Positions 1-64,000 of a stretch of 64,000 bases of DNA are shown piece by piece. The translations under genes and the position numbers were made by a program. Source of the stretch: Polytrichum commune. Taxonomy: Eukaryota; Streptophyta; Polytrichopsida; Polytrichales; Polytrichaceae. Below the pieces are notes generated by a model. The model was not told the origin of the DNA, did not search any database, and was given only the letters and a program-made list of their open reading frames with translations. The first letter of the stretch is position 1, and each line of letters opens with the position of its first letter. The stretch covers positions 45,255,169 through 45,319,168 of the forward strand of contig OX485806.1 in NCBI GenBank assembly GCA_950295325.1, read 5' to 3'.

Positions 1-73
1 CTAAAAATTAGAATTCACACATAAAACGTTATGTCAAATAACTATCTTAACAAATATAAACGCTATATAATAA

Positions 74-1559
74 TTATGATATTTTCATAAGCATAAATGT
101 ATTTATAATTATAATGCATAATATTACTTGAGCCAAAAATGAGGTTTTTTCCAACCATAAATCAAGGTTATTGTCTATTAAATTTGGAGGCAAAAAACAC
201 AAAGCCTTGTGTGTTATTGGAGATGAATTCCACCACTTCAACCATTTCACTTTATGCTTGCCATTCACCGGAGTTGTTGCATTTTTTTGCAATTTCTCCA
301 AGGTCATTTCTGTATTAGGATGAGAACTCCAATTCTCATTTACCTGAAAAAATGTTGAATATAAAATACACAATAAAATAAAATATATTACAAAAATCAA
401 ACGAATAATATAAAGACTTATCTCTTTCACAAAATCAACGCCATTTGCAGGATCCGCAACTGCAAGGAATTTATCAAACTCTTTTAACCTATATGCCCTC
501 ATTGATTTCCTCACCGCATTTGCTATAGCCTTCAATTCAAGCCTACGAGATCTTTGGGCCAATAGAATGTTGTCCATATCCTCACAACATGCCTCTTCTG
601 ATGCTGCCACAACATTACGATGAAAAAAACATTGAAAAATTTTAGTTTAAAAGAATAAAAAAACTTAATGTAAAAACATGAAATTGATGTAGACATTGGG
701 TTTTTTAAAGACTCACATTGTAAATGAAAGCCGCAAAAATGTGTACAGTAAGAGAATATCATGTAGTCAATAGGCGTTTCTTTTTGCACTTATCATAATC
801 GTCAAGGAACAAAAGATTTTTAAATTCTTGTAGCTTCAAAGTCCCAAAGCTCCGAATGTGATGGATTTTATGAACCAAATTGGTCTTCATGTAATCAATT
901 TCTGTGGATCTGATATTCAAGAAAATAAATTTGTAAATATATGATTCAATGCATTTGACCAATTTTTTTTTTAAATCAACGGGCTTCACACCTTACCTAT
1001 TCACGTCATTCATGACATCCAAGAAAATGCCATTCACATCCATCGCATTAAGGCATATACAATCCACACTATAATGTCATTTTTTCTCATCAATATGAAT
1101 TTTATTTATGTGCCGTCTCCATGCTATAACTCGGTAGTTACCCTCCCATATCCAAAATATTTTATCTTTAAAAACCTTCAAATCCTCATCTCGGAAAAGT
1201 GACCGCTTAAAAACATCGTTCATTTGTTGCCATATTGGATCACAAGACCTCAACTTGTCCTATGTTACACATAAACTCTTCCCACGATCATTGTCAATAG
1301 AAACATACAAGACACGATCACCTTCTCTATAACCATTGAAATATTCATTATCCAACAATTGAACATCAAATTCTAGAAGTGGCCTAACCAAAGGCAATGG
1401 CTCCAAGCGGCATATAAAAATGGATAAATGACATTTAGAAAAACATCGAATTCGCAAGCTATTGATAACATAGTTGAAATATATTTTCTTTAATTTCTTT
1501 TTTAATGCTTCTTTAATATCGGTGTCCGCCAAAATATTATTATACATATTAACAACCAA
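74..1559 (-). pseudogene. Broken multi-exon gene, unknown function, weak ParB-like motif
   Basis: Read on the minus strand, a series of exons can be followed from about 1559 down to about 74. The first carries LPLVRPLLEFDVQLLDN and GYREGDRVLYVS, then an in-frame TAG (about 1262) leads into a stretch with WEGNYRVIAWRRHI, followed by an in-frame TGA near 1083. A donor AG|GTAAGG lies near 1000 and an acceptor near 912 (TATCAG). A one-base frameshift falls near 777. Later exons begin at a GGCAG acceptor (about 609) and after TTTTTTCAG near 342; the donor between them reads ATAAGT, so it looks mutated. The W-E-G-N-x-R-x-x-A-W stretch recalls the GxxR box of ParB/sulfiredoxin-fold proteins; this resemblance is weak and no function is assigned. 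Two stops, one frameshift and one lost donor make a pseudogene likely. Confidence 0.45.
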
Positions 1560-2080
1560 ATTAAAGCGTATAATAAGTGAAAAAGATCATGCAACAAATA
1601 ATCATCCACTCTACAATAAAACATCAAATGTACATTATAAATAACTTCAAATAAATAAATAAACTAATTTATAAAATAAAATATATTTGACATTTAAAGT
1701 TCAATGCAAAAATGAATAAAGGCCATCTACATGACCGTATAATTGACATAACCATCAACATTTTGATATAACACAAAATACACATATAAATTTGAAAACA
1801 CCTAAATACTTTGCTAAAGATAATATTTATTTTCAAGTAAACTTTGGTAAAACCCATTCCAAAGCTTTTATTTTAAAAATTAACATGGTATAAAATGACA
1901 AAAATGGCTAACCCCTATACTTTAAATTGACAAATTAGAAGTATTTCTTCTAAAAGAAAAATATGGAATAATACCAAAATCCCTATTTCATGACTTACTT
2001 TCAAGAAATAACCATACAAAAAAATAAAGGCCACAGTTGTAACATAGACATTAAATTAGTCAAGAAAATATTTTAATATT
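1560..2080. other. AT-rich intergenic sequence
   Basis: About 520 bases, strongly AT-rich, with only short chance reading frames. No motif, repeat or splice-consistent coding stretch was recognised. Confidence 0.6.
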
Positions 2081-3245
2081 TGAAAGAAAGTTGTGAAATA
2101 GGAGTTTTGGTACTGAAACCAATAATTCACAACTTTCTTTTAAGAAATACGCATGAAAGAATTTGAGGACATTCGTTGTAGTGTCAAAATAAATTGTCGA
2201 AGGACAAAAAAAAAATTTGAAAGAAAAATGTGGAATAGGGGTTTCGGTACCGAAATCTGTATTCCACAACTTTCTTTCAAGAATGAACCTGGAAAAAAAT
2301 GAGGACACCGACAATGGCGTCAACATGATATTATTGAATGACAAATATATTGTTTAAAGGAATATTGTGGAATAGGGGTTTCGGTACCAAAACCTTTTTC
2401 ACAACTTTCTTTTTCAAGAATAATATGGAAAAAATGAAGACACCAGCTATGGCGTCAATATGAAATTATTTATTAAAAAGTATATTGTTTGAAAAAAAAT
2501 TGTATAATAGGGCTTTCAGTATCAAAATCCTTATTCCACAAATTTTTCTTACGAATAAACATGGAAAAGAAATGATGACACTGACTATGGCGTCAACATG
2601 AAATTATTAATTAAAAAATACATTGTTTGAAGAAAAATTGTGGAATAAGGGTTTTGGTACTAAAACCCTTATTCCATAATTTTCTTTTAAAAAAACATTT
2701 TTTTCCATCAATTTTATGTTGATAGCATAGCGGTTGCCTTCATTATCTTCCATGGTTGTTTCTTCCTAATTTTCTTTGTTGCTTATTTCTTCCCCAAAAA
2801 TCATGGAATAGGGTTTTTGGTACCGAAACCCCTAATCCATAACTTTTTTGGAAGAAATAAAGAACAGAAAAAACGAAGATAGTGACTGTGTCGTCGACAT
2901 AAAATTGTTGAATGGAAAGTACATTGTTTTGAAGGAAATGTTTGGATTAAGGGTTTCGGTACCGAAATCCCTATTCCACAACTTTCTTTTAAAAAATAAG
3001 GATAGAAGAAAATGAGGTTAGCGGCTATGGCATGAACATAAAATTGGTAAATGATAAGTGTTTTTTTGAAAGAAATGTTGAGAATAGGGGTTTCGGTACC
3101 GAAACCCCTATTCGACAACTTTCTTTGAAGAAGTAAGCATAGAAGAAAATGAGGACATCGGCTATGGCATGAACTTAAAATTGGCGAATGATAAGTGTTT
3201 TTTTGAAAGAATTATTTGAAATAAGAGTTTTGGTGCCCTGAAATT
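2081..3245. repeat. Tandem array of nine palindrome-bearing units, ~137-bp period
   Basis: Units begin near 2081, 2219, 2355, 2490, 2628, 2793, 2931, 3068 and 3205; spacing is 135-138 bases except one of 165. Each unit has a roughly 60-base inverted repeat centred on GGTACC: an arm like AAAGAAAGTTGTGGAATAGG, the core GGTTTCGGTACCGAAACC, and the mirrored arm. The spacer carries a conserved phrase like GAGGACACCGACTATGGCG. The best dyad is unit 8 (about 3083-3115), perfect for more than 15 bases per side; units 4 and 5 are decayed and unit 9 is truncated. Units 6 and 7 are linked by the same spacer. Short reading frames across the array are by-products of the repeat. Confidence 0.85.
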
Positions 3246-3598
3246 ATGACCACTGAAATTTGAAAAACACTTATAGATAGAATGAAAATAAAACTTATAT
3301 GTTGTCCTGGAAAATGATATGATGATGGCATTGCCAACTCCACGTTCATGCCAACCGTTGCTTCATCATCGCTATCGGACGCTCTGTATACACTGGCAGA
3401 TAAAGGTGGTTGATTTGCCGCTTGATGAAAGACCTCGTTTGCCATACCAAATGCACTGGCCATTGTTCTTCCGCTTGGTTTTTCCATTGGCCCTTCACTT
3501 GGAGTGTTCGCCTCCCTTTGTACATAGTGTGCCTCCTGTGCACAATCCTCATGAAATGGTGTTTTTTTTCTTCTCCTTACCGTTCCAAAACGTTCCAT
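3212..3598 (-). CDS. Possible exon or gene fragment of unknown function
   Basis: An open minus-strand stretch of about 128 codons starts MERFGTVRRRKKTPFHEDC and runs through an acidic stretch (ASDSDDEAT). The last residues become hydrophobic and AT-coded, which suggests the true coding part ends near 3310 and the rest is intron or flank; no good GT donor is visible at that point. No family is recognised. Composition is more coding-like than in its surroundings, but it may equally be a remnant of a mobile element, and its 3' end overlaps the last unit of the palindrome array. Confidence 0.25.
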   Translation of the reverse strand: MERFGTVRRRKKTPFHEDCAQEAHYVQREANTPSEGPMEKPSGRTMASAFGMANEVFHQAANQPPLSASVYRASDSDDEATVGMNVELAMPSSYHFPGQHISFIFILSISVFQISVVIISGHQNSYFK

Positions 3599-3639
3599 TT
3601 TCCTTAAAGATTTTGGCCAAAACGATGTTTATTTTTTAG

Positions 3640-4080
3640 ATTGAATTGGAAGAAAAATCCCCATGCGAGTGGGTCGAAACGGAAAAAAAATCCATGGAAA
3701 ATGGATTAGAACAGAAAAAATACCCCGCAAAGAGTTGTTTCAAAACGGCTTAAAAATCCATTCTGATTTTTAGGGTTAAGGTTTGCATGTTGCCTTATCA
3801 CATTACTTTAGAAATAGTAGCAAGTAATCTGCATACAATGTTTTTGATTGACAACATTTTCATTTTTGTATGTGATTTTATGTTTTCAAATCCCTTACAA
3901 TCAAATTTTGCGTAAAAAAACACAATTTCTATACTCAGGTACTTTAGAAGTTGAGGAGATGATATCAATTGGAAAATTGCCTCATCTATACATAACACCA
4001 TGAAAAACTTACCAGTGCATTGTAAATGGAAGTACATTCTCCTTCTTATTTTGCGTCAGACATATCGTTGGTAGTGTTGC
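3640..4080. other. Intergenic sequence with short duplicated phrases
   Basis: Between 3650 and 3770 a phrase meaning roughly 'gaaaaaaaatcc...atgga' is repeated two or three times imperfectly. Otherwise AT-rich sequence with no recognised feature. Confidence 0.5.
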
Positions 4081-5112
4081 TTACTTGTTTATCATCATCA
4101 TTTTTAAAAATGAACGGTTGTTTGTTGTCTTGCGTCTCATTTCAACATTCTCATTTTTTTCTATTGTAGGAAATTCTAGTACGCGTGCAGTGTCTTTGAT
4201 GTCACATAAAGTGACTCTATTCATTTGTCGTTCTATTTTGGTCTTATATAATTGCTTCGTGATAGAAAATTTCAAAACCTTCTTCCTTCTTCTCTTCTTT
4301 GCCAAAGCCGTGCACCCTTCTTCTTACATTTCTAAGTTCTCTTTTGTGCACACTTGGTCTTGTTTAAAAGAAGGAATGAATTTGGAGGTTTTGGTTTCAA
4401 AGGACCATATGACCTATTCTCTAAGGTGTCCACAAACCGGTACAAATCGTCGTTGTCTTCATCTTCATTAGATTCTACCAATGATACTACCTCAGTAGAG
4501 GGTTTGTCAAGAAGGGATTTGTTGGGGGGATCTTGTATGGTGGAGTTAATGACCTTGTTCAATTGAACAAAGTTTGGTGATCCATCTAAAAGAGTAGAGG
4601 GCTCTGCCATGTGTTTTGTAAGGGGGTTGACTAACCATTGGGCTCTTGTTATAACTGCGGCATCTACCGTTTCTTTTTCCAACCCCATAAGAAGAGTAGA
4701 GGAGACAATTGGCTTAAATTCGTGTAGTACATCGAGTGTGTTCTGGAGGATTGGATCACTATTGCCCATTGGGTCCATGAAATTCACGTCAACATACCGA
4801 GCGTCTTAGGAATTTGGTTAATGAGGATGACCCGGTCGGGCTTGACCCCTAACTTGATTTTGGTTATGACCAAAATTTAGGTTATGGTCATCTATATTGA
4901 ATCATTGGTTCCAATTGGTACTATGGTTGTAGCCTTGGTTTCCATGGGAAAATTGTTGTCCGTTGCCTCCATGTCGGGGTTGGTTGGGTTGGAACCCTTG
5001 CACTTGCCTGTCATGAAAAAAAATTGGTATTGCCTTGCGGATGCGGATTGTTGTAAGAGTTACCTTGGCTATGACCTATGCAGATCAAGTCATACCTTCA
5101 TCTAATGGTTGG
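4081..5112 (-). pseudogene. Decayed Q/N-rich, gag-like reading frame
   Basis: Read on the minus strand from about 5080, a glutamine- and asparagine-rich stretch (QGNSYNN, FSHGNQGYNH, LNFGHNQNQ) is broken by three in-frame stops and a frameshift. It leads into an open frame at 4787-4332 with acidic SNEDEDNDDLYRFVDTLE, a stop, and a basic tail (MAKKRRRKK) at 4305-4081. Q/N-rich linkers of this kind occur in Ty3-type Gag proteins of plants, but no zinc knuckle, protease or reverse transcriptase is visible, so the assignment to a retroelement is an inference. It ends 25 bases before the solo LTR at 5138, which is unrelated to it by target duplication. Confidence 0.35.
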
Positions 5113-5137
5113 CCTTTACGGCTGCCCCCACCCTAGC

Positions 5138-6112
5138 TGTCGCGCACCTCTCCATGAGGAGTGCCCGAAACACCATGGGCACAAGGGGGACCCCGGAGTG
5201 ACACCCGGGACTTGTGGCGCCGTTGGTGAGAGGGCCCAAGTGATCCTAGTGTGGGTGAGGGCCCCGGGCGTTGGGAACGCCTCCCTCCCACAGAGACTAA
5301 GAGGCATGAGCGTAAGGCCATAAGCTATGCATAGCTCATGGCGTGGTGATTCTAGAATGCTCAAGATCACCTCAAGCGGAGGTGTGAGCTAGGAGTTATG
5401 GCCATTTGAGTGGGGCGCTGTCCCGGGACAGCGCCTTGGTACAGAAGTGCCTGGGAGTGATTCCCGGGACTGCCAAGGTTCAAACAGGCATAACTTCCTC
5501 AAGACTTGCCAGAATGGGGCAAGTGAGGCATCCATCGGCATCTACGTGAAGCGTAAATGAAGATGAAGTGGTTAATTGTTATGATCAAACATCATACAAG
5601 GAAGTTATGATGGTCTGAAGCTGCTGGGGGGGTTCTAGGCCCAGCAGCTAAAGGAAAATGTCCACTTGGCCCCAACTCTTGGTAGAGAGACAAGAGGTTT
5701 CTTGACGGTGGGGTAGGGGCCCCGCGAAAAGTCCTAGAGGCTTATATGGGTGAGGTGGTGTGGCCTCACCCACCCGAGGCCGAACGGCACGGCCTCCATG
5801 GGCTTTGGCTCATTGTGAGGCCATAGTTGCCTAGTATGCGTCGGGTTGTTGTAGTGTTGCTTCGGCAACGCAATGATCAACATAGGATTGGACTTCCATG
5901 GATAGAAGTCCACATCGGAGAAATGGGTTACCGATTAAGGGGTGAGTCCCGAAAGCAAAGTAGGAGGGTTGGTTCCCCTCCTATGAACTATATGGTCCGG
6001 GGTAGGAAGAGCTAACCATTAGCATGGCCGAATGCGAATGGTTAGCGCTCGTAACCTTTGCTAGGAATGAAAATTGGCAAGATTGCTAAAGGGGCTAGCA
6101 CGGGTTGTGACA
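5138..6112 (+). mobile_element. Solo LTR with perfect 5-bp target duplication CTAGC
   Basis: The 975-base segment starts TGTCGCGCACC and ends GGTTGTGACA, so its ends are the inverted pair TGTC/GACA. It is flanked by CTAGC at 5133-5137 and again at 6113-6117, a perfect 5-base duplication as expected for LTR-retrotransposon integration. No internal coding region is present, so this is a solo LTR left by LTR-LTR recombination. It is moderately GC-rich against AT-rich flanks. A diverged relative lies at 58484-59385 in the same orientation. Confidence 0.88.
5414..5435. repeat. Perfect 22-bp palindrome inside the solo LTR
   Basis: Eleven bases GGCGCTGTCCC are followed directly by their reverse complement, centred on CCCGGG. 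The equivalent place in the relative at 58484 is degraded, so the palindrome is not conserved within the family. It could form a hairpin in the LTR transcript. Confidence 0.8.
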
Positions 6113-6164
6113 CTAGCCGCCATTATCTAAACTCCTAGATCCAACGGTCACGATTTTCCAATCC

Positions 6165-6480
6165 TTTGATCCAATGGCCTTCATCCGCTCGACTTCATCC
6201 ACTTAACATTATTTTCCGTTTGTTAATATCCTCCGTTTATACCTTCGTCCGCTTGGCATTTCATCCGTTTGATATCATCCTATGTTTGTTGTTGTCCTAC
6301 ATTTCACCTTCATCCGCTCGACATCTCATTTGTTTGATATCATCATTTGTTCGTTGTTGTCCTACATTTGATGTTCTCATACGTTGTCATTCATTCACTT
6401 GACGTCGTCCTACATTATCATTAATCCATTTGATGTCGTCCTACGCTGTCGTTCATCCCTTCGACGTTGTCTTTCATCCA
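6165..6480. repeat. Degenerate short tandem repeat around a CATCCGTTTGA phrase
   Basis: Phrases such as TCATCCGCTCGAC, TCATCCGTTTGATATCATCC and GTTGTCCTACATTTGA recur about a dozen times with 18-40-base spacing and many substitutions. It has no coding meaning and follows the solo LTR by about 50 bases. Confidence 0.6.
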
Positions 6481-6639
6481 TTGTCTAAATTTCTTCATAC
6501 TAATTAATTAACCTAAATCTAATTTCTATTCACTAACTTCATTTCTATTTAGACTACGACCTAACCGTGAGCAGTTTGATTGATTCACACGGATAAATAA
6601 TAACAAGTTTCTAAAGATAAAAAACAATCGAGAAGATTC

Positions 6640-6830
6640 TACGCACACTTGCGTAGAAACCTCTTCTTTGTATTTGCCTATAGATTATTTTTGTTTTATC
6701 ACTAGCTCAATTTGGGATAGCACCAGTCAATGTAACCAACCAGATTCGAACCCGGGTTGATCGAGACCTAATACCAGTCTCTTACACAACTTGCATCCAC
6801 ATGCGGATGTCTCAAAACCTAGTAGCTACC
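6640..6830 (-). mobile_element. Probable tRNA-derived SINE head (or tRNA pseudogene)
   Basis: On the minus strand, a box-B-like GGGTTCGAATCTGG (about 6744-6757) is preceded by GTTGTGTAAGAGACTGG and GGTATTAGGTCTCGATC, the order and spacing of a plant tRNA-derived SINE head with internal Pol III promoter. The cloverleaf is not complete (no convincing acceptor stem), so it is not called a tRNA gene. The 3' body and tail are not clearly delimited; a T-rich stretch on the plus strand lies near 6680-6700. Confidence 0.4.
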
Positions 6831-7039
6831 TACATATTGATTCTTTTCTAATATCTAACTTCTTTGTTTTTGTAGATTGTGGGCCTAAATTCAATCTGTG
6901 AGCGTGATCCATATATGTTAAATGTGTGAAAGATTGGACAGTAATGGCTTGTCATGTGTACGATAGTCGATATTGTAAAGCATTGACTATTGCGTATTGT
7001 GACATGCAATCTGAGGATGGTACAACATAAACTTTGTTT

Positions 7040-8376
7040 TGGAAAAATTTGAATGTTGTAATAGTAAAAAATTATGTTTCAAAGGTAATTCTCAAAGGGT
7101 TTATGGCAGACAATGCTCAAGCTAATTGAAATGCGGTGAGTATGATTTACAGTGATGGTGATCTAACTTTGCCCATGTTGGCACATGAGCGTACATGTTT
7201 TTTTCATTGGTCTGCAAGTTTGGATAAGATTATACAGAAATATATCAAACCATCCTTGCAATTTCAACACAAAGAACTTTGCAATGATTATAAAGATGCA
7301 AAAACAATGGACGATGTTGAGACTAAGTACTATGTCATTTGTTCTTGGTGGTTGTCATCCGGAGCTGCCACAAAGGAAGGCATCATTGGCCTTTCAGAGT
7401 GGTTGGGATTTTGTCATTTTCGTTATAGACAATGGGGTGGTCACATGTTACTTGTAAGTGCATAATAATCTATATTATTCAATGTCATTGAGCTTTTGTT
7501 GATATTTTTTTATTCTAACACATTTATAATTCATTTTTCCTAAACCTATATTTGTGTGTGGTTCATAGGATATGACAATCACTCAAAGAACATGCAGAAA
7601 TGCCAACATGCAACCTTGCAGAAACTATACACAACAAATGGTTCCTATAGTCCGGCAACAAGATGATTTGTTTATATAAAACAACACTGGATGACATGAT
7701 TCGTGCCTTCATGAAAATTGCAAATTATCGGGCATGGTTGAAAGGGGAATTAGATGGTGAAGGCCCGGATTCTACGTCCTTGAAACTCAAAGCAGCTGCT
7801 AGGTGTGGGGATCCAAAAATGTTGGTTGATGCTATGAAGTCTTACCTAAGGGCAGAATGCGCCAAAACCAACAATTTTGCAATGGAAAGGTTCGAGCTAT
7901 TTGGATCCACCAAACAAAAATTCAACATGCATCGACCCGAAAAAGTGAATTATTCCATTTCTCGTCCTAACACCCGGACAACTTGCCAACGCATAGAGAA
8001 ATCATTGACTTTTGTACAGCATGATGTGGTTCAGATTACATCTATCTTAGAGATTGAATGTCTCGTTCCCAATTGGCACATTGCAAGATTACCACCCAAC
8101 TCAGCTAAATGATGTTGGGCATTGCAAGTCATTACAGGGACTATATGCAATGCCAAATTCGGGAGCAGCAAACATGACACACCTACACCAACATCGAAAG
8201 GGCTCAAGAAGGAATTTTGTTCTACCAACAATGTGGAGTATGAATTTTGGTTTTGCCCTGATGACGTCAAGCGTTGTGTAAATGGCACTAAGAAGAAATG
8301 TGTGTTGGCACCTACATATACGTACAATGAGGTTATGCACCTACTTGAGTTTGTTGGTGTTGTAGAATGTGAGTAG
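7040..8376 (+). pseudogene. Broken Mutator-like (MULE) transposase, central and C-terminal parts
   Basis: The first block (about 7080-7460) encodes FMADNAQANWNAV, then ERTCFFHWSASLD and WLGFCHFRYRQWGGHM. This is the pattern of the MULE transposase region where the second catalytic acidic residue sits in an ADnAqA context. After a stop-rich gap a second block (7663-8110) continues with DDMIRAFMKIANYRAWLKGEL and FELFGSTKQKFNMHRPEK. A third block in another frame (8122-8376) has GLKKEFCSTNN, EYEFWFCPDDVKRCVNG and so on. Frame changes and stops show the copy is dead, or that unrecognised introns are present. The N-terminal portion is missing. The same family is represented by the fragment at 13824-14330. 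Confidence 0.6.
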
Positions 8377-8379
8377 TTG

Positions 8380-9043
8380 TGCAAGTGTTGGTTGTAACTA
8401 CATGTATAAGGATGTCAATAAATGACATGTATTGGTTTGGATTATTATAATAAAAATCAGCAATGGATTGAAAGTGTTTTAAATGATTTATAGCAATAGG
8501 GCCCTTTCACTTGTACTTCATTTAAAATGCTGGCAATTTACAATTGAAAATATATAATTAATTTGTCAAAATTTTGGTTTTGTACCCTAAACCCGTGTGT
8601 CTTTACTAAATTTGGATTCATTTCTCATGTGTTACTGCTCACCGCTCACTGCTCACTGCTCATCGGTCATAAAATAGCTTCCCTCGTGTAGTATGTGACA
8701 TTATGGAATAACACAAAGTGCAACATTTTAATGTTGTACATTTGATGATTTAACACATGGGACATGGATAATCTTCCCAAACTTGCATACATATGCAAAG
8801 TTTAAACTTTCTAGGATATGTTTGAAGAACATTGATGCCAACATGTACAAAATAGTGAGAATAAATACATGTACAAAAAATGGTCACTATCAACCATGCA
8901 ACATAAATCTCTTAATACCAGACTTTGTAGTAGCAGTTACACAAGCAACGCACATTCTACACAATTTATCACAAATGCATTCCACTTGCAACAAGTTCAA
9001 ATAAAAAACTTTTTGAATCTTTGCTTATGATGAAATCCAATAA
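8380..9043. other. Intergenic sequence with a short ACTGCTC repeat
   Basis: Near 8635-8665 the phrase GCTCACTGCTCA is repeated three times. The rest is AT-rich with no recognised gene. Confidence 0.5.
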
Positions 9044-10260
9044 TTATTTAGCACTAACACGTGTTTCCATGAAGTGAATAGTCTTGCATTCCATGTCATT
9101 CTTGTCTATTGTTGCATTAGGCTCTTCATCTAGATTAGAGTGCTCATCATTGCTTGCAATAAGACCTTCAATTCCCATGTGATCCCAAGTGAACAATCTC
9201 AGTTGTTGAAAACCTAGCTTATGTGATGGTTTCATCAACCATATCAAGATAATCCACAATATGAAGTTTCTCAATGGGCCTACCAACTGTATTGCCTAGA
9301 TTCAAACTTGCTATAAGTTTTTTTTAATTGTGAAACTTCTTCATTAATTTGTGATTTCACTATTTCTTGAAGATTGTGAATGTCTGCATATGCTCCAAGC
9401 ATTGCGAATGGTGTCTTTTTCCATATCATTCCATGCTGCAACTACCCATATCATACATTGTAATAATTTTTCTTGGGTTCCTCCCAAATCTTGAGTACCA
9501 TTTGTTGTTGCATAGTGTTCCAAAATCCAAACCACCGATTTCCATTTGTACCACAATTTTAGAGTATCAATCACTCCTTGATCCAAAGGTTGTACCACCG
9601 ATGTCACATTTGCTAGAAAAAACAACAAAGTGATATTTGATAGCACAAATGCTTCACAACAATCATGGGTTTTGGCACACCACAAACGGTATGACATGAG
9701 GCATTGTTTATCAAAATTAAAATGTTTTTGTTCTTTGCTACCATCAAGTTGTTCTCAACCATCACCAAATTTGTAAAAATGTTCTTTGTCATCCATGCAG
9801 TGGCATTGAAATAATAACACACCAACATATTGGGGTCAAAGGCTTTAGGAAAACACCTTGGTCATGTTGATTTATGGATTAATACCATCTTCACTTGCTT
9901 TTTCCTTGAGACATTTGTACAAAGCCCCAAAGTAATATGATCTTTCTATTTTTCCATCCCCCTATGCCGACCTACATTCAATGTTTTTGAGGGAGGTGCC
10001 CTGTAATACAAATTTGTCTCATCAAAATTGAAAACATCCTCGAGATCATATGGTGCAATTATTGTAGGCAATTTGGCTTGAGAATCTCCAATACCATTGG
10101 CATCAGCATCACTAGATTCACCACAAAGATTGTGACATGCAATTTTGTGTATAGCCTTGAAATTCCCCAACCATCCAGGAGAAAATTTCAAATCATTTTT
10201 TGGGATGCCAAAAACATTTTTCAGTTCCATAGATTTTGGTGTAAGCATTGCATCATTAAC
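9044..10260 (-). pseudogene. Broken pogo/Tigger-like transposase
   Basis: Minus-strand translation starts with a CENP-B-type DNA-binding end (SPGWLGNFKAIHKIACHNLCGESSDAD, about 10200-10110). The first catalytic aspartate follows in NFDETNLYYRAPP (about 10030). After frame changes the fold continues with KNKNILILINNASCH, where the second aspartate appears as asparagine, and ANVTSVVQPLDQGVI (about 9610-9565), the QPLDQG block typical of pogo/Tigger elements. Reading frames change at least twice and stops intervene. No terminal inverted repeat or TA duplication was identified, so the element's ends are unknown. Residues downstream to 9044 are open but unrecognised. Confidence 0.65.
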
Positions 10261-10446
10261 AATTCCCCTCTTTGCTCTAATTTGGAGTTCATTAAGTAAT
10301 TATTAAGCTCAAAAAATCTTGAATTTTAGCCTTATTTCACCAATATTAAATGGTTTGCTAACTTTAAGTGATCCATAAATTTTTTTTCAAGTGGCTCACT
10401 AGTTAATGGAGTTTTACTTAATGGATTTCCTACTATAAGTTTGTAT

Positions 10447-11246
10447 GGCCCCTTTTGCCGGGTCTCTTTAAATACCCCCAACGAGCGTTGCACTTGTCAG
10501 GGCGGCAGGCAAGGGCAGCCCCAAAAAAACCAGAGGTTCGGACATCCGACCCTGGCCTAATCCTCCGACCCTGTCCATCCGATGTCCAGCCTGGACAGAC
10601 GCCCGATTTTCCGGCCGGCTTCCAGCCTGGCTGCCCGCCCCGCCCTCCACCTGGCCACCCTCCACCTAGCACCTAGCCACCCTCCACTTCACTAGTGCAT
10701 TGCCTTCCATTTGAATTTTTTTGGTTTTGCTTTGCTCATGGCTGTTGCAATAATGCGAGGAGCTTTGGTGTGGTGGTCAACAACATGGCGGCAACCATGC
10801 ATATGCACTAGATCTTAGGTATGAGGTCGTAGGACAGGGCGCTGCTCCAAAAAAATGCAATGGATCCAAGAGAAAAACACAATTTCATGGCATGCGGCCA
10901 AGCACATGGACTGAATCTTGGATCTGAGGGCGATGGATAGGCCGTTTTTGGTTTGGGGTTGCAATGGATCAAAGAGAGGGATACAATTTCATGTTGACAG
11001 TGAAGCCCATGGACTAGATCTTGGATCTAAGGGCGATGGACAAGGCGTTGCTGATTTAGGGCTGCAATGGATCCAAGAGAGGAGAACATTTTCATGGTGG
11101 TGGCGAAGCACATGGATTGGATTTTGGATTTGAGGGCGATGGACAAGGCGTTTATGGTTTAGGGTTGCAATGGATCCAAGAGAATAAGACAATTTCATGG
11201 CATGCGGCCAAACACATGGACCAAATCTTGGGTTTCAGGGTGTAGG
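10447..11246 (+). repeat. Left arm of the foldback-like element
   Basis: A GC-rich outer block (10447-10690) is followed by AT-richer sequence, then four ~104-bp subrepeats. Each contains GCAATGGATCCAAGAG, ACAATTTCATGG, CACATGGA and GGGCGATGGA. The arm continues at 12960-13130 beyond the inserted LTR. Matching inverted copies are at 17650-18375 and 21172-21235. Confidence 0.8.
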
Positions 11247-12959
11247 TGTGAGTCCAAAGTTATGCCCACATATGTTTCTAACCCTCTAAATATGGTAAAA
11301 CATTAGTTTTTATATTACTACTTCGATTCAAAATTATAAAAAGAATGAAGGCTTTTGGTTTGAATTCTAATTACATCAATGTAGAGTTGTGTGTTCTTTG
11401 CATTGTAGGGTAGAATAGTTTAATCAGGAGTTAGTTAGTGGGCCAGTTAGGTTTGAAGGCTTAGGCTTGACAAGCTGGAAGTCCAAATTGGTGGTGACGG
11501 GCATCGTTGTTGTTCATTATGGGGGTGCGGGCACTGTTTGCCCTAGCATTTTCCAGATCGGGGGAAGGTGGCAGTTGAGGTGCCTCTCTCGCTTTCAGAT
11601 TTCTCTCTCTCGGCTGCGGCAAGGGAAGGTCGGCCAGGAGGGTCGGAACCCTGTCTCTAGGAGAGGGCAAGCTGGTGTGGGGGTCGGAGAGAGTTGCAGG
11701 ACGGCTCCAGAGTGGAGTCTGGAAGAGGACGGTGAATGGATACAAGGCAAGGTGGGTGTGATCCAGGAGGAAGCAGTTGGTTTAGTGTAGGAGGGGAATC
11801 GCATTGGGGAAATAGGTGAGAGATAGTAGCTAGGACGGGCGGCATTCTGGTGTGACTCAGCTCGTTACGCTCTTGATGGCCTAATTGTAATTTGGAACAG
11901 AAGCTGAAGTGTTGAGGAAGGAGGAAGCTGGCGAGTAGATTATCAAGCAGCCGGGGGAAGAGATGGGTCATATTCTACTCCACCTGAGTAATTCCGTGTG
12001 CACATGACACCGCATTGTACCGGCAGCAAGAAGTCTGCCGAAGTGAAGGTTGTCCTACTCCAATGTTGGAGGAAGGCGACTTGAGGTATGTGATGAAGGC
12101 AGAACGAGGAAGGACCAAGTGTCTCAAAATTCGTCCGAGTCTCGGTACATTCAGTTGGGTGTTCGATTGTGTGACTCTGTTGATGAATACTGAGCCCATG
12201 CTCGATGAGGGAGTGTTCACTGATAGAATGTGGCTAGACCTCACACTGGGTTTGAGGGGTGAATGCTTGGATTAGCCGAGCAATGTGCAATTCTGTTGCA
12301 ACGGGCGCATCCAAATAGGAAGCTACTGTCCACAGACTGGAATGAGGATTTGGTTAATGAAGGGCAAGGGAATTCACTAGAAATCCAAGATTACTCGGAG
12401 CTCGAAGTGTGGGCTGAATCACCGAAATGAATTTCAACTGTGAGTAAGGAGAATAGGGGAAGCTAACGACAGTTGGCTCTATAATGGTTGTGGGGAGTGC
12501 AGTCAGTTTTGACGGGCAGTTAAAGGGCTTTGGTGGTGACCGAGACCAGCAGGGCCTTGAGTCCAGCAAGTTAGGCTTGGTGGAGAAGTTCAGATCGCCA
12601 AGTTGGGCAGTTGGTGTGGAATATTACTTAGGATAAGGGTTGGGTATCAATTTAAAGCGTCGTGTCATTTCATAGGCTTGTGCAAGCTTATTTGCACTTA
12701 TAAGCTAGTTTTGGATCACTGGAGTAGAATGATAGGTAGTTTTAGTAGCACCACTATGTTGGATTTAGGCCTTGAGCAAGGATTTGGGTGCAATTAGGAT
12801 GTGGAAAACAAAGAGTATTTCTAAATGCTCTAGTCCTGTGTTGTTTGAATAAAAGACTTGAGTTGAATGTTACTATGCTGGAGGAAGGTAGTGATCATAT
12901 GTAAGCCTTAAATTCTCACCTGGACTAGGACGTGTAAGGGTGGGAGTTTGGGGCTGACA
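11247..12959. mobile_element. Solo LTR-like insertion in the left arm, 5-bp duplication GTAGG
   Basis: The 1,713-base segment starts TGTGAGTCC and ends GGGGCTGACA. GTAGG stands on both sides (11242-11246 and 12960-12964). The uninterrupted arm sequence at about 13055 (GGGTGTAAGACAGGGCG) serves as an empty-site comparison, so the ends are firm. No retroelement proteins are inside. Short open frames across 11460-12270 are not conserved-looking and were not called. It resembles the segment at 14880-17649 at both ends (TGTGAG-type start with ACATATGTT nearby; GGACTAGGACG and AAGGGTGG near the end) but the middles have diverged. Confidence 0.8.
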
Positions 12960-13130
12960 GTAGGACAGGGCGCTGATCCTACAAATGCAATGGATCTAAG
13001 AGAGGGAAACAATCTCATAACATGCGGCCAAGCATATGGACCAGATCTTGTGTTTTAGGGTGTAAGACAGGGCGCTGATCCACTGAATGCAATGGACGGA
13101 AATGAGGGAAACAATTTAAGAATATAGAAT

Positions 13131-13823
13131 TTTGGAGGTGACCGTGAACTTGCACAGGAGCGATCAATAGTCCATGGGCACAGTGGCTACAAGGCATATG
13201 TAGTGGATCTTGGGACAGGAGATGACGCAAACACTTCAAATTTTGAAATACATGCCTACTCACAAACCTGGACAAGGATCACCTGGAGGACATTTAGTAG
13301 ATCACAACGTCAACCATGAAGGCCATGCATCTCACATGAATACCAATGATGCAAATTTGAATACGCCAGAGTTTGTTTCTGTGATGGAAGTAGAAATTTC
13401 AGTCCAAGAGAAGAAGATCCGTCCGTCATGAAGGAAATTGTACCAGAGAGTCCTGGCCTCATTCCAAGTACCACCCCCTGGCCCTTTTGACATGACATGT
13501 CTAAAGTGGGAGGCCAAGTCCAATCAAGGCAATGGTAACATAAAGGATACCCAAAAGGCTACAATCCATTCGGCTCGGCTAAATGATTTTTTGGAAGGAG
13601 AAATGTCAACCCGGCAGTTCCCTTGCACCTTTCATGATGAATCTAGGCAATGCATGAAGAGACAAAACAGGAAGCAAGTGCGTGCCGTATCTGCAATTCA
13701 AGAGATCAAGTAAACCATGACAGTGTATAAAGGGTACTGCAACATAGGATACCATACATGCTGGTCAGGGCAAGACATTCGAGATAGGACACAGAATGCT
13801 TCATATTGTAATGTTTGATTGAT
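13131..13823 (+). other. Centre of foldback element, unassigned open frame at 13438-13713
   Basis: One plus-strand open frame (13438-13713) encodes QVPPPGPFDMTCLKWEAK and later MSTRQFPCTFHDESRQCMKR. It has coding-like composition but no recognised family. It runs opposite to the MULE fragment that follows, so it is unlikely to be part of the same protein. It could be a captured gene piece. Confidence 0.3.
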
Positions 13824-14330
13824 TCATACGGGTGACATACTTACCTTGGGCTCATTTGTTGAAAATGTAGCATCCATGGACAGTGCCCGCTTATGCCCAT
13901 GCCGCACCATCATTTGAAGTTGCCACTGTGTTTCAATGGCTAGGCAAAAGGGGTCATCTTCAAGCGGGGGTGGATCATTCAACTCCAAATTACCATATTC
14001 TTGGTAATGATAGAAACAATCTGGATTTTCGTCTGTCCACATTCTCACACTCATGGCATTCCGTGGATGCTTCTCCCAAAGCTCTTTGGCAAGCACATTG
14101 GCTATGTTGCACAAATCAACTGGCATAATAAAAGTGACCCTGGTTGCGAGCAAGTTATTTAGGGCACCTTGCATGACCACAGACTTGTGCTCTGTCATAA
14201 CCTGCACTAGCAACTTCCAAGAATCTGAGTGTATAAACTATCCATTGTTTTGTTGTCGTGGACAAAACGACCCGATAAGCCAGCCCACTGCCCTCCAAAC
14301 TCAGTGCCATGACAAGACTTGCCGTCCTTA
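13824..14330 (-). pseudogene. MULE transposase fragment around the first catalytic aspartate
   Basis: The minus-strand frame contains KELWEKHPRNAMSVRMW, NPDCFYHYQEYG and GHKRALSMDATFSTNEPK. The MDATF(G/S)TN block carries the first catalytic aspartate of MULE transposases. Upstream (14330-14215) the frame shifts but still reads CHGTEFGGQWAGLSGRF, so the copy is broken. The downstream ADnAqA region is absent here but present in the relative at 7040-8376. Its place in the centre of the foldback element suggests that element is a defective MULE. Confidence 0.6.
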
Positions 14331-14999
14331 TTAGTATGTGTCATGCAATGAAAATGAATTGTACAAAGAGATTCATCTAGAAGTAATTGTTTGGCAACAA
14401 AATAACATTGATATCATTTCTTCATGGACATTCCAGCCTGGATCTTACCAACCCTATTTTTCCTCATGGGCTTCGTAGATGCTTGGATGAGGGTTTGTGC
14501 CCGAAGGAGCTTGGCCTGTGCATCTTGCACCTTGGTCTGATCCTGGAGATCCTGTAGGATCAGCGCCTCCTCCTACATCCTGAAACCCAAGATTTGGTCC
14601 ATGTGTTTGGCGCATGCCATGAAATTGTCTTATTCTCTTGGATCCATTGCAACCCTAAACCATAAACGTTTTGTCCATTGCCCCCAAATCCAAAATTCAA
14701 TCCATGTGCTTCGCCACCACCATGAAAATGTTCTCCTCTCTTGGATCCATTGCAGCCCTAAACTAGCAACGCCCTGTCCATCGCCTTGAGAGCCAAGATC
14801 CAGTCCATGGGTTTTGCTGCCACCATAAAATTATATCCCTCTCTTTGATTCATTGCAACCCTAAACAAAAAATGCCCTGCGTGAGCCCATAATGGTGCCT
14901 ACATATGTTCTTAACCCTTTGAAACTATTAGAAGTTATATTTTATGATTATTCACAAAAATATAAAAATAGTGAGACTTGAGTAAAGTTATGTTTAGAC

Positions 15000-16130
15000 C
15001 AGGGTTGTCTATCGCGACGTCATGACGCGTCGTGTCGGGTCGGACCCCTCCGTCACGACATAATAGGCTCCTCGTAGGGTCAAACTAGGGTCAACCTAGT
15101 AGGGTGGGTAAAATACTTACCTTCTTGCCAAGGTGGCGTCCTATGTGGCAAAAAATGCCGACGTGGATGTGCATATTTCCCTTGGCATGTAAACCATTTT
15201 GCCATTGTGTTTACCATTTTGTTAAAATCAAAGTAATAAAATATTACTAAGGAGGGTGTAGGTCGGACGGGGGGAACTGGTAGGGAGCGCGGGCGGACGT
15301 GTGGGAACGCGGGGGAACATGGGGTCGGATGGGGGTGAGGGTTGGGCGGGGGGAAGGGTCGGACGGGGGTTTGGATGGGTCAGACGGGGGGGGGGATGGG
15401 TCGGACGGGGGTTTGGATGGGTCAGACGGGGGGGGGGGGAAGGGTCGGACGGGGGGGAGGACGGGGGGAGGACGGGAAGGTAAGTGGGAACGCGGGGGGG
15501 GGGGGGGCGGACGGGGGGGAACGCGGGGAGCGTGTGGGAACGTGGAGAGCGGGGGATGGGAGCGGGTTTAAGAGGTTTGGATAGGACGGGATGGATGGGA
15601 ACGAGATTAGGGGAACGGGGAGGGGAACGGGAGGGAGGACGGGGGGTCGGACGGGGGGGAGGGTCGGACGGGAGGGTCGAACGGGAAAAAGGTCGGACGG
15701 GGGGTCGGACGGGGGGGAGGGTCGGACGGGAGGGTCGAACGGGAAAAAGGTCGGACGGGAGGGTCGGACGGGAAAAAGGAGGACGGGAAAAGGTCGAACG
15801 GGAGGGAACGTAGGGAATGGGTTAGGGAACATGCTAATGGGCTAAGGGAACGGGGTTAGGGTACGGGGAACGGGGGCGGACGGGAGGGCGGACGGGCGCT
15901 AGTAATTTTATTCCCCACTTTACCTCTACTTTGCTGACATGTCATCACACGTGGACATCGTAACTCCTACGTGTCCGCAATGGGGTAATGTAAATATACA
16001 AAAAAATCGGTAAAATTCAAGTCCGGCAGGATAAAGACATCATCCGTCATAATGTCGTGACGGATACGTGTCATGACGGCACGACATTATGTCGGGATTA
16101 CCCTTCGTCACGACACAATAGACAACCCTG
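15000..16130. mobile_element. Non-autonomous hAT with 8-bp duplication GTTTAGAC and a G-rich core
   Basis: The 1,131-base element starts CAGGGTTGTCTATCG and ends with the reverse complement of CAGGGTTGTCTATTG. GTTTAGAC is duplicated exactly at 14992-14999 and 16131-16138, the 8-base size of hAT insertions. No transposase is encoded. The terminal regions add further inverted sequence (ACGTCATGACGCGTCG against a similar right-end copy), so the ends could fold into long hairpins. The centre is a G-rich minisatellite listed separately. Confidence 0.88.
15255..15900 (+). repeat. G-rich minisatellite, GGGTCGGACGGG-type units
   Basis: About 30 imperfect 10-18-base units built on (G)nTCGGACGGG fill most of the small hAT. 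The plus strand has many runs of four to ten guanines, so intramolecular G-quadruplexes are likely. Variants include GGTTTGGATGGGTCAGACGG, and GAACGGGAAAAAGGTCGGAC. Long open frames here (Gly/Arg-rich on plus, Pro/Arg-rich on minus) come from the repeat and were not called genes. Confidence 0.9.
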
Positions 16131-16265
16131 GTTTAGACCTTAGGTTGATTAGAAGTTTAGCGGTGTGAAGAAAGTTCTTTAGTTAGGTGAGCATAGTGTG
16201 TGGTGAACCAATGGTGGCTCCTTGAGTTAAATGTTTGAATTAGGATCTATGTTGTTGGTTTAAGA

Positions 16266-16545
16266 GTTGAAGGCTTAAATGATAGGATAAGAGCCTACAA
16301 AGTAGGAAAAAATCAAAAGGTTTATCTTGAGCCTTGGGAGTGCTCACCTACTCCCTTCAAGGCTTAAAGAATAGGATGAAAGCCTACAAAGTAGGAAATG
16401 ATCAAAATGTTTATCTTGAGCCTTGGGGGTGCTCATCTACTCCCTTGAAGGCTTAAAGGATAGGATGAGAGCCTATAAAGTAGGAAATGATCAAAAGGTT
16501 TATCTTGAGTCTTGGGGGTGCTCACCTACTCCCTTTCACCTCACT
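16266..16545. repeat. Three tandem ~90-bp units in the LTR-like segment
   Basis: Each unit reads about GGCTTAAAGGATAGGATGAG, then AGCCTACAAAGTAGGAAATG, then TTTATCTTGAGCCTTGGGGG, then TGCTCACCTACTCCC. The last unit ends just upstream of a TATA-like box, so the array may be an LTR enhancer. Confidence 0.8.
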
Positions 16546-16551
16546 ATATAA
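16545..16551 (+). promoter_or_regulatory. TATA-like box downstream of the tandem units
   Basis: TATATAA follows three ~90-bp repeats and precedes a pyrimidine-rich stretch (about 16560-16592) typical of a plant transcription start and 5' leader. Its position inside an LTR-like segment fits a U3 promoter. No experimental support. Confidence 0.4.
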
Positions 16552-16894
16552 TCCTCACTCTCCCCTCTGTCTCTCTCTCCTTCCTTTGTGTTTCTTGGCA
16601 CTGCACGTGTTATGAGTGTGGGTGTGTGGGAAGCAAGAAAGGAGCACGTGTATGTGCAAGGTCTCAAGGTGAAGAACCAAGACTAATTAGCCTTGAAGTT
16701 AGTTGACACTTGTTAGGAGTAGTCTTTGGTTTGAGGCATTTAGAGTTTAGCTTGTTGTGTTCAACTTATAGAATTTAGACTTATATCATTTAAATTTATA
16801 GTATTTAGAATTATAACATTTAGAATTGTAGCATCTAGATTCATGTTAAATTTAAAGCATTCAACATTGCAGGCTTTAAGGCGGAGGCCACTTA

Positions 16895-17045
16895 AACTAA
16901 TTGCTAGTTTGAAGTTGGAGGCAGTCGGCTTAGTTGCTGGTTGGAAGTTGGAGGCAGTTGGCTTAGTTGCTGGTTTGAAGTTGGAGGCAGTCGGGCTTAG
17001 CGGCTGGGTTGAAGAGGGAGGCTAGTTAGGCCTAGCGGCTGGATT
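16895..17045. repeat. Minisatellite, ~36-bp units (TTGAAGTTGGAGGCAGTCGG)
   Basis: Three to four units of AAGTTGGAGGCAGT(C/T)GGCTT with TAGTTGCTGG linkers, decaying to the right. It lies in the right half of the LTR-like segment. Confidence 0.75.
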
Positions 17046-17649
17046 AAGTAGAGCCAGTTAGATTTAGCGAATGGGTTAAGGAAGAATCTAGTTCCAACTA
17101 GTTGTGCACTCCCGAGTCTAAGCTAGATCGACAAGCTAAGTTACTACTAGTTAGTGAGGATGGTTAATTAGACTAATTAGTTAGGCTAGAGGGTTAGGCT
17201 AGTTGGGTTAGGCTAGTTGGTTTAGCGGTTGCATTATGAGATGAAGTTGGGAAGAATTTGTGAGGAACTTGTGAAAAAGGAGGTAATGTTAAGTTATATA
17301 AGTGTTTTTCAACATTTGTATTAAAACTTATGTGCCTCATAGAATCAACACATCATAGCCTCAGCGAGGTGTCATGCACCAGTGAAGAATCGACAGCCAG
17401 AACCAAAGTTGCAAGGGGGAAATCATTAAAGGCATACGTGGCAAAGATAGTGGGGTGGACTCTGGAAAAACCAAGGATATGTCTATGCACGAGGTTCACA
17501 CTAATAAAATGTCATGATCTGAATTAAGTTAGAAACTCATCAAGATAAAACGTACATCCCATGTTACCACAAGTTGTTATGTTACACATGTGATCTCCAA
17601 ACCTATTACCCGGACTAGGACGCTTAAGGGTGGTAGGTTTGGCCTCACA

Positions 17650-18375
17650 CCCTCGCCCTCAGATCCAAGATTCAGTCCATGGGCTTCGCTACCACCATGA
17701 AATTGTATTCCTCTCTTTGATCCATTGCAACCCCAAACCAAAAACGGCCTATCCATCGCCCTCCGATCCAAGATTCAGTCCATGTGCTTGGCCGCATGCC
17801 ATGAAATTGTGTTTTTCTCTTAGATCCATTGTAGCCCTAAACCAATAACGTCCTGTCCATCGGCCTCAGATCCAAGATCGAGTCCATGGGCTTCGCTGCC
17901 ACCATGAAATTGTGTCCTTCTTTTGGATCCATTGCAACCCTAGACCCTAAACGCCCTGTCCATCGCCCTCAAATCCAAGATCTGGCCCGTGTGCTTGGCC
18001 GCATGCCATGAAATTGTGTTTTTCTCTTGGATCCATTGCATTTTTTTTTAGCAGCGCCCTGTCCTACGACCTCAGACCTAAGATCTAGTGCATATGCATG
18101 GCCGCCGCCATGTTGTTGACAACCACACCAAAGCTCCTCGCATTATTGCAATAGCCATGAGCAAAGCAAAACCAAAAAAGTTCAAATGGAAGGTAGTGCA
18201 CTAGTAAAGTGGAGGGTGGCCAGGTGGAGGGCGGGGCGGGCAGCCAGGTTGGAAGCCGGCCGGAAAATCGGGCGTCTGTCCAGGCTGGACACCGGGCTAG
18301 ACACTGGGTGGACAGGGTCGGGGGATTAGGCCAGGGTCGGATGTCCGAACCTCTGGCTTTTTTGGGGTTGCCCTT
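17650..18375 (-). repeat. Right arm of the foldback-like element (inner part)
   Basis: Four ~104-bp subrepeats in inverted orientation to the left arm (CTTGGATCCATTGCAACCCT near 17716, 17822, 17925 and 18030) are followed by the AT-rich and GC-rich outer blocks. The outermost ~60 bases are displaced to 21172-21235 by the hAT insertion. Three further subrepeats lie at 14590-14875 on the other side of the LTR-like segment. Confidence 0.8.
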
Positions 18376-19353
18376 CAGTGCTCAAAATTGAAATCTTCAG
18401 TGCCCTTCAAATGGGTTTTGGGACTTCAAAAAATACCTCAAGGAAGACAACCCTTCAAAACATAATCCTCATTTGTAAGTGCTCCCGTCACTTGAAGTGT
18501 TGGATAAATAGTGCCCTTCAATTACTGTTCATCATAGTACCCTAACTTTGGGCTCTCAGATCCAGATGCGAAAACTTGAGAATTCCGATTCAGTCTGGTG
18601 CAAACTTCAAACTTAAAGTTTCAGTGATCTGGGATGGTGGAACCACTCAGTAGAAGTCACCAGGAGAATCGTTGAGTGCCTTGAATTCATCCACATTTGT
18701 TGGAAAATTGTTGGCTGGTAATAGTATTTGTGTTTGGAGGAGGGATTTGTGTTTGCGGATTTTGTAGCCTAGTGTTCAAATCTGTCTGCATCTGTTTGCC
18801 CAAATTGCTCTGCGAGGTTATTACTCTTCGACATCTGTGTACATGAGTCAGTCGGCGTTAAACAAGTATGTTTACATATCATGGTTCCAAATGGCCCGAT
18901 ATTTCTTCTGTTTGCTGATTTCTTACTGTGCCGGGTTCAGAGGCAAAGGAATGAGTTTTGGAAGCACTTTGAGTACCATCGTTGTTGCAGTAGATATGTT
19001 GTGTCAGGAATTGGGAACTGGGGTTTCCTAAAATGGTGATGACGCGCTCAGCAGCTGTCAAGTCTCGGAACGAACTAAGAGATGCACAAAGATGTTCATC
19101 CCATAAGGCAGATTCATACTCTTGGATTGTCTCCTCATCGACAAGTCCAGTGAATTTACTTTGATGTAGAAGTTGATACTCAAGGTTTTAGGGTTTAAGC
19201 TTGCGATGTCAATGGCACTCAAGAGTTTAGGGTTTAAGTTTGCTCTGTCAATGGCTCTAGAATTCATACTCTAGAATCTAGTCCAGGGTGTAAGATTTGA
19301 ATTCTGTACAGCAAGCATTTGAAGGGCACTGATGACTTCAATTTTGAGCACTG
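18376..19353. repeat. Internal second hAT terminus, pairs with the left end
   Basis: At 19315-19353 the end sequence occurs again in inverted form (…GAAGGGCACTGATGACTTC then AATTTTGAGCACTG). It matches the left end over about 35 bases, better than the true right end does. The 978-base segment between could behave as a non-autonomous unit sharing one end with the full element. Confidence 0.65.
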
Positions 19354-20537
19354 ATGATTAGATCAATGCCGGTCTGGTTTTGTCTATTTTTGCTACCATA
19401 TGGATATCTTTAATGAGGATTTCACATTTTCCACGCATGTGTCCCACTTTTAATCTTGGCCACCTGACGGTCTCCTTGCAGAAGTTCCACTGGTCGCTTC
19501 CGGATGGTGGAAGTGCAGAAACCCACGACATGTTGGAGTCTGTCGGACTCACGATCCACCGGAAGATGCATGTTTCCGTCATTGCCCACCCCAAGAGGCC
19601 AACATATCTGTATTGATGGTGAGATTCCTATAAGTTACAATAATGTGGGCGGCTTCGATTGCTTGCACGCACTTGCGCTTTTGAAGCTTTCAGAAGATTC
19701 TTGAGCTCCACATGAACTACGCAAGCATGTGTCCTCCATGTGTCTCTGCTGCCTTCAATCACTCGTCATCAACTTGAAATTTATCCCATAACATTGTCGT
19801 GGAGAAGAGCATGATTGTCTCTGGAGAGGTATGAAAATGAATTGTTCAAGCTGATGATTTGACCATCTAAGTTGAAGTCCTCACCCATGTTCACATCTGT
19901 TTGCATTGGGGAAGCTTGGGCAGTTCAGTTTGAACCTTCTGCGTCCATCCAGTAAGGTAGATGGATCTTAATGGTTACTATTTCTGACTGGGACATGAAG
20001 CACACGATTAGTATAAATGATTAGCAAATCCTCCTTGAGATCATAGCCCACTTCATGATTTTTGGAGCTCATATGAATATCTTATATACAATATTGAAGT
20101 GAAGATTCTCATGCTCATTGAATGTTCATATAGAGTTCAAAGACCTATTTCCGTTAACTTAAGCAATTTCGCATAAGTAAATAGTAGTCGGTGTGCTAAA
20201 TTACTTTTTTTCTGTCTCGTCATGAATATCCAGAGGTTGAGAGATTTGAATTTAAACTAGTAGCCAATTTGCTTTCGATCGATTTGCGGCCTGTGCAGAT
20301 TAAGATTATCTGTGACTTTCAGAGGTGGCAAGATTTCTTTTGGAGCACCCTGGGGCATTGAAGCTGGTTTTGCGAAATTTATACAGGGTTGGGCGTCGAA
20401 GAAGAAGAAGCCTTGTCCGATAACCTACGGGTTATTTGTTTATTGATTCGATTATTGTGAATTCGGCGGAATCTCGCCACAGGTATACATGCCATGTCTA
20501 AACTCATTTACAGTTGTTATTGGTTTAAAGAATTGGC

Positions 20538-20896
20538 TTGATTCAGCACAAGCTAAGTCTTAGGTGGAGCTCAAGTGGAGCTCTGTTCTTGTTGATCAAG
20601 CCAATGCGGAGTTGCTCGAACTTGTGGAGACGTTATCTTCAGCTTGTCAACACCGAAGTATGCATGAATCTTGGGTTTTTTGTGGCCGTGACCGAGAGTT
20701 TAAGATCAATTGGCCAACCCTAATGTCGCTATGGCAAGCCATACTTGTGATCCCTACTAGCACTGTTGTTTGTGAGCGTGGTTATTCAAAGCAGAATTGG
20801 GTTAAGAGCGAAAGGAGAACATGCCCAAACCTTGACACACTTGATGCATTGATGAGGGTTAGCCTAAATACTTTGGGAGTTGAATTCATGGATTGA
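20538..20896 (+). pseudogene. hAT transposase C-terminal dimerisation domain
   Basis: The frame ending at 20896 reads FKINWPTLMSLWQAILVIP, STVVCERGYSKQNWVKSERR and LDALMRVSLNTLG. The WP-x-L, IP-(T)ST-x-x-CERG(F/Y)S and ALMRVS blocks are characteristic of the hAT dimerisation region. About 110 codons are open; the RNase-H-like catalytic part upstream is not recognisable, so the gene is broken or only its last exon is left. Confidence 0.8.
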
Positions 20897-21235
20897 AATG
20901 GCATTTTTGACAGTTGGAAAACCGCTACAGTAACCAACAAGCGTAGGGCATTGTCACTTCAAGAGGTGGAGTTAGATGGTTGATTCTTCATTATTTCATT
21001 GTACTAGAAGCATGTACCATGCAAGTCATGCATAATTTTAATATAAATTTTATATTTCTTTGAAAATTTTCCATTGACGTCATAGATTTAGATATGCCCT
21101 TCAATTGCAATGCTGAAATTTCAGAGCCCTTCAAAATGAAATTCATATGAGGGCTTCAATTTTGAGCACTGCTGCCCTTGCCTGCCGCCCTGACAAGTGC
21201 AACGCTCGTCGGGGGTATTAAAGAGGCCCTGGCCC

Positions 21236-22458
21236 ACATACCTTAAATATTTTTAGGTGAGTGCAGATTTGGCCATTCAACCTTGTTTGAACTACAGATT
21301 TACAGTCGTTACCGATATTGTGCCCCCTCCAAGCTGACACATTACAGCATGAACTGCAAGAACAAATGCTGGCTCCACAGATGTGCCATGACCAATTTGG
21401 GATTAAAAGGATCTTTAGGAAAAACCTAATACGTCAAATAATGATTAAATGTGGATAAGATTTGCACAAATGTCTTTAGGGGGAGAAAAATATGAGGCAA
21501 CCAAAAATTTCTATAGCCTATATTACATGCAAAGACGAAAATCATCGCTTGTACTCTGATTCATAACTTTTGTGTGCCAAGGCATACAGAGAGGGAATTA
21601 GCGCATACAAGCACACCTCTCATCCATCCAGCATAAAAATCTCTCATAGGTTTGTTGCCAATTCACCAAAATTGACTTGGACTAGACTAATACAGGGCCT
21701 TAAAAAATAATTCCGGTGTCAAATAAATTAAACATAGCAACCTCCGGGTTGCATACTATTTCGGGGCTTTTCTGTTGGATGAATGAGAAGTGCGCTCACA
21801 TGTGCTAGTTCCCTCCCCCCAAGGCATGGCTCCCAAGTGGGATTCTGCAAGTTCCAACCAATTTGAAAATGACGTGTGGAAAATTATTTCTAAATTGTAC
21901 TCATTTTGCGTAGAACCAAAAAGCAACCTGCAATGTATGTTGTTCATCACAAGCTCAAGTCATAATATCTCATAATTTGCACTTTGCCCAATTAGGAGTT
22001 CGACAACTTTTTCTATCTGTAAGTGACCCTTAGGGTTGTAACAATGTCACCCAGGTTCCCACAAATCTATTAGACAGCTTGAGTGTTGACTAATCATTCT
22101 AAGCTGCGAATTCTACAGCTGTGAAGTAAAATGTTTGTATGGTAACCTTCACTATGTCTTCCTCTTGGGATTGACATGGAGATGACATCATGGTTGCAAA
22201 TACATCACTAAGCCTCACCATTACCTTCGCATGTGCCTGCATTTCATTTGGAACACACTTCAATTCTCTCTGATTTAAATGGCATCACATAGGGCTTTTG
22301 AATATTAAAAGGGCACTGTAATTTTCAACCTACTGCACAACTGACCAGAGCTAGAGTTCCACTACAATACAATATGATGAAGTCTGAAGTCACATAGGAT
22401 TTGTTACACCAATCTAAAGTTTTAAGAAGACCCAGGTAAGACTTGCCTGGAGGGAGAT
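21236..22458. other. Intergenic sequence and probable 3' UTR of the QSOX gene
   Basis: No recognisable gene. The part next to 22458 should hold the 3' UTR of the minus-strand QSOX gene; no unambiguous polyadenylation signal was picked out by eye. Confidence 0.4.
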
Positions 22459-25400
22459 TCAATACTTGCACTTTTTTTGTTGCTTACGCCACCACCAAGC
22501 AATAAGTGCAAAGCCACAGCTCTCCATGAAAACACCAAAAATTGCACCCTTCACTGCTGCACTGCCGCTTCTACTACAATCCTCTCCCTCGCTACCCTTA
22601 ACTGACTCCCTCAAGTTGACCAATGAGCTTTTCAGTTTGGATAAGGATTGCAGGGAAGGGCCATACCAATCTGTTACAAAACTGTAAACAGCATCATAAG
22701 CCCACTCTGTGTCGATTCCTCGTGTAGTCTGTTCATGGGTGCTAGATATGCAGGTGCTGCACAGTTGCTTGGATGGCCAAACAGCCCATTCAGGTTTAGA
22801 ATCAGGTATACCGAGGTCAGCTTTTGCTAAACGCTGGTTCACCTATATCAAAACAAAACCACCCCTAGCTTTAATCATGGAAATTGCTTACAAACACAAC
22901 GAAGAGTGAGAAAATGTCTGTAGTGCTTTCCAATAGCTGCTGAAAACTGGCGAGGAGAAACAGAGTTAGTGAATGGAGGTAAGACCATCACTACAGACAT
23001 TGCATGCAAAACTATTTGACAAATCTTATATTCTTGTCCTTCACCATAGAACTGCAATTCAAAATTGAACCTTCACGCTTGTAAAGGACAGAAAAGCATG
23101 ATTTCCAGATTTTGCCATTCAATTTCAAAAGACAAGCAAGGAGAAGGAATGAAATGCAGAGAAACTGCAACAAGAACATCTCCCTCCCAAGCAAGACCAA
23201 TTCAATGTTGAAAATAGTTGAATAGAACACACGACTGCTGCAAAACACTTACTGCACAGTAACCATAAAATATCTCTACTTTGATCCAATGTACATACCT
23301 CATTGTGTGCTTGCCACAGCCACATCACAAGATCCCGACGAGTATTTGTCGAGTTCATGACACTGCTGTAGGAATTCTGAAGAATTAGCAAACATCAGAG
23401 AGAAAAAGCAGCAGCCTGATTACATCCCATGACCTTAGGATCTTACTAAAAGGACATGTTTGATACAATAATAGTATATGGCTCAAGGTCATAACCTATA
23501 TCAGGTTGCACAACAATTTGCTGCGCAGTACAATGATGATCCCTAGACATTAAAGAACACAGTTGCATATCTCAAATGGTGACCTCATCAATTTATTTCA
23601 TTCATAACAATATGACAAGGGTACCCATGCAGTAAGCCACAGATGTAGTTATCCAAGAGCCATGCACACAAGGCTAGAAGACCACTACATTAAGAGGCAG
23701 AACCCACCTAGAGCTCATTTCCAGGAAGTGTTCACGGCATTCTTGACAATTGAAGAAGTTCTCCACAAAAGTGTGGATTGCACGCAAAGCCGCATTACTT
23801 TCCTTGTCCGACACCCGGACACTTAATGAATGAAATAGCAACCACAATCCACAGCTGCACAGCCACCCATATATGGTTACATGCATTTGGTCGAGCCCAC
23901 TAAAAAACAGTGTTGATGGCACACCCTTATCTAAAGTATCACAAGTTATTTATGTCCACACAGGGATCTGCAATGCAACCATATTCAATACAAATTTAGG
24001 AACATATCAACAGAAGTCACAAACTGGGAATCACCTAAAAAAACCTAATTGGAACTCATAGAAGAAAGGTAACAATTTTTACTTGTATCCTCGTTTGTCA
24101 CCTCTGCAAGAAACCTACACACATACGTGAACCACCCAAGCAGTCAGCCAAAACCAACCAATTATCCCTCATTCAAATTCCAAATGCGTTTGCTGGATAT
24201 TCACAATTTGCTACTGCTGGGTGACATTTTCTAGTTGCACAATTGCTACCATGATCAAGGGTTTTCCTGTTCAAACTTCTCCGTGCACAGGTTCCATGAA
24301 AATGTAGCATTAATATATATCTAGAACTACAAAGCAGTTCTTAAGAACTAAGACTGAATGCTTGACAGAACTTGGTCATATCAACAGTACGAGATGTCTC
24401 CCACCACACAGCTCCTCTCTCTTCATGACATCTTGTATAGAGAGGCTTCATCATGGGTAACCATTTCCAGGTTGTTTCTTTCCAAGATGTTATGCAGTCA
24501 TTTCCTCCATATTATGTAAATGCAGTAGTAGGAGAAAATGTGGACTTGAACAACATAGAAAGGCAAGCTCTTAGTTCCTAATACAGTGCAAACAGCTAAT
24601 CAAATGACCCAATAGTGAACTAGAACTCCAATACTAGTATTCATTCACAAAATAGTAGTTACACATTTAAAATTGCAACATGAGTACTTCAATGGGCAGT
24701 CTTCATAGCTGAGAAGTAGTCAAAAACTGTTCCAAATGCGTGGGCACTCTATTCAAGTATAAGCATCTTCACAAGTAGAAATACACAAACTACAGAAAGC
24801 ACACTACCCCTCATACCCAGGAGTACAAATTCATGAACTAAGTTCAATACAATATTCCAAGTCTGACTTCCAATAAGGGACTCCTCCACTTACACCTTCA
24901 ATATCAAGAGAGTTCTCCTGATAAAGCCTTAAAACAGTTGGCAATATGGTGTGCACTGGCTTGAGATCAGGCTAATCGAGATTTCAATGTACACATCATG
25001 TGAATAACATTATTCCAGCCCAAATCTTGCATATGCCCATTTCATGACATAACGAGATGCCTTGAAGTCACAGAGCAAAAGACTCAAAATACTCTAGAAG
25101 CAAATCAAATACAAGTTCTGTTTCCTGTAAGAAAACATCACCATGAAGCAGACTATTGTTGTGAAATCACAATCCCACAGCATTAGCACACATGCCAGTT
25201 GCCAGTAGCAGAACTTTCCACAGAAGTGTTGGAACTAAGTAGAAACAATCTGTGGAACAGGTTACCAATGATGGCATATGAAGTTAAAAAAGCAAGCAGG
25301 TGTTAACCCAAAAATTGCCTGGTGAGGAATCTCCACAAATTCGACGACTCTGTAATGCCAGCACTGAAGGCTCTCCAACAGGCCAGAGATCAGCCAAATT

Positions 25401-28400
25401 CACTAACAGATCAGCAGTACCCTTACGACACCTGTTATTGAGACAGACAGTTATCAGTGTTCCCACTTTCAAAGACAAAGAGAATCATAACACCACATCT
25501 GAACCACAACAGATGTATATAGCATCACTGCATAGGGGCAGCATGATGTTCTAAGACATCCTATGAGGATTACTCAGCTCTGCCAAAGCTGTGCTACATG
25601 GTTAATCCACACTTGTGATGTATCCCGTTCTGGACTGCAAAAGTAAACAAGCAGTGCACTCACATTCAGTGGGTAACGGGGTGATCTCAACCTTTTGGAA
25701 GGGTGATGGACCACCAAAAGTTGTAGAAATTGTATGAAGGGACCTCGATTTTTGGAAGTCAACAGCTGAAAAAGCAATAGAGCTAAATGAGTTGTAATTC
25801 CAACTGTCTTCAGATTTGACACCGTACATTAGCATATCCACATAAATCAACTCCCTAGGAGCACATGTGCAGCAAATAACTTAGCCATGGGTTCATAGAA
25901 ACACAACTTTCAATAGCAATTTCTGAGGGTCGCAACACAAAGAAATCCACTAAAGCTCAATATCTTAGTGTTTGTCTGTTAATAGAGACATGATCTACTT
26001 CCATTGAGCTAAATGGTCATTCATTTACAAGAACCATGGGGCTGTGATCTGAAAACCATTTGCACCAAGTTTTCATTTTTAAGGTTGAATTCTCAATTTA
26101 TAACCAAATGTGATCTCAATCATGTGATGAAGCACCTGGTCCTTACCGGATTGAGACACTACACAGTTGCAGAAAGTGATATCCCAGTAAAGAATCTACT
26201 TATAGCCAATGCTGGCGATGATCTTCCAGTGAAACATTGGAACTTAAATAAAGGAGAAGTACAATTTCATCGAAGGGATCTGAAGGGTGAAATGGTCAGT
26301 AGAACTTGGGCCTTGAACACCTGTGAAAGACATTTAATAAGTTGGAACTACACGAACCCTCTCATCAAGCATAATTTGGAATGCTGTGGCAGTGGCTTCT
26401 TCAGTATCGTGAACTGATGGAACTGCCTATTCAAACCAAGGACACAAGATTTAGCTCCTCAGGACAAAAGGGGTGGCGACCATACCAATAACAATATGAC
26501 CAGCTTACTTTTAGAGCAGCTACTTCATAACATATGGACAACATCATTGAAGTTCATAAAGAGCGGTAGAGTGGGTTACCTGCACAATATCAGAGGAATG
26601 AGAACCAGCAGACAGTGCAGCTTCATGTGCAGTTGCATCAGATAACAAATATGTTCTGATCCAACAGACACAAAGCCACATTATCCTTTTGTACTCTTGG
26701 GGTTCTACTATGAAGATACAAGACAATAATGAAGTGTCTATGTTTGATGTGCATTGCATGCGATTAATCATTGACATGAAAAAGGAATCACATTAACAGC
26801 CAGAAACTCTATCACGGGATGGGGATAACAGTTTAGATTGCTTCTATGTACTTGGCAAGTTGCTTGTTGATCCAATCAAGAAGTTTTTCTGCAGAATAGA
26901 CATTTGTCACTTCCTCCAGCTCCTCTCCTTTTGCTATACGGTCTCCAGATGCAAGAATTGGAGGAGCAGCCCACAATAATGTTGGATAATATTTGACTGC
27001 AAATCTTGCACAAAGCTCTTGATTGATCTGTGCTGCCAATGTGACCAGAATTTCCATCACTGTGGCTGTAGAAGCAGTACTAAAGATGACCTTACACCCT
27101 ACTAGAAGCTATGCATCTACAATGGCTAGAACTCACAACAGACCATCTACTTGATCCATTTAAAAAATCCTCAACTTAGTTGCACCCACACCCAGATGTC
27201 AATAAACAGAACCACTATCAACATATGACGCCTAACAGAAAATCATCCGTCGAGCTTTGCAGTAAACAAAAGTGGCTCGCAGTAGTAAAACAAAGACTGA
27301 CAGAGAGAATCAAAAGATAACTTATTGGTGGGGAATAGATTAAACCACCAGCATAAATGATAAAAACTTTTTGAGGATAATACAAACTACAGAACAGGGT
27401 GGATGCAAGAATTTTAACAATACCTGATCAGCACAATCCACTTTGGCAAGGTACACTTCACCGGTGTGGACAGCGTTGGGCCCATTGAAAAGCCGAGCAA
27501 CCTTCTCATAATGTGGCTGCAGAATCCGCAAAATCCCCACATTAGGCTAGAGTGTCAAATCGGTACTCAAAAGTGAGTACTACACACAGCAGACATGGTG
27601 TCAGAAGCAGTTGTATGGAGCCTACGCCAAGAGATCGAATTCCATTATATTCATATATTCCTTGCGTTTGGAACCCAGAGATTCTACCAATGAAAACTCA
27701 ATGGCATGCAAGTAACAGCACAACAGGGTTATTTTTCAATACATCAGCTGACCTTGTAATTCTTGCACGCACCACACCTGCAATATCCCCAACATACCTT
27801 ATGTCAGACCAAGATGTGCACAGATCAATTTTCAGCACAAACATGGACCGTGGTGATGAACAAATTCCTGTTGAATGTGAGAATTGTTTGGATACTTGTG
27901 GTCCTTCTCACAGTAGTAAATAGAATGCTAGAACGCGTGAACGAAAATCGCAATGTTGGTCAAGCAGAACCTATCATACCCGCACCCTCGTTTCCTAATC
28001 TTGCAAAGCAACTACACAGAATCACAGAAGTGCAAGCATCTATTCACCTATAGACCATTCCTATGTTAGTTTCACCACAAAAGGAATGGGCGATTGCGAG
28101 TAACCAACAGATACTATCTAAGCATCACAAAAACAGTTGCTCTAACATTATATACTCACATCTTTTGACACTTTGCACCACTCCATGTAATGTTTAGTCC
28201 GTGCGATCCATTTTTTGGTGGAAATTCGAGGTCAGAACGACGGTATTGAATATTTGAACCAAAGAAATATGTGGGGCAGAGGAAGAGTGGAGGTCTGAGA
28301 CCGGCATCATGTACATACCAGTGGGCATAAAACTCCACCATGGCCCAAGTCGCAGGTGCTGCTGCCAAGGTGGAATTAAAAGTGGCCACAGTGACCTCAT

Positions 28401-28512
28401 GCACAACATCGTCAGGATCCTTCTGTCCGCCACTCCTGGCGCCCCATCGCGCCTGGGAGCTGCTCGCCAAAAGGAGCAGACACAGCGCAATTATGAGCAC
28501 TTGCTTCGCCAT
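22459..28512 (-). CDS. QSOX: Quiescin sulfhydryl oxidase (QSOX), spliced, apparently intact
   Basis: QSOX makes disulfides in secreted proteins, passing electrons from a thioredoxin-like CxxC to a FAD-bound Erv/ALR CxxC and then to oxygen. Exons read by eye (minus): 28512-28319, 27777-27753, 27516-27424, 27027-26852, 26655-26580, 26426-26358, 25765-25692, 25431-25308, a tiny unresolved exon, 24103-24083 (tentative), 23854-23708, 23365-23299 and 22842-22459. The phases agree. Start MAKQ at 28512 gives a signal peptide (LIIALCLLLLASSSQA); in-frame ATGs upstream would spoil it. The active-site CGAC lies in the 25-bp exon, followed by NYK and PHYEKVARLFNGPNAVHTG. Next come FIQFLQLLVVHHPSKR, CGLWLLFHSLSVR, the Erv motif NCQECREHF, MWLWQAHNEVNQRL, a C-terminal CSTC, and a transmembrane segment near the end (GVFMESCGFALIAWWW) with a basic tail. 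Length is near 486 residues, as in plant QSOX. It is the only clear host gene here. Confidence 0.92.
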
Positions 28513-29789
28513 GCAATGCAATTCCATGTGCAGAAGGTCTGCACTGAACAAAGTCGCCTCTCCTGGCACAAAGACCGCCCAGTTGCCTATGATACGAAAA
28601 GGGCTATCGTGTGGGATTCATAAAAGTGGAGGAAGGGATGGATCGAAGAAGTGATCGATCCAAAGGGAACCAGGCGGCAGCGAAACATCACTTAACAGAT
28701 TCACTAAACTAGTTTGACCAGTGCCGTCTGGTGGACGCGTAAAGCGCCGGCCAATGAACGGATAGATCCGGCAGGTACAGATAGATTGACTGATGAGGGG
28801 CTGATCACAGACGCCAGTTCAGACACCATTTCCGGCTGTGATAGTGTGAAAAGTGGTAGGCCATCATCTATTTCTCAACATAATCCCAGCAATTTCACGG
28901 TTGAAACCAAACGGAAATTTTGGTGCAATCGGGGCATGAGTGATTTCTTGAAAGACCTGGTTGGTAATAGCATGCCCACACTATGACCAACAACTAGCCC
29001 ACAACAGTGGGAAATTTTGCACTTGATAGGAGTCTCTTGGCTTGGCACATGGAAGCCCTGGCAGCCTTGGAGGACGTGGGCCACAACAGTGAAGTAATAA
29101 TTTGAACATGACAGTAAAAAACTACATTGAAAACACAACTACTTTTAACATTGCATAAAACCTATGCAATGTGTTTATTGCCTTGAGTAAATGCATTTTT
29201 CATTTTTACTACATGTTGCAACCTTTGGTTGTAGCATGGATTTAGCCACATTACCGCCTATCCAGCCTGCCAAACGGCGACATGCAATTGAAGTGATCCA
29301 TTTTGGGGCCATGTGCCCATCCCTTCTATCTTGAGTGCAATGAAATGAACATGCAAAATTGCATTACATTACATCCAATGAGGTTAATAGGAGTAGGACG
29401 AGAAAATCCTTCCTGACAACAAAAAATTATGGAAAGAAATGATTTTTTTTTAAAAAAAACCTATTCTTGTTGCTAAGGAGTATCGATCGGCCCTATTGTG
29501 TGCATGGCATAAGGGTAATCTTAGGACATGAATTCGAAGAAAATCTTATAAAAAACGGATTTTTCCAAAAAAAAATATCTAAGATCAATTTTTTGGCATT
29601 CTAAAGAAAGCACTAGCATATATGCCCAGAAGGTCATTGAAAACTTGCTTGGAATGCTCCCATTATCCCAAAAGTAGGAGGCATTTTCATAGGGTATCCC
29701 AAGGATATGGCCCGATGATATGGGGAGGTGTAGGTAGTCTTTTTCCCAAGTATGGGTTGGCTCTCATAATGGGAGAGGTCACTTCTCTT
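28513..29789. other. Region upstream of QSOX: 5' UTR, promoter and unassigned sequence
   Basis: The 5' UTR and promoter of the minus-strand QSOX gene must lie in the first few hundred bases; no TATA box is certain. From about 29150 to 29789 the sequence is AT-rich with no recognised feature. Confidence 0.4.
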
Positions 29790-29794
29790 AGCCT

Positions 29795-29951
29795 TGTTAT
29801 GAGAGAATAAAGATGGTATTTTGGACAGTATAAAGGTGCAATTATCCTAAGCTACCTGATACGGTCGAAGAGGGATTTTTAAGTATAAAAATAATAAAAT
29901 ATTAGTAAGTGCCACTTGTCACCATCTGAAGCACCCACGTGTTGGCCATAC
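29795..29951 (-). repeat. Copia 3' LTR, outer piece
   Basis: It matches 53156-53311 of the intact 5' LTR, with few substitutions (for example CTGATACGGTCGAAG against CTGATACGGTAGAAG). It stops at GTTGGCCATAC, where the gypsy element begins. The last four bases ATAC are repeated on the far side at 39782-39785. Confidence 0.9.
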
Positions 29952-30285
29952 TATCACGGTATGCGGCGTCGACGACTGCACCTTATCCGTTGGATTTCAT
30001 CCATCTAGATTTGGATGGATGAATATAGATGTGGAGAGGAAGGCTCCTAAGTAAGGAGCCTCCTCCTTGGCTTGGCATTCTTGCCAAGTCAAGTCTTGTG
30101 AGTTAGTGTGTGGAGAGAGCTTGTGTGAGGTGTAGATTGCATGATTTTGCAATAAATCTTGAGTTCTTCTCCCTCTACTTATACTCTTGGATTCTCCCTT
30201 GGTGGAGTGAGAGATAGCTTGACTAATTGTGTGCATTTGGAGAGAGATTTAGAGCTATTATGAGTGTTCTACTCTCTTACTTCTC
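29952..30285 (+). repeat. Gypsy repeat B, left copy
   Basis: The 334 bases starting TATCACGGTATGCGGCG match 39349-39675 at the right end with about 15 substitutions and one 6-base gap. A clear TATA-like or leader signal is not obvious, but the block CTTGGCTTGGCATTCTTGCC contains an imperfect dyad (TTGGCAAG nearby). In a standard element this position would hold the 5' LTR. Confidence 0.88.
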
Positions 30286-31723
30286 ACTTGGCAAGAATGT
30301 GGATGATTCCTTCTCTTTTCTTCAAATCTTGAGCTCCAACACTCGAGAAAGAGTGTGAAGACAAGTGGTTGCGAGATTTTGGAGTGGAGGAAGACAAACA
30401 TTGCGGATTCGTGGAGAAACAAGGAGGAAAAATGTGTGCTTGTGATGTGTGCACATCATTTTGAATTGTGGTGAGAAATTTCTGAATTTCCCACATAATT
30501 TAGTACCATTTGGTCGCTTGCAAGCTAAAATTCGCGCCATTGTTTGTTTGAAACGGATTCTTCATGCTAAGTGAAGAAGAAATTGATTCAATAAAAAAAA
30601 ATAGAAGGAAAGAGAGGCACCAGCTCCGGCTCCGGAGCAGAGCTCATGGCTGCCTTCCCCTTTCTGGTCGCGTCAGTCAGCGGCGAGGTCGGCAGCAGTC
30701 GGCGTCGGGGCGGCGGCAGTCGACGTCAGGGTCAGCAGCGGCGGGCTTGGCAACAGGTTGGACGACAAATACAATAGCAGCAGGCAGCTGCAGTAGCAGC
30801 AACAAGCAACTACTGCTGCTTGTTTCTGTTTTTTTTTAAATTTGGGTTCTTGTTTTTGTTTTTAATGCATTAATTCATTAAAAAGGAATTTTCTAAATTT
30901 TAATTTAATTAAATAATGAAACCTGATTTTTATTTTAATAAAATTAATAAATTAGTTTATGTTTCCTTCTCAATTTCTCATTTTTCTCTTTTCTCTAAGA
31001 GGTTAATTTCTTGGGCTCATTAATCAAGGATACAAAAAAAAAAAACCTAAGCTCTTATGAAATATTAAAAATACTTGGGATTTCTTTTTAGGAGTTGTAT
31101 TGTATGAAATTTCCAAAGGGAGTGTTATTAGAAATTGGGTGGCATGTGGAATTCCGTTCGGCCTCAAATAAATTATTATTAGGGTCGAATTGTGTTTGTC
31201 AACACATATTCCCGGCATTCTTGTGAGGAGTTATTCTTCGGTTGTAGTGGGAAGATGAGAGATGTGCATAGGTAGCATTTCATTTTCTTAAGCAACAGGG
31301 GCTCTTTGTTTTGACCACCAACCGCAGGCGGGTGCCGGTTGGAGGCGGTCAATTTTTAATTATGCTTAAGTGTTGTTTGGGGAAGGGGATCAAGTGTTGT
31401 TATTGCATTGTTCCTTGTATTTTGTTGTGGTATCTTCTCCCGTGGTGGGTTGTTGTGTTGGAGTCTTCCAACATTGCCCCATTTTTGTGTTGTCCTGGTT
31501 TATGATAGGGTATTGTGGGGGTGAGGTCGGAGTAATGACCGACGAGACCTTTGTTTGTGCACCAAGTGGGCGGTGCTTGTTTTCACTTGTGGTGAGGCTG
31601 GGTTAATGACCAGTAGACCATGTGGTGGTTGCAGGTGCAAGTTGCCTTTGACCTTTTTTTTCTTTGTACCTGGATACTAATTCATTTGGGTTGTTGATTT
31701 GGTGACCATTCCATTGTGGGTTT
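30286..31723 (+). other. Gypsy 5' leader
   Basis: About 1.4 kb between repeat B and the gag start. It contains a Gly/Arg/Gln-coding GC-rich patch near 30620-30810 (GCGGCGGCAGTCGACGTC, GCAGCAGC-type repeats) and a very AT-rich patch (30830-30990). No gene is recognised; no primer-binding site matching a familiar tRNA was found. Confidence 0.6.
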
Positions 31724-33020
31724 ATGGTTACAACTCGTATTCAACACTATCGTTCTTCGTCCCGAGGAGCATCGGAAGGTCATCCCTCGGACCTCTCGGA
31801 CGTTAAACCAGTAGTAGCACCCAACGAGGTTTTTCAGCCTACTTCAGCGTGGGGGACTATCACTCGGTCTCATGTCCTGTGGGTGGGAACCTTTGACGAT
31901 ATGGAAGAGGAGACTAGGGGAGGGATACGGGACCGGTTTTCCGGTCGAGCAGGGACCATTTCTCTGCAAGACTGGAAAATCCGGTTTCGTACGTGGATGC
32001 GAGAGAAACGCCAACGCAATACCAATTTTAATGATTGGTATGCGTTCGAGCTTCTGCCTCAGCATTTGGAGCATGAAGCTCTCCAAATTTATGAGCAGTG
32101 GACGGAGGCTCATTGGATGGAGCTACACCAGGTGGAGCGGTACTGGGAGACTCGGGTTGAGTTGGTATTCGCATTGAAGGAAGGCGCAACTTCCAGTTTC
32201 ATGGCCGTCCCTGAGGTTAAATCGGAGGTGCCGAAGGGAGTATTTGTGGTGGACGTGGAGGGAGCTTCTCCTGGTGAACCCAAGGATAAGGGTTCTGCTC
32301 CCGCTGTGGCGAGTACGTCGAGCCCCATTCTTCCATTCTCCCGTTATGCCCAGGCTACTCAGGCGGCTTTAGCCTCTTTGGGGGCTCCGCCAGTTTTTGA
32401 GCCGTTGCGGGTATTTGAGCTGCATCTACATGAGGAGTACGGAGGTTTTCGTCGGGACCAGATGCAGCGGATACAAGATTTTAGACACGAGATGAACGAT
32501 ACACCTCGTACCATGTATACGTGGTTGGCGAGGTTTGCCAGAGAATCTGGAGGTGTGTTTGCGGAAAGTCAATTGGTGAAGGTGTTTTTGTCCAAAATTG
32601 ACAAACGCCTCCTTGACTTGGCGCTGCCCAGGATCATCATGGATTATGGTGGTCGGACGACACTCGCTGAGGCATTCGCCATTGTGGAGCAGAGTGATCG
32701 TGCATTGTGTCAGCACGATGCCACTGATTTGGTGTCCCTGCTAGTAGATTCTAGCAAATCCCGAAGAGTTCTGGTTGCGGCTGTGGGATTGGCGGAGGCC
32801 GAGGTAGACAAGACCATGTATCGTTGGTCTTGTGGGCAGGCCAGCCACGCTAAGAAGGACTGTCCTTCAAAGCAAAGGTAAGCCCAGACCGTCACTACTC
32901 CGAAGCGGAAACCATTTGTTCCCGCTAAGGGCTCGGCGAAGGGGACGACGGGTAATCAGTTACCCAAGCAGTTGAGGTGTTCCCATTGTGGGCGGAACAA
33001 TCACACGGTAGAGAACTGTT
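31724..33020 (+). other. Gag domain with two zinc knuckles
   Basis: The retrotransposon Gag core lies near 32400-32720 (FELHLHEEYGGFRRDQMQ, TWLARFARESGG, KIDKRLLDLALPRI). A first knuckle, WSCGQASHAKKDC (about 32824-32865), lacks its first cysteine. After the stop at 32879 comes a complete CX2CX4HX4C knuckle, CSHCGRNNHTVENC (32978-33019). It would coat the element RNA and build the particle. Confidence 0.8.
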
Positions 33021-33769
33021 TTGCTCTCCATCCTGAAAAACGTCTTTCTTCCGACCGGGAGAAGACGTTGGAAGTGAAGATTGGAGCCATGGAAGAGAGG
33101 TTCAAAAGCTTGGCGTCATCCAGCCAAATTTTGGCCTCACCGTCTTCCTCCGAAGCTCAGGCTAGTTCTTCCACTCCGGATTACTATATGTTCGGAGCCT
33201 CGGGCGAGGTGGTGACTTCCGCGGCCATGACACGTGCTCAAGCCGTGTCACAATCCATACCTTCGACCACAAATGAATATGTGGCAAGCTCGCGAGCTCG
33301 GGACAATGCGCCCGCGGACCAAATTGGTCAGGCACAACTACCATTATCTTTTGGATTGGCCGATGCCGTCCAATCTGTCAGTGGTCGTCATCCGAACGAT
33401 GAGGTTTCACATTCAGCGACCGATGTGGCGCACACGTTGGCATCCAAGGCGTTGCACACACCTTTGTTCACGGCCATGGAGTGGTCATCGCCAGAGTTCC
33501 AACCTGCTAAGGTTTTTCACTTAGCAGGTAGGATTTTGGAAGAGAAGGCATCCTTACCTTCTCTGACTGTGGCTCAAGCCACTACGGACATCCCTGCTTC
33601 TGAAGATCCTGAGGATGTGGCCAAACGGCGAGAGAGACTTGCAGCAGAGACCATTGCGTCTTTTGACGCACACGCCTCAAATGACAAGGCACCGACCACG
33701 TCTTATGACTCACCAGTATCCGCGGGTACAACCTATCTGTCTGATGTCGCTGCTAGACCTGTCCGCGAG

Positions 33770-34190
33770 CGCCGCGGCATTCGACCCGGAGTTGTGCGTA
33801 TGGTGAATGATACCAGAATTTTGGTGGTCAGTCGCACTGGGAGCAATGCTACTCGGGTTGCTCCCCGTTGTGTGATGATGGATTCAGGGGCACAGCCAGT
33901 TATGATCGGCAAGAGGTTTGCCCAAGAGTTGAGGTTGACGGCCGAGGATTTGGCTCCCTGTCCATTCACCATTGTCACATCCATTGGTCACGTGGAGCGG
34001 GCCATGTGTTATACTCGAGAGCCATTACAGCTTAGCTTCCGAGTGAAGCATGGAGATTCACCTGCACCTCTTCTTCTTAGGTGTGCGGTGACGGATGCGA
34101 CCAACTATGACATTTTAGTTGGTCAGCAAGCACTTTACCCTCTTGATTTTGGATTGGACAACTGGACTGAGGAGGCGTGGATCCGACCAG
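33770..34190 (+). other. Retroviral-type aspartic protease domain
   Basis: The catalytic motif is MMDSGAQPVMIG, with the aspartate codon at 33881-33883. The fold continues through LAPCPFTIVTSIGHVER and TNYDILVGQQALYPLDF (the hydrophobic ILVG segment of retropepsins). It would cleave the polyprotein. It stands directly upstream of the methyltransferase. Confidence 0.75.
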
Positions 34191-34539
34191 GTTGGTCGGC
34201 TGGGGATGGCTGCAGGGAACTTATTCCCATGGCTTTCGCGGCGGCCACGACCATAGCACCATTATCTATGGTATTTGGATGTGGTACTATGGTGGACACA
34301 TTGCCTTATGGTTCCGCATTGTTGGAGGAGTCATTGGCATTCATGGGGAGTACAGACGATCAACGGGATATGACACCTAAGGGTGCATTGGTGCGGCATC
34401 CCAAGGATCCCCTTCCTCCTTGGCGTGTTTCCGCCGAGCTATTTTGGAGGTGCGAGGATATTGTTCACTCTCTCACTCCTAGGATACCGGTCATACCGGC
34501 TGTCCTCTCGGCATTGGCACAGCCCATTTTAAGGCAGCC

Positions 34540-35530
34540 GCCAGACGCGGGGATTACTTTGGTGGAACTGTTTGGGGGCATCGGCACAGGCTTAGCGGCT
34601 GTATTGGAGGCTGGCCTCACGGTTAGACGGTATGTCTATGTGGACAACTCTCAAGTGTCCACCCGTGTGGCTCGTCACCATCTTCACCAATTGATGGTAT
34701 TGTACCCCCAGTAGTTACCTCCAACTGCCATTCGTGGGTGTTTTTCACGTCTCCCTCGTGATGTTACACTCATCAGTGAGGCCGACTTACGACACTTGGG
34801 TCCGGTGGATATGATAATTGCAGGATGGCCATGCCAGGGCCATTCACGCGCTGGAGCCGGCCAAGGTCTAGAGGATCCCAGGTCTAGTCTATTTTGGGAC
34901 CTCATCCGCCTCATGCAGTGGTGGTTTTCCCACCAACATACCCCGCCAGGGTATATATTCAAGAATGTACCATTGTTGGGAGACCCTCGGGACAAGGTGT
35001 TGGAAGGCGATCATTATGTTCGTCAACACCTTGGAGATCCCATTTTTGTAGATGCCGCGAGCATTGGTTCTTATGCCCACCGGCCTCGGTGGATTTGGAC
35101 CAACCTCGCACCGTCATCTACTTTGGCCACAGCAATTTCTATAGTACCTCCACCTTTTGATCAGAAGGTGGATAACATCTTGGATCCAAACCGGACCTCT
35201 TTGCCGGTTGTTCGGGATGATTTACCCCCGTTGGCATTAGTCAACAAAGTGGGGGCACAACGGAGGGCCTTTCCCACCTTTATGACGTTTCCACAGTCAT
35301 TCGCCTTCCGCGATCGGGGGCCGGGTATGGTGTGGGATGCTAACACCAAAACCCACACTGAACCCTTGGCTGATGAACGAGAGCGTGCCATGGGCTTCCG
35401 CACTGGTACCACCGCAGCTCCTGGCCTTTCTGAGGGCCAACGACGCTTCGTATTGGGCCAAGCCATGGATCTCCATACCATGGTGTGGATTGTTAGTTTA
35501 TGCCTTGCATTGCAACGGCATCATGGTGAC
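34540..35530 (+). other. Cytosine-C5 DNA methyltransferase domain (DNMT3/DRM-like) inside pol
   Basis: The domain lies between protease and reverse transcriptase and shows the C5-methyltransferase motifs in the linear order of DNMT3. Motif I is FGGIGTG (34571-34591, S-adenosylmethionine binding), then RRYVYVDNS. Motif IV is GPVDMIIAGWPCQGHSRAG, with the catalytic cysteine codon at 34832-34834. The motif VI position is YIFKNVP, where the usual glutamate of ENV is lysine (34961-34963, one G-to-A change). Then follow DAASIGSYAHRPRWIWTN (motif VIII), a GFRTG segment, and RRFVLGQAMDLHTMVWI (motif X position). The AHRxRxxWxN pattern and DxxIxGxPC resemble DNMT3 more than DNMT1 or CMT. The full ancestral domain would methylate cytosine in DNA. 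This copy has one stop inside (34712) and the altered motif VI. It is not a separate gene; it lies in the gag-pol frame. Confidence 0.87.
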
Positions 35531-35869
35531 CAGTTATTGTCTCTGGGGGCAGAGGATTCTGGTCAGGGGGCACAACGGTCCACATCCATGAAGGAGGGAA
35601 TTGATGTCAGGGTTGGAGAAGCCGAACGAATCTTTCGATTCGAGCAGCAGGTAATGGAGGAGCTCCGAGCTCAACGAGTTTATACTGCTTTGGCTTCTTC
35701 ACCGCCGGTGGTGGCTTCATCATCACATATTGGTGGTGATGAAGAGGAGATGGACTCTACTGCTAGCACGGAGGTTGGGGGCATGGTTAATGCACCCTCC
35801 TCTCAATAGCAGTTAGAGTCCGTGCCAGCACCAGGTGGCTCTCTTCTAGTGGAAAGGGAGACCACAGAG

Positions 35870-37320
35870 TTTGATGATTGGCCGCTTGAATTAGGCCCTC
35901 GTCTCACTGGTGTTGAGGCACGGAAGGTATGAGCATTTATTCGCTCGTACCATAGATGTTTTGTTTTTAGTCTTCAGGATCTTGAAGGTTATAAAGGAAA
36001 ATCCATCCACATTTAGTTGGAGGACGACCATCACATTTTTAGGAGACCTTACATGCTTAGTGTTTCCGAGCGGATTGGCGTTCAGGCTCGTTGCCGAGAG
36101 CTCTTGGCAGCAGGGCTAATCGAACTTTCCAACGGGGAGTATGCTTGTGCTACGATTATGCCATCGAAGAAGGATATCTTTGGCAATTGGACGGAGAAGC
36201 GGATGTGTGGGGATTACCGTCCAATTAATCGGAAGACCAAGTCGAATCGGTATCCTATGCCGATCCCGGAGGAGTTGTTCGATGCCATCGAATTTTCTCG
36301 GGTCTTTAGCACCTTGGACTTGAAATCCGGATATCACCAACTTCTATTACTTACGGGAGATCGGGTGAAGACCGCATTTTGGGGAGTTGATCAAGATGGG
36401 AAAGATCAACTTTATCATTGGAAGTTTCTTCCATTTGGCCTGAAAAATGCACCCGCTGAGTTTTAGCGGGTGATGGATCAGGTTCTCTCTGGCTTGCCCT
36501 TTGCTCAGTGTTACATAGACGATGTGATCATCTTCAGCACAACACCACAGGAGCATGTGAGGCATCTTCAAGCCGTTTTTCAATGGTTGCAGCGGTGGGG
36601 ATTGCGCTTGCACCACGGCAAGTGCAAGTTTTTCCATGACCGGCTGGCATATCTAGGGCATATGATTGTTTCAGGAAGTCCTGGGGTACAACAAGCTAAG
36701 GTGGACGCCTTGCAGAAGATTCCGGCACCGGTTGATGTGTCGAGACTTCGTGCTTTCTTGGGTTTGGCGAATTACTATCGGCGATTCATCAAGAACTTTA
36801 GCTTGATCGCCAAGCCTCTCACCATTCTCACGAGCAAGGACCAACCATGGACTTGGGGTTGTGAGCAACAACAGGCGTTTGAGACATTGAAGCAGAAACT
36901 GGGTACGGCTCCAGTGCTTCGACGTCGAGATGTCTTCAAATCTTTCCAGTTGCATACGGATTGGAGTTCATTGGGTTTGGGAGCAGTTCTTACTCCCAAG
37001 GATGATTTTGGCCGGGAATATGTTGTTGCTTACGCTTCGCGAAGCAATAACACGGCGGAGGCTAATTATTCATCCTACGAGGGAGAAGCATTGACGGCGG
37101 TATGGGCTATTGCCCATTTTCGGCCGTATCCTTATGGTCAGCACTTTACTTTAGTGACTGACCATCAGCCGTTACGGTGGCTTATGGAGTCGGATAAGCT
37201 TACTTGCAAGCTTGCTAGGTGGGCTTTGTTACTCCAGGAATATGACTTTGAGGTGGTACACCGTGCTAGAATTACCAACATGGATGCAGATGGACTCTCA
37301 CGCAATCCAAGTCCTTCAGA
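35870..37320 (+). other. Reverse transcriptase and RNase H domains
   Basis: RT runs from about 36050 (RPYMLSVSERIGVQARCREL) through GDYRPINRKTKSNRYPMP, FSTLDLKSGYHQL, and the catalytic YIDD at 36512-36523. The usual AFWG and LPFGLKNAPAEF blocks are present; the stop at 36464 follows the latter. RNase H follows (TDWSSLGLGAVL near 36960, YSSYEGEALTAVWAI, TDHQPLRWL) and ends with NMDADGLSRNP. All the expected blocks of Ty3/gypsy RT-RNase H are recognisable. Confidence 0.93.
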
Positions 37321-37379
37321 TGAGGACTTGACTGGGGCCAGGTGGCATCGAGATTGTGATCGAGAGGCGGTTCCAGGTT

Positions 37380-38770
37380 GGCACGCGGCTGCCTACCTCA
37401 TTTTATTTTCTAGTGCATCTGTTGAGATTCTGATACAGGGCTCAGATAATGAGACTGATCGGCCTCAAGCTATTGCAGATATATGGGAGGATCTTCCCGT
37501 ATTGCATAAGCTTCAACAGGGTACCTTTCCTTTGTCTATTTCGGCAATGGAAAGGGATAGGATTGGACATCGAGTAACAAGGTTCTGTTGGGAGAACGGT
37601 TTGTTATTTCGATTGTGGCCGGATGGCACAAGGCGTATTGTTCCTAGGCCGGATCAGAGGGCCTCCTTGGTGCGACAAGTGCACGAGGAACTTGGTCATT
37701 TTGGCATACATAGGACACATTCGATGTTGCGTGGCCAATATTGGTGGACTGGCATGTATCAGAAGGTGGCTGCCTATGTCGGGAGGTGTGAAGTTTGTGA
37801 CCGGGTCAGGTCTAGCTTTAACACCTTATCACCTCAGTTACAGCCCTTACCTATCATGGGATTGGGCTACTGTTGGTCGCTCGACTTTGCAGGGCCGTTG
37901 GTGGTTACACCACGTGGAGCAAAGTACGTTTTGGTGATGGTGGAGTATTTTAGCAAGTGGATTGAACTTGTTGCTCTACCCCAAAACTCGACAGAGTTGG
38001 CCGCGGCCGCCTTTTTGGATCGTGTGTTAGCACGTTTTGGAGCACCGGCTGAGGTATTGACGGACCAAAGGAGGGAGTTTCTTGGTGCTTTTGAGGAGTT
38101 GTACACTGAGGCGCTCATAGATCACCGTACCACCTCTAGGGTTCATCCGGAGGCAGATGGTTTGGCTGAACGGGTTGTTCAGACAACCAAGTGTGGTTTG
38201 AGGAAGTATGGATTACTTCGGGGAAGCCACCGAGATTGGGACCTTATGTTGCCTTGGATTGCTATGGGCTATCGATTTAGTAGGCAGGCCTCTTTGGCAT
38301 CCTACAGTCCGTATCAGTTATTGTATGGACGTGAGCCTATTCTCCCGAGTTCTATTCAGGAAAAGTTAGCTCATGTTGTGGACCTGGATGACCCAAACAT
38401 TTGGGCAGAGTGTTTACAGGAGTGGGCTCAATTCTTCCAGAAAGCCATGCCTATGGCCATGGAGAATTTGTCCATTGCTCAGCACCGTGACACATTGCGT
38501 TATGCACGCATTCGCAGTGGTCCTTACCGACCTCAGTTGCGGAGATTCCGGCAAGGGGATTATATCTATCTCCAACGTGAGGCGCCTACGACATTGGATG
38601 TCAGGGCGAGGCGTACTATCCTTCAGGTGAAGGAGGTATTGCCAAGTGGTTTGTTGTTGTTGGAAAGCAAGGATGGCAGGGAATGTCGCGAGCATTCCAA
38701 AAATTGTGCCCCATGTCATCTACCTATTGGGGGTACAGTTCATCCTGAACTGGCCGTCGTGCGAGAGAGT
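37380..38770 (+). other. Integrase domain
   Basis: The zinc-binding HHCC part is HEELGHFGIHRTH then CEVCDR (about 37680-37800). The catalytic residues are D at 37883, D at 38063 and E at 38168; 34 residues separate the last two, one fewer than the common 35. A GPY-type stretch (SGPYRPQLRRFRQGDYIYL) leads to a C-terminal extension and then the PHD finger. Confidence 0.9.
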
Positions 38771-38956
38771 CTTCCATGTTCTGTGTGTGGAGAGAAGAAA
38801 TGAGCGGCTACTATGCTCTTGTGTGATCAGTATCAACGCGGTTGGCACATGGCATGCTTGAGGCCACCCTTGACTTCTCTACCATTTGGACAGTGGAGTT
38901 GTCCTCGCTGTCGAGGATCTTCGGTACTTGGTGCTTCTACCAATCGTACTCAATAA
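38771..38956 (+). other. C-terminal PHD finger fused to integrase
   Basis: After the integrase comes CSVCGEK, then, past the TGA at 38801, in the same frame, TMLLCDQYQRGWHMACLRPP and GQWSCPRCRG. This is the C4-H-C3 PHD pattern with its typical LLCDxCxRGWHxxC and WxCPxC blocks. One zinc ligand, the fourth cysteine, is tyrosine here (TAT 38831-38833, one G-to-A change from TGT). PHD fingers bind histone H3 tails; at this place in the polyprotein it could steer integration, like the chromodomain of chromoviruses. Both the stop and the cysteine loss make the copy non-functional. Confidence 0.83.
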
Positions 38957-39231
38957 TCATGTGTGGTTTTCATCATCTTGTGCCTATCCAAATGGAAAAT
39001 GAGGAGTTATGGCTTAGAGACGCAATCAACATGAGGCGGTGGATTTAATTCTTTGGGATCTGATGGCCAAACATCAAAGGCGATTAAGGATGGGGCTCAC
39101 CTTGCACCCAGCCTACAGTTCCTTGGAATAACGTTTACCAAACTAGTTAGTTGCGGAGCAATCTTTCATTATCCATGCCCTTTAGATTGGCGTTGGTCCT
39201 AGCTGCTTGGCGGGACTCCATAGTCAGCTGA

Positions 39232-39240
39232 GAGGGGGCA
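39232..39240 (+). promoter_or_regulatory. Gypsy polypurine tract
   Basis: GAGAGGGGG followed by CA stands immediately before TGTCGAG. A purine run just upstream of an LTR primes plus-strand DNA synthesis. Its position fixes the 3' LTR start at 39241. Confidence 0.75.
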
Positions 39241-39346
39241 TGTCGAGCTGTGTTGTTTATGTGTGACTTTGCTATGTTTTAGTGTTGTTTGTTAGTGGTG
39301 GTTGGTACTCGAGCTGCAGTGACACATAATCGCTATTTACACGACA
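39241..39346 (+). repeat. Gypsy repeat A, first copy (106 bp, TGTCG...CGACA)
   Basis: Starts TGTCGAGCTG and ends ACACGACA, so the ends are inverted TGTCG/CGACA as expected for an LTR. It is 106 bases and differs from the second copy (39676-39781) at six positions. The left end of the element lacks any copy. Confidence 0.85.
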
Positions 39347-39675
39347 GCTATCACGGTATGCGGCGTCGACGGCCGCACCTTATCCGTTGGGTTTCATCCA
39401 TCTAGATTTGGATGGATGAATATAGATGTGGAGAGGAAGGCTCCTATGTGAGGAACCTCCTCCTTGGCTTGGCATTTTTGCCAAGTCAAGTCTTGTGAGT
39501 TAGTGTGTGGAGAGAGTTTGTGTGAGGTGTGGATTGCATGATTTTGCAATAAATCTTGAGTTCTTCTCCCTCTACTTATACTCTTGGATTCTCCCTTGGT
39601 GGAATGAGAGATAGCTTGACTAATTGTGTGCATTTGGAGAGAGATTTAGAGCTATTATGAGTGTTCTTACTTCTC
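39347..39675 (+). repeat. Gypsy repeat B, right copy
   Basis: Matches the left B copy (29952-30285). It stands between the two 106-base A copies and ends at TTACTTCTC. The left copy goes on to ACTTGGCAAG at this point, so an A copy follows B only on the right. Confidence 0.85.
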
Positions 39676-39781
39676 TGTCGAGGTGTGTTGTTTATGTGTG
39701 ACTTTGCTATGTTTTAATGTTGTTTGTTAGTGGTGGTTGGTACTCGAGCTGCAGTAACACACGATCGTTATTTACACGACA
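39676..39781 (+). repeat. Gypsy repeat A, second copy (106 bp)
   Basis: Starts TGTCGAGGTG and ends ACACGACA, directly followed by the ATAC target duplication and the inner half of the copia LTR. With its partner it gives the right end the order A-B-A', against B alone on the left. Confidence 0.85.
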
Positions 39782-40079
39782 ATACCTACACAAGTTGAGG
39801 TCCAGGTTTATACCCTCGGGATAACCGGGGTTTGACTGCACTAACTTAACTTAACTCCCTAATACCCTCGGGATACCCGGTTTATAATATGTAGTGTTAA
39901 AGCTTCAAGCTGCAGATACCCAGGTTAAGTCTCGGGTCACTATTAAACTATATACCCTGGTTCCAGGGTATCCACCCTAAGCCTCAAATGGTTTTCTACC
40001 CTAAGCCTCATATGGCTTTTACACCTTAAGCCTCATATAGTTAATACATCAGATTGTCTTTAATTCTAATTCTCTAACA
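39782..40079 (-). repeat. Copia 3' LTR, inner piece
   Basis: Continues the LTR interrupted at 29951. It matches 53308-53606, including the repeated phrases ACCCTAAGCCTCAAATGG and TACCCTCGGGATACCCGG. Ends ATTCTCTAACA at 40079. GGGATAACCGGGG, CCGGGATACCC-like and CCCTGGTTCCAGGG elements give the LTR several short dyads. Confidence 0.9.
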
Positions 40080-40094
40080 CTCCTCCTCAAGCTG
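40080..40094 (-). promoter_or_regulatory. Copia polypurine tract
   Basis: On the coding (minus) strand, TTGAGGAGGAG stands immediately before the TGTTAGAG start of the 3' LTR. This is the expected place and composition. Confidence 0.75.
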
Positions 40095-40467
40095 ATGGAT
40101 TTAACCTCGTTAAAAACTCTACCAAGTAAAAACCTAGATTGGGATAAAAACCTTGGTTAGAGAAAAGAATGTTAATTCTCAACTGAGGTAAGTTTTTGGA
40201 GTGTTCTAAGTCTAGCCGCATAAGCTAATTTCTTATGCTTATAGGCTGGAAGTGCCTTTGTTAGCATATCGGCAATATTGTTCTCAAATTCTATCTTTAC
40301 AATGCTTAATTGTTTCTGATCTATTAAGTCTTGAGTAATCCAAAAATATGCGGGCTAATATGCTTAGTCCTATCGGCCTTAATGAATCCGGATGGCATCT
40401 GCCTCACACATGTCGAATTGTCTAAAAAAATAACTATTGGCTGGTCCGTAATTTTGAGTTCGCACTG

Positions 40468-43400
40468 CTAGTTCAGTATCCGTTCCATCGTCCGTAGCCA
40501 CACCGTCTCGCGAGCAGCTTCATGAAAAGCCGGTAACTCCGTGTGATTTGTCGAAGTCGCGGTAACTGTTTGCTTGGTTGATTTCCATGATATCGGGGCA
40601 CCACATTTCAGGAAAATGTAATCGGTTTGTGAATTTCCTGCATTCAAATCAGTTCTAAATCCGGAATTTGCAAAACCTTGGATTTTAGGGTGGTTAATTT
40701 TGTGGTAGTATAACCCAAGGTCGGATGTCCTGTGCAGGTATCTTAACAAATGTTTAACTCCATTCCAGTGTCTTAAGGTCGGGTTCTGGCTGTGCTTAGC
40801 TAGGATACTCGTAGCAAAGGCAATATCGGGTCTTGTATGAGTTGTCAGGTACGTAAATGCATCAACCGCGGTGAGGTACTTAGGCTTATCAACTACCTCC
40901 TCCTCCTCCTCCTCCTCACGAGGTTGGTAGGGATCATTGTTACTCTTACTGCGTCCAATCATGGGAGCTGCTAACGGATTTGCCTTGTCCATTTGAAACA
41001 TCTTAAGGATTTTTTGCACATAAGCTTGTTGGTGTAAGAGGATACCACCATTGGACACGTAATGGACTTGAAGGCCTAGGCAATACGTAGTCTGGCGTAG
41101 GTACTTCATATCAGAATTTTTGGTTAGAATTTCTTGTGCATACGTACATGATTTAGGCGTGCCTAGGATGTTTAAATCATCAACATACACGGCAAGGATA
41201 AAAAATCTTGAATTTGTACTGTAAGTAAAAATGCAAGGTAGGGTGTTATTGTGTATAAACCCATGTGATATGAGGAAATGGCAAAGGTGGTGATACCACG
41301 TTCTGCCCAACTGTTTCAAACCATACAAAGCCTTACAAATGCGTAAACTCATAAATTTACCTGGTTTCGGCTTAGGAATGAATTTCAAAAATCCGGGTGG
41401 TGGGGTTAGATGGAGTTTGGTATCGAGGTTACCGTGTAGGTAGGCGGTAACGACATCCAACAAATACATTTTCAAAGAAAATTGAATTGACAAGGCTAAG
41501 AGGTACCTGAATGACACAGTGTCCATAACAGGTGAATAAGTTTGGTCATAATCAATACCGGTCCGTTGGAAAAGCCTTGGGCGACAAGCCTAACCTTATA
41601 TCGAAGGACTCGTCCTTGGGAATCAAGTTTCCGGGTAAAAATTAGTTTGTGACCTATAATGGTTTATCTAGGTCGATGGAAATATTGCCAAACACACGAT
41701 ATTTTCGTAAAGACGAGTATTCGGTTTCGATGGCGTTTTTCCAATGAGGCCAGTCCGAGCATTTCATTGCTTGATCTAAGGTGGTAGGATCGGGTAGCGA
41801 GTCTAAAGACTCAGTTGTATAGTGGATTTTGGATTGTTTGGCTGGTTTTGGGTTTAACGGAGTTGGGTCCGATCGTCTTCGAGGCAAAACGTTGCCAGTC
41901 CCTAGTATTGGGTTGCGGATAATTTGTGGTTGGGTTGAAAATCTGTCCGGAGTGTTTTCGGCTAACATGCGTAGGTTAAGAAGTTTAATAACTTCGGTAT
42001 TGGCTAATGAGGTAGGAAGATCAAGGTTCGAGGTTAGAGTCTTTGGTGCACCAAAATTCAAGGGTATTTGGGTTGGGGATGAGGTTAAGGTTGGGAATTT
42101 GTGTTCTAAAAATTTGCAGTTTGCAAATCGGGTTTTGTATAAGGCTCGGGTTATCGGATCGAGATGTCTGATTATGGATGGAAATCGAATCCAACATAGA
42201 TGCCCTCTTGGCGGTGTGCACCAATGGTATGTCTTTTTGGATCGGATAAAGGTACCCACACTTGGCATCCAAACACGCGGATGTGTGAGATATTAGGTGG
42301 CCTACCGGATAGCAACTCATAAGGAGTTTGGGTATTAAGCAAGGTTGGTCTCAGTCGTAACAAGGAGGCTGCATGTAAAACAACATTATCCCACATGTTA
42401 GAAGGTAATTGAGCATGTAAAAACAAAGGTCTAGCAACCAATTGAATTTTCTTCACAAATGTTTTAGCTAGGCTGTTTTGTGCATGCTCGTATGAGACTG
42501 AGTAGGTCAAAGTTATACCTGTTGCTATGCAGTAATCTTCGAAAGCATGAGATCTAAACTCTTGCGCATTATTCATACGAAGATATTTGATAGGATTATG
42601 AGGGAAATGGTTTTTGTAACAAATAAGGATCGTTAAAAGCTTTGGAAAAACCATATTACGAGTTGGAAGTAATGCAACTTCAAAATGACTTCCTGGTACG
42701 TCAACTAGGACAAACTAATATCGAAATACCCCTCATGGTGGGTTAATTGGACCATATATATCCCCGTGAAGTCTATAAAGAGGAGGGGGAAGTTCCGTTG
42801 GTAATGTCCATTTTGACGGCTTCTTAATGTATTTCCCCTGAATATAAGTCACACACGCATGTGTTTTCTCAGCATCTGCTGTGACGAGGTTATGACTTGT
42901 CAATAAAGAAAACATCCAGTGAAATATTGTCGTGTCTGGATGTCCTAACCTCTCATGCCATAAGTCAAGCTTGGCTTTAGTATCTACAGATACTCCCTTC
43001 TCCAAGTTGCGGCGTATTGCTTCAGGGTCTCCAGTCCAAGCAGCCATGCACACATCTTCTTCATCTATCAGTGAGATGGGGCTCTTGTTGTCAAGGGAAT
43101 TTATGACAACCTTGTATAGGCCGTCGTCTCCCGCTTTTGTGGTGGCAAGGATCGTCAGCCCTTGCCTGAGCTCCAAAAGCTCTTCATCATATTCTACCGC
43201 AGTGGAAACGTGAATATTCCTCGCTCTTAGATCCCTGAAGTTGATCAGACTACGAGGCGCGTCTAGAGCATACATTGCTCGTGGACAATTGAGGGGGAAT
43301 CCCACGGGCAATATCACCGTTGCCCGGCCCTCCCGAAATCTTATATTTCAGCTTCCTCCCATTGTAATTATATTACAATGCTGCTAGGGTTCCTCATTTC

Positions 43401-44635
43401 CTCTGAAATGGAAAAACTTGGGTTGATGAAGATGGTATGGGTGGCAGCACTGTCTAACAGAGCCTCATATGGGTTTGATGAGTGTTGCTTGTAGATAGTC
43501 ATATAGTTTTTGATGTCTGCTATGGGTTAAAGGTTTTCAAAGTTGTAGGTTTGACGGGTTTGGGTGCGGAGTTGTTGTAACTTCCAATATATATTAACTA
43601 CGTATGGAGGGGCTCTACAATCCTTAGCGAAATGACCATTGCCACCACACTGATGACAATTTCCTTGAAATTATCTAGACTGATCGTTTCTAGGCTTATA
43701 CTCGTTTGATCTCGGCCTAGGTTGATCTCTCCTTGGTTGCACATCTCTGTTGCCATGCACATCAATCTTGTCGTATCCCTTATGCACATTGTTCTTGCCA
43801 TATGCTCGCATCTCTCTTGCGATGTGTGAGGGTTGAGATTTTTGATAAGAACCTCGCGGCGGCCTTTTAAATGCTTCAGCAGCATGTGCCTCCACAGCAA
43901 CAGCAGGATGAGCAACAACAACAGTAGTTGTATGGATCTCACATGCAGGTCGGGATTCCGCGTTCTTCAGCAGCAACTGTTGGTGTTTCTCCGCTAACAA
44001 GAGGTGGGACATGAGATTCGCGTGCTTCTTGAACTTCATGTTGCGGTACTGTTGGGATAAGATTGTTGTGGCAGGTAGGAATGTGGATAGGGTCTTCTCA
44101 ACCATCTCCGCTTCAGTAATTGTTTGACCGCAAAGTCAAAGTTGCACCACGATTCAATATAGCTCCATGTTGAATGTCACAAAGTTGGGAAAGACGAGCA
44201 CGCGCAAGTTGATCCTGTCCGTGCGCGCATGAGGGAGAAAGAGTGTCTGCTGATGATCAAAACAAACATGGAGTTGTGTCCACAGGTCTGCTGGGTCGTC
44301 GATCTCCAAGTATTGCAACCGAAGTGTCTGGTCCAAGTGTCGTCGTAGTAACAATAAAGCCTTCCACTTAGAAATTGAATATGTCCTTCTGGTTCATCAG
44401 TATAAGTAGAAGGTTTAGGAGATTTAGGAGGTTGTAGTGTGTTGGCTAAGTTTTCTGCACTTAAGAGTGTTCTAGCGTCATTGACCCATTCTAAGAAATT
44501 TGAGCCATCAGAATGTAGAGGTGGAAACATAAGTGTTTGAATTCTAGACTCTACTACATTTGGGTACGTAGAATGTGATTCTCTAGTATACCTATGCATA
44601 TTGAGATAATATGTATATACCAAAAATACAAACAA
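40468..44635 (-). pseudogene. Copia gag-pol, broken
   Basis: On the minus strand, in order: gag (44635-43600; SDGSNFLEWVNDARTLLSAENL) with the zinc knuckle CHQCGGNGHFAKDC (about 43665-43615) in a shifted frame. Then protease LLDSAATHTIFI (about 43470-43430). Then integrase, with WHERLGHPDTTIFHWMF, and C-terminal blocks YLRMNNAQEF and VFGCQVWVPLSDPKRH (43317-42172). Then RT, with AYLHGNLD, CKALYGLKQLGRTWY and the catalytic YVDD (about 41185), and RNase H (TRPDIAFATSILAKH, ISWKSTKQTVTATSTNHTEL) ending at the stop at 40468. The order protease-integrase-RT-RNase H identifies Ty1/copia. Several frame changes and stops break the chain (between 41526 and 41654, near 42300, near 42700, near 43500). 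Confidence 0.9.
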
Positions 44636-45227
44636 TATTTCAGTATATTAGGATATACTGAATATATCAAAAGTCAGAGACATAATACAAAACAGTTTAT
44701 TGAAATTAAAATATTGTATTGGGTATACAATATATAGGTTAGTAAAACAGTATACAAAATGTTATACTGTAGACAATATACAAAATATAGTATGTACTGT
44801 ATATGGACAGAATATTGTTATCACTATGCAGACAATATTTAAATTGTATACAAACAGTATACAGATTGTATACAAAATACAAAATACAAACATAATGTCT
44901 GTATATAAGCAGGGTATATATACAGAGTATATATATAAAAAAATAGGATTAAAAAAGAGTGAGATAAAATACTTCTGAGTTAAGTCATAATACTTACAGT
45001 ATTAAGACAGAGTACGGGTATGCGTTGAAAACAAGTTAGTATATACTGGATAAAGTATACAAATAATATATATTTGTATAAAACATGATAGAATGGAGAT
45101 AGAATGCTTACAGTATTTGAGACTGAAAATATCTCAGAAAACTTGTGAGTATATACAAATAGTGTATTTTTGTATAAACATGGTATAGTCAGAAGACTTA
45201 CATTTTTTATACTGAAAATATAAAAGT

Positions 45228-45259
<32 letters not shown>

Positions 45260-45993
45260 AAGCAGAATAAACAAAACATATTAGTATTCAAGGAGAAAAA
45301 AATATATATATGTATATATGTTAGTGTTTGAAAATGAAATATATATAGTTAATAATTATATATATATGGCAATTTATATATATATATATCTAAAATGTGT
45401 TAGTAGAAATTTCAGCAGAGTTTCAGTATACTTTGCTGAACAAAATCAAAACGCATCAAAACAGGGGTTAGGTAGAATTGAAAAAAAATAAAAATTTGTG
45501 TGCTGGGCATGCAGGTAAAATCAGACGGTAACAAAATCAGGTAAAATTTCGGCAAGGTTTCGGTACATTTGTGCCGAATCATAAGCATAACAAAGCAAAA
45601 CAGGGGTAAGTCAAAAGCTGGTTGCTGGGTAAAAAGTGAAAATCTGGGTGCAGGAGAGAATCCTGGTAAAAATTTGGCAGAGTAACAGTAAAATTTAAAA
45701 TTTATGTGTGAAGCATAACCTTCCTATGTGAATTTTCTAAAGAAAATTGGGAAGCATAACGATTGAGGAATGTGGATTGACAGAATTTCAAAAGAGTATG
45801 AAGTTTTTGAAGTGAAGAGTAGGGAAATTTTTTGAGTTTACACAAGGAGTATACAAAACTGATATGATAATATGGCCAGAAGATCTACCTGACCTATGTG
45901 TCTATGTGCAAATGTATGTAATTCTAAGCCTACAGAATTCTCTCAAGTGTTCACTTGGTCTCCTCACAAGAGTAGAACTATGCTATCAAATTA
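44636..45993 (-). other. Copia leader, very AT-rich, with TA microsatellite
   Basis: This is the 5' leader between the copia gag start and the Harbinger insertion. It is rich in AGTATAC/GTATACA phrases and contains a (TA)n tract at 45233-45259. Short reading frames across it are not gene-like. The leader continues on the far side of the Harbinger at 53052-53155. Confidence 0.6.
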
Positions 45994-47906
45994 GGGGGGG
46001 CCGCACCCAGGGGTCCCAGCCCGGAGACGGAGCGGTAACCGGTCAAAATGCCCTACCGGAGGCCGCAAACGCCGGGTACAAACTGGGCAGTCTATAGGGG
46101 TGCCAGAGGCATGCTTGGGGCCTGACCTTGCCGGAAAACGGAGGCTCGCACAGGCTTCGGGAGGGTTTTCAACCGGTGCCTCAAAACAACTTTAGGGGTG
46201 GTCTTGGATGACAACGCGCTCCCCGAGGACAGACTCTGTCCACCACCGCCCTATCACAGCTGACTACACCGTCCCTCTTCGCAGGCACGCCCTGTAGTGT
46301 ACGTGCTCCGCTCCAGGAGTTTGCTTCGCGAGGGGGTTTGGTTGATGACACGGCAGCGGCAAATTTTGTTGCTCGCGCGTTGTCTGGGTTTAGCGGTTGT
46401 GGTCAATGCGTTTGATTGTGGCGCATCGTGGACGCCGAGTTGCCAGCTCGTTTTGGAGATTCGTCGCGTGCTCGGGAGGGTTGTTGTCCGGTGGGGGGGT
46501 TGAGCGCGGAGGGCCGCGGGCCGCTGTGTTTCGCAATCTGCGCTTCGGACCAATCTGGTGAGTGTGCTGGTGGTTCTCTTCTGGAGTAGAGATGTGCAAA
46601 CGCTGCGCACGCTTGTGCGTCTGTGTGTTGTGATGCCGCCAGGGATGCATACAGTCATGTTGGCGTGGGTCTCGGGAAGCTTGGGTGCGGTCAGAGCGCG
46701 CTCGAAAACCTCGCGCCCAATTTCCATCTCCATTCTCCCCTTCTCTTTGCGCCTCCTTCTGTTGTGCTCTTTCCGGGGTGGTCCGAGTTCTCATTTTCCC
46801 GCGCGCGCGGGCGTGGTTGGATTGGACACAATGTGTGCGTCCTGGGGTTTAGCGTGACCGTTGTTCGTGCGTTCCTTGCTGCTGCCGAATTTTGCACTGC
46901 CCTCCTGTTGTCGCGGAGGTCGCCCTGTCTTCCCTCCGTCGACATGTCGTCCAGCCGTCGCCATATCCATCCCTTTCTCTGTCTTCAGTGTATTGGTCGT
47001 CAAAGGCTCGGGTTTTTCTGCGTTCTGCACACTCTCTCTTCCGTCTCCTGTCATGTTGTGCTGGTTCTAGTCCGTGGTTGGAACTCCTTCCTTGCATATC
47101 ATGGCCCTCCCTGGGCTCAATGGCATCATTTTTGTGTTGGTTCTGCCACAATCTTCTACCAGCCAGTGATTGATGGCACCTCCGTTCAATGTGGAGCACC
47201 CTTATATGGCCCCTCATGCGCCCCCCGCATTGCACTCCCATTAATCAGAGCATTGCACTCACATTAATCAGAGCATGGAACTCCATGCTCGCACGTTTTT
47301 TCTTGATGATGTTCTCCTATATTTGAGTGACTGTGAGTTTGGGTGCGCTTTTGTGCGGTTGCGGCCGGTTGTTGCGATGATCATGTGTCGCATTCACGGC
47401 TCCTGCGGTCTCGACGCTCCCAAATTGTTTTCCGACTGTGGTATTGGTAAGGAGCTTCGCGGTCTTTCCTCATTTCTTATATACATCTCCATGTTGTGCT
47501 CCTGCCTTTGGTGTTGGTTCGATGTTCATCATTTTTCCCTGTTCTGCGTTGTTGTGTCTTCAAATTGTATTTACAACATGGCGCCCGTCGGTGCTTTGGG
47601 TAATGTGATTGCTGGGAGGATGTGGGGGTCTGGGGAGCATGCGTCCTTGACGAAACTACAGCTGCATTGCAGGGATTGTGTTGGTTGCCTGACTGTTGTG
47701 TCTGCACTTGGCCCCCAAACATGCGATTGTTGCTTGCTACATTGGAGCCCCCTTGCTTCCAGTTGAGGATGTATGCGTACATTGAGTCTGTGGGATTTGC
47801 GGCATCAATCCATGCTGGTTGTTTTATTTGCTTGCATTTTTTTTCCAGCAGCTGCATCTCTCACTGTGGGTGCTGCGTGTGTAATGGGAAGGTGCTCTGA
47901 CCCACG
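45994..47906. other. Left non-coding part of the Harbinger element
   Basis: After the terminal repeat the sequence is GC-rich, with open frames on both strands (46254-46733, 46623-47267 and others), none recognised. It probably holds the promoter and possible first exons of the plus-strand SANT-like gene. It includes a short duplication CATTAATCAGAGCAT near 47240-47275. Confidence 0.5.
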
Positions 47907-48998
47907 ATGGAGGACATCGTCGATTTGGAGGGTGACTCGTATTTCCCCTCCACTCAACAGCCAGCCGAGGTGGAGGTCGAGCATGGACCAGGGTTCCCGG
48001 ACAACGACACGCCTTTATCCAGCAGTGCAGCAGCCAGGCGTGGCCGCGCAATGGGTGGAGCCAGTGGCAGTCGCTCGCTCCCAGGTCTTTCACAAACACA
48101 ATGTTCAGGTCCACACAAAGTGCGCGGACCCAACTGGACCGAGGCTGAGATGCTTGTCCTTATAGGGCAGAAACGTATCGAGTGGGATGGGAGGCACAAC
48201 TACAACCAACCTTCTCTGGCAAAGTTTGTCTACGGCACCATTGCGTGGAAATTGGTGTTGGCAGGGTGCATGTCTGTGGTGGGCTTCCGGGTGAGAGATG
48301 CCGACCATCTCACAAACAAGTGGGATGGACTGATAAAGGACTACAAAAAACTCAAGGATTACATAGAGGGAACAGGTTCAGCTAATTGGTGGGGGATGAA
48401 TAGAGAGCAAAAGAGAGATTTGTGTAAAACTAGGAAATTGCCTCTAGAGTTTAGTGAGTGCATGTACGCCGAAATGGAGAGCTTTGTGGGAAAACGCCAG
48501 ATTTTTGGGCATGCGGCAGACGTGGTGGACTCTGACCGCATCGGCTCGCCGCAGGCCAAGAACTTTGGCCGCACACCCCCCTCTCCACGCCCAACTATCA
48601 ATGTAGGTGCAAGCAGCCCAGCCACTAGTTCCACAACCGCACACAACAACCCCGGGGGTGGAACACCTGGAGATGATATTCCAGGTTCCACTGGCCGCAA
48701 GCGCAAGGCGGCAAGCAACGTAAATCTTGTGGATTTTGTGAAGGACTTTAACTATGAGTACCTTGCACGAGTGGAAGCACAAGAGAGGGACAAACGCTCT
48801 TGGAGGACTGAGGTAATGGCGCTTGACACGGCGCGAGAGGCCCGCATTGCAAACAAAGACGCTGAAGCTTCAAGCATGGACAACAAACTTTACGAATTGG
48901 AGGTGGAGAGGACTAGAAATTTGAGCAACATGACCACTGCATTGTTAATGTTGGCATCGTCCATGGACACCCTTACCAGGTTCATGTGTACAACCTAA
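47907..48998 (+). CDS. PIF/Harbinger SANT/Myb-like DNA-binding protein
   Basis: A 363-residue open frame starting MEDIVDLEGD. A Myb/SANT trihelix-type domain lies near residues 75-165 (NWTEAEMLVLIGQKRIEWD, LTNKWDGLIKDYKKLKDYI, and WWGMNREQKRD). It is followed by a Pro/Ser/Thr-rich linker and a C-terminal helical part rich in charged residues (LARVEAQERDKRSWRTEVMA). In this family, the second protein binds the transposase and helps bring it to the nucleus and to the element ends. The frame is intact and the stop (48996-48998) is 185 bases from the end of the convergent transposase. Confidence 0.85.
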   Translation: MEDIVDLEGDSYFPSTQQPAEVEVEHGPGFPDNDTPLSSSAAARRGRAMGGASGSRSLPGLSQTQCSGPHKVRGPNWTEAEMLVLIGQKRIEWDGRHNYNQPSLAKFVYGTIAWKLVLAGCMSVVGFRVRDADHLTNKWDGLIKDYKKLKDYIEGTGSANWWGMNREQKRDLCKTRKLPLEFSECMYAEMESFVGKRQIFGHAADVVDSDRIGSPQAKNFGRTPPSPRPTINVGASSPATSSTTAHNNPGGGTPGDDIPGSTGRKRKAASNVNLVDFVKDFNYEYLARVEAQERDKRSWRTEVMALDTAREARIANKDAEASSMDNKLYELEVERTRNLSNMTTALLMLASSMDTLTRFMCTT

Positions 48999-49183
48999 AC
49001 CCACTTCACATTTGTTTTTCATCTGCATCATGATCTTCTAGGATGTCTGCCTATGTAATCGGAGTTCTGGATGCGTACAAGGTAGTCTAGAAGGTCTTCC
49101 CTTGCCATCTTCCCTTCCAACAATGCCCTTTCCTTGCTCACAAGGCCCATTGGCCTTGGAGGGAGAAAGGCGTCCTCGCCGTC

Positions 49184-50755
49184 TCACCTAGGCAAGTCGT
49201 CCACGTCCATCAGTGGGAGGTGGCAATCCGCAAGTATTTGGTCCAATGTGCAGTCTTTGCTTGCCAATAGTATGTTGTGCAACACACAACATGTGTGTAC
49301 AACTATGGGCATGAAGTCGAGTTTCAAAGAGGACCTCCCGCCAATCTCCTTGAACCTCGCTTTCAGTATCCCAAACCCTCGTTCTACGCTCATACGGGTT
49401 GACGAGTGCTTGCGGTTGAACCACACCTCCTCGTGTGTGAGAGGCATACCCATGGGCCCCAGCTTGTATGGTGTAATGCACCAACTTAGAAGAGGGTACC
49501 CACGGTCCGCCACTATGTAGGGTGGAAATGGTAGTGCCGCAGGCCAGGTCATAGGATCGTCGTGGAATCCTCCCATGACGCCCTCCTCGACCTTCCGGTA
49601 CACTTCCGTGGACTTGAAGTGCGTGCTGTCATGCAATGAGCCGGGTGGTCCCGTGTTCACGGAAGTGAAATAGCACTTGCTGTCCACGACTCCCTGTAGC
49701 AAAATAGAGAAAGACTTGTTGCGGTTTCTGTGGTCTGCCGCCACGATACTATTGGGAGGTGCCGCAATGTAGATGTGTGTGCCGTCGATGGCCCCAATGC
49801 AATTCGGCATCCATTGTTTGGACTGGAAGGCGGCCGTCACCCTCGCCAACCTTCGCCCAACAGGCCAGGCAATTAGGTGTCCAAAATGAGAGCTTATGGC
49901 CGAACAAACTTGCCTCAAGATTCCATACACGGTGGACTTACCTAGTGCGGCTTTATCGGCCACAAGCGGTATAGATACACCATGCACGAGTTTGAACAAT
50001 GTGACAACGACCTTCTTCTCCACCCCAATAGGTTGTCTCCAATGAGTTTGTTGCCCTTGTATGAAAGGGCAAAGGTCGTGTACAAGCCTGTCGAATGTTA
50101 CCCTCCGCATTCTCAAAATGTCGTAGAACATGTCCGGTGTGTATATTTTGAATAAGGATTCTTCAAACCAGCACGTGGACCGGGGCTTCACGTACCACTT
50201 TGCATCCAAAAGTTGAATGTGCCAAGCTATGAGGTCGTGGACTTGCCTTTCGTGGGGGTGAGGTAAGACGTCTTCACCGGACTCAAACCTTTGAAATGCA
50301 ATGCTGGCATGGTCGGAGCAGGGCCCATGGTCGCCACGCCTAGCCTTTTTCCTATATGCAAGTTGGGTTCTGGTTGCCTCCATTGAGGTACTGTGCATGT
50401 GCAGCATCACCACCGCAATGTCAATGCTTGCCATTATGATGGGCACTATGGCGGCAACTTTGGCCACTGCGATTGACTGCTGGGTTGGTGAACTGTGCAG
50501 AGGCATGTTGGTTGCTGTCCCGTCGCGCGACACATCTGCGGTGCATGGAATCCTTGCAGGGACCGGAGGCGGAGACCACTCATCGCCACTGCATGCCACC
50601 GACAGGAGGGGAGACGTCGGGGATGGATGCAGAGGTGGAACTTCGCAGACAGACCGTCGTGGATACAGGGGTGGGGAGCATGAAGAACGGCGCTCCAGCT
50701 CGGAGCCGGAATGACTTGCATCGGTGTATCTCGGGCGTGCAGCCTTCATGACCAA
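49184..50755 (-). CDS. PIF/Harbinger DDE transposase (HARBI1-like)
   Basis: A 523-residue intact frame starting MVMKAARPRYTD. The N-terminal part is Ser/Pro-rich, then a helix-turn-helix region (MRRVTFDRLVHDLCPFI, VEKKVVVTLFKLVHG, LGKSTVYGILRQVC). The DDE endonuclease follows with GAIDGTHIYIAAPPN (first aspartate), VNTGPPGSLHDST (second acidic block), YIVADRGYPLLSWCITPYK and SVERGFGILKARFKEIGG (final glutamate). These are the HARBI1-family blocks. It would cut at the element ends and at TTA/TAA targets. A stop at 49184 ends the frame. No stops interrupt the catalytic core, so activity is possible. Confidence 0.88.
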   Translation of the reverse strand: MVMKAARPRYTDASHSGSELERRSSCSPPLYPRRSVCEVPPLHPSPTSPLLSVACSGDEWSPPPVPARIPCTADVSRDGTATNMPLHSSPTQQSIAVAKVAAIVPIIMASIDIAVVMLHMHSTSMEATRTQLAYRKKARRGDHGPCSDHASIAFQRFESGEDVLPHPHERQVHDLIAWHIQLLDAKWYVKPRSTCWFEESLFKIYTPDMFYDILRMRRVTFDRLVHDLCPFIQGQQTHWRQPIGVEKKVVVTLFKLVHGVSIPLVADKAALGKSTVYGILRQVCSAISSHFGHLIAWPVGRRLARVTAAFQSKQWMPNCIGAIDGTHIYIAAPPNSIVAADHRNRNKSFSILLQGVVDSKCYFTSVNTGPPGSLHDSTHFKSTEVYRKVEEGVMGGFHDDPMTWPAALPFPPYIVADRGYPLLSWCITPYKLGPMGMPLTHEEVWFNRKHSSTRMSVERGFGILKARFKEIGGRSSLKLDFMPIVVHTCCVLHNILLASKDCTLDQILADCHLPLMDVDDLPR

Positions 50756-51697
50756 AATCCTTAGTTAGAATTGCTCATTAGTTAGTGCAGTCACGTTAGG
50801 CCCAAGGTCACGCACTCAGCAGGAGCGGTGGCGATGGCGGCGACATTTTCATAGAATGTAGGTGTGCAAATGGATAGAATAACATTAGCAAGTGCGGAGA
50901 CCCATGTCAATCCCGCATTTTGGTGACACTGATTGTAACACTCACACGGCATAAAATTTTAATCTCAATTTCTGCACCAATGTGTGTTTCTATGTTTGTT
51001 TCTGCACCAATTGGTTATGTGGTTGTGTGCTGATAACATGAGCCTGTCCTGAATAACGGCGAAATAGCCGCAGGCGATGCAAAATGACATGCCCACTCTC
51101 TGCGATTTGTTTGTTCTTGATGCACTCCCCTCAAAGCAATCGAAACATTTCCCACAATCGTGCACGCAACTGAACGGAAGACCCATGCTGCTGCGTCATT
51201 CCGAAAGTGGCGGAATTGGGTTCAAGCATTTCCACATGGACGAGGACACTCAAATGGATGGGATAGATGCGGAGATGTCGCACAAACTTTGAGTGGCAGA
51301 TGGCAGATGGCACCCAAATGGAACGGCAAGTGAAGAATGCGTCGACATGCCAAAATCAAAGGAAAGCACTGCCCCGCACCAAACTGGATGTGGGAGGCGG
51401 ACAGACAAGGCAGCAAACATGCAGGTTGGCGGTGGGAAAACAAACTCAAACAAATTGCAGGAGAAATGAGGAGCACAGAGATTCCGAATGCACACGCCAA
51501 CAGGGGGAGGGGCACAATTGACACCGAAATCAATGGGCGGCAAAACACAGGGGAATAGAATTTCACAATGAAACCACTGGAGCATAGGCCAGTGTGATGA
51601 CAAGAATAATGCGGTGCCCAAAGGCACCACAAGTGTTTTGCGATAGACCACGAAAACTGAACTTCTAAAACTTGATGCACCTGTGGCTGCAGTGTTT

Positions 51698-51951
51698 GAA
51701 ATGCGGAGCCAATTGCTGCAAGCTTGGTCCTAATGGCCTCAAATGGGCTAACTAGTGCAGACATCTGCACCCGGGGAGGCACAATTCGCATCCCAGCGTC
51801 GTCGTCATGGAGCATTAGTAACAGAGAGCGTCCGAGGTCGTGCGTTGCCAAATCAGCCTCGGAGTCGAAACGGAGCATGAGCTCCCATAGGTTGCTGCAG
51901 TCCTCTTGTAGCTCCCACTTGCAGTACATTTTGATTAGGGGAAAAAGCTGC
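51698..51951 (-). CDS. Possible exon of a further Harbinger-borne gene
   Basis: Minus-strand open segment beginning after a good acceptor (CACTTGCGTGCAG) and ending at CCACAG|GTGCATC. It encodes LFPLIKMYCKWELQEDC, WELMLRFDSEADLATHD and SPFEAIRTKLAAIGSAFQTLQPQ. The composition is coding-like and bounded by splice signals, but no family is recognised. It lies upstream of the transposase and could be a 5' exon of it, or a captured gene fragment. Confidence 0.35.
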
Positions 51952-53051
51952 ACGCAAGTGGCACACACCGCACGATGGGAAGGGAGGCATGCTAGATCTA
52001 AGCGGCGCCACACAAGTTGTCCTGCACGGACACGAACAGAAAGAAACCTCAACCACCCACTTGCGATGGACCGAACACAATCCAGCAACGAAAAGAACAT
52101 AAACAAAGCGGGAACAGACAAGTTGTGCAGGAGAGTGACGAACCCAACTTGGAGTCTCTGAACTCGGATTCATGGGCCACCGAATGCGAGTAGTATGCGA
52201 AGCACAAGAGTTTGTACCCCTCCCAGAAATCCTCAACTCTGAAACGACACCGCCAAAAATCAAAATAACACAGCATGCATGCATTTGGTCAATCTCCCCA
52301 AATGCAAACACGTCAACGCTGCAGCGACACAAACAAAGATGTTTCACCGTGGCAGGAAGCAAATGCAGAACCGGGCACAGAACACCACATTACAGGCGCC
52401 AGTGCTTATCGTCGAACACCTAAACGCAGACAGACATTGCGAATGGAGGGAACTTCTAGGTTTGCTGCACCCGGGACGGCGATACAGAGACAATGCCGTT
52501 GCAGGTTGAACCCTACATCCCAACTCTGAGGACAGGAGGGATCGACATCGCCTGGCTATGGAGGAGAACGCGCGACGGCAAAAATTAAGCATTAAAACCC
52601 CCATCAAACACAAAAACATTGGCAGAGTGCAACACACATTGACAGCTCAAATGTTGCCGCACATTGGCGGTCCACTCAAGCAAACACGAAGGATGCGAGT
52701 ATTGTTCGTCACCCAAAATGCAGCGCCCGCAGCTCGCTGTCGATCGTTGTTCCCGCCTCCATCTGCAGCTCATGCGATTCCTCAATCGCCCGCTTTCGGT
52801 CGTGCGTGCGCGAAGCGTGGCAGGCTCGAAAACCGTCCTAGTGCGCGGTGCCGCTACCACTCCTACCAGGGGGACCGACAGAAAAGTGGTCGATGAAGTC
52901 TGTCGTCCCCGGCCCCAGAACCGCCCACTGTGGCCTCCGGCCTGGCACCCACACAATGCCAGAGCTAGCCCCTCCTACCCGGTGCGGAGTGTCCGAGTAG
53001 GCCTTCACCCGTGCCGGACCCGGTCCAACACCCCCTGGTGCGGCCGGGCCC
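51952..53051. other. Right non-coding part of the Harbinger element
   Basis: No recognised gene; several overlapping short frames. The last ~60 bases are GC-rich and form the terminal inverted repeat. Confidence 0.5.
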
Positions 53052-53136
53052 TTAGTATGCCGAAATCTATCCTACCGCAAGCAGTTGTGTGTACGAAAAA
53101 TGTGGAAGAAAAATGTATCAGAAAATGGTAAGGCCA

Positions 53137-53155
53137 GGATCAAGTGCTGATAACG
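53137..53155 (-). promoter_or_regulatory. Copia primer-binding-site position
   Basis: Reading away from the 5' LTR on the coding strand, CGTTATCAGCACTTGATC follows the LTR end directly. The TATCAG core recalls Met-tRNA-type primer sites (TGGTATCAGAGC), but the match is partial, so this is a positional call. Confidence 0.4.
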
Positions 53156-53606
53156 TGTTGTGAGAGAATAAAGATGGTATTTTGGACAGTATAAAGGTGC
53201 AATTCTCTTGAGCTACCTGATACGGTAGAAGAAGGATTTATAAGTATTAAAATAATAAAATATTAGTAAGTGCCACTTGTCACCATCTGAAGCACCCACG
53301 TGTTGGCCATACCTACACCGGTTGAGGTCCATGTTTATACCCCCGGGATAACCGGGGTTTGACTGCACTAAATTAACTTAACTCCCTAATACCCTCGGGA
53401 TACCCGGTTTATAATCTGTAGTATTAAAGCCTCAATCTGCATATGCCCGGGTTAAGTCCCGGGTGACTATTAAACTATATACCCTGGGTCCAGGGTATCC
53501 ACCTTAAGCCTCAAATGGCTTTCTACCCTAAGCCTCAAATGGCTTTTACACCCTAAGCCTCATATGGTTAATACATCAGATTGTCTTTAATTCTAATTCT
53601 CTAACA
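53156..53606 (-). repeat. Copia 5' LTR, intact (451 bp)
   Basis: Starts TGTTGTGAGAGAAT and ends ATTCTCTAACA on the plus strand. This is the intact reference for the split 3' LTR. Differences between the two copies number a few tens over 451 bases, so the element is old but still alignable throughout. Confidence 0.92.
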
Positions 53607-53879
53607 AGCCCGTTCTCGCCCACTTTGAAAAATTTCATCATACTCTTGGTGTTTCATTTGTTATCCTCGTGCTTGTTTTTTTTGTGGTTATAATTTTTTG
53701 GCCTTGGTTGTTCGACATGGTTGTTTGCACTTCCATTGTTCGATGAAGGTAGTAGAGTTTTGGGTGAGGGTTTGCATGATTAAGTATCTCGGTGATGTAA
53801 TGGATTAATTGGGAATCCAAATATTGAGGATAATAAAAAATTGTAGTGATGGATGTCCAAGACTAAGAAACATGGATGA

Positions 53880-54515
53880 AGAAAAATCAATGGATGCAGG
53901 ACTTTCAAAAAAAATGGTGAGGTTGTTTTTTGTTTGCTAAGAAAACGAGCCATCTTTGGCAGGCTTGTGTTTATACTTACAAAGAGGATGCCAATGAAGA
54001 TCATGTGGAAACATGGTTTGAGTTCAAGGAGTCCTTCTTGAATTCATTTTTAATGTGTGATCATATTTATATTATGATAGAGCACCAAAAAGACTTTAGA
54101 CAAGGTGCATTGTTAGTTCAAAAATACAAAGATAGATTCAACAAGTTGGTCAAATATATCCCACACTTGTATGACAAAGATAAACAAATATTCTCTAGTA
54201 CATGTTTCCAAAGTTCAATCAAAGATGATGTTAAGGTTCTAATAGCCTTATACACTTGAAAAAACCTTTAGCACGGCCTTAACATTTGAGGCGAAGAATG
54301 TTGAGTTAACTAAAGAGAAAGAATAATCTTTTGACATCCTTTGTAAGGATTGGAGCAATGGCAAGAAGATTGTGATCAAAGGTTTTCTATTCGGAAGGAC
54401 AAAACAACAACCAACTAAGCGGTAAACTTGACTACAAAGACCAAGCATAACAACAAAATAAAGGTTTGTGCTACAACTATCATGAATCAAAACATTTTGC
54501 CAAGGATCATTTGAA
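53880..54515 (+). pseudogene. Decayed Ty3-type gag with degenerate zinc knuckle
   Basis: One open block (53930-54259) contains ETWFEFKESFLNSFLM and GALLVQKYKDRFNKLVKYIP, typical of the retrotransposon Gag core. The following frames are broken, but at 54464-54515 the phrase CYNYHESKHFAKDH is a zinc knuckle in which two ligands are changed (second C to Y, last C to H). No pol is recognised downstream. It is unrelated to the gypsy element above, because it lies outside the copia target duplication. Confidence 0.6.
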
Positions 54516-57080
54516 ACCAACTAACAATATTAAATGCAATTAAAAAGACATGTGTATTCAATTAATGTTTCATTATAGATTTTTTAAATTTCAATGCAAG
54601 TTTTATTATGTAAATGTAATTGCTAGAAGTTGAAAACCGTGAAAAAACAAATCATATACCACCCACATACCTTACATAACCTAAGGTGAAGTGGGGTATA
54701 CAAAAAAATAACCAATTGGGACCCAATAGGTTGGTGGTTATTGCTACAACAAAAAGGGCATGGGGTCTCACCCAACCATCCCAAACCGAAATTTATTTCC
54801 AGTCTCTCCCCCTCGCCCTTTTCCACCTCTGCAAATTGTTTCTCTACTATGCCGCTTGAGAGAGTGCGAATTTCAAATAGCAAATGTGAAAGAATAGAGG
54901 GAGATTGTAAGAGGATGCGAGAAAAGAAAGGGAATAGAGAGCAAAACATATTGAGGAGAAACTAAAATATGGTGTGAACATAAAGTGGGAGAGAACAAAA
55001 TTTGAGGTTTGGAAAAGAGGTTTGAAAAAAAAAGATATGATAAAGAGGGGTTTGAGGTTCATTCTTTGAGGTTTAAAGGTTTGAAAGAGATAAATTAATA
55101 GAGCTTGAGCTTGATAGGTTAAATAGAGCCAGAATTTGATTTTTGATTTTTTTATTCTTTTTGAAACTAAAAGTCATACAAATAGATTTGACATCCTAAA
55201 AAGGTAAAATGCTTGAATATATTGTAGTGTTCATTATCATTGTTGCCAAAATATGGTAAATTTTCACTCCACACAAGCTTATGTAGTGTTAATAATAAAC
55301 CATAAGGAATTGCGTAGAGGGTTTACACTATATTCCAAGTCGCCCTTAGTCATCTCAAAGAACTTGGTCCATGTCCTTAATGAGTTTTTGGACCTTGATT
55401 CCACATGGAAGATGCACTTATTGAAATTGTGTCATAAAACAATGTTTCTACATGAAACAAAGTATGGCATGAAGAATAAATTTTTTTGTTTGAAAATTTT
55501 GTGCAAAAAATATGAATGAATTTCAGCAAGCATTTTCAAAAAGGTGAGGAGGTTTGATAAAAAAAATTGTGTTATGAACAAATTTTTGGAGTTTGATTCT
55601 ACTAGGAAGAAAATGTGTTCTATAGTTGAGTTATATTTTAAAAACCTAGACAATTCAACATAGTATCACCTCCAACAAATAAAACCTCAATTTGAAGTTG
55701 TTATACCAAATAGTTGGACAAATACATACAATAGGACTATTGGGGCCCGACTTCATATCTTAGGTTTACATTTTTCACATGGATTCAAGACACCTCATGA
55801 GAATGATTTATATTGAACGTATTGCTAATGCAATTTATAATGTGAACACCTTATACCTATTGATTGGGTATTTGTGAAGAAGCTGACACTATAAAAAATC
55901 ATTAGGAAAATTTATAATTTATAATTTTGTTATTTTGGAATGTCGGACCAATTTTTGGCACTTTGAATAATTATATGACACAATTTTGCTAGACCAGCTA
56001 TCAACCTATGGAAATATAATTAAGTTCATATGTTTAGATTATGATATTGAGTTTTATTTTTGTTGGGTGCATGTTTTGAATTTTTTGATAGGGCTTTTGA
56101 ACTGCAAGTTGGAAGAGGCCATTGTTGAGGGTTTATTGCCTAAGTTGGGTGTGATGAATTGGGGGAATGTTCTCAAGTGTGTAGAGTATGTCAAGAAATG
56201 GCATTGTGATTTGTAGGCCAAGGTTTTTATTCCATTATTAAAGGAATATATACCTTTTACATAATCCACAAATTTGTTGAGTTGTTTGGATGGAAAATAT
56301 GTTGTTAGGTTTGTGATATGCATATTTGTTTTGAGTCCAACATGTTGTCATATTGTATTCATTTAATTTATGTAATTGTTATATTTTCTTGTTAAGTTAT
56401 TTTTTAGTTATTTTTGAGGCACCTTATTTGATGGTGGATTCTTTACACAATGTACAAACTAACATGATTGTAAGATGATTTTATTAGAAGCATTAACATA
56501 CATGGTATACTTAGTGGAGAGGTATCTATTTTTTTTAAGTATGAACATTTAAAAAATGTATTAATCTTTTTGAAGAAGAGGTTAATGTACAAAAAGGGTT
56601 GTAGGATTTAGAAAAAAAATTGATATTAAATGTAATAATTTCAAGTAATTCATGTTTTGATACATTGTTGTCATATGGTCAATGTCCCCAATAATTACCG
56701 TATATGCTCTATATCACACATCTCATTTAAGTTTCCAAAGAAGAGTCCATCTCCCCAAAGGTACCATGTAAAGGGTTGCATTCCCAAAAGGCAAATTTTT
56801 ATTTCATTTTTCAATTTTCGGGTTGAGTAGTCAAACAACATTTGCATATTCTATATGTTTTTATTATCATTATGGACTCATGACATGGTGGATTTCTACC
56901 CATGGTTTAGTGAATGTTCAACAAAGTTTTGTTTACAAAAAGTGTAGGGAAAACCAAACAAAGAGACAAAACCGATTAGGTGAGGTTGGAAAAAAAAGGA
57001 AAATAATGAAAATAAAAAGATGCTACACCATTGCCATTGGCACATCCTATAGGTCCTTCAACATGTAGGATTTAAATACA

Positions 57081-57125
57081 AATATCTTCCATAATATCTT
57101 CCATAATATCTTCCATAATATCTTT
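57081..57125. repeat. Short tandem repeat, 12-bp AATATCTTCCAT x ~4
   Basis: Nearly perfect tandem copies of AATATCTTCCAT. Confidence 0.85.
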
Positions 57126-57175
57126 AGTGTTGTTTTTATTTCCATATGATTGTGTGATTATTATTTTTGAACTTA

Positions 57176-57249
57176 ATATATATATATATGTATGTATGTA
57201 TGTATATGTATATGTATATGTATGTATGTGTATATGTATATGTATATGT
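57176..57249. repeat. TA / TATG / TATATG microsatellite
   Basis: Compound microsatellite: a TA run followed by TATG and TATATG units. Confidence 0.9.
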
Positions 57250-58483
57250 CCAAATTGGTCAAGTTTGCAAAACTTCAGTTTCATTCACAATTGCAAATTT
57301 GGTGGATTGATTTAATCACCAAAGGGCCCGCCAATTCCAAATATTTCATCTCCTTCAAATTTATTTCCATCATGAAATAAACACAACCTAAAGGACATCA
57401 ATGCATTCTTTGAATTTTCTAATGCTCTTCCCATAGATAAAATTCCTTTGTTTTTGTTTCCTCCAAAGTTAAAAACAATTGGAGATGAGTTGAGGACATA
57501 TGTTGCATCATGTGGATTTTTGTTAGCAAAAGATTGGTCGGTAATCAACAAGTTGTTTGTATACATATGTATTATTATAATAATAAATTGTATGTAAATA
57601 ATCATCAAAATCCAATTGTTATTTTTTGTGTCATTAATTGTATCTTGGTTGTTGAGTTTTACTAAAATGTTTGTATTGCTAACACTATATTTGGTATTAA
57701 GAGATATCTCATGATTTTGAGATTATTAAACAGGTGGCTTTAAAATATGAAACAAAAAAATAAAAAATAGATGTGACAAGGGTTTGGTCCATGCAAATGC
57801 ACAAATTAGATCTTGGGCCCTTTGGGTGAAGTCTTTGGACGGCGAGGTATCCATGTTGGTAACAAACACATGTTTTTCGTTGCTGAATAGACAATGGGAT
57901 GGAGTGTAGGCGCAGTCCACAACCTTGGTGGGAGGATTGGCCACAACTCCATCCTCAATCCTGACATGTTTTTTATAAATTCACAGCCAAGGCAACATCC
58001 ATGTTGGAGATTGGAGTCTTCTTAGATTTATCTATAATGTCTTAAAGGTGTATGGAATCCAAACCATCTCCATTTTAAACCTATAAATGTTAAATCTCTC
58101 TCCACAAAGTTTGTTCATGACTCTAGCCCCTTTATTTTCAAGATATGCCATTCCTGCTCAAAAAATAGAATTTTATGCTAAAAATTATCAAATCAAATCT
58201 TCCTCACCTCAAAGAATCTTAATACACTCAAATTATTCAAAGAATGTATTTTTCACTCTCAAATATTTCAAATCGTATATTCTACACCTCAAGAGAAGTT
58301 TTAAGACATTCAAATCACTCAAAAAATATATTTTACACCTCAAATATGCCTTACAATATCAAATACCTCAAGTTAGATCTTCTACAAATCTGAAACTCTA
58401 TAACACCAACTCTTTAAGATCCACACCACAATCTCAAAGCAAGCAAATCTCTAAGCACTTCACTTGCATGTGTGGACCCACAA

Positions 58484-59385
58484 TGTCATGCACCTCTCCA
58501 TGAAAAGTGTCTGCAACACCATGGGCACAAGGGGGACCTCGGAGTGACACTTGAGACTTGTGACGTCATTGATGAGAAGGGCCAAGTGATCTTAGTGTGG
58601 GTGAGGGCCACATGCATTAAAATTTCCTCCCATCCATTGAGACTGGGAGTCACAAGGCTAAAGCCATTAGCATTGGGTAGCTTATGGCGTTTAGATTCTA
58701 AAATGCTCAAGAACTCCCCAATCGAAGGTGTGAACTAAGAGATATGCCAATTTGAGTGGGGTGTTGTGGTGGGACAATAATGACATGAAAGTGGCGCGCA
58801 AGACTACCAATGTTAGGATAACCTAATCCCTCAATATTTGCTTGAATGGGGCAATGAGGAATTTATCCACATCTACGCAAAGTGTAGATGTCGATGGGAT
58901 GGTTGGTTGATAGAATCAAAGATCTGACGATGAAATTATGGAGGTTTGAAGCTATTGGAGGACACCAACCCCAATGGCTAAGGGAAAATGTCTACCTAGC
59001 CCCAACCCTTTGGAAAGAGACTAAATGTTATTTGACAGTGGGGTAAGGGGCCCTACCCAAAGTCTTAGAGGCTTATATGGGAACGCAATGTTGCCGACCG
59101 ACCCCACCCCTTATAGAATATCATGGCCTCCACGTGCATTGGCCCAACGTGTTTTGGGTTGTTTCAAGATTGCTCTGACAATGCAATGATCAATTCAAGA
59201 CTGGATTTTCATGAACAAAAGTCCGCACCTAACCAATAGTTACCTACCAAAGGGAGGGCCCCGAATGCATGTGCAGGAGGGTTTGGTAACCATGCTATGA
59301 ACTTGAAGGTCTAAGATATAGGGAGCTAACCATGCATGTGTATGGAATATGTAGGGTTAGCACTTGTGACACCTGCTAGAGTTTA
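58484..59385 (+). mobile_element. Diverged LTR of the 5138 family, 3' end lost
   Basis: Starts TGTCATGCACCTCTCCATGA and can be aligned in order with the solo LTR at 5138-6112 for almost its full length (for example CACCATGGGCACAAGGGGGAC, TTGAGTGGGG, GGCTTATATGGG, GGTTAGC). The match is lost after about GCTAGAG at 59380, about 50 bases before the LTR end in the reference copy, so the 3' end is truncated or decayed. No matching target duplication was found. Many C-to-T and G-to-A type differences from the 5138 copy are visible. Confidence 0.7.
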
Positions 59386-62300
59386 GGGTTTAGAGTTAAA
59401 ACACATTATACATACACACAAACAAATGAAGAATGATTGGAACGAGATGGTCGTCCTCACCCCTTAACTTTCTTTTTAATGTTCATTTTCAACTTGGTGT
59501 TCACAAACAAAATGGAATAACTCTTCTCCCATTAGAGACCAACCTTGTAGACTTATTGCAAACTTATTCTTTTTAGTATTACATTTTGATGACTACAAAC
59601 AATCTAAGGCTTCACTTTCAACAAGATTTTCATGTGAAATTGAATGCCATGGTTTATTATGAACGTGCATTCGTGATTGTAAAAGATAGGTGGTAGTTAT
59701 CAATTGCAAATGCTTATATGTGAAAACTATAGTCTATGGGCCAAACCTCCATGAACATTTGTCAATGATGGTGAATGGAAGAATGGGTAGCATATATGCA
59801 AACCTCAAGGAAATTGGCAAAGCATTTACGAACAATTAGTTGTAGATAAAGTCACAAAAAATCACTTTAAAGGTGAAAGACAATTAAAAATGAATGTGGA
59901 CAACACAAACATTTGACAAATGGAGAGGAAGGTTGGTTTATCGGATGAAAAATGCTTCACAATATATATTAACATTCTAAAAAATGTACAAAGTTCCTCA
60001 AGTGTTGAAAAATGTTTGACAAATTTTTCAAGGCATAATTTGTCAGTCCTTACAAAGTTTATTAGCCTAGGAAATGATAAAATGCTTACAATAATTGTGA
60101 TTGTTGAGGCAACAAATGCATGAAAAAATTAAGGTGGGAAGTTAGATAATTATGAACGCACATTCATGATGTCATATCATTTTCATAGAAAAGTTTATCA
60201 TCTCGAGGAGGGGTTTTGTTGTTGGATTGGGCAATTATTTCAGCCTTAACGGTTAACAAACATTTTTTTGTAATATTTTCTTCAACAAATGCCTCCATTG
60301 TTATCTCTATGTCCATGAGAATGTCATCCTCTTGCATTTTGAAAGGTTGGATCTTTAGGATGGATTCGGTCCCATCGGTAGTTCATCCCAGGTCCAATGT
60401 TTCCATATGTACACCGGTGACACTAAAGGTTATGGTCTCTTTGACCTCTTTCCTAATCATTCAAGTTTCTTCACATTATCAATGTGTTGTGTAGTGTTAT
60501 CACCTAATCCAACTACAAACTTGTGGACATTTGTGAATGAATGTATGCATATCCTTCTCAACTATCAGTCCTATCCATTGTGATGGGAAAACAAAGGACT
60601 TGAGTATACAAAAACACTTGAATTTTGGGTTTTTGTATGGCCTTGGAGACACGGTCATGGGGCGGCAAAATGGGAATAAAAAAGTGGAAGAGTTGAATCG
60701 GTGTCAGATGCGATGTCATAGGGCAAAAATTGCCACCAAGGTATGGCCATGAGGAAGGTAAGGTGGAAATGAGTGCACTCTGAGGATGTATGTTCTATGT
60801 GGATATGGGTTTGTTGGTTGAAATACCTGTGCGGAACCTTGCATTTTTCTCAACATTTCTAGTATAAACTTGGCCTTTGTAGTTAAAACCTTCAACTCCT
60901 CTTGAATGACCTTGACTTGCATATATAATGGTAATACAAGGGAATTCCTTAAAGGTCCACACCCACAAGGTTACATTTATGACTCAAATGGTAACCTTGT
61001 TGTGGAGGTATTGTCACGTGACCCGGTTCTAGGCAAGACAATGACTTGGAAGATCCAACACATGTTGGAGGTTGAAATTTCTTTAATACCAATGTAAATA
61101 AGCAAACAAACATCACCCAAGTAGTGTTGTTTAACAAGTTAAAAATCCATCTTAGGTTAAACGAGTAGAAATATATGTTGAAATCTTTGAACATCATGTT
61201 CATTAGATACCATATGGCTAGAGTCACAATCCACCCTCTCCAACATCTACCATGAATTGGTATAAATGTAAACCAAATGTCTCGCCTTAGTTGAACTCAA
61301 TCAAAGAAACTTTATGATAAATTGCATCGACCAAACGACATTGCCATGTTGATGGGTGCAAAAGGGATATGAATTTGGGCCATGACCCTAGAGCTTTTGT
61401 GAAAATTTGACATGTGGGGCTACATTAACTTGGCTAATGCAAGACCTTAACCTATGATATTTTAAAATGAGAGCATCTCATATACGGTTACAACCGATAT
61501 ACCTTGTAGATGTCATAATTCTAACATTCTATTTCTATCCACATGATGGTTAAATATTTCATATTATGTGTAAGTGTGAGAGAATCAATATTGTTTAGTA
61601 AACAAAATTGGTAATTGCCAAACCTCCAAGTATAGGTGAGGTGGCTTTAAAAAACTTGAGTTGGCAATTTTTTCTTTCAATGTATTATATATTTCTACTC
61701 TAGTACTATAGTCTGATTCATCCATATAATTTGTTCACATAATTTGTTTTCAAATTGATTGTATAAAACTCTCCTCATTTAAAGCGTTATGTCTATCCCT
61801 ATCACTATGGGTTGGGTATTCTAAAGCTCCACATTTTCCTCCTAATTTCACAGTTACATGCCCTAAAACCGTCGTCGTGGTCTGTTCCATTTGTACCCAT
61901 GTTCTCAGAGTTCCCCAATTTGTTTTAGTATTATATACAATGCTCCCAACATCTTTGTTTTTGTTCTTTTGGGTTCCCAAGTGTTGGTTTCCTCAAAGTA
62001 CTATCATTTTGCTTTTGGTTATGGAAATGGTGATGGTTTTTGTTACTACCGGATTTTTATTTTTTGGTTGTTGGATTGTTATTCTGTTGGTGCTGGTATT
62101 GGTGTTTTTTTATGCTTCTTTGTAGGGGGCTCTTTGGGGGTATCTTTACTCCTCAAGTTATGATAGGATCAATTTGGGGGTAGGATAACTTCCTCTCAAC
62201 ATGCTCTTGAGATGCATAGTACAATTTTAATTTTGAGCCTTTGGATTGGCCTAAACAATTCCTTTGAAATGGGTAGGGCCTCTGCATGTACTTCTATGAT

Positions 62301-64000
62301 ATACATATATATTTTAAGTTTTTGGGTTGAGTAAGTTTCCCACATTATGTGCATCACATAATGTTGTCCAAATCTCCCAAATCTCATTGGAGCAAGAAAT
62401 GAGCATAATTTCTCCTTCAAGTTCAAACACCTATTTTGTGGTTGTGGATGTCATGTGGATGGAAGAAAACATGTCAGCCATTTGCAACACAAGATGCATG
62501 CACATTCCACCCAAAAAGGTCAGAAGGTGCAATTCATTTACAAACGTTTGTTCATAAAACATGAATGGCATTTTTTACAAATTGTTGTATGTATATCCAT
62601 ATCCTATGAGAAGGACTGCACCTTGAAGTTTTTCATCTCCTTTAAAGGTGACCCGTGTGCAAACCCAACATGTCTTGTTGAAACTATGTCAGTTGCCTTA
62701 GATGCTCAAAACAATTTGATTTCAGTTCTCAAGTGCAAGAATTTGGAGATTTTTCTTATCTACTTGCCCAATTTGGGTTAAAAGATGCTCAAATCTATGA
62801 GGTTTGCCACCAACATCTTTATGCTTGATTGTATGAGATTTTCCATCAAGGCCCATCAAATCAATGCATATGTGAACAAGAACAATTTTGGGCAATAATT
62901 TACCTCCACATGGCAATAAAATGTAAAGAAAACATTGAATGTTTCTGATGGTGCAAAACTTGCAATGGTCAAGGCTTGGTTGATAATAAAGAACTTGGAA
63001 TAACATATGTTTAGCCTCAAAAATCATCTTATTAACTTGTCCCAAATCCTCACTACATTGGCCAAAAAAAATTCTACATTCAAAGGGGTATGATTGCCAT
63101 GGACCTCCACCATGTAGATATAATGTTGAATTTGTATTTAAGGAATGACCTTAGCATCCACAAATTGCTACTGTGAAATTGGTATTTTTGGATGCCATGA
63201 GGAGGCATTGACAATCACTACAATCAAATTGTCACCAGACTTCAAGCATTCAAAAAGTGTACAATTGCATTTTCCAATATGCCTCTAGCCATGGAAACCA
63301 ACATTGCACCCATGAATGGTGGGACCTTGTGGTCTAAGGTGGCACACATTTGGTCTTTTTGGCCAAGCACATATTCGCCCAAGTGTCCATCTTCATTGTC
63401 TTGCCAAAAAAATTGGAATATGTATTGTTTTGCACAACAAAACCAAGAACCGGTTGAGTTTGGCTAGGGTTAGGAATTTGGTATCCATTTATACCAATGC
63501 ATGGTTGGCATGGGTGGATTGGGATTTGGCCGCATAGTATTCAATGAGCATGATGTTTGGAGATTCTAATTTGTTAGCCAATGAGGTTATAAATAATGAG
63601 CCTATAGCGGGACCTAGTGGAGATTTTTTTCAGGCCTTTGGACAATGATAGCAAAGGCACGGACACAATAGGGAACTTGGGCCTTGACAATCACTGCTCT
63701 ATTTGTATTTAAAGGTGATTACACTATGGATGATGATAACCTTCATATATTGTTGTTTGGGATTGTTTTCCAATTGTGAATGTGCATGTCATTGTGCCAA
63801 CAACAACAATATTAGTCAATACTTGAATGTCCAACCACCCGTTTTCCTTATTCGTCTATCGGCCGATGTTTTCCCATTTCTATGTTGCCAACACCAAATG
63901 AACTACTCACTAAAAGCCATTTCCATGCCCTTAAAGAGGGCGTGTCCAAATCAACTACATGCTAGTGCATCACGTTCAATAATTGCTCGAACAACACATT
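59386..64000. other. AT-rich sequence, no recognised gene
   Basis: No protein family was recognised. Some open pieces look coding-like: the reverse strand around 60480-60200 (QPFKMQEDDILMDIEITMEA), 60906-61097 on the plus strand (HPQGYIYDSNGNLVVEVLSR), the minus strand at 61980-61750 (TTTTVLGHVTVKLGGKCGAL) and the plus strand at 62327-62781. Each is short and bounded by stops, so they may be exons or remnants of mobile elements. The window ends inside this region. Confidence 0.35.

Follow-up and report, generated by a model that had tools for sequence, protein, structure and literature searches.

The window, a 64,000-nucleotide stretch of the Polytrichum commune genome, contains at 29952–39781 a single, decayed insertion of Ty3/gypsy type that is flanked on both sides by ATAC. 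Read on the forward strand, it runs from a first copy of repeat A (A1) through a primer-binding site (PBS), a leader, a first open reading frame (ORF1; gag, zinc knuckles, protease (PR) and a DNA methyltransferase (DNMT) domain), a stop codon, reverse transcriptase (RT), RNase H (RH), integrase (INT), a PHD finger and a polypurine tract to a first copy of repeat B (B1), the dinucleotide GC, A2 and B2. The left ATAC (29948–29951) is identical to the four bases at 39782–39785, as expected of a target-site duplication. A1 (29952–30285) forms the element start and is 96.9% identical to A2 (39349–39675) over 320 columns (3.1% difference); it contains a putative self-primer, CATTCTTGCCAAGT (30076–30089), and is directly followed by the putative self-priming PBS, ACTTGGCAAGAATG (30286–30299). 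The ORF1 remnant of 1361 codons (31724–35806) is broken by TAA at 32879 and TAG at 34712. Its gag part gave no Pfam match in the window copy, and the protease was identified mainly via its DSGA motif (active site MDSGAQ, 33878–33895; weak Pfam match, E 0.04). The DNMT3-type C5-cytosine methyltransferase domain, with motifs I to X, occupies 34562–35470, and a conserved stop in the readthrough context TAG CAG TTA (35807–35815), recognised by comparison of sister copies, closes ORF1.

The ORF2 pieces (36017–38800, with a stop at 36464) match the Pfam families RVT_1, RT_RNaseH, Integrase_H2C2 and rve, the last two covering the H2C2 and DDE core regions of the integrase. The PHD finger at the integrase C terminus (38777–38911), recognised through PF00628 (E 3e-8 on 38 amino acids) and the sequence of the relative P0090, is broken by TGA at 38801 and by one Cys-to-Tyr change. 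A polypurine tract recognised by eye, GAGAGGGGGCA (39230–39240), precedes B1 (39241–39346), the GC spacer (39347–39348), A2 and finally B2 (39676–39781), whose last bases, TTTACACGACA, form the element end; the repeats were delimited by sequence comparison, and the spacer is GC in the window and in 19 of 20 copies with the junction read (AC in L009). Pfam thus recognises DNA_methylase, RVT_1, RNase H, Integrase_H2C2, rve and PHD in the element pieces, and the order PR-RT-RH-INT with a DDE integrase, in which the protease is weak in Pfam, is that of Ty3/gypsy elements. The window frame carries stops at 32879 (TAA), 34712 (TAG), 35807 (TAG), 35930 (TGA), 36014 (TAG), 36464 (TAG) and 38801 (TGA) before its final TAA at 38954, and the stop at 34712 falls inside the methyltransferase domain, between motifs I and IV. 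With six in-frame stops beyond the conserved one, ENV changed to KNV and a zinc ligand of the PHD finger changed to Tyr, the window copy is dead. Beside the element lies a Ty1/copia reverse transcriptase piece on the reverse strand (40468–41589; PF07727, E 1e-38). Further along, a weak Myb/SANT-like ORF (47901–48998, forward strand, below the Pfam cut-off) adjoins a DDE_Tnp_4 transposase ORF (49184–50764, reverse strand), a pair (47901–50764) that we take to be the layout of a PIF/Harbinger DNA transposon.

The methyltransferase domain and its sister copies

The piece at 34715–35806 matches DNA_methylase (PF00145; E 2.6e-11, 44 bits against a cut-off of 22), so that the region does align to C5-methyltransferase profiles. 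The motifs VELFGGIGTG (34562–34591), AGWPCQ (34820–34837), FKNV (34958–34969), AHRPR (35075–35089), DERERAMGF (35372–35398) and LGQAMD (35453–35470) lie in one frame, the same frame as the flanking protease MDSGAQ (33878) and RT YIDD (36512). The claim of an earlier note on this DNA, that a DNMT3-type domain lies between the protease and RT of a gypsy-type element, is therefore borne out; its statement that the domain is in frame with both holds for the motifs, but the frame is not open, being interrupted by several stops. The motif order, I-IV-VI-VIII-X, is unrearranged and hence differs from the rearranged order of DRM. PDB profile scores and fold, on which the family assignment rests, point to DNMT3 (DNMT3A/B) as the probable nearest family, with catalytic motifs unrearranged; CMT was not among the matches listed in these profile and fold comparisons, which excludes nothing. 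A BFVD structure search returned phage and giant-virus methyltransferases at a query TM below 0.5, and a scan of viral contigs for the methyltransferase element gave no match.

Searching the 408 Mb of the genome (64 contigs) returned at least 113 matches to the methyltransferase piece, which excludes a chance origin of the domain. A PF00145 search of the same genome scored 123 of 353 candidates, all at 42–52 bits, a range in which host genes are indistinguishable from element copies. The union of both searches comprises at least 181 distinct methyltransferase loci (merged by hand and script; single loci may not all be element copies). The family is large, with well over a hundred copies, and recently mobile, and several sister copies retain open frames of about 1366 amino acids spanning the domain. 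Among the first 100 of 136 RT matches, 80 have a methyltransferase match 0–5 kb upstream on the same strand (mode 1752 bp), and six of the 20 unpaired copies were read: three have the domain, whereas in the 901 bp read two show none and one shows 37 residues of it. The domain, whose presence in sister copies the earlier note had proposed to check, is accordingly shared by them, two or three of the unpaired copies read being exceptions.

Forty sister copies (L009–L048, rows 2–41 by match rank and so biased to similar copies) were retrieved and, with the window copy, form a set of 41 sequences. Among these, motif I (ELFGGIGTG) is kept in 32, AGWPCQ in 34, HRPR in 34 and ENV in 36, the catalytic Glu of this last motif (VI) being Lys in the window copy. 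Mean pairwise dN/dS of the domain is 0.307 (27 stop-free sequences, window piece included), against 1.06–1.11 in out-of-frame controls, a rough measure because sequence pairs share branches and include neutral post-insertion change. The methyltransferase domain is under purifying selection, and the anticipated dN/dS below 1 was found. Read with the same caution, stop-free sequences of the other domains gave 0.124 for RT (18 sequences; out-of-frame 0.98 and 2.20), 0.166 for RNase H (23; 1.09–1.51) and 0.21 for the integrase (26; 0.94–1.12). The value for the methyltransferase is thus about 2.5 times that for RT, indicating weaker constraint, which counts against our main reading below. The genome holds two subfamilies that are about 60% identical in the domain, and both retain it.

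Readthrough-type stop, putative self-priming and split repeats

The stop at 35807 is TAG in all 40 of the 41 sequences that cover it, window included, and it was therefore rejected as a product of decay. In the first subfamily it is followed by CAATTA (25 sequences), CAGTTA (14) or TAGTTA (1), that is, by CAR TTA in 39 of 40; the second subfamily has TAG CAATCA in 16 of 16 copies read, with other residues on both sides. Both conform to UAG-CAR-YYA, the tobamovirus readthrough motif (PMC3542737), and in 11 of 40 sequences no stop interrupts the frame past the TAG within the 500 codons read. The tobamovirus replicase has the identical UAG stop and six-base context (PMC3542737); here the signal stands in a retrotransposon, and its readthrough is predicted from sequence. 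The domain ends ORF1 before a UAG-CAR-YYA that two subfamilies retain although the residues around it differ between them, an arrangement suggesting that the enzyme is made at the Gag level, the likely products being a bulk Gag-PR-DNMT and a minor Gag-PR-DNMT-RT-RH-IN-PHD. The domain had previously been placed inside pol, which is right in so far as it is in frame with pol and upstream of RT; more exactly, it makes up the C terminus of a gag-PR-DNMT ORF and would belong to pol only after readthrough. Gag-level expression is not general, because some relatives fuse the DNMT to RT without a stop (P0127 and P0158, and the gene models P0194 and P0228).

The 14 bases directly after A1 in the window are the exact reverse complement of CATTCTTGCCAAGT. 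Sixteen further copies include the site, and 13 of them have a self-complement of 13–15 nt; of the other three, L053 keeps 9 nt, and the retrieved sequences of L064 and L066 are cut short. The next-best complement elsewhere in the leader is 9 nt. Because of this 13–15 nt self-complement, priming by the element's own 5′ repeat, of the Tf1 type, appears the better reading of the PBS and is preferred over a tRNA primer.

The element begins with TATCACGG in the window and with TGTCACGG in the other 10 copies with the start read. Counting the window copy, 11 copies could be tested for a target duplication, and 10 of them have an exact one of 4 bp, L017 being the exception; flanks paired across copies, as a control, gave 0 of 110. 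By eye the 10 duplications share no common sequence. The two insertion ends do not carry the same LTR: the left end is A and the right end is B, and B was found upstream of A1 in none of the 10 copies with the start read. In 20 copies, A1 was seen at the 5′ end of 16 (the start included in 10, the retrieved sequence ending inside in 6), and no A in 4. The 3′ ends of 40 copies read B-A-B in 25 and B-A in 3 (2 with the retrieved sequence ending there); 6 end at B1, 5 have neither form, and one internally deleted copy has a single B. In the second subfamily, L093 ends in B-GC-A-B, L092 reads B-GC-A to the end of the retrieved sequence and L091 ends at B1. An ordinary LTR element with the approximately 300-bp repeat as LTR is rejected by the 106-bp repeat and the target duplications of the A-coding-B-A-B arrangement, and a nested insertion of a repeat by the recurrence of B-A-B in 25 of 40 copies.

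Split direct repeats in the order A-coding-B-A-B are those of DIRS-type elements, which are not known to make a target-site duplication. A tyrosine recombinase gave no match in the pieces scanned by Pfam, which have an rve integrase instead. Judged by the positions of the polypurine tract (ahead of B1) and the PBS (behind A1), the LTR would have the form B-GC-A, and the insertions end at the GC inside it. The junction ACAGCTGT is palindromic, with CA preceding GC on either strand, and this is the form trimmed by retroviral integrases. Split repeats in this order (A-coding-B-GC-A-B), together with the exact 4-bp duplications of the target, thus imply integration at an internal ACA|GC|TGT site, and a two-repeat circle cut at one GC probably gave rise to the observed order. 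The A2–B2 junction has extra bases in 2 of 19 copies shown (L026 and L028), which fits end joining. Copies stopping at B1 exactly (...TTTACACGACA) or nearly so, without A2-B2, comprise L024, L037, L044, L045, L047, L048 and L091; the 5′ flank match expected for such copies was found in 0 of 3 (L024, L037 and L047) and is so far unexplained by the circle model. Differences between A1 and A2 in 17 pairs, window included, comprise 56 transitions against 5 transversions, only 2 of the 56 being assigned to CG. This excess is compatible with cytosine deamination, in which host and self methylation would be indistinguishable.

Relatives and known elements of this kind

A search for related proteins, another check suggested earlier, found domain relatives in Sphagnum troendelagicum, the liverworts Calypogeia fissa and Marchantia polymorpha, and Closterium (P0158); among the best 120 of 1203 RT-integrase matches, named relatives add Klebsormidium nitens and Riccia sorocarpa. 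The majority of the relatives found are metagenome proteins. One element protein, P0006, whose domain is intact and was modelled, is filed as the DNA cytosine methyltransferase of a Candidatus Obscuribacterales metagenome-assembled genome and is probably plant contamination. An alignment of 14 relatives shows no variation in PCQ or in the Glu of motif VI; an altered catalytic stretch, EC for PC, occurs in P0127, P0158 and P0239, and the Marchantia protein P0228 has lost the PCQ stretch. The PHD pattern is present in 26 of our 41 sequences, some with an internal stop, and in about 40 of the best 120 of 1203 RT-integrase matches by hand count. Best sequence matches of the element PHD finger include those of CHD4, PHF12, KDM5, ATXR5 and UHRF1, which are readers of the histone H3 tail.

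P0223 and P0239 have another layout, RT-RH-DNMT-INT-PHD, and in P0066 and P0067 the methyltransferase likewise adjoins the integrase, lying between it and RNase H. In an unrooted tree of 32 domains (36 chosen, 4 dropped for a missing motif or for length; layouts of P0213, P0219, P0221, P0224, P0226 and P0230 taken from length and Pfam), a branch with support 96/93 separates these four and P0073 from all others, and the four alone are grouped with 88/58. The domain has probably either moved once within the polyprotein or been taken up twice, alternatives between which the unrooted tree does not decide.

Elements of this kind are already known from one green alga, and the window family is a relative of them: KnitGypsy-Dnmt3 of Klebsormidium nitens, which bears out the earlier mention of a retrotransposon-borne methyltransferase in a charophyte, likewise combines gypsy LTR domains, a Dnmt3-type coding domain, intronless copies, DIRS-like repeats and purifying selection (de Mendoza et al. 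2018, PMC5890265). K. nitens RT-integrase proteins are among our relatives, P0149 having a PHD finger, and the term 'PHD' is absent from the main text of PMC5890265. Compared by description only, KnitGypsy-Dnmt3 is said to have the domain in its Pol ORF (PMC5890265), whereas in the window family the domain ends ORF1 before a readthrough-type stop, in frame with Pol. SymbioDIRS-Dnmt3 and SymbioLINE-Dnmt of Symbiodinium are also retroelement-borne methyltransferases, and the former shares the A-coding-B-A-B form; unlike the window family with its rve DDE integrase and 4-bp target duplications, SymbioDIRS-Dnmt3 has a tyrosine recombinase and SymbioLINE-Dnmt is without LTRs. A general statement in PMC12344493 places DNMT3 members in retrotransposons (LTR Copia, DIRS) of streptophytes and dinoflagellates.

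Chromoviruses carry a chromodomain rather than a PHD finger. The self-primed Ty3 elements Tf1/Sushi and Tj1 share the PBS complementary to their own 5′ sequence (PMC4600332; Tcn1 in mosses, PMC6317226), and in Tj1 a stop at the Gag end is required for efficient integration (PMC4600332, PMC6317226); these elements have ordinary LTRs and the accessible text of both sources mentions no DNMT, whereas the window family has split repeats and a DNMT. A term search of the available text of Neumann 2019 (PMC6317226) found neither 'methyltransferase' nor 'PHD'. Among the open-licence literature that was accessible, no title beyond PMC5890265 concerned bryophyte DNMT elements, PHD fingers in gypsy elements or split-repeat gypsy elements. 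Against the literature found, the ORF1/Gag-side methyltransferase with its readthrough stop, the PHD finger, the end-fixing target duplications, the self-priming and the bryophyte members are apparently new.

A proposed role for the element-borne enzyme

We propose, with a probability of roughly 0.7, that ORF1 of this gypsy-type family ends in a DNMT3-type de novo methyltransferase belonging to the element itself, and that the enzyme is packaged and marks the element's own cDNA or its insertion site, both its methylation activity and its purpose being inferred. Most ribosomes would stop at the UAG, so that the methyltransferase is made and packaged at the Gag level, and the few reading through would supply the polymerase part. 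Reverse transcription would be self-primed from the PBS complementary to the 5′ repeat, and the polypurine tract and PBS would define the LTR B-GC-A, inside which the integrase would cut at the palindrome, probably on a two-repeat circle. Cytosines of the cDNA or of the insertion site are the probable targets of the packaged enzyme, so that a copy would carry its mark on arrival; the integrase is probably guided by its PHD finger to chromatin in which the H3 tail has a particular state. Methylation of cDNA has been proposed for the Symbiodinium DIRS elements by the authors of PMC5890265. Besides the weaker constraint on the domain, several observations speak against our reading: the unpaired RT copies in which little or none of the domain was seen, the altered catalytic stretches and missing stops of some relatives, the copies ending at B1, the inexact target duplication of L017 and the negative yeast result for KnitGypsy-Dnmt3 described below. 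More tentatively, and with the balance somewhat against it, the whole may represent an ancient streptophyte lineage (Klebsormidium, Closterium, liverworts, Sphagnum and this genome) that combines a Gag-level DNMT3 writer obtained through stop readthrough with a PHD reader on its integrase, cuts a palindrome in its LTR on a circle, and has its copies methylated before or as they enter the genome.

Other roles for the domain deserve consideration. It could act in trans on host chromatin or on rival elements, either creating a heterochromatic safe haven for a PHD-guided integrase or silencing competitors; the probable Gag-level supply of enzyme and a PHD finger on the integrase, with H3-reader PHDs among its best matches, would suit such a role, but inspection by eye revealed no sequence shared among the 10 target duplications, and we consider it rather unlikely. 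Alternatively, the domain might be retained because it extends Gag in a structural or nucleic-acid-binding capacity, its catalysis being of no importance. This would agree with its place on the Gag side of the polyprotein, the dN/dS above that of RT, the catalytic stretches altered in a few relatives and the methyltransferase of KnitGypsy-Dnmt3, the nearest known, which produced no methylation in yeast, a result its authors call inconclusive (PMC5890265). The keeping of AGWPCQ, ENV and HRPR in 34, 36 and 34 of 41 sequences, and of PCQ and the motif VI Glu throughout the aligned relatives, makes this quite improbable. That many copies are broken, the window copy among them, might instead indicate a recently captured passenger or chimera without function, a view already contradicted by purifying selection, retention in both subfamilies and the bryophyte and algal relatives, and so very improbable indeed.

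The expression of the enzyme also admits a different account, in which the UAG simply terminates ORF1, and translation of ORF2 depends on reinitiation or on a separate RNA, spliced or subgenomic. The database ORF2 proteins P0090 and P0091 do start with Met shortly past the stop, as ORF callers start at Met by rule; yet the frame of ORF1 continues open beyond the stop as far as RT, and both subfamilies match CAR-YYA in the hexamer that follows the stop while differing in the surrounding residues, which leaves a plain stop an unlikely explanation beside readthrough.

The window family belongs to a lineage of methyltransferase-bearing retroelements that has relatives in liverworts and Sphagnum; some copies of this lineage have moved very recently. 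The benefit that a transposon might draw from writing DNA methylation thereby becomes testable in land plants, and the Gag-level placement, the PHD finger, and the combination of split repeats with a retroviral-type integrase can each be tested separately.
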